A stretch of DNA of 64,000 bases from Rugalucina vietnamica (lineage: Eukaryota > Mollusca > Bivalvia > Lucinida > Lucinidae): assembly GCA_964017185.1 (NCBI GenBank), contig OZ024879.1, positions 46,115,383 to 46,179,382 of the forward strand. Direction: 5' to 3'. Below the pieces are notes generated by a model. It saw only the letters and a list, made by a program, of their open reading frames with translations. It was not told the DNA's origin and made no database searches. Positions within the stretch are counted from its first letter, which is position 1; the number at the start of each line of letters is the position of its first letter. A program made the position numbers and the translations under genes. This document shows positions 1 to 64,000 of this stretch, in pieces.

Positions 1-589
1 TAGCAAGCATTGATTCGGATTGGGGTTACCGAAACCGCATGGCTTTAAAGGTCTAAGTCAGCCGCCAGGTAGCAGAAAATCAATGCCTTTTTTAGACAGG
101 TAATACGGATACAGATATGCTACTTTTATTGTCTTATTGATAATCCCCAATAAAATAATTGTTAGATCCTTTGGAAGCAGTAAAACATTCAAAGCGAGAA
201 GATGGGCCATATTGTACAATTTCGGGTAATAAACCTTCATCAGTGACCCTTTACAAAACTGACAGCGAAAGCCAGACATTTTTGCTGCAATTTCACGAAT
301 TTACATCTGTGTAGTCTAAATCAAAGACTCATATTCCCAAAGGGGCCAAATAATCAAAATACTGTTAAGAACTTGATTCTTAACGTACAATATATTTGAC
401 ATACTCCAAGGCGATTTTGAATGAAGTGCAACAAAATAAATCACAGGTATGGGCATAGGTATTTATGGTTATCTTTTTTACAAGAGTGCATTTATCAGTT
501 ATACCACCAGTAACAGCCACAGCCAATCAGATTGATTATTGAATTTTAAGGAGCTGCTGGAGATGTTAATCCTTTGGTGTCTAGACAAA

Positions 590-1545
590 TACTGAGATAA
601 GCTACCAAATTTGACATTGACCTTTAATTCGGGGCTATCATAGTCTGACGCCCGACCAACCGGCGTGCAATTACAGAAGGTAGCATATTATAAACCATGA
701 TTGGGTTAAAAACTAAGCATGCAGACTGTCGCATAACATTCAAGTTATAACCTATACCGTCTGTAACGTGTAATGGTTTTCTGAACTGAAAAGAAAAATC
801 CATCCTTCCTATCAGTTTATTAAATTTGTAAACCCTAACATAAAAATGTCTTTAACCAAACATTATATTTGGAAATCAATTCATAGTGTCTACGATAAAA
901 TTAAGAAAATGTTTATGCTACCGATAGCCCTGTTTGAGAAGTTTGGCCGCGAAACATTTATTTCGAGCGTTGAATTCTGTAACATAATTGCAGATTCTAG
1001 CACACCTAAGTTGCGAAATGTAAACACCATAAGCACGATGAGGAACGTCAACATCCAAGAACGGAAATACTACTATATCAAAATCAAAGTCATCGCGCTT
1101 ATTATTAATATTAGATGACAAATCCTTTTGCAACAGAAAGATGTCAATCTAAAAAGGGGGCTTCGGTATCCGAGTTATTGGATTTGTTTAACTGTTGTTC
1201 AGGTGGATCCTTCAAAATAAGGGTTGTCATTGTTCAAAAGGTCATCGAGGTACCTAGCAGTCGAATTAAACGCCTCGATAACATCAGCTTGATTATCATG
1301 GTTAAGAGAATCCATCAAATCTCTTTTGTAGCAGTATAAAAATAAATCAGCTCAGAGAGGTGCGCAATTTGTACCCATCGGAATTCGAACAACCTGTCTG
1401 TATAACTTGGTCCCAAATCTAATATAAATATTATTCAAGAGATAGGATAAGGCGTCGCACATATTCTGACATGACCAAAGTGTATACCGATTTTGGTAAG
1501 AGGAAGTGAAAAAAGCCTTTCTGACGTCACATGCCAAATAGAGTG
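590..1545 (-). mobile_element. Retroelement reverse-transcriptase fragment (Penelope-like?)
   Basis: The minus strand encodes two stretches of one reverse-transcriptase protein. Near 1352-1390 is the motif IPMGTNCAPL, and near 918-1133 is KRDDFDFDIVVFPFLD followed by YGVYISQL and CNYVTEFNARNKC. The second stretch is closely similar to the protein at 54935-55432, and the DNA match runs on past the coding end to about 590 (inverse of 55310-55440). The IPMGTNCAPL type of RT is widespread in marine invertebrates. I think it is Penelope-like, but the clade is uncertain. It is a broken, 5'-truncated copy. Confidence 0.8.
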
Positions 1546-2865
1546 AACCATAGTTTTATATAAAGGTGCCGAAGAGGGAGTACTGCACTAGAAGGCATGC
1601 ATTCTAATCAACATCATTCCCTCAAAGCGGTGAGGCATAATTCCATTTCAGGTATACAGGACATGCCATTATGCAGTGGATAGCATTAATTGTTTTCTAA
1701 TACCCATAAAAGTTAACACTTTCCTTTATTTTCGATAAAAGTGTACCTTTAGATGTAAGCTTATCTTCATATCTTTAATCACTTCATACATATTAATGCA
1801 AACTGTGTGATATAGCTCAAAAAAGGAAAATACTTAATGTTTGGTTTACTGTGATTGTCAGATAGGATAATATGCTTCAGTAATTAAGCTTAAACAGTTT
1901 GGGGACTACGTATTTTAGGTGTACCTGATCTCTTTTGCTGTGCAATAGAATAGCCGTGTGGATGCCTTGAGAGTTGCTGGTGGTGTGAACAGACGTTCAA
2001 CCTGTACCAATCCCAGTCTGGTCCCGTGCCTCAATCATCAGTCAGAGGTCCTGTTTGGAAAGGAACACCTGTCTTAACCAAACTTTGCTGACCCAATAGC
2101 TCGACCGGACCTTTATGATGACCCAGATGAGGAAAAACTCCTGGGCATTGAGTATGCTATGTGCCCTTCGACAAGATTTACCTCCAAAGACTACTATGCG
2201 AATGAAGGTTTGTTCATAACCAAATAAACAATGCAAAAATGATTGTTTAGACAAGTAAAAACACGAGATTGAATTCTTATTGAGACTTTTCAAAGAATTG
2301 ACAGCTAAGGGTAAAAACTGCAGGTGCAATTAATCTTTCCTTGGTCCAACATCCCCGAATAAGCCATTCTTTGGAAAATACCATAAACAGATAGAAGGGA
2401 TTTCGATCTGGATCCACTCGGTCTGAAAATTGCTTAATAACGCTGAATGTCAAGTTTAAAGACGTCTACATTTATGTCGTTTTGCTTATTTCGAGGTTGA
2501 AAAGGAGCAGGCAGAGGATACTAGTATAGATGAACAGAGTGAGCAACTCAGGTGAATGAGCTCATTGATTCAATCTGTTTTAAAAGCATTGTGTCCATAT
2601 GACTATATTGAAAGAAAAATAAGAACTTTACCCGCATACAGCTGACATTTGCGCCATACAATACGTACCGGAGCAAAGCAAGAGCATACATACCTGGTAC
2701 AGGAGATATCGCGTAGCCATGGTCTCCGCCATTTAAGCATCGACCGATCAAACTCCGTTAGACTTGATTGCTGTTTTGTTAGTATTTTTAGTTGTCAGCA
2801 TGTCATCCAAAACATGCGCTTTGAAGCTGAGGTGATGAGACGAACTAAATCGATAGTGAGTAGCT
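1546..2865. other. No gene recognised
   Basis: Only short, unconvincing open frames are present (up to 95 codons), with no similarity I recognise and no clear repeat. Confidence 0.5.
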
Positions 2866-2878
2866 ATGCCTTACGGTG

Positions 2879-3128
2879 GCGGCCCCCGTGGCCGAACGGT
2901 TAAGAGCGCTGTTTCTTAATCACTCGATCATCTCACCGCTGTGACCTTTGTGGGTTCGAGCCCCGCTCTGGACACATGTGAGACAAGCAAAGTTCTGCTT
3001 GCGGATGTGTCAGGTGGTTTTTCTCGGGGTTCTCCCGTTTTTGCCCCACCTACTGATTGGCCCGTCTCATATTAGCTGAAATAATTTTGAAAGGGACGTA
3101 AAACAGAATTTAAAAAAAAATAATAATA
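2879..3128 (+). mobile_element. tRNA-derived SINE (SINE-1) with target duplication
   Basis: The head GTGGCCGAACGGTTAAGAGC fits a pol III A box, and GGGTTCGAGCCCC about 70 bp later fits a B box. The body ends GGGACGTAAAACAGAATT and then an A-rich tail with (TAA)n. Thirteen-base direct repeats flank it: ATGCCTTACGGTG at 2866-2878 and ATGCCTTACAGTG at 3129-3141, one mismatch. This is the hallmark of LINE-mediated retroposition. A second copy lies at 59713-59978 on the other strand. Confidence 0.92.
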
Positions 3129-3141
3129 ATGCCTTACAGTG

Positions 3142-3729
3142 AAACACTCGCCGACCAAATACGGACAAACCAAACACGACGATGTTTTCAAGGCCCTAGA
3201 GCACACCGGCATGGGCTCTACAAGTTTTCTCATACCTGTTATATTTGTATAGTGAAGGAGTCAAGGATATGCTAATGGGCCTGGAAGTTATTGGCGTCGG
3301 CAAGAGCCAGTTTGCAGTTACGTCCTTGGCTAAACAAACTGTAAAGCGCACTGGTTACCTCTATACTATAGTGACCGCTTGCTGAAGGCAACATTTTGTG
3401 ACTATGGTGAAGTTATATGGCTCTGGTGTTCGTCCCTTCTTTGTCGTTCCACCAATTTCAAAGATCATCTCAGAAACCGAACCAAATTTCATGTGAAACC
3501 TTATGGGGAAGGGGGACATAAAATTCTATAAATGGTTCAGGTTACATGACCAAGCTGACCATCATGCCCAGGTCACATGACCATTAACCAATATGGCCGC
3601 TACACATGGTAAAACCTTTACCCTAGCGTTGGCGTAGTGTGCGTTGAAGCCACAGGAATTTGAAGGCGTGTATAAAGTCAGTGTTATTGATAACTCTTAC
3701 TTCGTTCAACTGGGTTTCTGTGTTTGAGC
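3142..3729. other. No gene recognised
   Basis: No long open frame, recognisable repeat or splice-bounded exon was seen here. Confidence 0.45.
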
Positions 3730-3935
3730 ATTATGTGCGTTTCCATAGTATAAGTTAAGTTCGGGTAACTGAGTGTCCTTCTATTGGGAAATTGCTGCTC
3801 ACTCGATTTACGATATTATCTCTAAGGATAAGTGCCTAGTTTTCGATTTGGGGTTTTCCCGCTGCGGTTTTTGGAGTCGGAATTTCATATTGATTGCGCA
3901 TTTTCCTTATCATTGCCTTCTTGCACCTTTTCCTC
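3730..3935 (+). mobile_element. 5'-truncated 3' end of the retroelement at 54933-56053
   Basis: Diverged copy of the 3' untranslated end shared by a family of fragments in the window: GTAACTGAGTG, then CTATTGGGAAA, then TTTTTGGAGT, then GATTGCGC, ending TGCACCTTTT. Compare 55880-56053. Confidence 0.75.
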
Positions 3936-4109
3936 TGACACTTTCGATAGGCTGGGTGGCCGCCATGAAGAGTATCACAGCAGGGGATACGAACTTTGAG
4001 ATTATGAAGCTCGACAGGATACACTGGCTCCCATTATATTTTGATAATCTACTACATGAGGTTCTAGGTTTCGGCAAAGTTATGTCGGTTACTTTACAAC
4101 AGCCCATGC

Positions 4110-4345
4110 AGAATGTGTCACTTTGGATGGCCCAAGGAAAACAGCCTGAAAAAGCAGAAGGTGTCACTTTGGATGGCGCGAGGGAAAACAGCCTGAAAAA
4201 GCAGAATGTGTCACTTTGGATGGCGCGAGGGAAAACAGCCTGAAAAAGCAGAATGTGTCACTTTGGATGGCGCGAGGGAAAACATCCTGAAAAAGCAGAA
4301 TGTGTCACTTTGGATGGCGCGAGGGAAAACAGCCTGAAAAAGCTG
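4110..4345. repeat. 47-bp minisatellite, about five units
   Basis: The phrase GTCACTTTGGATGG recurs at 4117, 4163, 4210, 4257 and 4304, giving spacings of 46, 47, 47 and 47. Each unit runs on through GCGAGGGAAAACAGCCTGAA. Units 2-5 are nearly identical and the first is more diverged. The unit length is not a multiple of three, so open frames crossing the array are not genes. Confidence 0.95.
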
Positions 4346-4615
4346 CATAAACAGTGAATTCCTGGCAGGCTCAGACCAGAACGTCGAACTAAGTAATCAG
4401 ATGACCAGTAAGTAGCGTATAAGTTTTGAATGGAGGCACAAGCAGTACATTTTCTTCTCCTATGGACGGAGGCACATATTTCCAACCGACCGTTCTTACC
4501 ATCCCAGTAAGCCAAAATGCTCATTCAACCGTTAACCACATTTCCTGGGCAGGCTCAATTCAGAGAGGTTTACCAGTAATCAGATGGTCAGTCAGTAGCA
4601 AAAGACGGTCACCTA
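4346..4615 (-). mobile_element. Two SINE-2 fragments
   Basis: Two diverged pieces of the 5' half of the roughly 310-330-bp SINE-2 family, at about 4350-4485 and 4535-4610. They are recognised by CTGGGCAGGCTC, AGTAATCAGATG and GGAGGCACAAGCAG. For the family consensus see 8455-8763. Confidence 0.65.
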
Positions 4616-4699
4616 TGCGCTACAAAAACAGTCATGGATAGTTTTAAGGTTATTCTTTATATTAACTTTTTCCCAGAGTCACTAACAATTGCTCATTTG

Positions 4700-5431
4700 C
4701 TTTATTTGTTATGGAATCTACCACAAAGGAGAAATTGGTAAAGACATACACGAAGAAATGGAGTGCTATTTCAGCGGAGAAGAGTTGGACAGAATCGGTC
4801 ACCTTGAGGAACCAATTTGTATATAAAATCTAGGTCACACGACCAGATAGGGTGTAAACCACAACTGCATTACTTTTGTCCGGTCCATGTATACATTGTT
4901 GACTCTCGGGTGAGCGATTGTTGTCCTGTGGGCTGCTTGTCTTTTAAAAGTAGGTTTCTATTGTAGGTGCAGTTCAATGGTTGATCTATTTAGCTTAATA
5001 TGTTTTAGGATCAATGGAAGAGCTTAAACAATATTTCTCGGAGGAGGAATTGGATGCTTTGGTGCGTCTGGAGGCATCCAGGTACCTAAACATCTCCAAT
5101 AATTATTTTGCCATGATAAAAAATGGTAAGTTATATTTTATCAACCTTTTCCCAGAGTCACAAACAAGCAATTGCCCATTGGCAATTTTATTTCTTAATC
5201 TATGGACTTACATAAGCTTTTCAGGAAAAAGTCATTAAAAATAAAACTGAGATCCTTTAAGAGCACTGAAGCACATTAATGAGAAAGGGATTGGACCATT
5301 CCGCGGTTTCGGCTACTTCAATCTCTTCAGTGACCCTAAAGACTTGGCAACATGGAGCCAAAGTGAATACTACCCGAGGCAAACATATCTAGCAAAACTC
5401 CTGGACAGGGACGAGAGCCAAAGCCACTGAG
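4700..5431 (+). pseudogene. Exon-like fragments of an unrecognised gene, duplicated
   Basis: An exon-like segment at 5009-5125 has a TTTTAG acceptor and a GTAAGT donor. It encodes an acidic peptide starting MEELKQYFSEEELDALVRLE. A related, degraded segment at about 4757-4812 reads MECYFSGEELDRIGHLEE, and both are accompanied by a similar intronic phrase (CCCAGAGTCAC). At about 5270-5431 an open stretch reads INEKGIGPFRGFGYFNLFSD, continues to LAKLLDRDESQSH and ends in TGA. An inverse copy of its DNA is at 63050-63165. I do not recognise the protein. It may belong with the repeated exon module at 8.8-15.3 kb, but there is no direct link. Confidence 0.4.
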
Positions 5432-5439
5432 ATGACAGG

Positions 5440-6227
5440 TCCTTTGAATAACACAAATGTACTTTTTTGGGTTTACCTATACTGTTAAAGAAAATACTTT
5501 CATAGAAACAATTGACATTTAAGAAGAGACTAGTTTATGAAACAGAACTAGAGCATTATAATCATCACAATTATCAGCAACAACAAAATAGTAAAAGTTA
5601 AAAGATGAAAGTTCATAAATTGAGTTTTATCCGCGTGATTGGAAAGTTTTTGTTTTCTCTTGTTTTAACATTCCCTGTTCAGTACAGATTTATATGGAGT
5701 AGACAGATTGTCAGTCGAACACAAATGATTCTTGTGCATCAGATTATGACAGTTCGGAACTTTCCGCGAAACTGGTAAATCACTTTGAGGCGTCTGCTTT
5801 CAGAATTGTTATTTGCTCAAAACAGTTGATGATCATTCATAATGAGCCACAATAACCATGGACATCCACGATAAGTTGCTCACCAAGTCTTAAGTGAGAC
5901 GTCATCAGTTTTGTAGACAAAGAAATCTGGGTGGGTGGGGTAATTCAATATGACCACTAAGAATATGATTGAAGACCTCTCGGAGATTCTTACAATACGG
6001 CGACCAGTACCTGTTTGAAGCTAGGTGATAAAGATGCTCAGTGTAACGTAGTAAAGGTGTACGCACGTACGTACATGGGAAATCGATGCATTGCTTATTC
6101 AGGGGTGCTTTTCATTGCCAGTTTATCCATGCATCGATATCTCCACTCATCTCTAGAGTTTCAGGACTTGCGACAGATGTTTTAATCTACGTATACATGC
6201 ATATCCAAGGGCCCGAAATTCTGAAAG
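5440..6227. other. No gene recognised
   Basis: AT-rich, with no convincing coding region or repeat. Confidence 0.45.
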
Positions 6228-6540
6228 ATGATTGTTTGTTTGCATTGATGCTTAATGACCCAGTCAACAACCATGGTCTTGTCTGGACTTTGCCATTTTA
6301 TTGGACGTTCATGACATCCATTTAGGGCTTCAAATATAACCACGCAACTGAAAAAGGCTTATATGTAATGATGGTTTGACATGAACCACTTTTCCTAAGC
6401 CGGCTCAGACCTATGTGATTAACCAGTGATCAGCTGGTCACAGTCAGTAGCGTAGAATCTTCGCCTGGAGACACAGGCAGCCCATCTATTTCTTTAGGCC
6501 CCAATGGGCGGGGTTCCATATTCCCACCCGATCACAATGA
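6228..6540 (-). mobile_element. SINE-2 copy, near full length
   Basis: Runs from the tail (TTTGCATTGATGCTTAATGACC on this strand, at 6235) to the head (CCCACCCGATCAC, near 6535). It carries every family landmark, including GGCAGCCCATCTATTTCTTT. Confidence 0.8.
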
Positions 6541-6613
6541 GGAATATTCAGTAACTATTTGATTTTGTGCTGGAGTGAACATATTGAGTGTTCACCGTGT
6601 GTTTTGAATTTAA

Positions 6614-6616
<3 letters not shown>

Positions 6617-6697
<81 letters not shown>
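6617..6697. repeat. (TA)n microsatellite
   Basis: About 80 bp of pure TA dinucleotides. It lies between two SINE-2 copies. Confidence 0.99.
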
Positions 6698-6701
<4 letters not shown>

Positions 6702-6813
6702 ATTAAAACTTTGAAGAGTATATTTGAAGGTACACATTTGTATTTGTCAACATCTCGTAATCGTTGAACGCTACCCGTACAGCTGATAAACAAAATCTGT
6801 ACACTTCTGCATT

Positions 6814-8405
6814 GTTTGAATTGATGTTTTCAGTCCCAGTCAACAGCAATGGTCATGTCGGGACGTTGCCTCCATTTCATGGGACTTTCAAACAACATTC
6901 AATGTCATGACACTCAAAATGTGCCTCATAAATGTAACCACTCAAGCAAGCCAATAAGGCTTATATTGTAGCGTCCCAGGGTCCATCAATGCAATGCCCG
7001 GCTGTCTGGGTGTTATTTTGATTTTTTTATTCTTTTTTTTTTTTTTTTTTTTGATAAACACCCATCTTGCCCGTAATTGTTCGGCATTTTTACCTTCACG
7101 TTTCGAGACACGGATCTACCGCTTTTTCTCCTATTAAACTTACTGTCCGTAATTATTGTATTCAGTCGAATCTAAGTAATTTTCCCCTCATTCTGTAACC
7201 ATTCGCTACATTTATCCTTCATTTTTGACGTTGGATTTAAGGATTTTAGCCGCTTAATTGTTCTTCCGTTTCGCATCTTTCTTCCATCATGGCGATTGTT
7301 TACGCCGTTACTATGGCGGGTAATGTACATAGCCGAGTTTTCCGAAGTTGTTTCTTGCCGCTTTTTCATTGGTCAGTTTTGGGCAGCGCGTGAATCCGAA
7401 ACTATTTAAGGCAGTGCATTGACGTTTCGGATGCATTTCCGCCCAGAGGAGAAGCCGTTCACTTGGCACTCAGCCAACTCCAGATCTGGTGAAACTACCA
7501 GCGCTCCACCGATTTCACATATTGTCTGGACGTTTACCACTTCTCGGTGCTTACTATATCTTAGATATATTTTAGATCATGGCTTGTTCCAAGCCTTTTG
7601 GCAAGGTAGAGATATTCTAATCATTTCTCACCGAATTTCTCCCCAGTTTCACCAAGATTTGTGATTTCACCAGATCTGGTGAAAATTCCAGCATTGTTTG
7701 GTGAAATCGTTCATTTCATACTTTTTGACCAAATAATCCAAATTGAAGCATATTTTAGGCATTTCATCACAATTTAAGACAGTTTTAAGATAATTTACTT
7801 AGGGTTTCATGGTGCATCTCTCTCTCTCGGACGATTTTATTCATCTAAAACTTAATTTTAACCAATTTGATATAGATTTCTGTCCTCCATTTTGTTTTCT
7901 TAAGGTGAGATTTAAGCTAGGAGGCTTAAATCTCAAGTTTTGCACTTTTACATTAGTAATTCAGTAGCCTCTCAGACAGCCTGTTACATATTATTTGATG
8001 TTAATATAATCTGTTTCCATGCTATGATATGTCAGTTTATGCCTGTATGACTTAAAAGTCTAGAATTAGAATAAGAACCATACTTTTAGTTTAATTTTCA
8101 TTCCACCACAATCCTATCGACCCAAGCGAACCCACAAATTTTGTAACCCCTCTTGTTCTTGGCTTAGCTCGGCTTCTTCCTGACTAATTAAGCCCTTAAT
8201 TCGGCTAAGAAAAGAGGCATTAGTGTTACAATATGTATAGAAGGTTTGACTAAACTGTATTTCCTGGGCAGGCTCGAACTTGAGCGGTTAACCAGTAATC
8301 AGATTGTCGGTCAGTAGTTTTGAAGCTTTGCCTGGAGGTACAAGCAGCCCACCCATTTCTCTAGGCCCCAATGGGTGGCGGCCAATATTCCTACCCGACC
8401 ACTGT
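6814..8405 (-). mobile_element. SINE-2 copy split by a solo LTR
   Basis: The SINE-2 3' half is at 6814-6966 and its 5' half at 8231-8405. Together they make one normal family member. The break is at the family phrase GGCTTATATGTAT, exactly where the 1264-bp LTR sits. Confidence 0.85.
6967..8230. mobile_element. Solo LTR (LTR-retrotransposon fossil), 4-bp target duplication
   Basis: The 1264-bp sequence begins TGTAGCG and ends GTGTTACA, the TG...CA ends of a long terminal repeat. ATAT flanks it on both sides (6963-6966 and 8231-8234). No internal coding region is present, so it looks like a solo LTR. The family is not determined; the 4-bp duplication fits Ty3/Gypsy but does not prove it. It is younger than the SINE-2 copy that it interrupts. 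Confidence 0.72.
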
Positions 8406-8454
8406 GTTGTGTCCTTATTAGAGCATTTGCAGTTGTTCGCATCTGATTAGAATT

Positions 8455-8763
8455 GTTTGTTTGAATCGTTGCTTAACGTCTCATACAACAGCTATTGTCG
8501 TCTCAGGACGTTTCCATTTTAAAGGACGTTTACCCAAAAAAAATAAGGATGTCATGATACCGCAACAGTGCTTCAAATGTAACCATCAGGCTTATATGAT
8601 AAATGACTTGAACCACTTTTCATGGGCAGGCTCAGACCCGTGCGATTAACCAATAATAAGATGGTCAGTAGTAGCGTAGAAGCTTTGTCTTGCGACAAAA
8701 GCAGCCAATCTATTTCTTGAGGCCCCAATGGGCGGGGGCCAATACTCCTACCAGACCACCCTT
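8455..8763 (-). mobile_element. SINE-2 copy, full length
   Basis: Read on the minus strand, the family runs from a head GGTGGTCTGGTAGGAGTATTG, through CCATTGGGGCCTCAAGAAAT and a TGGTTAATCGCACGGGTC segment, to a tail ending GACGTTAAGCA. TGGTTAACCG and GGTTCAAGTCA in the consensus could serve as pol III A and B boxes, but this is only suggestive. At least a dozen copies or pieces are in the window, most of them between 4.3 and 18.5 kb. Confidence 0.8.
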
Positions 8764-8827
8764 TGAATCTACTTGGTGACACTCAAACATTTAGAATATT
8801 ATAAAACATAGTCTATGCTATTTTCAG

Positions 8828-8903
8828 CAGGAATACGACCTTCGATGTAGAAGAATAAAAAGCTATATGTACATTGAGGTCCCTGACAATGACAACTTTC
8901 ACT
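8828..8903 (+). CDS. Repeated exon A, copy 1 (unrecognised family)
   Basis: A 76-nt exon between TATTTTCAG and GTAAGT, coding for QEYDLRCRRIKSYMYIEV followed by PDNDNFH, plus one base. It is the first of three copies with the same length, frame and splice sites (9907-9982 and 11262-11337). It does not match a family I know. Confidence 0.6.
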
Positions 8904-9120
8904 GTAAGTTTGAACAATAATTCATTTTTATTTTACGGTAAAATCTCGTGAATTGTCAGTCTAAACGATTCGTGCTGTCGGACATGTATCGAAACACGCA
9001 ATGTCGAATGTTGGTTATGTCTTCAAATTAATTCCATACTAAATAATAGATTACATGTAGATAAGAACATAATTTTGTTAATCTGTGTCAATCCATACAT
9101 TTATTCCTTTTCCATTTCTA

Positions 9121-9388
9121 GTCAGAAAACAACCATCAGCAACAACGACGTTCGACAAAAAGATGAGGAGAAAGAGGAAAGCAAACTTATTGTGCCTAAA
9201 AGGCTAAGTCAATTACATATCGGTGCAACGGTACTTGTGTTAACCATAAAAACATCAAGGTGAAGAATGTGAAGATGATTTGTTCTCTTGAAAGTATGCA
9301 CTCCTCAGTGAGCTCATGTAGGAATACGTGTAATTTAGGACTTGAGCCCAACAGAATTAAATGATATTCTCATGGACCAAATTTCAGT
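9121..9388 (+). pseudogene. Exon-like segments B and C, copy 1
   Basis: Segment B follows TTCCATTTCTAG at 9121 and contains a basic and acidic stretch ending ESKLIVPKR. Its match at 10621-10676 ends ESKRIVPRR and is followed by GTAAGT, whereas copy 1 has CTAAGT. Segment C (about 9302-9388) is a diverged form of the fuller coding stretch at 14950-15046. It seems decayed here. Confidence 0.4.
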
Positions 9389-9514
9389 CGAGCACTTCCA
9401 GGAACGTTCTTGGTCCTCTGCTTCTATTCTGGTAAAACAGTTTAACAGGAGAGCCCTGACATTTTGGCTTATTGTCATACTCTGAATTGAGAGGTCATGG
9501 GTCTGAATCTACAT

Positions 9515-9840
9515 GTTTGTTTGAATTGATGCTTTACGTCCCAGTCAACAGCAATTGTCATGTCTCGGGACGTCGTCTCCATTTTATGGGGCTCTTTCCC
9601 AAAATGAGGATGTCTGAAGTGTAACCATCCATCTAAGCCAAAAAGGCTTATACATTTACAATGTAAGGATAATTTGACTTGAAAAAGGTACAAGTAGAAT
9701 CACTTTTCCTGGGCATGCTCAGACCTGAGTGGTTAATCAGATGGCCAGATCATAGCGTATAAGCTTTGCCTGGAGCCACAAGCAGCCCATCTATTTCTTT
9801 AGGCCCCAATGGGCGGGAGCCAATATTCCCACAAGACCAC
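9515..9840 (-). mobile_element. SINE-2 copy, full length
   Basis: Carries both ends of the family: tail TTTGTTTGAATTGATGCTTT at 9517 and head CCCACAAGACCACC at 9830. It lies between exon-module copies 1 and 2. Confidence 0.85.
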
Positions 9841-9906
9841 CCTTTGAGTCTACTTGGTGACACTCAAAGATTTAGAATATTTTAAAACAGCCAATGCTAT
9901 TTTCAG

Positions 9907-9982
9907 CAGGAATACGACCTTAGATGCAGAAAAATCGCAAATTACATGGCGATTGAGGTGCCGGATGATGACAACTTTCTCT
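9907..9982 (+). CDS. Repeated exon A, copy 2
   Basis: A 76-nt exon after TATTTTCAG and before GTAAGTA, coding for QEYDLRCRKIANYMAIEV followed by PDDDNFL. Compared with copy 3 it has nine synonymous and four amino-acid-changing codons out of 25. That pattern suggests protein-level constraint. Confidence 0.65.
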
Positions 9983-10084
9983 GTAAGTATTTAACCTAAG
10001 CCATCTTTAAAAGCATTTTCAAAAGGCTTCTCCTGTTATACAACAACAAAGTTTATACAAACAAATGATCGTCTCTAGAATTAG

Positions 10085-10423
10085 AATGCCAGCGATATTT
10101 GAATTTGGCATGAACCTGAAGCCTCGGGATATTGTAGAACTTGGTATGCAGTGAGTCTATAAAGATTTAAGAGCCTCTGGTCATCATTATTGTTCAGCAG
10201 TTGACAATCATAACGGCCATGTGTACATGTAACTGTGTATATTTTGGCTTCTTTGATCATTCAGTGGTGCTTTCTAATCTTCTTCTCACACCATTTGCAG
10301 TTTCGGGGAGTGGACATCAAGTACGTGTTTAAACTGGAAACTCACAGAAGGTTCAACAATGATTATAGATCGTCTTCTGCCACCAGTGAAAGTTTGAACA
10401 GGAAAAGCGTAAAAGGCACTTGA
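10085..10423 (+). pseudogene. Exon-like segments D and E, copy 1
   Basis: Segment D (about 10085-10146) reads MPAIFEFGMNLKPRDIVELG and ends at a GTGAGT donor in phase 2. Segment E follows ACCATTTGCAG at 10300. In the phase that matches D, E reads FGEWTSSTCLNWKLTEGS then TMIIDRLLPPVKV and stops at 10397. In the longer open frame it reads FRGVDIKYVFKLETHRRF and stops at 10423. I cannot choose between the frames with certainty. D-like segments recur near 11450-11512 and 11697-11820, both degraded. Confidence 0.45.
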
Positions 10424-10620
10424 GTTTGAAAAATAATTCATTTTCATTTTACAGTAAGTCTAGATGATTCGTGCTATTTGACATGTGTCGAGACACGCAA
10501 TGTCGAATGTTGGTTATGTCTTCACATTAATTCCATACTAAATAATAGATTGCAAGTAGATAAGAACATAATTATGTTAATCTGTGTCAATCCATACATT
10601 TATTCCTTTTCCTTTTCTAG

Positions 10621-10860
10621 TCCCAAAACAACCATCAGCAAAAAGAAAAGAGAGCAAACGTATTGTGCCTAGAAGGGTAAGTCAATTCCATATCGGTGCA
10701 ACGGTACTTGTGTTAACCTTGAAAGCATCAAGGGGAAGAATGTGATGATAATTTGTTCTCTTTAAAGTATGCACTCCTCAGTGAGCTCACGTAGGCGTAC
10801 TTGTAATTTAGGACTTGAGGCCAACATAATTTAATGATATTCTCATGGACCAAATTTCAG
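10621..10860 (+). pseudogene. Exon-like segments B and C, copy 2
   Basis: Segment B at 10621-10676 has a TTCCTTTTCTAG acceptor and GTAAGT donor and ends ESKRIVPRR. Segment C at about 10777-10860 parallels 9302-9388, as does the intron between them. The B-to-B distance is about 1.50 kb and C-to-C about 1.48 kb. Confidence 0.4.
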
Positions 10861-10984
10861 TTGAGCTTTTTCAGGAATATTCTTGGTCCTCTGCTTCTAT
10901 TCTGGTAAAACATGTTAACAGGAGAGCCCTGTCATTGTGGCTTATTGCCATACTTTGAATTGAGAGGTCATGGGTCTGAATCTA

Positions 10985-11210
10985 CTTGTTTGTTTGAATT
11001 GATGCTTTACGTCCCAGTCAACAGCAATGGTCATGTCGAGACGTCGTCTCTATTTTAAGGGGATTTTGCCCAAAATGAAAGGGGCTTTTGCCCAAAATGT
11101 GGATGCCATGACATCCAACAAGTACCTGAAATGTAACTATCCATCTAAGCCAAAAAGGCTTATACATGTACAATGTAAGGATAATTTGACTTAAAAAGGT
11201 ACACGTAGAA
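10985..11210 (-). mobile_element. SINE-2 copy, 5'-truncated
   Basis: Same tail and central part as 9515-9840, but it stops before the head. The DNA around it parallels the surroundings of the 9.5-kb copy, so it was probably duplicated along with the module. It contains a small local duplication of a TTTTGCCCAAAATG phrase. Confidence 0.75.
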
Positions 11211-11261
11211 TCACACTCAAAGATTTATAATATTTTAAAACACAGCCTAAGCTATTTTCAG

Positions 11262-11337
11262 CAGGAATACGATCTGAGATGGCGCAAGATTTCAAACTAT
11301 ATGGACATTGAGGTGCCTGATAATGACAACTTCCTCT
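11262..11337 (+). CDS. Repeated exon A, copy 3
   Basis: A 76-nt exon between TATTTTCAG and GTAAGTA, coding for QEYDLRWRKISNYMDIEV followed by PDNDNFL. The frame and splice sites are intact. Confidence 0.65.
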
Positions 11338-12013
11338 GTAAGTATTTAACCTAAGCCATTTAAGCATTTGTAATCCATCAACCATTTTCAAAAGGCTTCT
11401 CCTGTTATACAACTACAAACTTTATACAAATGATTGTCTCCAGAACCAAAATGCCAGTGATCTTTAAGTTTGGCATAAATCTGATGCCTCGGGGAATTTA
11501 AAGAACTCGGTATGCAGCGAGTCTATAAAGATTTAAGAGTCTCCGTTCATCATAATTATTGTTTAGCAATAGACAATCATAACGACGTACATGTAACTGT
11601 GTATAGTTTTACTTCGTTGATCATCGAGTGGTGCTTTCTACAGTATTGAAAGACTGTTGGTATTAATTAATTCAAAATCATGTTAATTTTCTCAGACTGA
11701 AGACTGCAATCGGGAATACGATTGTGATTACCCCATACAAGGAGTCAGCGATCTTTAAATTTGGCATGAACCTGAAACATCGGGGATGGTAGAACTCGGT
11801 TTGCAGTCAGTTTATAAACATAGATCTCGCCAAAAGTTTAGCATGTTCTAGTTTTATAGGGCTTAAGTTATATATCCTGCAACTATTACTATTCAACATT
11901 CATTGATTTAGAATGGAAGCATGTCGTAGCAAAGAACAAATGACAGTTTTGCCTCGGCCTATCAGGTTTCGAAAATTGAAGGATAGATTTACATTGTATC
12001 ATTTTAATAAGCC

Positions 12014-12298
12014 GTGTTTCTCAATGCTGAACGCAGTACCCAGTTAAAGAAGAGTATATTGGAACTATATGTTACAAATAAAAATGGAAGACCTGACATC
12101 AAAACACTGACATTTCTTGAAAGAACAAATACGTTAATAGAGTATAGCAAAATTGCAGAGTTTAACAGTTTGAAAACAAGTTTGTCTTTAAAGATGCCCG
12201 ATGCCTACACCTCAAATGACAGAATAATATTGTCTATGCCACATTATTATTCTATCTATCGCCAAAAGATTCTACCAACTTTCGACTTAAAATTCTGA
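12014..12298 (+). other. Open frame of 94 codons, unrecognised
   Basis: The frame starts MFLNAERSTQLKKS and ends PTFDLKF. It has ordinary amino-acid composition and no motif I can name. A promoter or splice context is not evident. It could be chance or a degraded element fragment. Confidence 0.2.
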
Positions 12299-12374
12299 AA
12301 TTGACTACTTTTATGGTCAATATGAAAAAGTGTCGAAAATTACTCTTTCAAACTAAAAACAGTGCCTTGAGAGG

Positions 12375-13618
12375 CACGTATACCCCCGGCTGATAGCCAC
12401 CAAGCCCCCTTCCCTACCCCCTACCTAAGCAACCCGGCACATGCTCACCCCTGACATTTAACCTCACATCAACGAAAAAAAGTACCCTTATCAAGTACAT
12501 TTTAGAAACCACCAAGCCCCCTTCCCTACCCCCTACCTAAACAACCCGGCACATGCTCATCTCTGACATTGAACCTCACATCACCAACGCAAGACAGCAC
12601 CCTCATCAAGTACATTTTAGAAATAAGCAGTGTAAAGTACTTTACATACGAACATGGGGAAGTGTAGTTTTAGAATGACATATCTATTTTAGAGCGGTAT
12701 ACAGAGCTGACGTGTATACCCAATCTAGGACATAAGCGCGGACATTGTGGGTCAGGTCCTCAGTCCTAGATTGAAATGAAATTAGAATGTCATTATTCAA
12801 AAAAAAAAAAAAAAAAAATTAAGATGTCCTATATTTTGACCTCTAGCCCCACCCCCAGCATTAGAAACAAGGCAAACCTTATAGAGTACCTATGGGGCAA
12901 GTATGAATGATTTCTTAACATGATAGTAAAACAAGTACAGAAAATACAATTATTTAAGAAGTTCTAGATTTTGACCTCTAGCCCCAACCCCCCCCCCCCC
13001 CACATAGACCTTAGAGTCTGAATCTTACATGGTACCTATGGTCTAAGTATGAATGCGTTCTGGCAAGACTTAGTGGATGTCAAGAAAACAGACTTACAGA
13101 AAGTTTATCATGGTATATATCATATAAAAATGTGTCCTAGATTTTGACCTCTAGCCCCACCCCTGGGGACGGTAACCAGGATTTGGTGACATTGAATATG
13201 AAAGCAAACCCTAAAGGGTATCTATGAACTATATAAGAATACATTCCTATGATTGTTTGTTAAGATATGAACTTAAGAGAAGAAACATTAACATTGTAAA
13301 CAGCACATTTTAAAGGTGACCTAGATTTTGACCTCCAGCCCCACCCCCGGGCATGGACCCTGGGGTCCGAACTCATGGAAACAAAGCAAACCCTATAGGG
13401 TACCTATGGTCCAAATATGAATAGTTTCTGACCATTGGTTCATGAGATATACACCTCTAGAGAAACTTTAACCAAAACTTTGACATAAATTCTACGAACG
13501 TTCCGGAATTACGAACGAAGAAACGAACTAACGAACGAACATACGAACGGACGAACAGACGAACGGAAAAGCGAAAACTATATACCCGTCGGCATAAATG
13601 CCGGTGGTATAACTAGTA
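12375..13618. mobile_element. Non-autonomous TIR element with internal tandem repeats
   Basis: The ends look like imperfect inverted repeats: GTATACCCCCGGC near 12378 and GCCGGTGGTATA near 13600. Inside are two about 115-bp tandem units (12402-12625, phrase AAGCCCCCTTCCCTACCCCC). Then come four degenerate units of about 140-190 bp, starting near 12826, 12963, 13132 and 13319, each with TTTTGACCTCTAGCCCCACC. Near the right end is a (GAACGAAC)-type run, 13495-13565. No coding region is seen. Similar 'gacct...cccc' repeats with an ACGA-rich end are common in marine-invertebrate genomes. Confidence 0.6.
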
Positions 13619-13815
13619 ACCTTATCTTTTGTCAATCAGTATCTAACTAGCTGCCGATTTTGCATCAGTAAAAGTCTTGATTCTTTCCTTTGAAACCATG
13701 ACATCGAATAAGGTCGATTGTGTCTACATTTTTATTCGCTGGTATTAGTTCTGCTGTTTTTACGTCAACTTAGACCAAGCGTATATTAAAGAGTCTATGT
13801 TCATTATAACTGTCT

Positions 13816-14077
13816 AATTACGAAAAATTGTCCATACAATATATGGAGATATTTTCTAGCTGTAAAAATTGAAAATTTCATTAAAATTTGTATTTGGCTC
13901 AAAACATAGATTGTGGGTACACGTTTGAACCGCCATGCCGAGGCGGTACTAACGAGTCCCCACAACCTATGGTTTGGAATATAAATAAGAAAAATAGGTA
14001 TACCCCTGTACACCCGTTGTACTATAAAAAGTTGGGTTTAAGATGGTATACATTTCACGAACATGTTTTCATGAAGT
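13816..14077 (-). mobile_element. Foldback MITE FB1 copy
   Basis: Inverse of the FB1 consensus (see 47019-47297). The central palindrome is diverged (CCATGCCGAGGCGG), with arms ACATAGATTGTGGGTAC and CCCACAACCTATGG. Confidence 0.85.
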
Positions 14078-14124
14078 AGCAATAGAAAATCATATTGGTC
14101 ATATGTACATGTAATTGCTATTTT

Positions 14125-14435
14125 TTTTTTGTTTGAATTTGTTTGAATTGATGTTTAACGTCCCAGTCAACATTAATGGACATGTCGAGACGTTGCCTCC
14201 ATTTTATAGGACTTTTACTAAACATTAGGATGGCTTGACACTCAAAATATGCTTCATAAATATAAACACCCAAACAATATGTACGGATGGTTTGACTAAA
14301 CCACTTTACCTGGGCAGGCTCAGTCTTGTGCAGTTAACCAGTAATCAGATGATCGGTCGGTAGTTAAGAAACTTGGCCTAAAGGCACTAGCAGCCAAAAT
14401 GGGTGGGGCCCATAGTCCCACCCGACCACCCTAAT
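14125..14435 (-). mobile_element. SINE-2 copy, full length
   Basis: Tail TTTGAATTGATGTTTAACGT near 14146, head CCCACCCGACCACC at 14418-14431. It is immediately followed by an opposite-strand copy. Confidence 0.85.
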
Positions 14436-14454
14436 ATATACTAGCTTCTATTAC

Positions 14455-14632
14455 CAGAGTGTGGGTCCCCACCAGTTAGGGCCTTGGGAGAAATAGACGG
14501 GCTGCTTGTGCCTCCAGGCAAAGCTTGTATCTACTGACCGATCTGATTACTGGTTAACCGCTTTTGTGTGAACCTGTCCAGGAAAAGTGGTTTAGACCAT
14601 CCATACATATAAGCATTATTTGGCTCTCTTTT
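14455..14632 (+). mobile_element. SINE-2 fragment, 5' half
   Basis: Contains GGGCTGCTTGTGCCTCCAGG and GATTACTGGTTAACCGC. It lies head to head with the copy at 14125-14435. Confidence 0.8.
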
Positions 14633-14949
14633 TTGCTCGTCATTCTATGACGTTTTAGCGATTCATTAAGAACTTACCAAGAAAAGCTCACCATCCCGTT
14701 TCTTGTTTGTCGGTTCTGAATTTCGTAACGACTTTGTTGGTATAAGATCTAATCTAAATATATTTTAATTCTCTTAAACTGTGGGGAATGCAACGAGAGT
14801 ATAATATCAGTGCAACGGGTTCTCGAAATACATAAGTTATGAGATGTATTATTTAGGCCTCATCATTCGTAGTGTGACATTGTCTTGACCATAAAAACGA
14901 CAGAGTGAATAATGTGATGTGTTGTTTTGAAAGTATGCACTCCTCAGTC

Positions 14950-15275
14950 TTGGAAACTGGATAGAAGAGCACATCAGTGAGCTCATGAAGACATACGAGT
15001 ATAAGGACTTGAGCCAAACAGAATTAAATATCCCCATGGATCAAATTTCAGATGGCAAGCCCATAGCGTATAAGATTTGCCTGGAGGCACAGACAGCCCA
15101 TCTATTTCTTTAGGCCCTAATGGGCGGTGCCAATATCCCCGCCCGATCACCCTTTGAAACTCCTTGGTTACATTCAAAGAAAAATTATTGTAAAACTCAC
15201 CTATGGTACTACGAGAGCGAGCCTTTTCGAATTACATGGACACTGAGGTGACGAACGATGATAATTTTCTCTGTA
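14950..15275 (+). pseudogene. Exon segments C and A, degenerate last copy
   Basis: At 14950-15046 the frame after CTCCTCAG reads GNWIEEHISELMKTYEYKDL then SQTELNIPMDQIS. It is the most complete version of segment C (compare 9302 and 10777). A SINE-2 fragment (15047-15155) abuts it. At about 15206-15272 is a frame-damaged relative of exon A that keeps NYMDTEV and NDDNFL and its GTAAGTA donor. Confidence 0.45.
15047..15155 (-). mobile_element. SINE-2 fragment
   Basis: The 5' part of the family, with GCCTGGAGGCACAGACAGCC and CCCCGCCCGATCACC. Confidence 0.8.
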
Positions 15276-15599
15276 AGTATTTAACCGAAGCTATTTAAGC
15301 CTCCCCAGATGAGCGCCCGCCAACATTAACCATTTTCAAAAGGTTTCTCTAATGAAACTACATAGCTATTAAAGTTAGCACCCACAAACCTATAAGTTTC
15401 TCCTCTAATACAAGTACAAAACTTTTAAAGAAATCATGCCCTCATGCTACCTACGGGTCAATCATTTTTGGAAACAGTTAATTTGATTTTGCTTCAAATT
15501 TGACTTTCATAGATTAAAGTTCGAGGGTGCGGTTTATCGAGGCTATGCGCACACCATTGAGCATACGTAACCGGCATAGTGGCTTTACCTGCTGTATTT

Positions 15600-15850
15600 T
15601 GTTAGTTTGAAGTGGTGCTTTACGTCTCTGTCAACAGCAATGGTCATCTCGGGACGTTGCCGCCATTTTATAGGACAGGAAGTCTTGACATTAAAAACGG
15701 ACTTCATAAAATGTAACCACCCAACCAAACCAATACGGTTTATATGTATGGATGATTTGACTGAGCCACTTTTCCTGGGCAGGCTCAGACTTCAGCGGTT
15801 TACCAGTAATTAGATGGTCGGTCCTTAGTTTAGAAGCTTTGCCCGGATGC
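15600..15850 (-). mobile_element. SINE-2 copy, 5'-truncated
   Basis: The tail and middle of the family are present, through CCTGGGCAGGCTCAGAC and AAGCTTTGCCCGGA. It ends before the head. Confidence 0.8.
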
Positions 15851-15929
15851 TGTATTTTGGCGTTTAGACCCGGAGAGGGTTCTCCTATATTAAGCAGTAC
15901 GGGTATGTGCCGCGGTAAAGCCCCCCTTT

Positions 15930-16105
15930 TTGAGTTTTACTAGCTCTGAATGCACCTACTTTTGCTCTAAAAGCACCCACTGTTTCGCTGAATGCACTCA
16001 ATTTTCCCAGTTCGATCAGCTTTGAAGGTACAACTTTTACCGTTCTTTCAGCTCTAAAAGCACCCACTTTTTCAGTTTGATCAGCTCCGTAAGCCCCCTT
16101 CTTTT
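15930..16105. repeat. Degenerate short repeat
   Basis: The phrase AGCTCT(A/G)AA.GCACCCACTTTT recurs four or five times, with GATCAGCT in between. The period is irregular. No coding sense. Confidence 0.5.
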
Positions 16106-16139
16106 AACCTAGGGCGGCACATACATCCCCCCTCCCCGT

Positions 16140-18180
16140 TTAGATAATACTTTCAGGCAATGCAGTACAATCGATTACACCACTGGATTGTATTATTACA
16201 AAGCCAATCTAAAACAATCCATAGTGTTTGTTGCGTTTATTTATTTAGATTAAGAATGCTCTCAACTACTTGAAACGTTGAATAGTGCGGGTCATCCGCA
16301 CCAAAATTAATCACATAGGACTCGAGGATATAAAGTGCGGCTCCCCGTCGTTTAGATTCGGAACAACATATACATGTAGTTTAGATACAGAACAAATGAA
16401 CTAATTTTTCACATGCCTCTCTTGCATTAAGTTTAAAACACATATTTGGAACCGCGTGAGAAATCAGCATGTGCGATAAATCATTTGAGGTCATACTCAC
16501 ACTAATTTAAAATACACCGCTACAAAATAGAAAAAGAAACATGTAGGCAATGATCAGAAAATGGCGCAATCAGAGAGTATTACCAGTGGGAAAAACTAAA
16601 TTGACAATTAGTAACCCAATTATATAACTACTGAAAACAGTTTTTACTACCAGAGGCTCATAGAACCCATATGAATTTACAACTATAGTATATTTGCACA
16701 TTTCCTCATTAAAATATTGCCCTAGCAAACATAGTTCTTTTCGAAAACACGATTAAATCACGTTAACCTCATATTCAATTGACAATACCAGCAATGCATA
16801 TTGATCGTCATACTTACTTAAACCATGTACTTCGATGAAAGATGTGTTATTTGCATATATCAGGTTTTTCAGAGGTTGAGAATCTAGCTTAAACTCTGCT
16901 GAAACTGGCTGACTATGGAGATGAGTAAACTAGTAAATTGGAAAAAAAATGACTGAAACTAATGAATCCGTTAGCAGGCTTCATGACCATGACAAAGCAA
17001 CGAGGCGGTTATATTTGAAGCACATTTTGGATGTCATGACATCCTGATTTTGGGTACAAGTCCCATAAAATGGAGACATGCCCATATACGTTGACTGGGA
17101 CGGTAAGCGTCTATTCAAACAAACATATTGACTTGAACCACTTTTCTTGGGTAGGCTCAGACCGGTTGAACGATTTACCAGTTATCAGATGGTCAGTGGG
17201 TAGTTTATAAATTTGCCTCACGGCACAAGCAGTCAATCTATTTTCTCCGAGCTCAATTGACAGGTGCCTACATTACATCTCGACCACCCTGATTTGTTGC
17301 TTGAATTTCATAAAAATGAATGATTTCAAAAAGCTGCAACTAGTATCTGTAGAATAAATAGGACCGAAAGTTTACGGATGCACCTCTTTAATAATAATAA
17401 ATAAGCACCACCTTTGAATTAATAAAGTGCTTACATAGAAGAGTACTCTGAGCCGCATTTGAACACAAATGCTGAAAGTATTTCCGATGAAATTTTCAAG
17501 TTTTACAGCTGAAAACATAACAGGACCAATGGTCCTGTAAACGCTCACATGAGATCAACTCGAATTCCTGTTCTTTTTGGCTGAGTGAAAATCAGGGTTG
17601 CTATGTGACAAAAATCAACTTCTTTGTATATTCATTTGTCTGGCTTTATACTATTTTTAGACCTCTCGGGTTTATATCCCAGTGATATTTCATTTGGTTC
17701 TAATGTGTTTTCGAATTTCACTACAGTAGGTTATTGCAAAAGTAGATGAGCATGACAAATTGCCTTCGAAGGCTTTTGGTAATGGAGATAGCTCAACACT
17801 GGAGCTTCAAAACAGTGTTCTGGACTGCTGAAATACAAGAACATGTAGTTAAGATATTTTATAAAGTCAATGTTCCATGTTGGGGTTGATTTATTACAAT
17901 GTAATATATTTTGTTATATATAAAATGTTGGAAAAACCTTGTCTGCAACTAATAAGATTAAAAGAAAAATCTTGTTTTCTAAGAAGCTACGGAACCTACA
18001 TGGCATTCAAAAATATCCGTGCTCTATAATTGCTTGAGAAAATTTTCAGATCTGTTTTCAAAGTCTGAAAAACAAACAATTACACACTATAATCCTTTAT
18101 TAAAGGGAAAGTGTTTTCATTCAATTTCATTTCGAAAAAAGGGGATACGGACGATTTTTCAAGAATAATACTCCTCACTG
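16140..18180. other. Gene-poor stretch with repeat fragments
   Basis: No coding region was recognised. It holds an inverse fragment of the 3' end of the retroelement at 54933 (about 16545-16640). It also holds two abutting SINE-2 pieces in opposite orientation: the 3' half at about 17020-17112 (plus) and the 5' half at 17114-17292 (minus). The remainder is AT-rich. Confidence 0.6.
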
Positions 18181-18182
18181 TG

Positions 18183-18432
18183 AGGGAAGGGAGGTCGGGT
18201 GGGAATATAGACCTCCGCCCATATGGGCTTAAAGAAATAGATAGGCTGCTTGTGTACAGCCCATCTGATTACTGGTTAACCGCGTCTGAGCCTGCCAAGG
18301 AAATGTGGTTCAAGTCAAACCATCCATACATAATAGCCATATTAGTTTCGTTGAATGGTCATATTTGAAGCACGTTCAGGATGCCATGACGTGCTAATTT
18401 TGTGTAAAAGTCCCATAAAATGGAGCAACGTC
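18183..18432 (+). mobile_element. SINE-2 copy, plus orientation
   Basis: Begins near GGTCGGGTGGGAATATAGAC, passes GATTACTGGTTAACCGC and GGTTCAAGTCAAACC, and runs to AAAATGGAGCAACGTCC. It has a small internal deletion in the head. An ATG used by a downstream open frame at 18420 lies in this SINE. Confidence 0.85.
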
Positions 18433-18439
18433 CAGACAA

Positions 18440-19853
18440 GAACATAGCTGTTGACATAGCGGCTGTTTCTTGTGATTGTTCTGCTGAGGCTGTAGCTCTG
18501 TTGAATAGTTTAATCAATGTCAAAGCGGAAGTGCTGTCATTGAAACAAAGTCACGCTGCTGTTGAATTGGTTCGTTCCGTCAGAAATACAGTATTTACAA
18601 TCAACTGTACTTAGAATGAAGGTAGATCTTAGCAAACTAAGCACAACGGTTTCAAAGTATGTGACTAACATAAGTTTCGCTGGCCACCGCGTTGAGTCGG
18701 GCAAAAGGCTTAGAGTAGAGAATCCGTGAACGGAAATTCGTTTGCAAAAAGACTCAGTTCGAGATAAACAGGATTCTTTACACTGTTGATCTACTTCCCA
18801 ACACGAACACTAGTAAAAGTAAAAAAGTCTACTTAGAAAGCTTAAGCGGTACAAACCTCAGACGCTTCCGGAACTTCCACTCTGATTTATCAAATAAAAA
18901 CTCTGCTACAAGTACCATGTATGAACTAGATGGATTATTTCCATCGGTATTCCGTTAGATCTCTCCAGAGGAGCGAGGTTACGAAGTGTATCGGAGTGCA
19001 GGTTAGCCAGCTGATCTATGCATGAACGTCTTAAGTTGGACAGGCCACCTCTGCCTCGGTCTCTGTCGTGCAGGTAGTTGGCGTTTTTGTTCACAATGAT
19101 AGTAGTGGGTGGCTTCACACAAGTGGAGATCATCTCATGGCCGAACCTCACTTGTCGCGTGTACGATCAAATGTGACTTCCGTTGTTGGTTCCGGGAATG
19201 CTGTTCCTGACGCGCGGGAATCTGCTCAGCACGGTGACGTCGGCAGTGCATGTTCGTCCGATGGGGTGATCAGCAACCCTATGATTATTACGAACGGAGC
19301 GGAGCGGTCATCCTCATCACTTGGTACCGACAGTCTCATGAGACAGTTCCTACACATTAAAATCATTTTCCACTGCGTTATACGCAGCAATACTCATATT
19401 AAGATAATCTAGCAAATGTAAGCTCCACTGGTCAAAGCAACGGAGTTTCAAAACGTGCGTCAAGTAACATACCTGTATACACTACTACGAGAATTCCAAC
19501 GTCGGAATATGATGATTTCTTTCGTGAGAATGATTCTATCAGTCATGCGACACGTGATGGTGATGGTGACTTTGTTCAATACTATAAGAAAAAGCCACGT
19601 CGCTATTATCTTGGTGGGCTTTTGCCTTCGATCATTGAAGATAAAATTACGCGATATGTAAACAGGCGTGGACTCACAGTAACGTTCGTGCATATTAAGC
19701 ACAGTAAACGGAATAAGCGAAATGTAGTTATTCGGCTGAATAGGGAGGATCATGCATCAGCCGCTCTTGTTGAGTCTCCCTCATTCTGGCCTCTTGGTGT
19801 TAGATGCCGGCCATGGCAAGATCGAAATGAGCGTAATCAAGTTCATGATGCAA
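18440..19853 (+). pseudogene. Non-LTR retrotransposon ORF1 remnant
   Basis: The 5' part (about 18440-18612) encodes a helical segment, AEAVALLNSLINVKAEVLSL. About 1 kb later (19500-19850) is a compact basic domain with YYLGGLLPSIIEDKITRYV, then RNVVIRLN, then FWPLGVRCRPW. The 'YxGG ... FWPxGVxCRxW' pattern is known from the C-terminal RRM-like domain of ORF1-type proteins of invertebrate LINEs. The reading frame changes several times between the two parts. An FB1 MITE begins directly at 19854. No matching ORF2 follows, so this is a detached relic. Confidence 0.55.
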
Positions 19854-20100
19854 CATCAGGAAAACATGTCCGTGAAATGAATACCCCTCATACCCAACTT
19901 TATATAGCAAAACTGGGGTATGCAGGGGTATACCTAAACATAGATTGTGGGTACTCGTTAGGACCGCCTCGGTCTAACGTGTACCCACAATCTATGTTTT
20001 GAGCAAAAATAAGAAAAATAAAAAAAAAAATCAGATTAAAATTTTCAATTTTTAAAGCTGAAACAATCTCTGTTTATTGCATGGGCAAGTTGTCGAAATG
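19854..20100 (+). mobile_element. Foldback MITE FB1 copy
   Basis: CATCAGGAAAACATGTCCGTG at the left end and CATGGGCAAGTTGTCG at the right. The centre is shortened to GGACCGCCTCGGTCTAACG. Confidence 0.9.
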
Positions 20101-20284
20101 AACATTCCGCCAGCTTGACAGTACACATAAACCCCGTGAAAGGCAAGTGTTTGGTAGGTCCGATATGGACGTTTAGGAGCCGTTCTCAATACTTCGTGAC
20201 CAAGATAATCAGGAGAATTATTTCAACTCTTTTAATGGATATTAACATAATGACGTGGAACGCCACTGGCATTATGATTTAAGT

Positions 20285-20510
20285 GACTGTTTTTCGTCGA
20301 AAGTAAGAATAGAGGAGCCAGAAATCAAAGTAATAAAATTTAAAGTCCCAACATTGACACCAGGTGGGAAATAAAATACATAAAACATAACAAAACATTT
20401 TTCCAACAACACACTCGATGAGTAGAATGACTAGCTCTTTCCCAACAAGGTAGCCATTTTGGCTAAGTTTCGACCTAAACGAAAGGCAAGGAGGCGGGCA
20501 CAATAAACTT
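20285..20510. repeat. Dispersed repeat, inverse of 39700-39955
   Basis: Shared phrases on opposite strands include ATAAAACATAGCAAAACATTT-like and CAACAAGGTAGCCAT. No coding sense and no ends defined. Confidence 0.6.
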
Positions 20511-20676
20511 AAAATGAATATAAACCACTTTCTCTGGGACACCGATTACGGTTTTTACAGGGGACAACGCCGAAAACCACTTTTCCTGGGGGTCATCCTC
20601 GACTTTATAAAGAACGAAAATTAAATTAACACAGTTTTCAACTGGCGAACACGTGTACAAAAAAGGCACAAGGAAA

Positions 20677-20810
20677 ATGCGCAATCAGAAACAAATTCCC
20701 ACTCCAAAAACCGAGGTTGGGAAAACCTTAATTGACAATTAGGTACTTATACGTAGAAAACATATCAGAGCAGCTATTTCCAAATAGGCGGCTACTCAGA
20801 TAAGTAACAA
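20677..20810 (-). mobile_element. Retroelement 3'-end fragment
   Basis: Inverse of the 3' end at 55880-56053: GCGCAATCAGAAACAAATTC, then CACTCCAAAAACCGAGG, then CAGCTATTTCCAAATAGG. Confidence 0.8.
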
Positions 20811-20857
20811 TACCAACCACATACAGTCACCAGAAATACAGAGATAATTATTATCAT

Positions 20858-21090
20858 TAACCCATATTTGACGAATGGATTCTCCCATCATTATCATTTG
20901 GGTGAGTCCACTTTCATTTTAGGGGCTCAGGAGTCAGTTTCAATTGTCATATAAATTTTAGACGAAAATCCTCCTAGCAAACAGAATAGCCCCAGATGGG
21001 ACGCCGCGTTTTGCGGCGTCACATCTGGGGCTATTCTGTTTGCCTATGTCCCATAAAAAGGACGCCAGACTTATATGAATTAACAGAACC
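20858..21090 (-). mobile_element. Palindrome-centred MITE FB3 copy
   Basis: Arms GCAAACAGAATAGCCCCAGA and the inverse at 21028-21042 meet around GACGCCGCGTTTTGCGGCGTC, so the centre folds into a near-perfect hairpin of about 65 bp. The outer part begins AACCCATATTTGACGAATGG. Other copies are at 22190 and 43396. Confidence 0.9.
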
Positions 21091-21984
21091 ATTTTACTAG
21101 GACAGCGAAATTACTATTTATACCCGTACAGCGAAAATTCATTAGCAAATATTAAAACGGATTTGAATAAAATTACTGGTAACACGTGTATTACAAAATG
21201 CTGCTGCAATAAAAACCAAAACCTCAACCCAAATAGACGAGGCGGGAAGGACACCATTTCTACTGGTTCATCAAAATGTTCATTCACGAAACTAAACTCG
21301 GGGTGGGGGGAAATCAAATAAACATATTTATTTATAATACTGCCTAAATTAACTTGTATTGTCGAAAAGATTTTTTTTAGAAATCAACATTAAACCAAAA
21401 GAGAGCAACCGCCCTGGAAAGCCAGTAATGAATTGCAGGATTGGGCATAAATTGTCACCTAACAAAATATATGTGCATGTCGAGATTGTTATACATAGAT
21501 TGCTACATATAAACGTCCTTGTAAACTTCCTTAATACCCAGGGTGTAGTATGTATTTTTATCAAGGTTATGCTTACGTGCAGGGATGAATGGATTACATT
21601 GTTTAGTATTCGTACGACGACCCTGCTCCACAAAGGCCAAACGATAATGTTACATCTTTTATATTATCAAACATGATATTTTACATATTTGACCCTATAT
21701 TATACTGTTTTAACCTTCATTGATAGATGAACGTAAACCTTGCCTGCTATGAGGAACTTTTAACCCGTTGATTCGTCGCCGGTGAGTTTTGTATTTGTTA
21801 ATATATGCTTATTCACCGATAAAATAATATTTATATTGTACAATTAAGAGGCAATTCTTCAAATTTTACTGAAAAAAAAAAAGAATATTAGTTGGTGGTA
21901 TTTTAGATAAAAATTATACATTTCTTCGTTTTTATTTCATATTGCTGTACAGTGTATCCCGCTTTGTCAGTTTTACCCACACTG
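21090..21984. other. No gene recognised
   Basis: Overlapping open frames on both strands near 21350-21680 have no recognisable domain. I see no repeat here. Confidence 0.45.
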
Positions 21985-22190
21985 AATGGCCGAAAAGTTA
22001 ACTAATATATATAAGGTAACTGAGTGGCCACCTATTGGGAAAATAGCTGCTCATTCGGCTTACGAAATGTTTTCATGGTATAAGTACCTGATTGTTAGTT
22101 TGGTTTTTTCCCACCTCGGTTTTTGGAGTGGGAATCTTTTTCTGATTGCGCCTTTTCCTGATCTTTGCCTACTTGTACCTTCATATATAT
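21985..22190 (+). mobile_element. Retroelement 3'-end fragment
   Basis: GGTAACTGAGTGGCCACCTA, then CATTCGGCTTACGA, then GATTGCGCCTTTTCCTGATC to CTTGTACC. It is followed directly by FB3. Confidence 0.9.
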
Positions 22191-22410
22191 AAGCCTGGCG
22201 TCCCTTTTGTGGGACATAGGCAAACAGAATTGCCCCAGATGTGACACCGCAGAACGCGGCGTCCCATCTGGGCCTATTCTGTTTGCACAGAGAAATTTCA
22301 TCGAAAAATTGAATAAAATTGAAAAATCAATCCTTACGCCCCTAAAGCTGAAAGTGGACTCATCCAATTGATAATGATGGGAAAATCCATTCGTCAAATA
22401 TGGGTTAATA
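22190..22410 (+). mobile_element. Palindrome-centred MITE FB3 copy
   Basis: Hairpin GGCAAACAGAATTGCCCCAG ... GGGCCTATTCTGTTTGC around CCGCAGAACGCGG. The right part ends TCGTCAAATATGGGTTAATA. Confidence 0.9.
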
Positions 22411-22417
22411 TTCATCC

Positions 22418-22690
22418 CACCAGGAAAACATGTCCATGCAATGAATACCCCCTAATACCCCACTTTTAGATAGAGTAAGTATAACTGGGATATGCAGGGG
22501 TATACCTATTTATCTTATTTTGGGTCAAAATATAGATAGTGGGTACTCGTTATAACTGCCTCGCTGATGTGGTTCTAGCGTGTACCCACGATCTATGTTT
22601 TGAGCAAAAATATTAAAAATTTCTCTAGGGAAATTTTAAATCTTTTGAGTTGAAAAAATCTGTATATTGCATGGGCGTGTTTTCGTAATG
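22418..22690 (+). mobile_element. Foldback MITE FB1 copy
   Basis: Left end CAGGAAAACATGTCCATG, right end CATGGGCGTGTTTTCGTAATG. The centre is diverged (AACTGCCTCGCTGATGTGG). Confidence 0.9.
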
Positions 22691-22756
22691 TGTCTTACCG
22701 TTTAAATATGCTTCGGTTTGATCACATCCAAACAGATGGGGATATTCTTTTCCTCT

Positions 22757-22975
22757 TCAGCCACCGCATGAGAAAACCAACAATCTGCATATCCGAATGC
22801 AAAGACACAGATCAGCTGTGCAGTTACAGCGCCTTTGTTTTCATTACACGGATAGTACAATTCCTCCTTTTTAAGCCCAAACCTTCAAGCTTCTAGCCTT
22901 TTTCTGTGACTGTACAGCCCGGTTTGTGTCGGACTTGGTCGTAACCCAAATTGTTGGTTTTCTAACGCACAAACT
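22757..22975 (+). mobile_element. Foldback MITE FB2 copy
   Basis: Inverted ends GAGAAAACCAACAATCTGCA and AATTGTTGGTTTTCTAACGC. Internal landmarks are GGATAGTACAATTCCTCC and CGGTTTGTGTCGGAC. The consensus is best seen at 53338-53574. Confidence 0.8.
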
Positions 22976-23032
22976 CATTTTGTTGTTTCTATACGTACAT
23001 AATGATTTATTGTAATTATTTTCTTATTCCAG

Positions 23033-24316
23033 ATAAGTGAAGGCATGTCCTTTTCAACAACCCTGACAAATTGTCTACAATTCTGCAAAGATGCATTGGT
23101 GTATTATGTATACTATATTCTATGGCTCTGCCTTAGAACAGTAAATAATACATTTCAAAGGTTCAACAGAAATAGCGATAAGGCTCTGATTGGTCGCATA
23201 ATATGGAGACGTAAACTTGCTGTTTTTATAAATAATGATCCTAGTGACTTCCTGTGTTTGTCTTATTATTTAGTTGAATCGGACTACGTGCTAAAACCTA
23301 ATGTTTCTCTGTACTGTGTTAGCAGAGATGAAGCAACTTTTGTTGAAACACCAGAAAATCTTAATCTATACAGCTCTGATGAAAATCCTTTCCTTTATAT
23401 GGCACAGTTTGATAAAGGCACTCGTGTGATCAGAATGTCAATATCAACGTTTTGTAGCATTGCCAAGACAATTGGAGACCCACGAATGCCAGTCGTGTGG
23501 ATTACAAGCACGGGTAGATGTGGCTCCACTATCTTAAGCCAAGTATTTGAGGCAATACCAGGGACCCTAACTCTTGCTGAACCAGAAGCCCCTCAGAGTA
23601 TCGCGTTAATGTGGAAATTTAAACAGGTCGGTCACAGCAAGCTCGAAATGATCCTTCGTGCAGTTATACGCATGCTCTGTAAACCACATCCGGGTATAAC
23701 AATGTTCTGCATCAAGGGGACGCCAGCTGCGTTGCCCATAATGGCTGATGTTTCTAGGTTGTTTCCTGACATCAAGCATATTTTCTCTTATCGCGACTGT
23801 TTAGGGACTGTAACATCATGGTTGGGACTTATGACGGCAACACCCTATACTGTGGCGCTACGTGCTTCTATCGATCACGAATGGTTTGCATCTGTGATTC
23901 CGTTAGGTAGAAATCATTTCATTAAATTGCTCATTAATGTACCCAGTAAATTTCATCACGTGTCACTGAAGACGAATACAGTTGGTCTATTTACCCACTT
24001 TTGGGCTAACAATGTGTTAATTGCCGGGAACGCTATATCACATCACAAGTCAATTGTGCCAGTTAAATATGAGTGTCTGCTGAATGATCCAATGGGTACG
24101 TGTTCCAGATTATTTGAAAACATAGGGATAGACAATAGATATCTTGACATTGTAGTGGAAGTATTTAAAAAGGATTCTCAAAGAGGGACTATATTGAGTC
24201 GAAGTCGAGTAGGAGACGACTCCCGGCGGATGATCAGCCAGGAAGACAGATTAGAAATGGATGCAATACTATTACGCTATGGTTTGCCGAAACTGCATGA
24301 AGACTTCTGTTTATAA
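23033..24316 (+). CDS. Sulfotransferase-like protein, single large exon
   Basis: A 423-codon frame from ATG 23045 to TAA 24314-24316. Residues about 18-32 are hydrophobic (VYYVYYILWLCL), fitting a signal anchor of a Golgi type II enzyme. Residues 154-162, TSTGRCGST, match the P-loop-like 5'-phosphosulfate site of sulfotransferases. Residues 248-259, SYRDCLGTVTSW, match the 3'-phosphate site. It should therefore move a sulfuryl group from PAPS; the acceptor cannot be told. A TTATTCCAG acceptor ends at 23032 and no in-frame stop separates it from the ATG. The ATG may thus follow a 5'UTR exon, or more coding exons may lie upstream. The downstream neighbour is a partial copy of this gene's 3' end. 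The reading frame is clean. Confidence 0.88.
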   Translation: MSEGMSFSTTLTNCLQFCKDALVYYVYYILWLCLRTVNNTFQRFNRNSDKALIGRIIWRRKLAVFINNDPSDFLCLSYYLVESDYVLKPNVSLYCVSRDEATFVETPENLNLYSSDENPFLYMAQFDKGTRVIRMSISTFCSIAKTIGDPRMPVVWITSTGRCGSTILSQVFEAIPGTLTLAEPEAPQSIALMWKFKQVGHSKLEMILRAVIRMLCKPHPGITMFCIKGTPAALPIMADVSRLFPDIKHIFSYRDCLGTVTSWLGLMTATPYTVALRASIDHEWFASVIPLGRNHFIKLLINVPSKFHHVSLKTNTVGLFTHFWANNVLIAGNAISHHKSIVPVKYECLLNDPMGTCSRLFENIGIDNRYLDIVVEVFKKDSQRGTILSRSRVGDDSRRMISQEDRLEMDAILLRYGLPKLHEDFCL

Positions 24317-24360
24317 CACTGTTGGAACAGTAGGGATCCAACACTGTTGGAACAGTAGGT
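24317..24360. repeat. Short tandem duplication after the stop codon
   Basis: AACACTGTTGGAACAGTAGG occurs twice, separated by GATCC. The second gene copy (24793) has the phrase only once, in diverged form. Confidence 0.85.
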
Positions 24361-24524
24361 AAAACTTCATGTTTTTTAATCCAAAACACAAGCTGGGACA
24401 AATAATAAGCCAGTGAATTAAGTGAGCAACTTTCTTATTACATGATAGGTGTTCTTTAACGCATGCTTTTGTGGTTTGGTTTCTATTGGAAATGTAAGTT
24501 ATAACGTATTTATATGATTCATGC

Positions 24525-24612
24525 AGAAAGGTTGGTGTGGCGGGAATATGGGTCACTGCCGATTGGGTCCTAAAGAAATAGATGGACTGTTTGTGCTTCC
24601 AGGCAAAGCTAA
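24525..24612 (+). mobile_element. SINE-2 head fragment
   Basis: GGTGTGGCGGGAATATGGG to TGCTTCCAGGCAAAGCT. It stops where the duplicated sulfotransferase segment begins. Confidence 0.75.
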
Positions 24613-24890
24613 TAATAAATATCTTGACATTGCAGTGGGCGTATTCAAAAATGATTCACAAAGAGGGAGTATATTGAGTCGAAATCGAGTAGGAGACGAC
24701 CCCCGGTGATTGATCAGCCCCGAAGACCGATTAGAAGTAGATGCAATACTTTTACGCTATGGTTTGCCGAAACTGCATGAAGACTTTTGTTTATAACACT
24801 GTTAGAGCTGTAGGAAAAACGTCTTGCGTGTTTTTATCCTAGACACAAGTTGGAACAAAATAATAAGCCATTGAAGGATCTCGGAAGACT
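24613..24890 (+). pseudogene. Partial tandem duplicate of the sulfotransferase 3' end
   Basis: Matches 24136-24420, covering the last about 60 codons, the stop and the first about 100 bp of 3' flank. Coding phrases such as RYGLPKLHEDFCL are retained in the DNA. However, a stop appears after VGDDPR, and nothing of the catalytic part is present. The join to a SINE-2 fragment at 24612 marks where the rest was lost or replaced. Confidence 0.88.
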
Positions 24891-25164
24891 TAATAGGTTT
24901 CCCGCCCAAGTTTGAATGTTTCTGGTGGCTTCTGTGTTATTTGTACAGACTATATGTGGCATTCTGTGTAAAATTAATTATTTGATAAACGCAACAACAT
25001 GGTGGAAACCTCTTGATGTTACATACCCGCAGCATAAATTGGTATCAAAGGGGGAGGGGGTCAGATTTTTTTCAAAAAAAATATTTTGTCAGAAAATATA
25101 TATATTTTGCCATAGATAGTTAAGAAAATACATCAATATGCTTATTGCAACCTAAAGGCTTGGT

Positions 25165-25860
25165 GTGTCAAAACGGACGGAGAAGCAGTTAAAAGACTAT
25201 TGGAAGACTTTGAAGTCACGCGCCAAGGGAGATGTGGCGGAAATTCGTAAATCGAGTAAACGGACGGGCGGTGGTCCAGCAGACTCCGCAAGACTAGATC
25301 CTCTGTCTCAGAAAGTTAGTTCAATACTGCCGCAACAAATCCAGGGTCCGAGGTTATAAAACTTTTTTCATGCTCAGCTCAGCTGAGACTAAAATTTATC
25401 CTGCTCATAAATGTTAAAATGCCAACAACTGTTGGCATTTTAACATTAATGAGCAAGATAAATTACTAGTGTTTGAGTTTTGAACCTGGATTTTCCACTA
25501 ATTTTGACTATTTTAACATTTATGAGCAGTTCAAATTTCATGCTCAGCTCAGCTGAGCTTGAAAAAAAGTTTTATAACCTCGAGGTCGGAGCTTTACCAA
25601 CCGCTACGATGACGACAGAGTTCCATATGTATACACAGGTATGCAAATACTGAAACAAAATTATTGGAAGCCAGACAATCTTCAAAAAGCCACGCCGTGC
25701 CAAAGACACCCAGACATGTAAATCTAAGTTATCTGTTGTACCTATAGCAGAACAGAAACATAGTAGGAAGGTACAAATAATGGAACAGGAACATGAATAC
25801 AAAATGGAAAGCATGAAAATAAAACGAGAAAAGAAACAAGAATTGTTAAAAGAAAACTAA
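25165..25860 (+). pseudogene. Harbinger Myb/SANT-like DNA-binding ORF, interrupted
   Basis: The first part (25165-25359) reads KQLKDYWKTLKSRAKGDVAE, then KRTGGGP, then LDPLSQKVSSILP. This matches the Myb/SANT-like domain of the second protein of PIF/Harbinger elements and NAIF1-like relatives. The second part (about 25585-25860) has the usual basic linker and a C-terminal helix, MEQEHEYKMESMKIKREKK, ending QELLKEN and TAA. A 235-bp foldback element sits between them, and the frame is also damaged after it. The N-terminal start of the domain is not seen. The HARBI1-like transposase on the opposite strand, about 540 bp away, makes this the partner ORF of one element. Confidence 0.75.
25348..25583. 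mobile_element. Foldback element inside the SANT-like ORF
   Basis: Long inverted ends: GGTTATAAAACTTTTTTCAT then GCTCAGCTCAGCTGAG at the left, and the inverse at 25540-25578. An inner hairpin, GTTAAAATGCCAACAACTG, is followed by its inverse. CGAGG occurs on both sides, suggesting a 4-5-bp target duplication. Confidence 0.8.
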
Positions 25861-25875
25861 TCTTCTTTTAAAATA

Positions 25876-26396
25876 ACAAAAACTTAAAAATGATTTGCCT
25901 GGGTCAGCCTCCCAGAAAGTGTGGCAACCATTTTTCTAATGGTTTAATCCTGAAGTAGTTAAAGAAGGATTTGTTAGACCGATTTAACATGGTTCAGAAG
26001 TGTCAAATACTTGCTACGCAAGATAATTCGTAAATAAATACATGTATATTACTATTTTAGCTCACCTGAACCGGAGTCTCACAAAGCGAGTTAAGCCAGG
26101 GTCCGTCGTTGTCTGTACATCGTTCAACATTTCTAACATTTGATCTTCACCTCCGTGCCATAGCGCAATTTTATATGAAGCAGCTATAGGAAGGGGGAAG
26201 AACGTATACATAAATATTCTAAACATAATACATTGATGTAACCAAGCTGACCGCAAAACTCTTCTCTGGAACTGCTAGACGGATTTCAATTATCTGCAAA
26301 TGACCAAACTATTGATATACGTTTATTGGTATGTATACCAGATCTCAGGTGAGCATTTGCAGGACCACGTCCTCAAGTTGGTCTTCGTACGTACAT
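25876..26396. other. Spacer between the two Harbinger ORFs
   Basis: No coding region seen; AT-rich, with no repeat recognised. Confidence 0.5.
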
Positions 26397-27734
26397 CTAC
26401 TCGAAGTGCCCGATTATAAAGTTTCTAAGCGCTTGTCCTCCTTCGTTTCGATATACCCGGGCTACTGGAACAACCTCTGGAGGTTGACATCCGTCGTCAT
26501 CAGGTACAGGCTCGCCTCGGAGCCGGGTCATGTTATGGAGCACAGAGCATGCTACGATTACCACTAAGCTGGTTTTATGGTGAGCCGCAACTGCTGTCTT
26601 AAGCATGGGAATCGGCGTTTCCATATTCCGAAGAGATTTTCTATTTTGACTGATTTGGGACAAATTATTGTTGTAACGCTGCTGTGCGCGGATAATAGGT
26701 TGTAACACACAGGTGAGAAGATATGAACGGAGAGGGTAACCATTATCCCATAGCAGCACGCCGCGGTATCCCCAAGATTAAAACGTTGCTCTTACCAAGC
26801 TGTTATCAAGATTCTACTGTCACGTGTGCTGCCTGGCCAGCAAGCCACGATATTTGTAAATTTGGAATCATTATCGCATATCGATTGAACATTTGTAGAA
26901 AAGTACAATTTTTTGTTTCTAAAAAGCTCTGCATTGTCTTTACCAGGGGATTGAATAGAGACATGTTTACAGTCTAACTCATGAATTCTCTTTGAAACTG
27001 GGCTGCTTCAGCTCCAATTGAAAATTTGATGAAGCGCTTTGATGAATGCTATGCATTCTGATACATGTTTTACTAGCCTCGACACAGTACATTCATACCA
27101 AATCACGCAGTCCAATCAATAACTGAGCGACGGAACGGAGGGGTTGGTTTAAAGCGTACTTCCGGATAGGTGGGATGAATAAATTGTGTAAACAAACCAT
27201 GGATAAATGAATCTGCCAGGTAAGATCATTGTTACTCATTTCTCTGTAGATAGTTGTTGTAATATGTGTATGCGCAGTATAAAGTGCATCTCATAAGCTT
27301 TAAACTGATATGAAAATGACCTTGCAACACTTCGTAGAAACAGCGTGATAGATGCGCCAAAATCTTATTCGAAGCTTTGTGCCTTACCTGTTCTGTCATG
27401 CGACATCATGAAATGACAAGTTTTGGAGGAATTCCATCTAACCTGTGTACAAATTTTGATGATGTCTGACCTTCACAGTAGCCGAATAATGATCTATACA
27501 ATCCTGAATTAAGATTGGATGCCACATGGCTGATTTTTTCAGGTATACGTAGTTTCTTCGTAGGTGGCATTTGTAATAGGTACCTTTCTTCCGGAGGGGA
27601 TGGATATTGAAATCTTCAGTAAAGCTGTTTAAAGCATACAAAATACGTTTAACGTTTGTGCTATTGTAATGCACAATGCCTATACGAAGGTTACATACGT
27701 TGCTGACTAAAATGAAAAATGAAATATGTTTAAA

Positions 27735-28200
27735 ACCTTCGCGACCAGTTCGCGACCAGTTCGAGACTAGATTGCGACACTTGAAAATTCTCACGACACT
27801 CGTGCGACAAAATTCGCAAAACAGTCGCGAGAAATTCGCATGCCAGTGAGATACTAGCTTAAGACCCCTACCTCACTGGTAAGCGACAACTGGAGACTAG
27901 TTCGCGAATAGTTCTCGACTATTTCGCGACAAAGATTAACGATAAGACAAACACAGCTTTAACGTTGCATTCACATTGAATGGACATTTATGCGACAAAT
28001 TCGCGAATTTCGGTCTAATTTTGATAATATACCTCGCGACTGTCGCACGACAGTCGCCAGACATTCGGGAGAGTGTCTCACGACTTTCCCGCGAATGTGG
28101 CTTATTTTCATTTTCATTATTACGACAGTCGCGCGACAGTATTGCGAAATATTTTGACGAAAACATTTGCATAAATTTTTTAAACGGAGTGTCTATTGAC
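27735..28200. repeat. TCGCGAC-word-rich sequence
   Basis: TTCGCGAC, GTCGCGCGAC, CAGTCGC and related words recur every 10-20 bp in both orientations, in otherwise AT-rich DNA. About 130 bp of it (27735-27862) recurs in direct orientation at 30833-30985, including GCATGCCAGTGAGAT.CTAGC. The words are self-complementary, so mirror-image open frames arise on both strands. Confidence 0.8.
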
Positions 28201-29094
28201 ACCCCTATAAACATGTTTTTATAGTACGCGTGGCAAACGCTTCTCTTTTCACGCCTTGAGGCATATTGATATAGATGAACATAGTCAATTAGTCCAAGTT
28301 TATAGAAATGCCTATCGAAAAACTGCTCATCCCCTTTCTTATTAATGTGTTCACTGCAGTTTTAATTTTTATCAAGTTGAAATTGTGCGTGACAAGTAAA
28401 AAAAAAAAAATAATAATAATAAAAAATAAAAAAATAAAATAAAATAAAAATAGAATAAAATGCATATCTAAGGTATATGGAAATGCGTGCGCGTGCGTGC
28501 ATGTGTGACCAAACTGAAAAAAAGGAAGTTGAGAACCCGGATTAACAATGCAATTGTTGTCAATAAGCTGCGTAGAAACCACACTTCTGTTTTCGTTTGT
28601 ATAATTTAAAAAAAGTTTAAATGTGTGTTGTCTTTTTTGTGGCCCGACTCAGGTGTCATAAAAACTAGAATATCCCTATAATGTTTTTATAGTGCGCATG
28701 GCAAACACTTCTCCTTTCACACCTTCTCCTTCTCTTGACAGTAACTTTTTGTTGTAATTATATACACCAAACTTTAAGAAACTGTGACATCTTGAGAAGA
28801 ATTACAACTTTAATAAATACAATTACGTATTTAGAGAGCAAAGAAAAATAAATGAAAAATAAAATGTGAATTATCGCGGTAGGTGTAGATTGGCATGCGC
28901 GTCTAATGACACCTTTGCTATTTAGCTACGTTGTCTCTATACCATCGTAATTGTGAACATTCGAAAGCTCAAAGTGAGCTTATAGTATAGGCATGATCCG
29001 GTGTCCGTCCCCGTCGTCGTCCGTCGTCGTCAACAATTTCAGAAAGGTCGCAGCACGTTTACGCGACCAATACGTTTGCGCTTGGCCGATCAAC

Positions 29095-29165
29095 TTGAAA
29101 TTTTGTGGAGTGGGAATTTCTTTCTGATTGCGCCATTTCCTGATCATTGCCTATTTGTACATTTT
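29095..29165 (+). mobile_element. Very short retroelement 3'-end fragment
   Basis: About 70 bp, TGTGGAGTGGGAATTTCTTT to GCCTATTTGTAC. It is the terminal piece of the 3' end seen at 55990-56053. Confidence 0.75.
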
Positions 29166-29423
29166 TATGTGGGACCTCCTTGTGTAGTGGCATTGAAATT
29201 ATGTTCGAGATATCTTTGTGACATGACCTAATGGCCACCACGCCCATACATGTATATGGTAAAAACACTTAAAAATCTTTTTCTCCAGAACCGGTGGGCC
29301 AATTCCACGAAATATGTAGCATCGGGGACTCCAGCCTATCAAACGTTCAACGCGCGCCTCATACACGCTTGGGGCACGTTACTGAAGCAATCTCTCGTAA
29401 AACTGGAACGCGCATGTAGCGTA

Positions 29424-30175
29424 TACTGCGTTTACACTATGTTCCCGGCGGCCCCGGCAGCCCCGTTTGCCCGAAACGTAGCGTGCCGTGGAATTTTGGT
29501 CAAATATTTATCTGTTTTCAAGATCTATTACGTCTTTTTAAGTTTTCTTACGTTGCATTACGATATCCGTAACAAGCCGTGGTAGCGATAAGCCGGTGTG
29601 TCACGGAGGCGCTAAGGTACGTTACGGTTGTCCACGATCTATCATGATTATTCTGTTGCGATCGGTTTCGTTTTGACCCTGAAGTCACACGTTTTTTTTT
29701 TCCCTTCTGTCAAGGTCAGCTACGGACGAAATATAAACACCATGCAATTTAAAGCGTTTTATGTGCCTTTTATATAACAATAAGTCCTTTGAAATACTAA
29801 CAACCGCGCTCATCTACAACCGACTGCAGAGTTGATTAAAAAAGTTCGGGATTTTATTTCTTCTTCAATGGCATAGTGCAGCGCATGGTCTCTATTGTTG
29901 TATTAACTATTGTTTCGCTACGTACTGTTACGTTCTGTCACGGCGTGTTACGTTCAGCCCGTTTTATCACGGCCCATTACGTTTCTCATTTCCGCCGTGA
30001 CTGCCGTGGTAGATTTTTAAACTGTCAAAACATTTGCCACGGTGTCAACGGTTATCCCGGCGTGCTACGTTTGCCTATCCTGTTCCCCTGCGTTGCCTCA
30101 CGTTTATCCCGTTTTGATCACGGTTGTCTGAAACGTGGCTGCCGTGACCGCCGGGAACATAGTGTAAACGCAGTA
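29424..30175. mobile_element. CpG-rich TIR element nested in the 6.2-kb element
   Basis: A perfect 28-bp inverted repeat begins TACTGCGTTTACACTATG at 29424 and ends at 30175. GTA is on both sides (29421-29423 and 30176-30178). If the first TA belongs to the target, the ends would be CTGCG with a TA duplication. The 752-bp interior is built from recurring ACGTTACG, CACGG and CCGTG words and has no credible protein. Confidence 0.85.
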
Positions 30176-30657
30176 GTACACTGTCGTTCCTAGAACGTGT
30201 ACCAAACGCGTTCAAAGCGTCTTCTACGCGCATGTAACGCGCTTGGACCTTATTCGAGACGTATAAGACACACGCCCGCGACATGCCGGGCTTCGAGAAA
30301 ATTTAAACATGCTTAAAAATCTTTTGAGTTCAAACACGCGTGGAACACGCACCGACCTACAGGGACATTTATCAACGTACACCAAGCGTACAAAACGCGC
30401 ATGTATCGCATTTCTAACGCGTCTCTGACGTGCCCCTGACGTACGCTGGATTTTACAATATTGTCAACACGCCCGGTGTGCTTTTGGCTTATACACTAAA
30501 GTGTGACTGATTTAAATCCGTATTATCAACATATACTGAGTACACACACAGGTCGTTCGCAGTCTCTTGCATTAGATACAATGGCTTCATCTTGACCAGC
30601 TGATTTACAACTATAAAACTATTTAAGCAATTTGCCAAATAAGTCGCCAAATTAACT

Positions 30658-30805
30658 TTTGCCAGGCGTCTGGTAATAGCAGATACACCGAAAATTTGCT
30701 ATTGACAGACGTCTGGTAATAGCACATTCACCGAAAATTTGCTATTGACAGACGTCTGGTAATAGCACATTTACCGAGTATTTGCTATTGACAGACGTCT
30801 GTCAA
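30658..30805. repeat. About 53-bp tandem repeat containing a palindrome
   Basis: Three units of GCTATTGACAGACGTCTGG then TAATAGCACATT.ACCGA. The last unit carries the full palindrome GACAGACGTCTGTC. Confidence 0.9.
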
Positions 30806-30832
30806 TAGACTCTTCCTTTTTTAAACCTGTTT

Positions 30833-30985
30833 AAAAACTTCGCGACCAGTTCGCGACTAGTTCGCGACACATGAAAATTTTCAAGATACTTGTGCGCCAC
30901 TCGCACGAATGTCGTGCGAAAGCCCGCGACAAAATTGGCAAACAGTCGCTTGAAATTCGCATGCCAGTGAGATTCTAGCTTAATT
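30833..30985. repeat. Second copy of the TCGCGAC block
   Basis: Direct repeat of 27735-27862, about 3.1 kb away, starting AACTTCGCGACCAGTTCGCG and ending near TCTAGCTTA. Confidence 0.85.
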
Positions 30986-31088
30986 GAATTTTTATTTCAT
31001 TTTGTCGATTTCACCTACAGTCATTTCATGGCCCATGCCGAAAATATAAGGGCATATTTTAATGATTTATGGTTATAACTTCAAACAC

Positions 31089-31344
31089 CTGTGCGAAAAC
31101 TTGCCCATGCAATACGCAGACATTTTTTGACATGTAAAAATTGAAAATTTCACCAGGAAAATTTGATTTTTTTTAATACTTTCCTCAAAACATAGATCGT
31201 CTCTGGGGCTGTTCTATCGAGTACCCACAATCTATGTTTTCGACAAAACATTAGAAAAATAGGTTAATCCCTGCATACTCCATTTTTACTATATACAAGC
31301 GAGAAACAATGTGTTATTTATATTACGGACATGTTTTCCTGATG
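31089..31344 (-). mobile_element. Foldback MITE FB1 copy
   Basis: GCGAAAACTTGCCCATGC at the left and ACGGACATGTTTTCCTGATG at the right. The palindromic centre is lost; an unrelated phrase sits between the arms. Confidence 0.8.
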
Positions 31345-31831
31345 AATTATGTATATTTATGACATTGGTATAAAAGAACACACATTGCTGAACTTAAAAC
31401 AGACTATTACAGCTCAAAATACACATTTACCTATTTTTGCAGTAATTTGTTCCGCACTAGTCATTTGTATCTACTGGGGAAAACGAGGCCTACGTGCCAG
31501 GATTTAAATTCTGATGTGCCGGGGATGTGCCGTGGGCTTACTTTAGTGCACGTACATGCAAATTACTAAGCCTCTCTCGAATATATTGTTTGTCATAAGA
31601 ACAACTTTCAGATGTTGATTCTCATTATTGTCATCGTTCAGGTCCGGGCCTTGGGATATAACCACAAATTTGACCCACATTGCCTGGATTTTATGTGGAT
31701 TTTAAAACTTTAAAAGTGTATACAGACTCTACTTTCTGAACGTTTTGCTCAATGACAGAAATCTTCATGTACATCCTTTTAAGTGATTGACGTAAATTGT
31801 CACGTGATCGATCTCAAAGCAACAGTCAAGC

Positions 31832-32179
31832 CATCAGGAAAACATGTCTATGAATTGTATACCCCATTGAACCCCAATTTTATACAGTAAAATTGGGGAC
31901 TACAGTGACATACCTATTATTCTTACATTTGATCCAAAACATAGATTGTGGGTACTCGTAAATTGGGGATTACAGGGTTATACGTATTTTTCTTCAATAT
32001 TTGATCCCTAACATACATTGTGGGTACTCCTTAAAATCGCCTCGGCGAGGCGGTTGTACGTGTACCGACAATCAATGTTTTAGCAAATATATTATAAATA
32101 TTTTTTCTACGGATTTTTTCTTCAATTTTTACACCTGAAAAAAATTTTCTGTATATTGCATGGGCTTGTTTTGGTAATG
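31832..32179 (+). mobile_element. Foldback MITE FB1 with internal duplication
   Basis: Both ends are present. The left inner segment, with ACATAGATTGTGGGTACTCG, occurs twice before the centre CGCCTCGGCGAGGCGG, making this copy about 70 bp longer than its relatives. Confidence 0.85.
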
Positions 32180-32192
32180 ATATGCTCTGAGC

Positions 32193-33289
32193 CTTTGCAT
32201 GTGAAAACCAACACTTTTGTTTCCGATCATGTCCGATAAAAACCGACCTTTACAGTCACACAATCAGCCTAGAGGTTTAAATATCGGATTTAACAAAATT
32301 GTAGATTTGCCCATTGATTGTAGGTTTGCCCCCTCCCCCCACCCGCCCCGTCCAAAAATAATATAATAAAATTTAAACGAGCGAAGATGCCACATTTCTG
32401 AAATATGACAAATAGCTACAAGATCTTCCCATTCATTATTTCCCGTCGCTGTTTCGTAATTACCCGAACCTCACACGGTAGTAGAACGAGATACCGAATT
32501 TACTTTCCTGATCTAAGTTCAAATGATTTTATCAGAACCTTTGTTGTTGTTTTTACAATGAGAAAGGATAATCCTTAGTTAGTGTTTATGCGTTTCAAAT
32601 TGAATCTAACATGCATCTGGGGAGTGGGGTGCCTTATATCTAGAACTCAGGGGTCAGGATTGAGAAAATACCTACCTTCGCCGTGCTGTGCCCATACACA
32701 AGACACTTTACTCTCCTCCATGGAACTGTGTAGCATCAAGGAATCAGTGGTTTCGTCCCGACATGACTGAAATACCTGTTAACTTGGACGAAAACCCATA
32801 GCCACATCAAAATAACATTAATGAAACAAGAATGCCCCTCCGTAAAAGTATACGTATACTCAACCCCTCCATCGTAGGAGACGACGTAATTCATTTATAT
32901 CAACATATTTTCAAAATGTGGGGCTGTAAACAAAAATAGTAATTTAAAGTATACAATAATACGCAGTCGAAATAGCACTTACCTCTTCACAATTGATTGC
33001 AAAATACCGGAAAACAATCTGGCCAAAATAATGACGTAGTCTGATTTCAAACCCACAATTTTCACGGGCTGATTTTTACTGGCGCATATTTGCGTGCTGC
33101 ATGAGACATGACTGCAACATAATTTTTATACCAGAACGTGCAGTGTGATATAACCGTTTGTATGCGCTATATCGTTTGGATCAAAAATAGCAGAGAATGG
33201 GTTTAAAAACGACATTTTCGTCGTAAAAATGCAAGTACCGTCTCTAAAATGGGTGTATTCTTTTCCCACCCGCTCATTATCGAACTATA
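32193..33289. other. Right part of the 6.2-kb element, no gene
   Basis: A degraded FB2-like remnant may lie at 32193-32275 (GTGAAAACCAACACTTTTG). The rest has no recognisable coding region. Confidence 0.45.
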
Positions 33290-33939
33290 GATTGGACTGC
33301 GTGCAAATGAATCGGCGACAAGTTTCAAAATTTTCCCGTTGCATTAAATCGTAAGACTACGAGCACTTGTAAAAGTAGAGAGACGCTGTTTCCTTTCATT
33401 TGTATGTGAGCAAGAGGGCAGTCCGTCATTTCGTTAAGAGCTATCACAGTTGCTTTTGTAAAGCGAAATCTTGCAATGAATTCACTATCATCATAAATAG
33501 AAAGTGGATTTGTTCTGTCCCTTATAATTCGTTCCCTTTGCAACATTTGAAATGTATCCAAAATAGCGCATGTATTCCATTTTCATTATAAACTAACAAA
33601 TATTTAGATTAAAAAGTAAGTATAATTCGATTATGTAAACATGTCATGGCAAAGGTCACTTTGGTTCCGTGTTCCGTTAACTTAATATGTAAACCGGACA
33701 AAGTTGGTCACGGATTGTTGGTCAACAATGCACGGATTATAAGATTACGCTTGAGCAACGTTACATACATAGCAGGATTGACTGAGAAACGCTCAACCAC
33801 GGATCATCAATACCGCGGATCGACTGTGCAAGCCAATCATATCTTGGCCAAGAATTTGTAACGGTATTTGAGCATTGGTCTTTATGCCGTATACCAATGA
33901 ACTACAGGGGTATTACTGTCATGCATTTCAAAATTGTAC

Positions 33940-34385
33940 AGCGCATTGATAAACAACAGACTTACCACGTATCTAGAAGAAAATGAAAGACTTTGTAAGG
34001 TTTGTCAGAGTGGCCAAGTAGAGGACGAACTACATTTTCTTTTTAAATGTTTTTATATGATGATTTGAGAAATCATTTGCATTCAACCGTCACAGATACG
34101 GACTCATTCTTACTTTTATCGGACGCTGATAAGCTCAAAAACTTAATGAATAATTACCCAAGACAAATAGCCAAGAATCTCAGGAATGCCTTTGAAAAAC
34201 GTAAAAACTTCCTATATGTAAATAGTTAAATCATTGTTCTATGTTGAATTTAAAAATATTAGATTGAAGTGACTTATAGGTCCATTGGGCCGGGTACATA
34301 TATGTTTTTTCAAAACTGTTTTGTATATTATGTATTGTACATGTCACTATAATAAACAACTACTTACTTACTAGTCTTACTTACG
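33940..34385 (+). mobile_element. LINE 3' end (ORF2 C-terminus and tail)
   Basis: The frame ending before 34060 reads RLCKVCQSGQVEDELHFLF then KC, the CCHC knuckle typical of the end of non-LTR retrotransposon ORF2. After a frame change it continues YDDLRNHLHSTVTD to FEKRKNFLYVNS and TAA at 34227-34229. The 3' end closes with ATAATAAACAACTACTTACTTACTAG, a short repeated tail. It is a 5'-truncated copy, about 450 bp. Confidence 0.75.
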
Positions 34386-34582
34386 TATGCAAGTCGATGA
34401 CCGTGGAGTCAGATTTATCGATGGCTAACCACCCGATTAGAATTGGTGAGCAAGCGGCCATTAAAGAAAATACATGACCTAACTTTATTCAACGGTAAGC
34501 GACCTAAACCATTTAGCGATGGCAAATATGACGCTGTTCAAAGCCGCAAACCAAGGGTTTTAGGGCATCTAAAGCATTAAAA

Positions 34583-34862
34583 CATCAATAAAACATGTCC
34601 GTGAAATGTATACCCCCTTAAATCCCACTTTTATATATAAAAACTGGGGTTTACAGGGGTATACCTATTTTTCCTATTTTTGCTCCAAAACATAGATTGT
34701 GGGTACTCGTTAAAACCGCCTCGCCGAGGCGGTTCTAACGTGTACCCACAATTTATGTTTTGAGCAAAAATAAGATAAATATCAAAATAATTCTACTGAA
34801 AATTTTCATTTTTTTACAAATTTGAAAATCTCTGTGTATTGCATGGGCATGTTTTCGTAATG
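34583..34862 (+). mobile_element. Foldback MITE FB1 copy, full
   Basis: Centre CCGCCTCGCCGAGGCGG between arms TAGATTGTGGGTACTCG and CGTGTACCCACAATTTATG. Both ends are present. Confidence 0.95.
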
Positions 34863-35461
34863 AAAACTGAGACGGGATTATTCAATTGCAATTGATAATC
34901 CTATGTAGGCCAATGTTTCACCATTCATGGAGATTAGCCCGTTATTTTGACCTCTTTTGACCCTCTTTCCTTGAATGAAAATATCACACAGAACCATATA
35001 AATAATCAGTTACTTGTTTAAATTTCCTCGTTGTGCAGATCAAAATATTTATTTTACCTCCTTATTACATGATAGGCAGACAAATGAATAAACCATCGAA
35101 CCCAAACAAGACAAATTGCATATCAGGTTTTTGTTAATTCTCGCAGGGGGTCGGTTAGAATTACTTGCGTATTGTGCACTACATTTTAATAACGCATTTT
35201 TCCTTTCATAAATATGTATATAGTAAAACAAAGTGCGTATCAAAATAGTTTACCAATTTTAAGTTGCTGTCCATATACTGTACAATGTACCAACTGCATT
35301 TTGTACGATTTTACGTGATTTTATACATGTAACAATATAACATATCAACGATTCACCAAATATGGTCAGACGTCTGGGTGTGCATTACGTTAGGGACAAA
35401 GTTTCAATGAGACGAACAGGCTTGTAGTCAACCGAGTCTAGTTTCTATTGAGCCTGACTGT

Positions 35462-35620
35462 CATCATGAAAACATGTCCGTGTAATATATACCCACTTGA
35501 ACCCCACAATCTATGTTTTGAGCAAAAATTGAGAAATATCAAAACATTTCAGCTAAAAAATTACAATTTTTAAAGCTCGAAAAAAATCTTTGTATATTGC
35601 ATGGGCACGTTTTCGTAATG
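35462..35620 (+). mobile_element. Foldback MITE FB1, internally deleted
   Basis: The left end CATGAAAACATGTCCGTG joins directly to CCCACAATCTATGTTTTGAG, so the left arm and centre are gone. The right end CATGGGCACGTTTTCGTAATG is intact. Confidence 0.9.
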
Positions 35621-36492
35621 TTTCTGAGCCAGACTCACAAGATGAGTTTATAGTCAGTAGTCCTTCGCGCACACTTTTTAATTTTTTTACATTCTTCTCA
35701 GACACCACTGGGCGTATTATTTTTTCCTGTTTAATTATGACTCCATGGGTAAGGAGAGCGAATCTTTAGATACATGCTCAACATGGCCTCCATTCTCACA
35801 GACTATATTTCATCGTCTTTCATCCTATTGGCCGATTTTCATTATACTCAGTTCGATGCATTTGGGACTACAGCTCATCAACATTTTATATATAAAAAAA
35901 CAATAAACATGCTATAGCCTTGACTTATTTCATTGCAATGTCAACGTTTTAATTGCTTGTTGAGTTGTCGCTTTGCGTCCCAGTCAAAAGCTATGTTCAT
36001 GTCGAGACGTTGCCTCCATTTTATGGGAAAACACACAAGCAGGTATGTGGGCATGCGAGGTAAAGGAAATTTCATGGTCAATAATCATTCCAAAGTCAGG
36101 CGCCAGTTTAACGTGCACGGGGTCATATGCCATCTGGTACGTGTATGGAAACTTTCATTATGTAAAATAGGGCGAGTGTCTTGATTGTGGATAATATCTG
36201 ATTCTTGTACTCGTTTATTGACTGATTACATACATATGGTCAGATTATGTCTTGTATCTAGCGTTTTTGTTTCGTTCCATTTATCTAGTATAGTTTATGC
36301 AACCAACAGCTGTGCAAAGCCCTCATATCCCTCCCACACTATTTGTTTATTTATCAAGTTTAAGTTTACAAGACATTGGCATACATGACAACATAGGAAT
36401 TTAAGAATTCCAACCCAGTTGGAAGCATTACGTAAAACCCCGAAAAATCACGAACGATTTGATTGGTGCTTATACGAGACGGGTAAGATGGT
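35621..36492. other. Upstream region of the ShKT gene
   Basis: Holds a SINE-2 tail fragment on the minus strand (35951-36031, GCGTCCCAGTC and GAGACGTTGCCTCCATTTTA). Otherwise no gene or repeat was recognised. Confidence 0.55.
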
Positions 36493-36499
36493 TATATAA
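36493..36499 (+). promoter_or_regulatory. Candidate TATA box of the ShKT gene
   Basis: TATATAA lies 64 bp before the ATG at 36557. This spacing suits a start near 36525 with a short 5'UTR. Confidence 0.5.
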
Positions 36500-36556
36500 A
36501 TATTCCAAACAATCCGAAGAAAGTTAAATTTGGTAACGTCGTGTTCATGATTTAAA

Positions 36557-39500
36557 ATGGCAGGAATATATATTCACGTCTATATTGTGATAGCTGGGAC
36601 TTTAACAGTGGTTCTTGCAGTGGGTTCAGCACTATGTAAGTTAATAATACGTAATAATTTATAATAAGGATTCAGTTTATATTTATTGAATATTACTTAA
36701 ATTCAACACGTATCTAACATGCGGTCCTCAAGAGCAGAAGAGGAAACAAAGTTATGGATGTGCGCTTAAATATAGGGAATGTTTTCTTGTTAACCAAAGT
36801 CCTAAGAGGGGGGAATTCACTGGTTTAAAACGATGTGCACGTATACGTATTTGTTTATGTATTCAGTTTCAGTGTGTGAGGACAAAGTTTTGTGCAAACT
36901 GTACGGTCAGTCAATATTTTATTTATTTATTTATCTATTTATTTATTTATTTATTCAGCTTCAGTGTGTGAATTCAAAGTGTTATGCAAACTGTACGGTC
37001 AGTCAATATTTTATTTATTTATCTATTTATTTATTTATTCAGCTTCAGTGTGTTAATTCAAAGTATTATGCAAACTGTACGGTCAGTCAATATTTTATTT
37101 ATTTATTTATTTAGCTTCGGTATGTGAAGACAAAGTTTTGTGCAAACTGTACGGTCAGTCAATATTTCATTTATTTATTTAATTATTTATTCAGCTTTAG
37201 TGTGTGAAGACAAAATTTTGTGCAAACTGTACGGTCAGTCAATATTTAGTTTATTATTTATTTATTTATCTTCAGTGTGTGAAGACAAAGTTTTGTGCAA
37301 ACTGTACGGTCAGTCGATATGCACGGACCAAACATACTATGAGTGGCGACAACACAACTGTCCGAAATACTGCGGCACTTGTGTAACAGGTACAATTTTT
37401 AAATTTGTTTGTCAGTTCGATATGCAACAGTCTTGACACTATGGTAACATTCTCTATCTCTTTCACTTTTATCAGAAACGATAATCTGTTAGAAGCATTA
37501 ACATATGTTTAAATGCTTAACAGCCAAACTTATTCAGCATTTTAATTGATTAAGTAATACAAGATAATTATGTTTTTATTGATAATGAAGCTGTACACAT
37601 CATAGTTTGAATCATTCTTTCTGAAGGAACTGTAGGGAGTGGTGCCCCGACAGTCCGCGACTCCCCAGATGTGAGAAAATTACATGCAAAATACAACTGT
37701 ACACAAATGTAAGTCAGGGAAATTTGATTCGATTGAGGGGAAAAATCAAGTAAAAAGGCCGGGAATTTTACTTTGCTCAAATTGTGGACAACCTGTGCGA
37801 CAATACTTTTATGGGATCAGAGTTATATATCACAAGATGAAAGGTACGGAAACGATAATCCGTTAGAAGCATTTAATCATATTTGCATCCTCCGCTTGTT
37901 GTTCTGACTCGAGTTTATTGTCTCTGGTCCGAAGAAATATTGGACGTTAGCCGTCCGGATCGTCGACGGCTTCCACTCGGTTTTTGGAGTGGGAATCTTT
38001 TTCTGATTGCGCCTTTTCCTGATCTTTGCCTACTTGTACCTTTCCATGTTGGATAGGGTGTTTTCGTACCATCCAACATGTGAATGATTTATCGTTCCAT
38101 TATATTTTCAGACCGACCACTAGGCGTTGGGAAAATGATGGAGGCCGGACGTAAGTTAAATAATTGTTGTCATATATCAGTGTACGTTTATGCTTTTGTT
38201 ATCGCATACAGTGAATATTGTGGGTATTTGGACCAAACTTCACAAGATCGATCAAAGTAGCACCGGCCCATCAGCAACTGAGCATCTCACTATGAAGAAA
38301 AGAGAATCCGTGAAGCTGAAAGAAATTACAGAGATCGCACAGCTAGAGTCAACAGGATCATCAGTTTAAGATTTACAACACACGGTCTTGCTCTACTTGC
38401 AACTGACTGGTTAGAATTAAAATTGGCTTAGCCAGCCAAAAAAGAACTCGTCAACACATCTGCACAATCTTGTTATGATTAAGAATACCGAGAGACGATG
38501 AACATATTATTTATACTTCTTTTCTTTGAAATGATTTTTTTTTTATTTTTTTTTTTTTTTTATTTATTTATTTTTTTTTTTGTTATGTGTTTAAGCCCCA
38601 CCAGCACATTTATTTATCATGACGGCAAAGTCTATGCATTTCTTAAATGTTTGATAAAATCTCACATACCCCGCCCGATCTTGTATTATAGCTACTTGTC
38701 GAGATGCAATAGACGATTGTGCCCAGTATGGTACCAAGCTGTGCGATGATGTGAAATTCTACAACTGGGTAAACGAGAACTGCAGGGCCCATTGCAATAG
38801 ATGTAGTAAGTATACTTATCCGCAAAAGAAACGCGAAAAATTTATGAAACCCATTTTCTTGAAAAGGACCCTTTTGATGGAGTTTTGAGTCATATGGCTA
38901 ATGAATTATTACAGTAAGTAACAAGCGACTAAAATAGTTTTGTAGCATGTTTCATTATAACGTTACAATGGCGTTTGTGTACGAGCTCGTGTATTACAAA
39001 ATGGCATGTTAAACATTCTTGATAAATGCGATTTGAAACCGGGTGGCATGTAGTAAAGGCCGGATGTCTATACCAACTAAATAGTTAAAAAAAAGAGTTG
39101 AAAAAATACCGCTTGTCAATGTTCCCAGTGGTCGCGTTTATCTGTTGACGTCAGTCTAATGTTTTAAAATCGTCATTATGGTTCACTACAGACACATTAT
39201 GACATTTCATATCGCGCTTCTCTAGATGTTAGTTCAGTGTGTCAACAGCTATTTTATGGCAATGAAAGATTTTGCGTACGTCTATTACTAGATAGAAAAC
39301 GGCAATTTACGCCAAAATAAAAAAGTCGCCACGCACAAGAAATAAGCGTCGAATGAGGCATTTGATTTTGTCTCACCGAGTTTAGATACATTTTGCAAGA
39401 TAATTAAACGTGTCATAACCCTTTAGCTTTGGAAATGGGGGATAACGAATGTTTTTCGCGGTAACGTGACAAGCGTTGGTCTTAACGACAAGATTTTCAA

Positions 39501-41917
39501 ATTGTGTGGCAACAACTAACGGGACTATCAAAATTCATATCACTAAAGTAAATTTTGGTGTTATAGAAAAATATTTTTCCGCGCTTCTTTTGCGAATAAG
39601 TATATATTAAACTCTCATTGTCTTTGCATGCTTCCATGTTATGATCATTGCTGTAACGACGGGGTTTAATTCTTTGTCCCCAGTTAATGCAACGAAAAGT
39701 GGTTTATCTTCATGATACGACTATTTATTGTGACTGCCTCTCTGTTGTGCTCGTTGCCTTTGGTTTGGTTGAAACTTAGCCGGATGGCTACCTTGTTGGG
39801 AACAAGATAATCATTTTGCTTTCTATTGAGTGTGTTGTCGGGAAAATGTTTTGCTATGTTTTATGTATTTTCTTTACCACCTGGTGTCTATGTTTGGACT
39901 TTAGAGTTTAATTGCTTCGATTCCTGTCCCGTCTATTCTTACTTTACACACGCGAGCTGATCGGGTGGCACTTGTATTTGTGCAATGAGTCCGAATATTG
40001 AAAGTTTCCATATATATGTTATATATGAGCCTCTGTGTGTGAAGCCAACAATTTAGTTTCCTCACCAGGTCTGACACAAACCAGCCGGTACAGTGACAGA
40101 AGCAGGCTAGATAGTTTTAATATATGATACAAAAGTAAGAGGGATGGTATTATCTGTGTAGGGAAAACAAAGGCGCCGATCAGCTGACTGCAGAGCTGAT
40201 CTGCGACTTTGATTTCGCATATGCAGAGTGTTGATTTTCTGGTGCAGCGATTAAATTATTATAGATTTCGAATTTGAAATCTTTCATTCAACATGTTCAA
40301 TGTACATATTCAACCGTGCAAAACTTTTGACATTAAATTGCCAAATGACTTGTTTCACACTGGTAAACCAACGCGATTGAGAACATCAGATGCTGATGAA
40401 ATGACAAAACGAGACTAGGGAAAACCGCATTCGTTCGAATTAGCGCCCATGCTCCAATATTTGCACGCCCTGGTCGTTTCTGAAAATCATTTGCATAAGC
40501 GCAAACTGAATGACTAGCATATTGGTATATCACACACCTTTAACAAATTTATACCACATCTGCATGAAAACTAAATCTTCAAAATGGTTGGAACACTTAA
40601 ATGATGCCTACATTGATAATTTGACTGAAAGTGTTTTGAGAAGTTAAGGACACTGTGCGCTAAATAGAACGAATACGGTGTGTGCCTTCCGAAAGCAACT
40701 TCCCACGGACCATACAGATGCTCGGCAACTTGTTCGCAGACAGGAATTTTATATCATACAGCTGCACATAATCCCCACGAGGGGGTGATGCAGTATAGAT
40801 ATAGATAGATTTTGATTCAATTTGCGTTGTATGTTTGTATTCGTGCGGCTAACCTTTATTTGTTCTTGTGTTTGTTTATTTCAATAGACAATGCATGTGA
40901 AGACAAGGTGTCCAACTGCAAAGACTACGGTGACGACCTGTGTACAGACCTACAGTACTACAACTGGGTACAGATGCACTGTAAAAAGTACTGCGCTAGA
41001 TGTGGTAAGATTACCCACACACACAGTAAATTACTACTATCCGATTCTATGGCGGTAGTACAGTTGTTGTTTGCATAGACGACTACTAATAATTCAAAGA
41101 TGCATGGTATTAAGGCTTTATCATTTTTTGCACGAACAGATTTATAACGGTAAATAAATGCAATCTTAGAGGCGAATTCTTACACTTGGGATAGCGTTGC
41201 ACATTGAAACAAACAATAATATCTAAAAGTTTGCAGTGAATACGTCATACCTGTAAATCCTAAAACGCGGGTGTCGATATTGTTTGTTCATAACGGTTTT
41301 CATAGATCTGTAAACGACTTATACGTAGAGTGACAATCTATGTCGATCGAAGTAGACTTTCGTCACAGATTTACCGTTGTAAATATGAATTACACGCCTG
41401 TCCCTATTGGTCAAATACATTCATTTCATTCAAATATACCTGTAACGAAGTCTAATACGATCGTCCGCGATCTATACAGCTGTAAGATGTGGTTAAAAAC
41501 AAACAATAAATGACTATCCGTTCTGGAGCGGTTGTGTTTTTCAAGAGCTGTAAATGTCTCAGATGAGGCATTTGGGCAGTGCGATATCATAAAGTGTTGA
41601 GTAATGCCTAGATAGAAACGCCCAAGTTGTATATAGCTTGCCGAAATGAACATGTATGTGTTGATTTGATGTCACAGACAGTGAGGTCAGTTAAATGTAA
41701 TGATATGTTCAATTTCATGAAAAATATCTTGATTATCTTATTCTTTTAGCATATCGAGACGGAAAAACAGTATTTTTTTCTAGGTGAGCAAGGTAACTCA
41801 CTGCACAGGTGGCTTCGTCTGGACTTGGACTGAAAACTGTTGAATGGGACGATAAGCGTTTACTTGCATCTTATGCTAATGAAACTAAGATTGTTTTCTC
41901 CATTTGCAGGTACCTAA
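36557..41917 (+). CDS. Secreted protein with three ShKT domains (six exons)
   Basis: Exon 1 (36557-36635) encodes a signal peptide, MAGIYIHVYIVIAGTLTVVL then AVGSAL. Exon 2 (37276-37389) encodes ShKT 1, CEDKVLCKLYGQSICTDQ then YYEWRQHNCPKYCGTC. Exon 3 (38112-38150) is a 13-codon linker, RPLGVGKMMEAG. Exon 4 (38692-38805) is ShKT 2, CRDAIDDCAQYGTKLC to HCNRC. Exon 5 (40888-41004) is ShKT 3, CEDKVSNCKDYGDDLC to YCARC. Exon 6 starts 41910 and ends at TAA 41915-41917. Every junction is phase 1, and the 471 coding nt give 156 residues. Each domain has six cysteines in the ShKT spacing. Secreted ShKT proteins are numerous in molluscs, and the function here is unknown. Repeated acceptors precede exon 2, and a TIR element lies just after the exon 4 donor. 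Confidence 0.82.
36873..37320 (+). repeat. Six-fold repeat of a splice acceptor plus the start of ShKT exon 2
   Basis: TGTGTGAAGACAAAG-type starts occur at 36873, 36965, 37049, 37121, 37201 and 37276, spaced 72-92 bp. Each unit has a (TTTA)n tract, an AG acceptor (TTCAG or TTTAG; the fourth reads TTCGG) and about 42 bp of exon coding CEDKVLCKLYGQS. Only the last unit continues into a full exon with a donor. Length differences lie mainly in the TTTA tract. The repeat grew by duplication of the intron-exon boundary. Confidence 0.93.
37975..38045 (+). mobile_element. Very short retroelement 3'-end fragment
   Basis: About 70 bp, CGGTTTTTGGAGTGGGAATC to CCTACTTGTACCTTT, in an intron of the ShKT gene. 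Confidence 0.85.
38813..39602. mobile_element. TA-flanked TIR element (mariner-like), 790 bp
   Basis: Imperfect inverted ends of about 30 bp: TACTTATCCGCAAAAGAAAC at 38813 and, inverse, TACTTATTCGCAAAAGAAGC ending at 39602. Each is flanked by TA. It begins 7 bp after the donor of ShKT exon 4. No transposase frame is visible. Confidence 0.8.
39700..39955. repeat. Dispersed repeat, inverse of 20285-20510
   Basis: Shared with 20285-20510 on the other strand; contains GCTACCTTGTTGGGAACAAG and TTTTGCTATGTTTTATGTAT. It lies in the intron before ShKT exon 5. Confidence 0.6.
40024..40251 (-). mobile_element. Foldback MITE FB2 copy
   Basis: Inverse of the consensus, with CAGGTCTGACACAAACCAGC and AAAGGCGCCGATCAGCTGAC. 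It lies in the intron before ShKT exon 5. Confidence 0.85.
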
Positions 41918-42404
41918 AGCGATAACCATACAGAGGTGTGAAAATCCCATACGGACAAATGCTTGACGTGTTCTCTGTACAGCAATAGTTCATCATTTCA
42001 ACTGTAAATATCCATCAGTGAAACGGGCATCGCTTCATGCAATGAAACGCAGGAGCAGAGCGAAGCATTCGCGACCACTGAAATTACGGACACAAAGCAT
42101 GTGCGGTTCAAGAACTTTTTACACCAGATGGAACCCGCCGAAAAGGGTTGTTTTAAATTAAAGGCAGGGAGTCCAATCCAAACAATGATCATTTAAGTAA
42201 ACATTTCTTAGTTTAGACTGTCTGGACCCCGATTGTCTCTCTAGGCCAATGAGTGCAATGCGTTTCTCATTGTATCAATTGCATTCATGTCAGTATAATT
42301 TAGGCCTATTAGTTAATTACAATTTCATACGCTTGTCTGGTCAAGTAACTTGGCTGTAGGTTTTACATAATACAACCTACACACGATTAATAGATTGTTG
42401 ATCA

Positions 42405-42475
42405 GATTCGGTTTTTGGATTCGGAATTTCTTTCTGCTTGCGCCCTTTCCTGATCATTGCCTTCTTGTACCTTTT
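42405..42475 (+). mobile_element. Very short retroelement 3'-end fragment
   Basis: CGGTTTTTGGATTCGGAATTTC to GCCTTCTTGTACCTTTT, downstream of the ShKT gene. Confidence 0.8.
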
Positions 42476-43004
42476 TTGTAACAATTTGCATTGTAAATCC
42501 ATCGGTATAGTGGAGGGTCACCACTTCGTGTGATTTGCATCACTTGTTTGCATATTAGTTTAATATCGTCTTTTGCTGAACTTAAGTTTCTTAATGTGTA
42601 ACTCATAATTTTCTTTTGAAACTGTACATATATAGATCACAGTACTTTTAATGTTCTGCTATCTGTGATATAGTCTCTTGTAGTTTTTAGACTCAAGAAC
42701 GGTTTGATGTATTATTGTATGTTTTATGTGTAAATATGTTTTTGTAGACCCCATCAAAGTGAGACTTTAATGAACAATTAAACCTAAACTGAACGCATGC
42801 TATATCATTATGAAACCTATTTCGGATTATGTAGACAGGTGAAGATCTCCTCCTGTCCCTCAACCTCCATGATCCTATTCTCCTGCTTACGGGTATGCAC
42901 CCACAGCAAACAGGTGACCCCTATACTGACCGGGTTTTACGGCTCCGCAAGAAGCTGGACGGCCGGCCTATTCTAATCCGGGTCCGGCACGGGCAGAAAC
43001 CACA

Positions 43005-43325
43005 TAGAGAGATACAAGTAGGCAACGATCAGGAAAAGGCGCAATCAGAAAAAGATTCCCACTCCAAAAACCGAGGTGGGAAAAAACTAAATTAACTATC
43101 AGGTACTTATACCATGGAAACATATCGTAAGCCGAATAAGCAGCTATTTTTCAAGTAGGTGGCCACTCAGTTACCTTAACTTGACTAAAAATATGAAAAC
43201 ATACATATGGCGCTTACAGCACAAAAATTTTAAACACCAAGACATAAAACAAAAAGAACCATCACAGAAGTATTGCCTTGGAACGATCAGTAATATAAAA
43301 GTACTGGCGGACTTAAATCGATTTT
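43005..43325 (-). mobile_element. Retroelement 3'-end fragment
   Basis: Inverse of about 55765-56053. It includes the inverse of GTTACTGATCGTTCCAAG and of TGGTTCTTTTTGTTTTATGT as well as the terminal phrase. Confidence 0.9.
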
Positions 43326-43395
43326 ACATGGCCAAAACCTCACCCTCAGGTTTTCTTGTAATGCGTACAATTACACATCTCCCGAGCCATCAAGG

Positions 43396-43650
43396 TCTGC
43401 TGGCATCACTTTTATGGGACATAGGCAAACAGAATAGCCCAAGATGTGTCACATCTGGGGCTACTCTGTTTGTAGGCAAACAGAATAGCCCAAGATGTGT
43501 CACATCTGGGGCTATTCTGTTTGCTAAGAGAAATTTCATCGAAAAATGAGAGAAAATTGAAAACTCACTCCTGACGCCCCTAAGAACAGAAGTGGACTCA
43601 CTCAAATGATAATGATGGGAAAATCCATTCGTCAAATATGGGATAAATAG
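43396..43650 (+). mobile_element. Palindrome-centred MITE FB3, tandemly doubled centre
   Basis: GGCAAACAGAATAGCCCAAG then ATGTGTCACATCTGGGGCTA occurs twice in succession (about 43431-43523). The GC-rich loop of other copies is missing. The right part ends GTCAAATATGGGATAAATA. Confidence 0.88.
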
Positions 43651-43760
43651 TATACCAATGCTTCGACATCCGTACGTCGTCTGTCCACTAAATTCGAAGT
43701 CTTGTACTCTGAAACCGCATGAGCGATGACAGTCAATCTTTATTATATAGAGCCAATATA

Positions 43761-44781
43761 CGTGGGATTATCAAAAATTACGTGGACTTTTCCCATAACT
43801 TGACAACGATTCAGGCAAACATATTCAAATTTTAGCTGACGATAAACTTGCTTAAATCAACTGTATTTGGAAAGTTTGGTTGATCTAAAGTGTTTTATTA
43901 GCGGTTGGTGATGGTTTTACATACCCCACCCTCCCCGTGGCGGAGCACGTCAGAAATGACGTTAAGCTATGCACTGCAGTTTCGCATTTCATTTGCGTTT
44001 TCTTCAAAACGGTTTTGCAGATCACAGCCAAACGTACCATGTGACTTAAAGAATCCATAAGAAAACAATTTATGCTTGCTCAAAAATTACGGTGGACCGG
44101 TTATGCACCTACGTTGATTTGCTAAGGCATACATGTTTGCTTTTTAGGAACTTTTACGCGATGTCTGAATTTCATGCAACACAAATCAACCGGCAATATT
44201 GTGCAATTTCCAGTTTGAAAAAAATCCTAATTCATATTAGCCGGTAACATTTCATGGTCCTTTGATAAAGCATTACAAATGAAACATTGCATGCAGGTTT
44301 GAACAAAAAAGTACCAAAAAAAGTATCAAAATTCCTATCCGTCATTTAAAATGTTTTAACGTCTAAATCAAAATGTTAAAAGTCAGCATCAATATGCCCA
44401 GTCCCAGTTTATTCTCAAATCAAGGCAATACATTAATAATTTTATACAGATTGGTAATTTTACCATGCTGCAATAGTGGACAAAATTTTTAAGATACTTT
44501 GAGCAGTAAACCTGTAAAAATCCGTAGCCCTAAAAAGGGCTTTTTGTGGTTCAAAATCAGTGTTTTTGCGTTGACGTCATTGACGTGATCGGTGTGCTCC
44601 AGGATGGCGAAAGTGGGTGTTTTCATTTCTAAATAATTTTGTAACGGATGAAGGGATTGTAATGAAATTTTGCACACTAATGCATATTACATGGGTCCAT
44701 GTGGATTGAAAGTTTGGGTGGAGTCGAGTCATATAATCAGAAGTTATGGGAAAAGTCCACGTAATTTTTGATAATCCCTCG
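43761..44781. mobile_element. Mariner-like element with 41-bp TIRs, 1021 bp
   Basis: The left end CGTGGGATTATCAAAAATTA runs on to CATAACTT. The right end in inverse reads CGAGGGATTATCAAAAATTA and continues identically, with one mismatch in 41 bp. TA flanks both sides. CGAGGG ends with TA duplication are usual for Tc1/mariner relatives. No transposase frame is recognised. Confidence 0.88.
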
Positions 44782-44789
44782 TATGTATT

Positions 44790-45486
44790 AGGTATTGGTA
44801 ACGAAAGTTTATTTGCAAAATCCAGATCTGATGCAAAAATCTTCTCCAGAATACACTATTTGTTTCATGATGTTCCTGATCGATATCTCAGTAGATGTTA
44901 ATTACAAACAGGGACAGTAGATTTACAGGGATATGACACTTCAGTACTGCTATTATCATTTTCCAATGTATGTGTGACTTGGAGTCAGGCTAGGTTTTAG
45001 AATATGCCCAATAGGTATTTACATGGAGAATAAGTAAGAAAAGATGTGTTTATAGTTGTCAGTTTCTACGAACTACTCCTTCTTCTATATTGCATTTTTA
45101 TTCAAGCAAAACATGTCATCTGTTTAAGCACATATTGGGCTGTTGTTTGATGTCAAGTTTGAATATATACACCAAAACTTACACCTAAGCCATCTGTATA
45201 AAAATGACGAAAAATTGTTTTCTTCCAGAAGAAGTTTTTTTGCCTCTTTTGTAACAGCCATTTTATATAAAAGTATTCACTCAATCTATTTGAATTTTAT
45301 ATCAAACAGCACTGGGACAGTTCATATTTAGAATGGTATATTTCTTTTTAAGTAATGTTCAATATGCTTGTAGGAGTATTTTGTAAAACACAGGCAGTGT
45401 TTGGAATATTTTGCCTTATTAAATTGCATAGTCAATTATTGGAATACCTGTCCACGTAACGCAAAGGACAACGCAGTATACACGGA
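44790..45486. other. No gene recognised
   Basis: AT-rich DNA without a convincing frame or repeat. Confidence 0.45.
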
Positions 45487-45875
45487 TTGCAATCCTTTGG
45501 TTTCGGTCTTCAACAGAAACCTAGTTCTCTTCGTATGACAAATTTCAAAATAAATAATAAAAGCAGTGCTCAGAAATACCTGTACTTTAAGCAAAGACAG
45601 GCTTTCCTGGAAAGGAAAAGCGTTTGTTCGTCACTACCGGGTGCTGAACTGTCGTCGGACAGGGAGTTCATGAGATTGTTTTGTAGACCAGTCGAGCGAC
45701 ATGACTATGTCAATACCACATCCTGTCACTAAAAAGAGAATGCATGAACTACAAAATGCACTTGAACAACTTAAGTTACGACAAATTTCAAAACAGAAGC
45801 GCTACAATACTGAACGAGAACAAACGCAAGAAACAGTGAAATTCCATGAATTTAATTCAGCTTTGTTCGGTTGAA
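45487..45875 (+). other. Open frames of an unrecognised basic protein
   Basis: A frame from 45487 reads NFKINNKSSAQKYLYFKQRQ. From about 45703 an overlapping frame reads TKKRMHELQNALEQLKLRQI then SKQKRYNTEREQTQETVKF, a likely coiled coil, and stops at 45872-45874. It may be a damaged short gene or part of an element. I cannot name it. Confidence 0.3.
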
Positions 45876-46119
45876 AAATGCGGACCTCGGAAAAAGGAAT
45901 AGGCAGTTGCATCAAGGGTTCGACGCTGTAATGATAATAATAATAAATTCTTTATTTAAAGAGGATGACATATTAAGCAAATGAAATATATGTATCGAAT
46001 GAATGAGTGGTGCAATGGGACATAATGTATTTTTATGTTTTGTTTGTTAATACTTCCAATAATAGGAAACTTCAGTTTTCCTGGTCTGTACATTACATTT
46101 TACACTGCTTATTTTTGTA

Positions 46120-46350
46120 CCACAAAACCAACATTTTGCCTAATTATGCGAAAACAAAGGAGTAGATTACCGCATCGATGCCTTTGTTTTTCGCAACACG
46201 TAGTGCATTTCCTCTCCTACTTTCATTCAAATTTTCTAGTCCTGGACTCAGACGTTGTCGGAAACCCAAAGTGTTGGCATATGCAACAACAAAGGCGCAG
46301 ATCAGCTTCACAGTACTGCGAACGTGACTTCGCAAATAATGCCAGCCTAT
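46120..46350 (+). mobile_element. Diverged FB2 copy
   Basis: ACAAAACCAACATTTTGCC at the left, GATCAGCTTCACAGTACTGC at the right. It is internally rearranged compared with 53338-53574. Confidence 0.65.
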
Positions 46351-46587
46351 TTAAGCTCTGACAAATATAACCTCCCATAGTTTGATGCCTCATTGAATAT
46401 AGAAGCATGATAATATTTGAACAAGATAAAACAAGAATAATGTTGACAACATCCCAAACATTCTTTATGCCAAGTGACACTTAAATAGCAACCGCAGATA
46501 TTGCAAGTCATGTAAGTCCAGAAAGTTAAAATATTTATATCTGATGTTTCTGCATGCTTTAATCACAAAGGTATTCGAACAAAAATT

Positions 46588-46830
46588 TGAGCCGCATTGT
46601 GAGAAAACCAGATTTTGCCTATGCGAAAACAAGGGCGCAAATCAGCTTCGCTGTAACTGCGAAGCTGAGCAGCGCTTTTGTTATCGCTACACGGATAGTA
46701 CAATTCCTCTTCTTCTTTAATCCGGAATTTCAATCTTCTAGCCTGCTTCTGTAACTGTACAGACCAGTTTGTGTCGGACCTGGTCGGAAACCCCGAAGAC
46801 CGGTTTTCTCGCGCCACCGGTCAGATAATG
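46588..46830 (+). mobile_element. Foldback MITE FB2 copy
   Basis: Ends GAGCCGCATTGTGAGAAAAC and GGTTTTCTCGCGCCACC. Internal hairpin CAGCTTCGC..GCGAAGCTG and landmark GGATAGTACAATTCCTCTTC. Confidence 0.88.
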
Positions 46831-47018
46831 AATAATGATGGACCTGTCAGCATTCAAAATGTCAAATGGAAATGTAATCTAAACCGATGCTTCGAATGGT
46901 GAAAATTATAATTTAAGTTCTATATTATTCATACTTTAATCAATCTCCAATTCACATATCCAGGAAAATGATATTCAAATTACCATGAATATGAGATACA
47001 CATGGTACACAAACGCTT

Positions 47019-47297
47019 CATCAGGAAAACATGTCCGTGCATTGTATACCCCCTTTTACCCCACTTTTATATAGAAAAACTGGGGTACGCAGGGGTATAC
47101 CTATTTTTCTTATTTTGCTCCAAAACATAGATTGTGGGTACTCGTTAGAACCGCCTCGGCGAGGCGGTTCTAACGTGTACCCACAATCTATGTTTTGAGC
47201 AAAAATAAGAAATATATCAAAATGTTTCTACTGAAAATTGTTATTTTTTACAAACTTTAAAAATCTCTGTATAATGCATGGGCATGTTTTCGTAATG
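47019..47297 (+). mobile_element. Foldback MITE FB1, best full copy
   Basis: Left end CATCAGGAAAACATGTCCGTG. The right end in inverse is CATTACGAAAACATGCCCATG, so the ends form an imperfect 21-bp TIR with 16 of 21 matching. The centre is a long palindrome: AACATAGATTGTGGGTAC, then CGTTAGAACCGCCTCGG and its inverse. About eleven copies or pieces are in the window, none with coding capacity. Confidence 0.95.
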
Positions 47298-47369
47298 TGT
47301 TTGTGCAGTATTTTCCACGAGCAAACGCTGTAACACAATACACATTTAATTAAAAAACAAAAACACGCC

Positions 47370-47515
47370 CATGTTTCATTCAAATGTTTCTTGAGCTGTA
47401 AAAACTTGAAAATTTCATTTAAAAAAAATGGCATTTTTGCTATTTATGCTTAAAACATTGATTGTTGGTACACGTGAGGCGTTTCTAACGAGTATCCACA
47501 ATCTATGGTTTTGAG
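47370..47515 (-). mobile_element. FB1 fragment
   Basis: GAGCTGTAAAAACTTGAAAA, then CATTGATTGTTGGTACACG, then CGAGTATCCACAATCTATGG. The centre is shortened to TGAGGCGTTTC. Confidence 0.8.
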
Positions 47516-47544
47516 TGTATATCCCAGTACAACCCAGTTTTACT

Positions 47545-48020
47545 GAGACCTCCATCGTCGGGCAGCTTACTCAATCTGTGAGTCCCGGTTTTTGATTTAT
47601 CAGGATGTTTATCATGATTTATTTGTTTGTTCTTTATGATTCATTGACTAGTTAGAGATTCACCACGAGGACCGAAGAACTAACTAAATGCTATGAACCA
47701 CTGCAGAAGCTGAGGGTGAGGTTAGGTACCTGTAAAACCGGTTTAAGCCCGCCAGTAACTTTGTGTTACTGATCGTTCCAAGTCGATACTTCTGTGGTGG
47801 TTCTTTTTGTTTTATGTCTTGGTGTTTAAAACATTTTTGTGCTGTTGGCGCCTTATGTATGTTTTCATATTTTAGTTAAGTTAAGGTAACTTAGGCCACC
47901 TATTGGGAAAATAGCTGCTCATTCGGCTTACGATATGTTTCATGGTTTAAGTTTGGCTTTTTTGGAGTGGGAATCTTTTTCTGATTGCGCCTTTTCCTGA
48001 TCTTTGCCTACTTGTACCTT
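47545..48020 (+). mobile_element. Retroelement 3'-end fragment, long
   Basis: About 475 bp nearly matching 55540-56053, starting ACCTCCATCGTCGGGCAGC. Joined to it is an FB1 remnant (48022-48078). Confidence 0.93.
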
Positions 48021-48287
48021 TTTACTGTACAAAAGTGGGGTGAAAGGGGTATTCATTGTACGGACATGTTTGCTTGATGTGATGCTGTAAGGCATATTTT
48101 CTCATAGTAGAACTTATTGCTCCTGATTTGTATTTGCTTACCAATGCATCGGTATAGATTTCGCACATTTTAGTTTTCAATAACACATTTGTTCATAAAA
48201 CGCAACGCAAAAGCCAGTAAAAATAACATGAATTATTTAGAGCAATATGAAACTAAACAACTGAATATTCCGGCAGAAAATGAGATG

Positions 48288-48495
48288 AGCCGCCTCGTGG
48301 GAAAACCAACAATCTGCATAGGCGAAAACAAAGACACAGAAGCTGATCAGCGCCTTTGTCTTCGCTACTCGGATAGTACAATACCTCTTCTACTTAAATC
48401 CGAAATTTCAAGAGTCTAGCCTGCTTCTATAGCTGTACAGACCGGTTTGTGTCAGACCTGTTCTGAAACCACACTGTTGGTTTTTCTAAGAGGTG
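48288..48495 (+). mobile_element. Foldback MITE FB2 copy
   Basis: Ends GAGCCGCCTCGTGGGAAAAC and GGTTTTTCTAAGAGGTGGCTC. The centre lacks one arm of the GCTGATC hairpin. Confidence 0.9.
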
Positions 48496-48689
48496 GCTCA
48501 AAAGTTGCAGAATTTAAAGCCATGGTAGCGGGATGAGGACATATTGGAATGATCACTGATAGATATTTGGCAACAATGGTAATTGGTTTCATTTCTTTCT
48601 TTCTTTTTTCTTTTTTTTTTTTTTTTTTTTTTTTCTTCTCTGCGATATTTATGAATTAGCCAAAGACTATTCATGGACATGAAGAAATA

Positions 48690-48962
48690 TATCGGTTCTG
48701 TGGTTGTTCTTTTTGTTTTATGTCTTTGTCTTTGAAAATTTTGTGCTGTTGGCGCCTTATGTATGTTTTCATATTTTTAGTTAAGTGTAGGTAATTGAGT
48801 ACCCACCTATTGGGAAAATAGCAGCTCATTCGGCTTACGATATGTTTTCATGGTATAAGTACCTGATTGTTAATTTAGATTTTTCCCACCTCGTTTTTTG
48901 GAGTGAGAATCTTTTTTCTTAATGCGCCTTTTCCTGATCTTTGCCTACTTGTACCTTTTTAA
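48690..48962 (+). mobile_element. Retroelement 3'-end fragment
   Basis: Begins near GGTTGTTCTTTTTGTTTTATG and ends CCTACTTGTACCTTTTT. Confidence 0.9.
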
Positions 48963-49990
48963 ATTAGATAAAACTTCTGTGGATTGAGCGTCGTATTCAG
49001 TGATGTGGACACTATGAAAACGTGCAAATTTCTTATAGCTGCAAAGATGATAATAAAAATATATGTTGGAAAATGTTGACATTTTTCATTTCGTTATGTT
49101 CAAAACATAGTTTATTTACCAGAAAAATAGAACGTAGGTATGGGTTAGAACGCATCGCGGAAACGATTATTGCATGTATTGTTCGGCAAATCTGTAACCT
49201 TATTATATTCCTACAAAAACACCTCTTGATACGAGGGGTGTTCTTTATTTCTAGTTATCGACTCTTTTTCTTCTAAACCAGCATCTGTACCAGAAAAAAT
49301 ACTTGATAGTTATAAATAGGTTCTTTGCGATTATGTTGAAATCACCCAACCATTTTAAGGTGATACACTTTATCATTGCAAGTTGAGTCTCTATAGACGG
49401 GCACCTTTATGACACAGCGTACACGTTCTTCAGCCAGTCCAAACGGACAGTATACTGTTTGAATTAATGTTTAAAACGATTAGAAGAACTATTTTATGCT
49501 TGCGGAGTCTTCATTACCTTGCTAACATATAGGCGAAAAGTTATTTTCCTAAAAGAGAAATTCCATTTTCAAGTTACGAGAAATGTAAACATAGCACTAT
49601 AGCTGTAAGTTATGAATTGTTAAAGTGAAAGGACGTCGGTAAAGAAGTTTCAGAGCTTCATAATTTCATTTCCAGTCACGACTGATCCAAACTGTTAATG
49701 CTGTTGTGGTAGACGTTTTCAATCAGGAAATTTGACTGGGAATCTATCACGATAGAGACTAACAGCTGTCCAAGAAACTGTGTGCCTGCGCCACCTTAAA
49801 TCAGTTTTAAAAATCCGAAAATATTGAAAGGCGTAAACTGTGCAGTGATTTTAATTGGCTCATATTCAAACGATTATGAAGTCACAAAGCAGGGGTAATA
49901 ATTCTATAAAGTAAATGTGAATGCATTCTACGAAAGTGTTTTCTGATGCTCATATAAATGGCAAGTTTATGTGTAAAATGGAAGTGGGCA
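48963..49990. other. No gene recognised
   Basis: A diverged piece related to FB1 may lie near 49020-49150 (GTTCAAAACATAG). Otherwise nothing is recognised. Confidence 0.4.
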
Positions 49991-49991
49991 T

Positions 49992-50271
49992 GTATATAGT
50001 GTTGCGAATGCTATAGCATTTTCTATACATGTGATCGAAATTTCATACTGTAAATTAACTGGAAAACAACGCATGCGATTTAGAGTGCGATTACTATAGG
50101 GTCATGCGTCAGAGAACAATAATTTTGATACTTATCCGATCAGAAAATATTAAGCTTCTCATTTTTAGTCAACGGGAAAAAACAAAAGGCAAGTATTAAA
50201 GAACATCTATGGAACGCCAAAACTATGTGATGGTAAGGAATTAAAACATTTGATTCACCATCATCATTATA
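49992..50271 (+). repeat. Flanking direct repeat, left copy (occupied site)
   Basis: GTATATAGTGTTGCGAATGC to CACCATCATCATTATA. It matches 51587-51893 except for an extra 25-30-bp phrase in the right copy. It ends exactly at the TA where the pogo-like element begins. Confidence 0.92.
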
Positions 50272-51584
50272 CAGTCAAACCTTTGGGAGTAATTAAACTG
50301 GCTGTCATACAGAGGTGTCTGTCTTATCAAGGGTCCGTCAGAAAGGCCAGCATGACAAAATAATATCACCATTTTCCAATATCTGAATGTATATTTTAAC
50401 AATGGTATTTAAAACATCAAATACTGAAAACAAAATGATTTTAATCTAGTTTCTAAAACAAATTGGCACAATATGAGTACAGAGTTAAATATGTTTTAGC
50501 TAAAAAAGTATCAATTAAAAGCATAATTTCAGCTTTCTTTATCATTTAATTGACCTAGTAGAAAAATTTTAGAAATTAAATATATTCATAAATATTTAAA
50601 TGTACATGCACTTAAAACCTACGATATATGGATATTGACAAATAAAAGCAATGACTTTCTTAAATGCATAAAACTGGAACACATCACATGTTGCTTGCTG
50701 AAAGAGATAAAATTTAGAAAAGTTAATGCAATCCAAATACATATAATTATACATTCATTATCACATGCACATGTTTAGTTCAGACTTTCTGAAAGAAAGT
50801 GTCAATTTTGCTTTGCTTTGTGAACACATCCAGTCGCATGTGGACAGTGAGTTCTTCCAGCTCAACAACATGGTCAAGGAAGCTTGAATTTCCAGCATTT
50901 AACGCAAACAGTTTGAGTTTTTGGATCATGTCCTGTGCATTATTTAGTGAAACAGTTGGCTGAACCTCAGGGACAGACACAGACGAATAAGCACACAAAC
51001 TATCACCATCATCAACATCATCATCATCATCATCACCACCATCATCAGCAGCAGGCAGCTGCTTCATTATCTCAGGCGCAGGCTGGTCTCAGTTCAAATG
51101 ATCCTCACAAGTATGAAGGTTTTCGTCAATTGCAAGAAGTTCGGTAAAGTTACAGCCAAAAAGATCTTTGGACATTTTCAGAACAGCAAGTGAAATGTCA
51201 TCAGCGATTTCCTCATGTTCAGCACTAATTTATGTGCCAGTAGATCAACAGCACACAGCTGGGGTCATTCCAGCCTTGGCGAAACACTTTTGAATCGTTG
51301 AGGGTTCTACCTCACGCCATGACTGACTGATCCAGTAAATCGCCTGCAGCACAGATACTTTTGATGACATCCGCACCATCAGCAGTTGTGTTTTTTTTTT
51401 TGGCAAATTTATCACATGCTGGAGCTGTCTTTTCCTGTACTTAAGTTTAACGGTTTGTATAATGCCCTGGTCCATGGGTTGGGCTTTTGATATTGTGTTT
51501 GGAGGAGAAATACAAGCTACAAATGGCTAAACTTCAGGCGTGGGTGGGATGGCGCATTGTCCATGAATAACAAGACCCGTCTTC
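50272..51584 (-). mobile_element. Pogo/Tigger-like DNA transposon, 5'-truncated
   Basis: The left terminal sequence CAGTCAAACCTTTGGGAG follows a TA, as expected of pogo/Tigger ends. The minus strand encodes the C-terminal part of a DDE_1-type transposase: GRRVLLFMDNAPSHP near 51580-51530, then MDQGIIQTVKLKYRKRQLQH, then YWISQSWREVEPSTIQKCFA (51475-51245), then an acidic run and QSKIDTFFQKV at the end (51067-50780). VLLFMDNAPSHP holds the second catalytic aspartate. The DNA-binding half and right-hand end are missing, and frames change between parts. Confidence 0.85.
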
Positions 51585-51893
51585 CTGTATATAGTGTTGC
51601 AAATGCTATAGCATTTTCTATACATATGATCGAAATTTTATACTGTAAATTAACTGGAAAACAACGCAGTGTCATTACTTTACCCTGTTTTAGAATGCGA
51701 TTACTATAGGATCATGCGTCAGAGAACAATAATTTTGATACATATCTGATCAGAAAATATTATGCTTCTCATTGTTAGTCAACGGGAAAAAACAAAAGGC
51801 AAGTATTAAACAACATCTATGGAACGCCAAAAACTGTCTGCTGGTAAGGAATTAAAACATTTGATTCACCATCATCATTATACATGTATTCTG
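51585..51893 (+). repeat. Flanking direct repeat, right copy (empty site)
   Basis: Second copy of 49992-50271. Here CATCATTATA continues straight into CATGTATTCTGCTC, so the TA target is unoccupied. Confidence 0.92.
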
Positions 51894-51894
51894 C

Positions 51895-52325
51895 TCACAT
51901 TTGTTTATATGTTGCATAGTTCGCATTATATACTTCAACATTTGTATTATATACTGTGAAGACTTTAAGGTGTAATGAGAAACGTCCATTATATGTTGGA
52001 CCAGGTTCTTTATATTATGATATTTTTCATTATATGATGAGTTAACATCTTTATATCATGGTACATTTACATTAAATGCTGCCACATTATATTATGTATC
52101 TTTCTCATTATATCATGTGCTATTGTTTTTATATTATGCTAAATATACTGTACATTATGTTATGCGACCATTTCATAATGTTATGACTTATAAGTGTATG
52201 CTTTAAAGTTTCTTTATATGCTGCATCAGGTTGATTGTATGGTTCGATAACTTCATTATATGCACAAACTTCATTATATGACGTGACAACTACTTTATAT
52301 GATGTGGACGATTTTGCAAGAAGAA
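51895..52325. repeat. Degenerate periodic TTATATGATG repeat
   Basis: Words such as CATTATATGATG, TTTATATCATGG, CATTATATTATG and CATTATATGACG recur about every 25-35 bp for some 430 bp. Spacers are of variable sequence. Confidence 0.75.
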
Positions 52326-52387
52326 AAATTATAATTCGACCGGTTAGAGAGTTTTTGTATACAAACCGGGACTACCGGACGTACTGC

Positions 52388-52390
52388 TGA

Positions 52391-52452
<62 letters not shown>
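52388..52452. repeat. (TCTA)n microsatellite
   Basis: About 16 units of ATCT. It is followed by a short FB1 end remnant at 52470-52512. Confidence 0.98.
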
Positions 52453-52649
52453 TTATCATCATGATCGATTGAAAAAAGTCTCTGTATATTGCATGGGCAT
52501 GTTTTTCGAAATATTTAAGGGCTTCTGAGCCTATTACGTCGTAAATAATGTTAAAATATGACACAATTCTCTCTCAACGTTCGTTATTTTCGGTACATTT
52601 CCGTCAGCAACCATATCGATTCCAAGGAAAATAATCCTAAATTTTCGTC

Positions 52650-53115
52650 GCAATGTGTTTTCGATGTTTTTGGAATATTCCCAAAGAAACAACAAAAAAA
52701 AAAACAACAACTATTTTTGTTGACGTGACCGATGATCAGAAAACTGACTTTGTTGATTCTATAGAAAACAAAAATACGGTACGCAAAACAGCAACAGTCA
52801 TGCGTCACAGAGTTCACAACCTGGTTGGAAATGGCCCCACGTAATGAGACCCGTGAGATAAATACAATGCAGACTGAGGAACTGGACAATTACATAGGGT
52901 TATTTCTTCTGTCAATAAGAAAAGCTGATGGGGAACAGTATGAACCAGACACTCTGACTTCCTATCACAGGTGCATTGATGGGTACTTACGTGATAAAAA
53001 GTACCCATTCACGAGTCGTATCAAAGACAAAGAATTGCAAATCTTCATGACGGTATTTGCATCAAAGCGAAATGAATGTACGGGGGTCATTCAAGAATTA
53101 ATGACAATGGATCCA
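52650..53115 (+). pseudogene. Crypton-type recombinase, N-terminal part (KIAA1958/ZMYM-like)
   Basis: The frame at 52690-52820 reads DFVDSIENKNTVRKTATVM. After a frame change near 52820-52850, TMQTEELDNYIGLFLLSIRK then ADGEQYEPDTLTSYHRCIDG follows, then IFMTVFASKRNE. This is the N-terminal (core-binding) region of DUF3504-type tyrosine recombinases, the group that includes Crypton transposons and host proteins KIAA1958, QRICH1 and ZMYM2-4. After 53115 the similarity ends. Probably inactive. The catalytic half of a similar protein is at 60860-61500 on the same strand. Confidence 0.72.
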
Positions 53116-53337
53116 TATCTCGGAAAGTATGAACAGAACAGATCTTTTATTTCAAACTCAGGTCAACATACATTGACATATGAGAAAATACACAATACAA
53201 AAACGCTATATATGCTGAAGCATGGTCATTGCTTACTGTATGCCCTTTAAGGGCTTATTTGTCCAGGTTTGTGGGGGTCAAGTCGTAGTATTCGATAACA
53301 GAATGGTAATAACGCTGCAGACTACTGGTACTATAAT

Positions 53338-53574
53338 GAGCCGCCTCGTGGGAAAACCAACAATGTGGTTTCGGAACAGGTCTGACACAAATCAGGCTGC
53401 ACAGTCACAGAAGCAGGCTAGAAGTTCGAAGTTTTTGACTCAAGTAGAGAAGAAATAGTACTATCCGTGTAGCGAAAACAAAGGCGCCGATCAGCTTCGC
53501 GGTTACCGCGAAGCTGATCTGCGTCTTTGTTTTCGTATATGCAGATTGTTGGTTTTCTCACGATGTGGCTCATA
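53338..53574 (-). mobile_element. Foldback MITE FB2, best full copy
   Basis: Inverted ends ATGAGCCGCCTCGTGGGAAA and the inverse of TTTCTCACGATGTGGCTCAT. An internal palindrome, CAGCTTCGCGG then TTACCGCGAAGCTG, is flanked by AAAGGCGCCGAT. About 237 bp, non-coding. Several related copies lie at 22757-53574. Confidence 0.93.
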
Positions 53575-54489
53575 TGTTGTTACAAAGATTTGAGACATGT
53601 GCATGTATATCAGATTTCCAAAATATGTAGAATCGTAATTAACTATACAACAAGGGTGTTCTTAATTTAAATTTGACACTAATGTCACACCGTATTTTTA
53701 ATTTATGATCATCGGTATTTTGTCAAGTTTGAGAAAACCTATCTTGTTCATCCCGAGGAAGATCGTTTAACCATATATACTATTTTACATCATGCTGCGT
53801 AATAACTTTTTTTTTTTGAACTTCTTAGGAGGTAAGTGCATGGGCTATGCTAAGCACATGTGCTGACATATTTGTCCGTAACCTGCTATAAGTTCTAAAT
53901 CAATGCTATTTTCGCTTGACACGTCCTAGGTAAATATTTTGAGTACTCTAACCTTGAACTGGTGAGCATTGTTAAGTTTTTCACACGATTTTATCAATGT
54001 TTATTTTCTCGTGGTTATATTAAACTTTATCATGTTGATTGCAAATTTATTTTACGATGGAATTTAAATTCAATGAGCATACTTGTGCACAGCAGTTTCT
54101 TCTGTTTAGTTGGATTTATTATAAAACTATCAAAAGGTAAGTTGTTATCAAATTTGTAACTCATTAGCTTTAATAGCGGAGAGCGCATGCGACAGCAGAC
54201 TGCGACGATGCCTCGGACAGCAAACTGCCGTCGCTAAGTCAACGTCAGAGTACAGTTCGACCCGCCGTCGCACCACACGGCTTAAATCCGCTAATGAGTC
54301 ACAGATCGCCGAACATCTATGTTGTAATATTGGGGTACAGGGAATGGTTGTGCTGCGTAGTACAACGTTACATTAATATGTAATGGCTCGATTATCATAA
54401 TTAAGTCTTGTTACTTGTGTGATGGTGCGAGTTATTAAATGATTTAAAATATACAATCGTTTTTTAAAGCATGTTAAGGGAATATTATT
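53575..54489. other. No gene recognised
   Basis: The final part (about 54300-54489) is probably the 3'UTR of the minus-strand LINE. A GC-rich, partly self-complementary patch lies at 54170-54300, with CATTAGC and AGCGGA inverted at its ends. Confidence 0.4.
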
Positions 54490-57400
54490 GAACAGTTTTG
54501 ATAAGGGTTTTAGCAAATGTGGCCAACCGTTTTAGCGTTATTTCTTTTGAGCAAGTCATCAGCTCGTTAAATTTGGCAGTGTTAGGGCGTCTGTAATAAT
54601 ATTTTGAAATATATTTCTCTCTGTTGTCTTTAAAAAATGGGCATACCATAATGTAATGGTATACATCACCTACGTCATCGAGAGGGCATAACGTACATTT
54701 ACGTTCTTCGAGATCTATTCCTTTGCCATCTACCGCGTTCGCATGGGAAACGGTGATTTTCAGTTCTCAATTTGGCTAAGTTGGTAAAATGTTGCACGGG
54801 AAGTTTCAAAAGATAACTTTCTAATGTAATGCTATTTTTGAAAATTCGGTAATTAATTCCTTTCGACGATTTTTGTAAGCTCGTGTTCCACGTTTGTTGG
54901 TACTGATCCATTAAGATTTGTTTAATTATGCGAGGTGTATTTTTATTTGGATGGTGACGTTCCTCGTCGTGCTTCTTATGGTGTATACATTTCGCAACTT
55001 ATTAGGTTTGCTAGAGTCTGCAATCATGTTACAGACTTCAACGCTCGAAATAAATGTTTAACGGCAAAACTTCTCCAACAGGGCTATCGGTATCATAAAC
55101 TTCGAAAAACATTTTCTAAATTTTATCGTAGACACTATGAATTGATTTCCAAATATAATGTTGGGTTAAAGACGCTTTTAAGTGAGGGCCTTTCGGAACC
55201 TGAATTTTATGGTGACTTGGTTTACAAATTTAAGAAACTTAAAGGAATTAATGATTTTTCTTTTCAGTTCAGAAAAATCATAACACGTTACAAACGTATA
55301 GGTTATAACTTGAATGTTATGCGACAGTCTGCATGCTTAGTTTTTAACCCAATCATGGTTGATAACTATGCTGCCTTCTTTAATTGCACGCCGGTGGGTC
55401 GGGCGTCAGACTCTATGATGGCCCCGACATAAAGCTATTCATTTTAGTTGGTTGGGGCCGGAGCTTCTTGTCTGTTGCTTGGCCCACCGGGGTCCAACTG
55501 GTGTTTTTCTTTTGCTCCGGAGTTAGTAGGTTATTCGGCGCCCAGGGATCTCCATCGTCGGGCAGCTTACTCAGTCTGTGAGTCCTGGTTTTTGATTCAT
55601 CAGGATGTTTATCATGATTTATTTGTTTGTTCTTGATGATTCATTGACTAGTTAGAGATTCACCACGAGGACCGAATAACTAACTAAATGTTATGAACCA
55701 CTGCAGAAGCTGAGGGTGAGGTTATGGCCATGTAAAACCGGTTTAAGCCCGCCAGTAACTTTGTGTTACTGATCGTTCCAAGTCGATACTTCTGTGGTGG
55801 TTCTTTTTGTTTTATGTCTTGGTGTGTAAAAATTTTTTGTGCTGTTGGCGCCTTATGTATGTTTTCATATTTTTAGTTAAGTTAAGGTAACTGAGTGGCC
55901 ACCTATTGGGAAAATAGCTGCCCATTCGGCTTACGATTGTTTCATGGTATAAGTACCTGATTGTTAGTTTGTTTTTTTCCCACCTCGGTTTTTGGAGTGG
56001 GAATCTTTTTCTGATTGCGCCTTTTCCTGATCTTTGCCTACTTGTACCTTTTCATTTAACCAGATATCCAATCGTCCAGTTTCTTCGAAAATGTGTTTAA
56101 TTTTTTGTATCCATTTGGAGTTTATTTCAGTGCTTGTTCTAAGTTTGTGGTACATTTTATAGGCTATTTTATTGTCAGCATTTTGTGAAATAAGGCGGGT
56201 CCAGTAGTTGATCATTCGATACTTTATTGTCAATGCCATTGGGAATCTTCCCAGTTCACCGTACAACATGTATAGTGGTGTACTTTTACGAACCCTTAGA
56301 ATACCGCGTAGAAACTGTGTGTGGACCGTTTCTAGCAGTCCACAATTTTCAAAACCAAAAACTTCGCACCCGTATGTTAAATAGGTAAAATTGTTTGATC
56401 GAACAGCTTTAATTGGAGATCTACTGGTTAGTATAGGTTTTTGATTCTTATACGAAGCAAATGCATCGCCTTTTTTGCCTGCTCTAATAAATGTTAACGT
56501 GCGTTTAGGAAGCTCCTAGATCTCGAAAAGATCAACCCCAAATATTTGTAATTGTCTACAATTTCAAGAGGCGAGTCATCAAAGTTGAATGCAAAATTAC
56601 TGTTTCTTCGAGCCCCAAAGATTACTACCTTTGTTTTACTTTTATTTACCTCAAGTTTCCAGTCCGAACAGTATTTTGCAAATATGTTTAGATTGTTTTG
56701 AAGATCTTCTGGACTTTTACTCATTATCACCGTGTCATCTGCGTATAGCAGGACATAAATTTGCATATAGAAATACATATTTTCAGTCATGCATTCTACA
56801 GGTATACCTTCTGTGCTCTCGGTCAAAAAGTAATCTTCTAGGTCGTCTAGAAATAGGGAAAATAGGACTGGGGAAATGTTATCTCCCTGTCGTACACCGC
56901 GGTTACTAAAGAAAAAAGGCGAGTCGTTGCCCTCAACTGAGACACATGATTTAATATTCAGATACATATTTTTAAGGATCCGTAAGAAATTTCCATTAAT
57001 GTCATTTTTAAGAAGTTTGCTCCAAAGCCCTGCCCGCTATACCGAGTCGAAGGCTTTGGAGAAGTCTACAAAGCAACAAAAGAGCTATTTCTTTTCGTAT
57101 TTTAGCAATTCTATTAATGCATGCAATGCAAAAATATGATCTGTGGTTGCGTGGAATTTCCTAAAGCCAGCCTGATTTGGTTTTAAAAGTTCATTATATT
57201 CGAGGAACTGGGTTAACCTTTCATTTAAAACTGCAGTGAAAAGCTTCCCCATACAGCTAAGCAAAGTGATGGGCCGGTAGTTATTTGGGTCCATAGCATC
57301 CCCTTTATTTTTGTATATAGGTTTAATTCTGCCTTCTAACCATTGGTCAGGTATAAAGCCAGTATCCAAGATCAAATTAAATAAACATGCAACATTTGAT

Positions 57401-58140
57401 CTTTAGTAAGCCTTAAATATTCATTCAATATTTGGTCTCTACCTGGGCTTTTGGAATTTTTTAATTTCTTTATGCATTTTTCTATTTCGTGGGACGCCGG
57501 GTCGCCCGCACTGTCATCTTCTTGTGAATAAATGTCGGCAAAGAAATCGTGAAACTGAGATAATGTAGGCGTTTCTGTTTTCTTGTGACTTTTGAGGCTA
57601 TTTAGATACTTCCAATATTCTTTTGGTTGCGATTTTTGCATTTTTCGGAGTTTTGATTGTTGCATATTTCTATATTTGTTAATATGTGCATTCATTGTCT
57701 TTTTGTAAAAACGGCTTGCTATACATAAGTCATTTTTGCTCGCATCGGTTTTGAGTACGTTATGTTTTCGCCTGGCTAAGTGATATTTTCTGCGGGCGTT
57801 TTTACACTGGTAACCGAACCAAGGCTTACCATCATTGTTTCTACCATTATAAGAAGGCGGTCTAGTATCGAGAACCTTTTTTGCACTAAACTGGAATGCA
57901 TCGTTAATTTTGGAGGCAATATAGTTGACGGATTCTTTTGTAATTGTGCTATTGTTACATAAGTGTAAATCGTTTAAAATTTGGTCAACGGAATTTTGAT
58001 TGAAGTTTTCGACAAAACACTCGTATTCCGCTTTTTTTGATATGTTACATGTGGACAGATAAATCATGCATTCATGCTGAACTCTTTGTGCTTTTATCAT
58101 GGCTTGATTTGACGCTATGCTAATTTGAATGTAGCCCCTG
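54490..58140 (-). mobile_element. Non-LTR retrotransposon (LINE), 5'-truncated, split by a nested insertion
   Basis: Read from 58140 downward. A linker region (58100-57372) ends KKLKNSKSPGRDQILNEYLR. RT follows: FIPDQWLEGRIKPIYKNKGD, NNYRPITLLSCMGKLF, QAGFRKFHATTDH, RQGDNISPVLFSLFLDD and the catalytic LLYADDTVIMS (56967-56494). The thumb ends RLDIWLNE at 56055. Past the insertion it resumes at about 54930 with IIKQILMDQYQQTW, then CERGRW and, in a shifted frame, a CCHC knuckle. Several frameshifts are present, and the endonuclease is absent. The GVRQGxNxSPxLFxLxLxDL type belongs to the CR1/L2/Jockey-like assemblage; the clade is not certain. Confidence 0.88.
54933..56053 (+). mobile_element. 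Retroelement 3' part (RT C-terminus and 3'UTR) nested in the LINE
   Basis: The frame 54935-55432 reads YGVYISQLIRFARVCNHVTD, then KLRKTFSKFYRRHYELISKY, then PEFYGDLVYKFKKLKG, ending CTPVGRASDSMMAPT. It is the C-terminal region of the same RT as at 590-1545. About 620 bp of 3'UTR follows, ending CTTGTACCTTTTC at the LINE junction. This 3'UTR is the source sequence for about a dozen short fragments across the window. The copy is 5'-truncated. Family probably Penelope-like, not certain. Confidence 0.88.
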
Positions 58141-58637
58141 AAGCGTCGAAGCGTCCTAAGGCATTTTTTTACTTATTTTATATGAGGGTAGGGGAAGTAA
58201 AACGTGTATGATTATTGCTCGGACAGTCTTATCAGTGATTTTTGATGATTAATGCTAGCACCAGAGGCCAACAAGAGCAACTATAGCATTCATGTCAATT
58301 TCCAGATTTGGAAAACGCGTGGTTGCTAAGCAACAGCAGAACAGGACAAAATAAACACATTCTGAGCCTAACCGTGTGCTTTAAACCAAATAATGAAACA
58401 ATCAAATAAATCTAAACAGCTAATGATGTGTTTAATCTTAATGCTATTCAAATGGCTTCTTAAAGGAATCGATTCGGAAACGCATATTTGGCCCTGAACA
58501 TATTCATTTAGATGTTACAGTACGTGTTACAAATCAAATTCCAACGATTTACCCCATAATAAGTACACAATCATCGATTGAAAAGTACGCTTAAATGCGC
58601 CTCGAATCGCGAAGGTTGCCGCCATATTTATTTACCT
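58141..58637. other. No gene recognised
   Basis: AT-rich flank beyond the truncated 5' end of the LINE. Confidence 0.5.
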
Positions 58638-59707
58638 GTGACGTCACTCACTCACTTTCGGTTGAGAGCCATGTACAAGCGATCGTACTCCACTTCATTT
58701 TATCGATAAAATTCGCAGATTAAGGTAAGAAAAACGAAAGAAATAAAAACAGAAACAAATGTCACTGGGATCTCACGGACGCAGGACTCGGCGTCCCGGG
58801 ACGAGTAAATCTGGGCTCAGACACATGGTTTTCCTCAGTGGTGATTCCCGGGGCACAAGTTGTTTTGCCGCGATACGTCCCAATATTTACCTGTGTTTTG
58901 TTGTCTATGAGCCAAAAAAGCATCTTAGAGACATCCATCCGAGTGTATTTCGCACCTTTATGATGAAAATCCAATCAAAATTATGTAACGATAGTTAGGT
59001 AGTCGATAATCTTTCATACGTATAATGGCGATGAAACGATTTAAAAAATGGCGGTCGCATCTTTTGTTGGCGCGTGTCTTTATGTAAACAACTTTAATTG
59101 CAGTCATTTATGACAGGTCAGCTGACCGTTTGACACGTGTTTACCGTGTCACATGCTAAAAATAATTATCCGCATGAATGTAAATCTTTTCTGGATTGGT
59201 GGCAAACAAATTAGAGAGAAACGCATGCGCATTGAAAAACAATTAGTGATGGGCGGTTCACCTCCAATTATAAATTAAATAAAATAGATAACTGAAGAAA
59301 ATTAATCAAATTATTTGAAAAAAAAGTGAGATTACCCCTGGAGTGTGTACCGATTCCGTTTTGGAATAAAGTGGATGAAAAACTTGTGAATTCATATTCT
59401 TTTTCTATTGTGCGCGATTCTTTGACTATTTGTATGTGAAATGTCAAAATTCGGAATAAAAACTACCGTGCGTAGATACATGTAACAGTAATTCCATTCC
59501 GTTCATACTGGATTATTAATAAGAAACAGTGAATATGTCTACACCTACGATTTTTTATCGCTTTGGGGGAAGCGAAAAACCGACGACAGGTATCTGGAAA
59601 AAACTTTTACCTCCTTTCTGTGGCTTGTTTTTACAGTTAATCGCCTGGCACTGAGGCATCTTCGGTAAATATTATTCTCCGGTATTATCACATAAACACT
59701 TCTATCA

Positions 59708-59741
<34 letters not shown>

Positions 59742-60104
59742 AATCAGTTTTACGTCCCTTTCAAGCTTTTTCACTCATATCGAGACGAATCAATCGGTAG
59801 GTGGGGCGAAAACCGGAGTACCCGGGGAAAACCACCTGACACACCCGCAAGCAGAACATGGCTTGTCTCACATATGAATTCGTGCCTCGTGCGAGGCGCG
59901 AACCCACATCGGTGAGATGATCGAATGATCAAGAGCACTGAAGTCAGCGACCTTAATCACTCGGCCACGGGGGCCGCCTCTATCAAGTTTAACGCAGATA
60001 ATATCCACAAATACAAAATAAAATAACGAAATAATCGCGATAATATTTGAACGTCTTGCAATTGAAATGAGCGGCTTAAAGAGAAAGTGAGTGAGTGACT
60101 TCAC
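58638..60104. mobile_element. Possible TIR element, 1.47 kb, containing a SINE
   Basis: GTGACGTCACTCACTCACTT at 58638 and, inverse, GTGAAGTCACTCACTCACTT ending at 60104 make a 22-bp inverted repeat with one mismatch. Part of the repeat is simple (CTCA)n, so chance cannot be ruled out. A 79-codon frame at 58759 has no recognisable domain. A SINE-1 copy lies inside. Confidence 0.4.
59713..59978 (-). mobile_element. tRNA-derived SINE (SINE-1), second copy
   Basis: The inverse matches 2879-3128: GGCGGCCCCCGTGGCCGAGT head, B-box-like phrase, GACGTAAAACTGATTC tail and a poly-A of about 30. TCTATCAAGTTT flanks it on both sides (59701-59712 and 59979-59990). Confidence 0.95.
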
Positions 60105-60859
60105 AGCTTTATACTGGTTTCCGTGTTCACCGTGTAATTATCGATAAACCGGTAACCATACCCGATAAAGATGGCGATTCACTCAGATGCAGGAAAAAAA
60201 CGAAGGTTTCCCAACTTTGAATACGAATACTTTGCGTTACAAACCCGATTTGCATTCTCTTGTACCAGGAATGAATTTATGATGGTATTTTACGTATACA
60301 TACGGCGTCTTATGCGGTTCCGAATCCATTCCTTTAACAAAAACAAAAAATAAAAAATCTGAGGCTGTTATGGAACAAATATTAGATTTTAAAAAGACTA
60401 GCTAGATTTGATACAGTTAAATTTGAATTGGAGACGGCGCTGACTCATTTTGAAACTCTGTGTACAGTGTCTCTGTGACCAATACCATTTATAATTATGC
60501 TTTCAACAAACACATATTTAATCTTTATGAAATGTTGTTAACAGAATCAAGATACTGGTCTTCCATTCAGTCAAGTAAAGCTTTAATAAACAACAGTGTG
60601 TCGCGTCCAAGGTCAATTACGAGCAACCACAGAACTGGCATCGTAGCAAACTTTTGGAGGAATGTTTGAATAGCATACATCTTCAAATTTGGTTGATTGT
60701 ATATGAGAAGCACATAAGTGTTATGAATAAAGAGTTATTAAATCATTATCATTAATTCTTGAATGACCCTCGTAAACAAAAAGGGAAAAAAAGATCGCTC
60801 AAATGCAGCAATCCCTTTGTCATTGGGGGAAGGGAAAGCCCTGATAAAAAAAACTGTGT

Positions 60860-61500
60860 TGGTCTGAAAAGTCCCAAGCAGCTCATAAACAAACTTTGAT
60901 ATCAAAATAATTTGTTATTTGGTATACGCACAGGAGTAGAAAATCACAATCTTCGCTGAGGAGATATCCAATTATGCAAATATGAAAATGGGCAGGAATA
61001 CCTTGAATTTGAGCGTGAAAAGGCTACAAAAACAAGGACGGGAGAAGTCATTTCGCCCCAAACGTTTTTTTTTTCATCCAGATGACCCTGAAAACTGTCA
61101 TGTGGAAGCCTGTAAGGTCTACCGGTCACAACGCCCTATGAAAATGGACTATCCGGAGAGCCATTTGTACTTAGCCATAAACCACAATCGCAAACCGGAC
61201 TCAGAAATTTGTTAAAAGGGCAACCACTAGGAGAAAATTCATTGCGTGTGATGATGAAAAATATAACCATGAGACCGGAACTGCCAGGTGAAAAAACTAA
61301 TCATTCGGTGAGAAACAAAATACATGAACAAAGCTGCTTCATGCTGGCGTGGCTTCAACAGTTATTCAAAAGTTGTCTGCCCATAAATTTGTAGAAAGTT
61401 TTAATAACAATACAGTGGCTTCTAATGAACAACAACGTGGAATGTCGGACATACTGAGTAGCAGATGTGTTGCTGTGGCTCCAGTAAACAACCAGTCATT
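60860..61500 (+). pseudogene. Crypton-type recombinase, catalytic part (KIAA1958/ZMYM-like)
   Basis: In changing frames it reads LKSPKQLINKL, NNLLFGIRTGVENHNLR, GDIQLCKYENGQEYLEFE, HPDDPENCHVEACKVYRSQR, SHLYLAINHN, GEKTNHSVR, and finally ASTVIQKLSAHKFVESF then NNNTVASNEQQRGMSDIL. These are the conserved blocks of DUF3504 tyrosine recombinases. The box I arginine (FGIRTG), HxxR (NHSVR) and the later H (SAHK) are present. Where the family has its nucleophile tyrosine (NNYS), this copy has asparagine. Internal stops and frameshifts show decay. Confidence 0.75.
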
Positions 61501-62132
61501 TGTATCAAATGCCAACTGTTTATCCCCCATCCACAGCCACAGTTACTTCAACCACCTGCACGGGTGCATCGATGTCAAGCTCATTCTCGGCTTCAACGCC
61601 TTCGCATTTCTCAGGGGAAATCTTTCACGGAGCCAAGATTCCTAACTGTAATATAACTGTAAACATTATAATTACCCCCTGAAGTCTCCAAGGATGAATG
61701 TCGTGTCATTGACAGCGACAGTGACTAAAAACTAAAACGTTATCGGTGTAATGAAAGTACTTTCATTTTCAAACGAACTGGCATTGTATTCGTCCACCGG
61801 ATAAAATACAGGACCAATCTGAATTGGAATAGAATAGAATGATAATTTTCCAATTCCTTTTATTTTAGTGTTTACTGTTATTGTTAAATAAGTGTTTAAT
61901 TTACCGTTAAAACTGCACTTGGTGTTGTTTAGTTTTTGTAGACATGATAAACGCGTTATTACTCGTAGCTGCGCCAGGAAAGACTGGGACACGCTCGTCG
62001 TCGACTCGCGTGAACCGGTATTTCATGGGGCAGCTACTCGACGAGATTCGACCCATCGGATCAAGTTACTGAAGTGATCATGTGTATGCATAGGCGCCAA
62101 CTTTCATATTCAAATCTGGGCGTGGTTGTGTA
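61501..62132. other. No further gene recognised
   Basis: Overlapping frames at 61465-61680 are downstream of the recombinase. They may be degenerate coding or 3' sequence, without a recognisable domain. Confidence 0.4.
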
Positions 62133-62343
62133 CATTACGAAAACTTGCCCATGTAATATACAAAGATTTTTAAAGTTGTAAAAAATGAAAATTTTCAGAA
62201 GAAAAAAATTGATATTTTTCTTATTTTTGCTCGACACATAGATTGTTGGTACACGTTAGAACCGCCTCGGCGAGTTCCCCAGTTTTGCTATATAAAAGTG
62301 GGGTTCAGGGGGGTAAACATTACACGAGCATGTTTTCGTTGTG
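62133..62343 (-). mobile_element. Foldback MITE FB1, partly deleted
   Basis: CATTACGAAAACTTGCCCATG at the left and CACGAGCATGTTTTCG at the right. The centre is cut at GAACCGCCTCGGCGAG, and the second arm is lost. Confidence 0.9.
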
Positions 62344-62626
62344 TAGTCCATCTGTTCAAGTTGGGAGGTTATAGGAAATGCGTAGACCGCTGTCACATAT
62401 TTTCCGTTAGAAATCAGCTACCTGTTGGTTGTCCAATCCATTGAATTAGGCAAATTCATATTCCATTATTATTTTCGAACGGGTAAACCTTTGCGTTGAT
62501 GTTTTTAACTGTATACCTATATCAATATAAGTCTGATAAAATATTCAAGAGGTACCACCCATACACTAACATATTTGCCGAATAATACATTACGAGAAAA
62601 CACAATACATGCTTTGAACAAAATTT

Positions 62627-64000
62627 TTGAAAACTATTCGAATTGTTCAAGGTTGCATCCGAAAAAAAATCGAAACGAATCGGCTTGCGGCCTTTATCGC
62701 CATGTTCATTTATTCTTTTCAGATTTCGACTTATAGCAATATTCCGTGTGCTGTCTGTCTCTGTCTCCGGCTTCTGTTGATTTTCTTACCTGACATCAAA
62801 ATAACAGGTAAGTAATGCAACGTAATTTAAATGAAACCGTTCTGGTTTAGTGCTGTTGGTACATTTGCTTCTGTTTGCACGCAATGATTTGAGACATCTG
62901 CCAATTAAATTTTGCATAATTAACAAAATCTATATCCACTTGCATTTTGGGGCGTTGTGGAAGGTTTGAATATACCAAGATACAATTAATAAAAAAATAT
63001 GCCGTTACGTACATTGCAGTGTAAGATGCGAAATTACAGTAATTCTTTTGGCTTCATGTTGCCAAATCTGTAGGGTCACTGAAGAGGCTTAAGTAGCCGA
63101 AACCATGGTATGGCCCATCCCCTTTCTCATTAATATGTTCACTGCTCTTAAAGGATATCAGTTCTATTTTTATTTGCTAATGATATAGAGCGCGAACGGA
63201 AATACTGTGTATACGAAAATGTATTTGGAATCGAGTTATTTTACATGACCTAAAATATGAGGAATACAACTGACAGATGTTGCCGTGTTTGCTCTATAAC
63301 ATGACAGTGGCTCTTTCAGGCGGTGCACAAACATACCATGTGGCGTTTCTTGGACTAGACACACCAGCGGTAGCGTCACTACAATTCCTCCAAGTTGACG
63401 GCACAACCGATTCAAATGCTACAACAAGGCTCAACGGCTGTGAAACGCTAGACTTCAATAAAGAACTGATGAATCCATGTATCAGTAATTTGTTTCCTCA
63501 AGGTTCAAACGTAGTTGACTCTCGTGCAGTGAAGATAGAAACCTCCGTAGAGTATCCAGTACATGTTAACGTGAAACATAACGTCAGTGACGAAGGATTT
63601 CTCGCAATACCTGACGTTGCTCTGGGAACTGAGTACTACGTTGCGACGTTCTGTAGATTTGGCGGTTACTGTCAGTTCTCCGTGACACCAGTTGAAGACG
63701 GCACGTCAGTCATGGTGCGATTTCCAGTTGCCGTTAGCGGCGTACAATTTTGCATTAACGGCGTTGACGTGAGCGGGTCTTCATCAGCTGATATCCCGTT
63801 TCTCCTTGACGAATTTGACGTGTTACATTTCGAAAGCACTAATGATCTTACAGGAACATACATAACATCAAAAAAGAGAGTGGCGTTGTTTGCCGGTGCA
63901 AGGAACGTGCCCTCTACCTTCGGTGGACCCGTCACACACATGATTGAACAATTGCCTCCCGTAAATAAGTGGGGGACTGAATTTTTTGTCGTTCCTAACA
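62627..64000 (+). CDS. IgGFc-binding-protein N-terminal-domain protein, 5' part (partial)
   Basis: The large exon starts at 63320 after CTCTTTCAG in phase 1 and is open to the window end. It reads YHVAFLGLDTPAVASLQF, LGTEYYVATFCRFGGYCQFS, LLDEFDVLHFESTNDLTGTY, KKRVALFAGARNVP, THMIEQLPPVNKWGTEFF. This pattern (LDxxDVLHFES..DLTGT, then MxEQLPPVxxWGxxF) is that of the N-terminal domain of FCGBP-like secreted mucosal proteins, often expanded in molluscs. An upstream exon ends at 62807 with ITG and a GTAAGT donor, also phase 1. It contains a hydrophobic run, IPCAVCLCLRLLLIFL, suitable for a signal peptide. Its start could be ATG 62627 or 62702, or an acceptor at 62721. The gene continues beyond the window. 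Confidence 0.8.
63050..63165 (-). repeat. Inverse copy of the sequence at 5240-5360
   Basis: Shared phrases on opposite strands include GGGTCACTGAAGAG and CTCTTAAAGGATATCAGTTC. It lies in the intron before the FCGBP-like exon. It may be a dispersed repeat, in which case the open stretch at 5270-5431 could belong to a mobile element. Confidence 0.7.

Follow-up and report, generated by a model that had tools for sequence, protein, structure and literature searches.

How does the spliceosome choose an acceptor when the boundary between an intron and an exon is repeated several times within one gene? The locus studied here raises this question, since an initial annotation had described up to six competing acceptors in front of the second exon of a predicted gene. 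Minisatellites built from an intron-exon boundary are rare but already described. They allow the choice of the spliceosome to be observed where a single intron offers several near-identical acceptors. Such arrays have also been proposed as a source of new introns (PMC3087553). The array lies in a window of 64,000 nucleotides from the bivalve Rugalucina vietnamica, and all positions given below are those of the window unless another contig is named.

The predicted host gene

The array is located inside a predicted gene on the + strand. Exon 1 (36557..36635, +) was read as coding from its ATG and contributes 26 full codons before the phase 1 donor TAT|GTAAGT. It has no Pfam match, and its N-terminus, counted from this putative start codon, is hydrophobic and resembles a signal peptide, suggesting a candidate secretion signal. 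Exon 2 (37276..37389, +, 114 nt) encodes the first ShK domain (Pfam PF01549, 25.3 bits), exon 3 (38112..38150, +, 39 nt) a linker, exon 4 (38692..38805, +, 114 nt) the second ShK domain (28.1 bits) and exon 5 (40888..41004, +, 117 nt) the third (23.9 bits), all four being flanked by phase 1 on both sides. The start of the last exon (41910..41917, +) follows the acceptor TTTGCAG| and supplies five coding bases and then TAA.

The predicted exons join through phase 1 introns with GT-AG ends and none of them is broken, so that the gene looks intact. Exons 2, 4 and 5 all exceed the Pfam cut-off of 20.9 bits and display the six-cysteine pattern, which they share with other ShK (ShKT) proteins of family PF01549; the array affects exon 2 only. 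Based on this gene model, the predicted product is small and secreted and has three ShK domains, which does not imply toxin activity. An extra exon near 37627-37673 was considered and dropped, its phase being incompatible with exon 3. A search against PDB sequences gave three matches (best E 0.23), a tRNA scan gave none, and a pattern scan of viral contigs gave 0 matches.

Extent and composition of the array

The array consists of six tandem units of 72, 92, 84, 72, 80 and 75 bp and spans approximately positions 36841-37315. In each unit, the T-rich, mostly TTTA-containing 3' end of intron 1 is followed by the first 40 nt of predicted exon 2, up to GTCAGTC. The repeated segment reaches from the last 30 bases or so of intron 1 to approximately base 40 of exon 2. 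The six tandem units of 72-92 bp announced in the initial annotation were thus recovered, and it was also right that only the last of them is a complete exon, since unit 6 alone continues into the full 114 nt of 37276-37389. The array does not begin at 36873, as had been stated, since unit 1 has an intron end of its own; the start at 36841 is a convention, and the 72 bp of unit 1 are hence conventional too. Tandem Repeats Finder detected the array independently, with rows from 36848 to 37320.

The 20-mer TGCAAACTGTACGGTCAGTC is present without mismatch in all six units. Repeated 20-mers with at least 8 G+C were found in 0 of 500 dinucleotide shuffles of the region, as compared to the six occurrences observed, which rules out a chance repeat.

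All units lie on the + strand. Unit 1 (36841..36912, 72 bp) is composed of a TTTG/TTTA stretch, CAGTTTCAG and the start of exon 2 at 36873-36912. The exon-derived part of unit 2 (36913..37004, 92 bp) lies at 36965-37004 (CEFKVLCKLYGQS), and that of unit 3 (37005..37088, 84 bp) at 37049-37088, with TAA as its third codon. Unit 4 (37089..37160, 72 bp) has lost the AG at the homologous boundary, where it reads CGG, and its nearest acceptor, TTTAG, ends at 37114. Unit 5 (37161..37240, 80 bp) displays two AGs, ending at 37194 and 37200, both open and in frame with exon 2 (27 and 25 additional residues, respectively). In unit 6 (37241..37315, 75 bp) the end of intron 1 adjoins the complete exon, the first 40 nt of which belong to the unit.

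The sequence differs among all six units. The exon-derived parts are identical at 34-39 of 40 positions in pairwise comparisons between units, and the TTTA part differs in length from unit to unit. Units 2 and 3 have several changes in common against the remaining units, which suggests that one was probably copied from the other and is consistent with turnover within the array, as seen in one assembly. The description of every unit as a TTTA tract, an AG and the codons for CEDKVLCKLYGQS therefore holds in part only. Unit 1 has no clean TTTA tract but the mixed stretch given above, and the AG is kept at the boundary in five of the six units, whereas unit 4 reads GG and has its AG 6 nt further up. 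The codons for CEDKVLCKLYGQS are exact in units 1, 4 and 6 (3/6), with D>F in units 2 and 3, of which unit 3 also carries the stop codon, and V>I in unit 5.

Genome-wide searches

We searched the genome (1.09 Gb in 47 contigs) for further copies of the array. The exact 20-mer TGCAAACTGTACGGTCAGTC occurs six times, always in the array; allowing 2 mismatches added two further sites, and the reversed control pattern gave one match. The 580-bp region used as a query, with 40 of the 76 candidates scored, yielded 66 matches, which are the array and 65 others. These 65 matches are confined to query positions 60-123 or 169-199, which correspond to the TTTA tracts. The sole match that begins before a TTTA tract (L013) owes this to a short, chance-like extension of a few bases. 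No second array was found with this query among the candidates scored. Since the matches outside the array amount to TTTA tracts, for the 40 of 76 candidates scored, and the two 20-mers with 2 mismatches, a transposon or dispersed repeat is unsupported.

The surroundings of other ShK exons served as a control. From 150 scored candidates out of 179, we obtained 19 other ShK loci, not counting the three ShK exons of the window. None of the 19 repeats the 36 bases around the start of the domain within about 1.5 kb on each side (at most 9 mismatches, ungapped), in a comparison in which a Pfam match may begin away from the exon boundary and gapped copies would escape. A similar test with at most 7 mismatches recovered all six units of the array. 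Repetition of the boundary as a general trait of the ShK exons in this genome is thus unsupported (0/19 loci).

When the 36 bases that open the domain were compared, one of the 19 loci had a further copy. At this locus (L029; G000:C15:42487573-42490689), a partial, frame-broken copy of the ShK exon lies 355 bp upstream of that exon, lacks the acceptor and adjoins a repeat with ACCCACAATCTATGTTT. Within the window, the latter motif recurs near 31220, and a version that differs by one base lies near 35500.

Resemblance to the boundary minisatellites of lancelets

The repeat unit spans an intron-exon boundary, in six units of a predicted gene model, and splice signals are retained throughout: the boundary AG in five of the six units, the shifted AG in unit 4 and GTCAGT in 6/6. 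This combination characterizes the 'mirage' minisatellites of lancelets, which are described for the globin genes BflGb6 and BflGb9 and for Adh3, PGBD5 and TnC (PMC3087553, PMC3902484). PGBD5 is the addition made by PMC3902484, where Adh and TnC are cited; the original Adh mirage is that of Canestro et al. 2002, known here through both papers. We consider it likely that the array is an intron-exon-boundary minisatellite of this type, with exon 1 spliced mainly to unit 6. Its membership in the lancelet phenomenon would be one of structure only.

The closest parallel is BflGb6 of Branchiostoma floridae, in which the units likewise consist of the intron 3' end and the 5' part of exon 2; they number six in one haplotype, as here, and three in the other, and RT-PCR suggested regular splicing (PMC3087553). 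Tandem copies across an intron-exon boundary are common to the lancelet mirages and the array, and many lancelet units keep AG/GT signals, as they do here (PMC3087553, PMC3902484). The BflGb6 units are reported to be 81-100% identical, and so are not all alike, which also applies to the array. The unit size differs: units measure 150-160 bp in BflGb6 and 10-72 bp in Adh3, as compared to 72-92 bp including a TTTA microsatellite here. In lancelets, the arrays are reported to vary in length between haplotypes, and the authors suggest that splicing remains undisturbed (PMC3087553, PMC3902484).

In a literature search for boundary minisatellites, the reports recognized were these two lancelet papers, the remaining entries being judged by their listing alone. 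A mirage-type array in a host other than a lancelet would extend the phenomenon to another group. The size of the genome (1.09 Gb), about twice that of lancelet genomes, suggests such a host.

Predicted use of the six acceptors

The proposal that the minisatellite was built from an intron-exon boundary is supported, and its units retain plausible 3' splice sites. The six competing acceptors resolve into five at the homologous position and the shifted one of unit 4. All units have yUnAy-like branch motifs upstream and a T-rich tract. We scored the acceptors and donors with general splice-site frequencies, and U1 pairing with the general U1 sequence. On this scale no acceptor of the array scores higher than that of unit 6 (6.78); units 1-5 range from 3.2 to 5.5, and an extra AG located 26 nt upstream in unit 6 scores -0.93. 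The acceptors of exons 3-6 score 5.6, 3.0, 4.5 and 12.1, and units 2 and 3 (5.4-5.5) are comparable to these authentic sites.

Unit 6 is expected to be the main acceptor because it has the top score and lies nearest to the donor of exon 2, which gives the shortest exon (114 nt). It is further favored because, among the units that retain the boundary AG, it is the only one without a second AG 6 nt upstream, which is present in units 1, 2, 3 and 5. The spliceosome is reported to prefer the first AG downstream of the branch point (PMC7317903). With branch-like motifs in front of every unit, this counts against the silence of units 1-5, but the preference acts within one unit and leaves the choice between units undecided.

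The frame readings gave three kinds of outcome. Splicing to acceptors 1, 2 and 3 leads to a stop within the exon after 80, 30 and 2 residues, respectively, and splicing to the shifted AG of unit 4 to a stop after 22 residues, counted from that AG. Acceptor 5 gives an open, in-frame exon of 189 nt that lengthens the protein by 25 residues, two cysteines among them, and acceptor 6 the normal 114-nt exon. The expectation that an upstream acceptor would likely cause misfolding or a stop is thus borne out by acceptors 1-4, which reach a stop, but does not fit acceptor 5, which adds its residues in frame and free of stops. The main value of the array is that it offers a natural test of acceptor choice, with six distinguishable units and predictable outcomes (stop, in-frame insertion or normal exon).

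If the array is a boundary minisatellite, its history may be summarized as follows. The boundary would have been tandemly duplicated once, and the array would then have grown by slippage in the TTTA tracts and unequal exchange among units. Exon 1 would be joined mainly to unit 6, and units 1-5 would lie silent within intron 1. If acceptors 1-4 were used now and then, the in-exon stop and probably decay of the mRNA would follow, whereas acceptor 5 would give an altered but open protein. We expect the number of units to be unstable. Judged from the sequence, the array probably leaves splicing intact, and a change in copy number could alter it.

The silence of units 1-5 is not guaranteed by the sequence, since several of the upstream acceptors score like authentic ones. 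This bears on the alternative that survives best, namely that units 1-4 serve as poison acceptors, the stop leading to degradation, so that the length of the array sets the amount of protein. All four of these acceptors do reach an in-exon stop, and the scores of units 2 and 3 are near those of the authentic acceptors. However, unit 6 scores best and gives the shortest exon, the lancelet authors suggest that arrays of this kind leave splicing undisturbed (PMC3087553, PMC3902484), and the genome search with the 580-bp query, at 40 of 76 candidates scored, disclosed no second array. We regard such a dosage role as improbable.

A donor-like motif in the repeated segment

The 9-mer ACG|GTCAGT, located at 36903..36911 (+) in unit 1, recurs in all six units, where it sits 33 nt into the exon part. 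If it were used as a donor, each unit would become a 33-nt exon reaching from the AG to ACG|GTCAGT, adding 11 residues per unit in frame, and the sequences in between would be nascent introns. The would-be mini-exons of units 1-6 end at 36905, 36997, 37081, 37153, 37233 and 37308. Several observations agree with this reading apart from the conservation of the motif in 6/6 units. The donor score of 7.03, obtained with the general frequencies named above, is inside the range of the five donors of the gene (3.86-8.08). Units 1, 2, 5 and 6 each have an open 33-nt segment that keeps the frame, as does unit 4 with one of 39 nt. Furthermore, the 40-nt exon part has 8 variable columns, all of them within its first 20 nt and 0 in the donor-bearing half, with a P of 0.0016 that assumes independent columns and comes from a test picked after inspection of the data. 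The assumption of independence fails because units 2 and 3 carry clustered changes.

Mini-exons are nevertheless unlikely because the would-be introns measure merely 33, 42, 47, 51 and 59 nt. Each of the gene's five donors pairs more strongly with U1 (-4.9 to -8.0) than the motif does (-4.7), and 10% of the GTs between 36 and 43 kb equal it by this measure. Unit 3 is interrupted by a stop codon, the boundary AG is gone from unit 4, and in unit 6 the motif lies within the ShK coding exon, so that its use would break the domain. An array of mini-exons is thus very doubtful. We give equally little credit to a variant of this reading, in which the in-frame 33-nt micro-exons are partially spliced and the number of units sets, between individuals, the count of 11-residue, two-cysteine repeats before the ShK domain.

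A related system is intron gain by tandem genomic duplication (PMC3443670), which likewise starts from a short duplication bearing AG/GT and creates potential new splice sites. As described there, it differs from the array, in which the duplicated piece already has an acceptor and the motif is GTCAGT and not AGGT; the likeness here is one of motifs alone.

Reliability and origin of the repeated segment

The number of units depends on the assembly, and the animal itself might have a single boundary or a different number of copies. Microsatellite tracts make tandem arrays hard to assemble, and according to the legend of Additional file 4 in PMC3087553, one mirage appears to be aberrantly assembled in its draft version. 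However, the six units are all different from each other, which argues against an assembler having duplicated one stretch of reads, and the contig is chromosome-sized (56 Mb). An assembly artefact is therefore, in our judgment, a slim prospect.

Least credible of all, and hardly to be believed, is that units 1-5 are remains of once-complete ShK exons, shortened at the 3' side after tandem exon duplication, for although the gene does have three ShK exons, the five upstream units all exit the exon sequence at one point (GTCAGTC, then AATATTT), as would be expected if a single short segment had been duplicated.

Other features of the window

Other minisatellites were observed at 4108-4343 (47 bp x 5), 30659-30808 (43 bp x 3.5), 31890-32029 (70 bp x 2) and 43422-43523 (51 bp x 2). 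No gene was recognized around the first three of these when the open frames were inspected by eye, so that none is known as a boundary array. An Rfam match to SECIS_1 at 55407-55474 (+; 37.4 bits, cut-off 35) overlaps the end of the open frame 54926-55432, which we take to resemble part of a retroelement protein, and the match is possibly a chance hairpin. A piece of reverse transcriptase (Pfam RVT_1, 1.9e-22) was found at 56494-57036 (-), and a 428-codon open frame at 23030-24313 (+) is sulfotransferase-like (Pfam Sulfotransfer_3, 2.8e-7). Finally, a perfect (TA) repeat of 39.5 units is present at 6618-6696.
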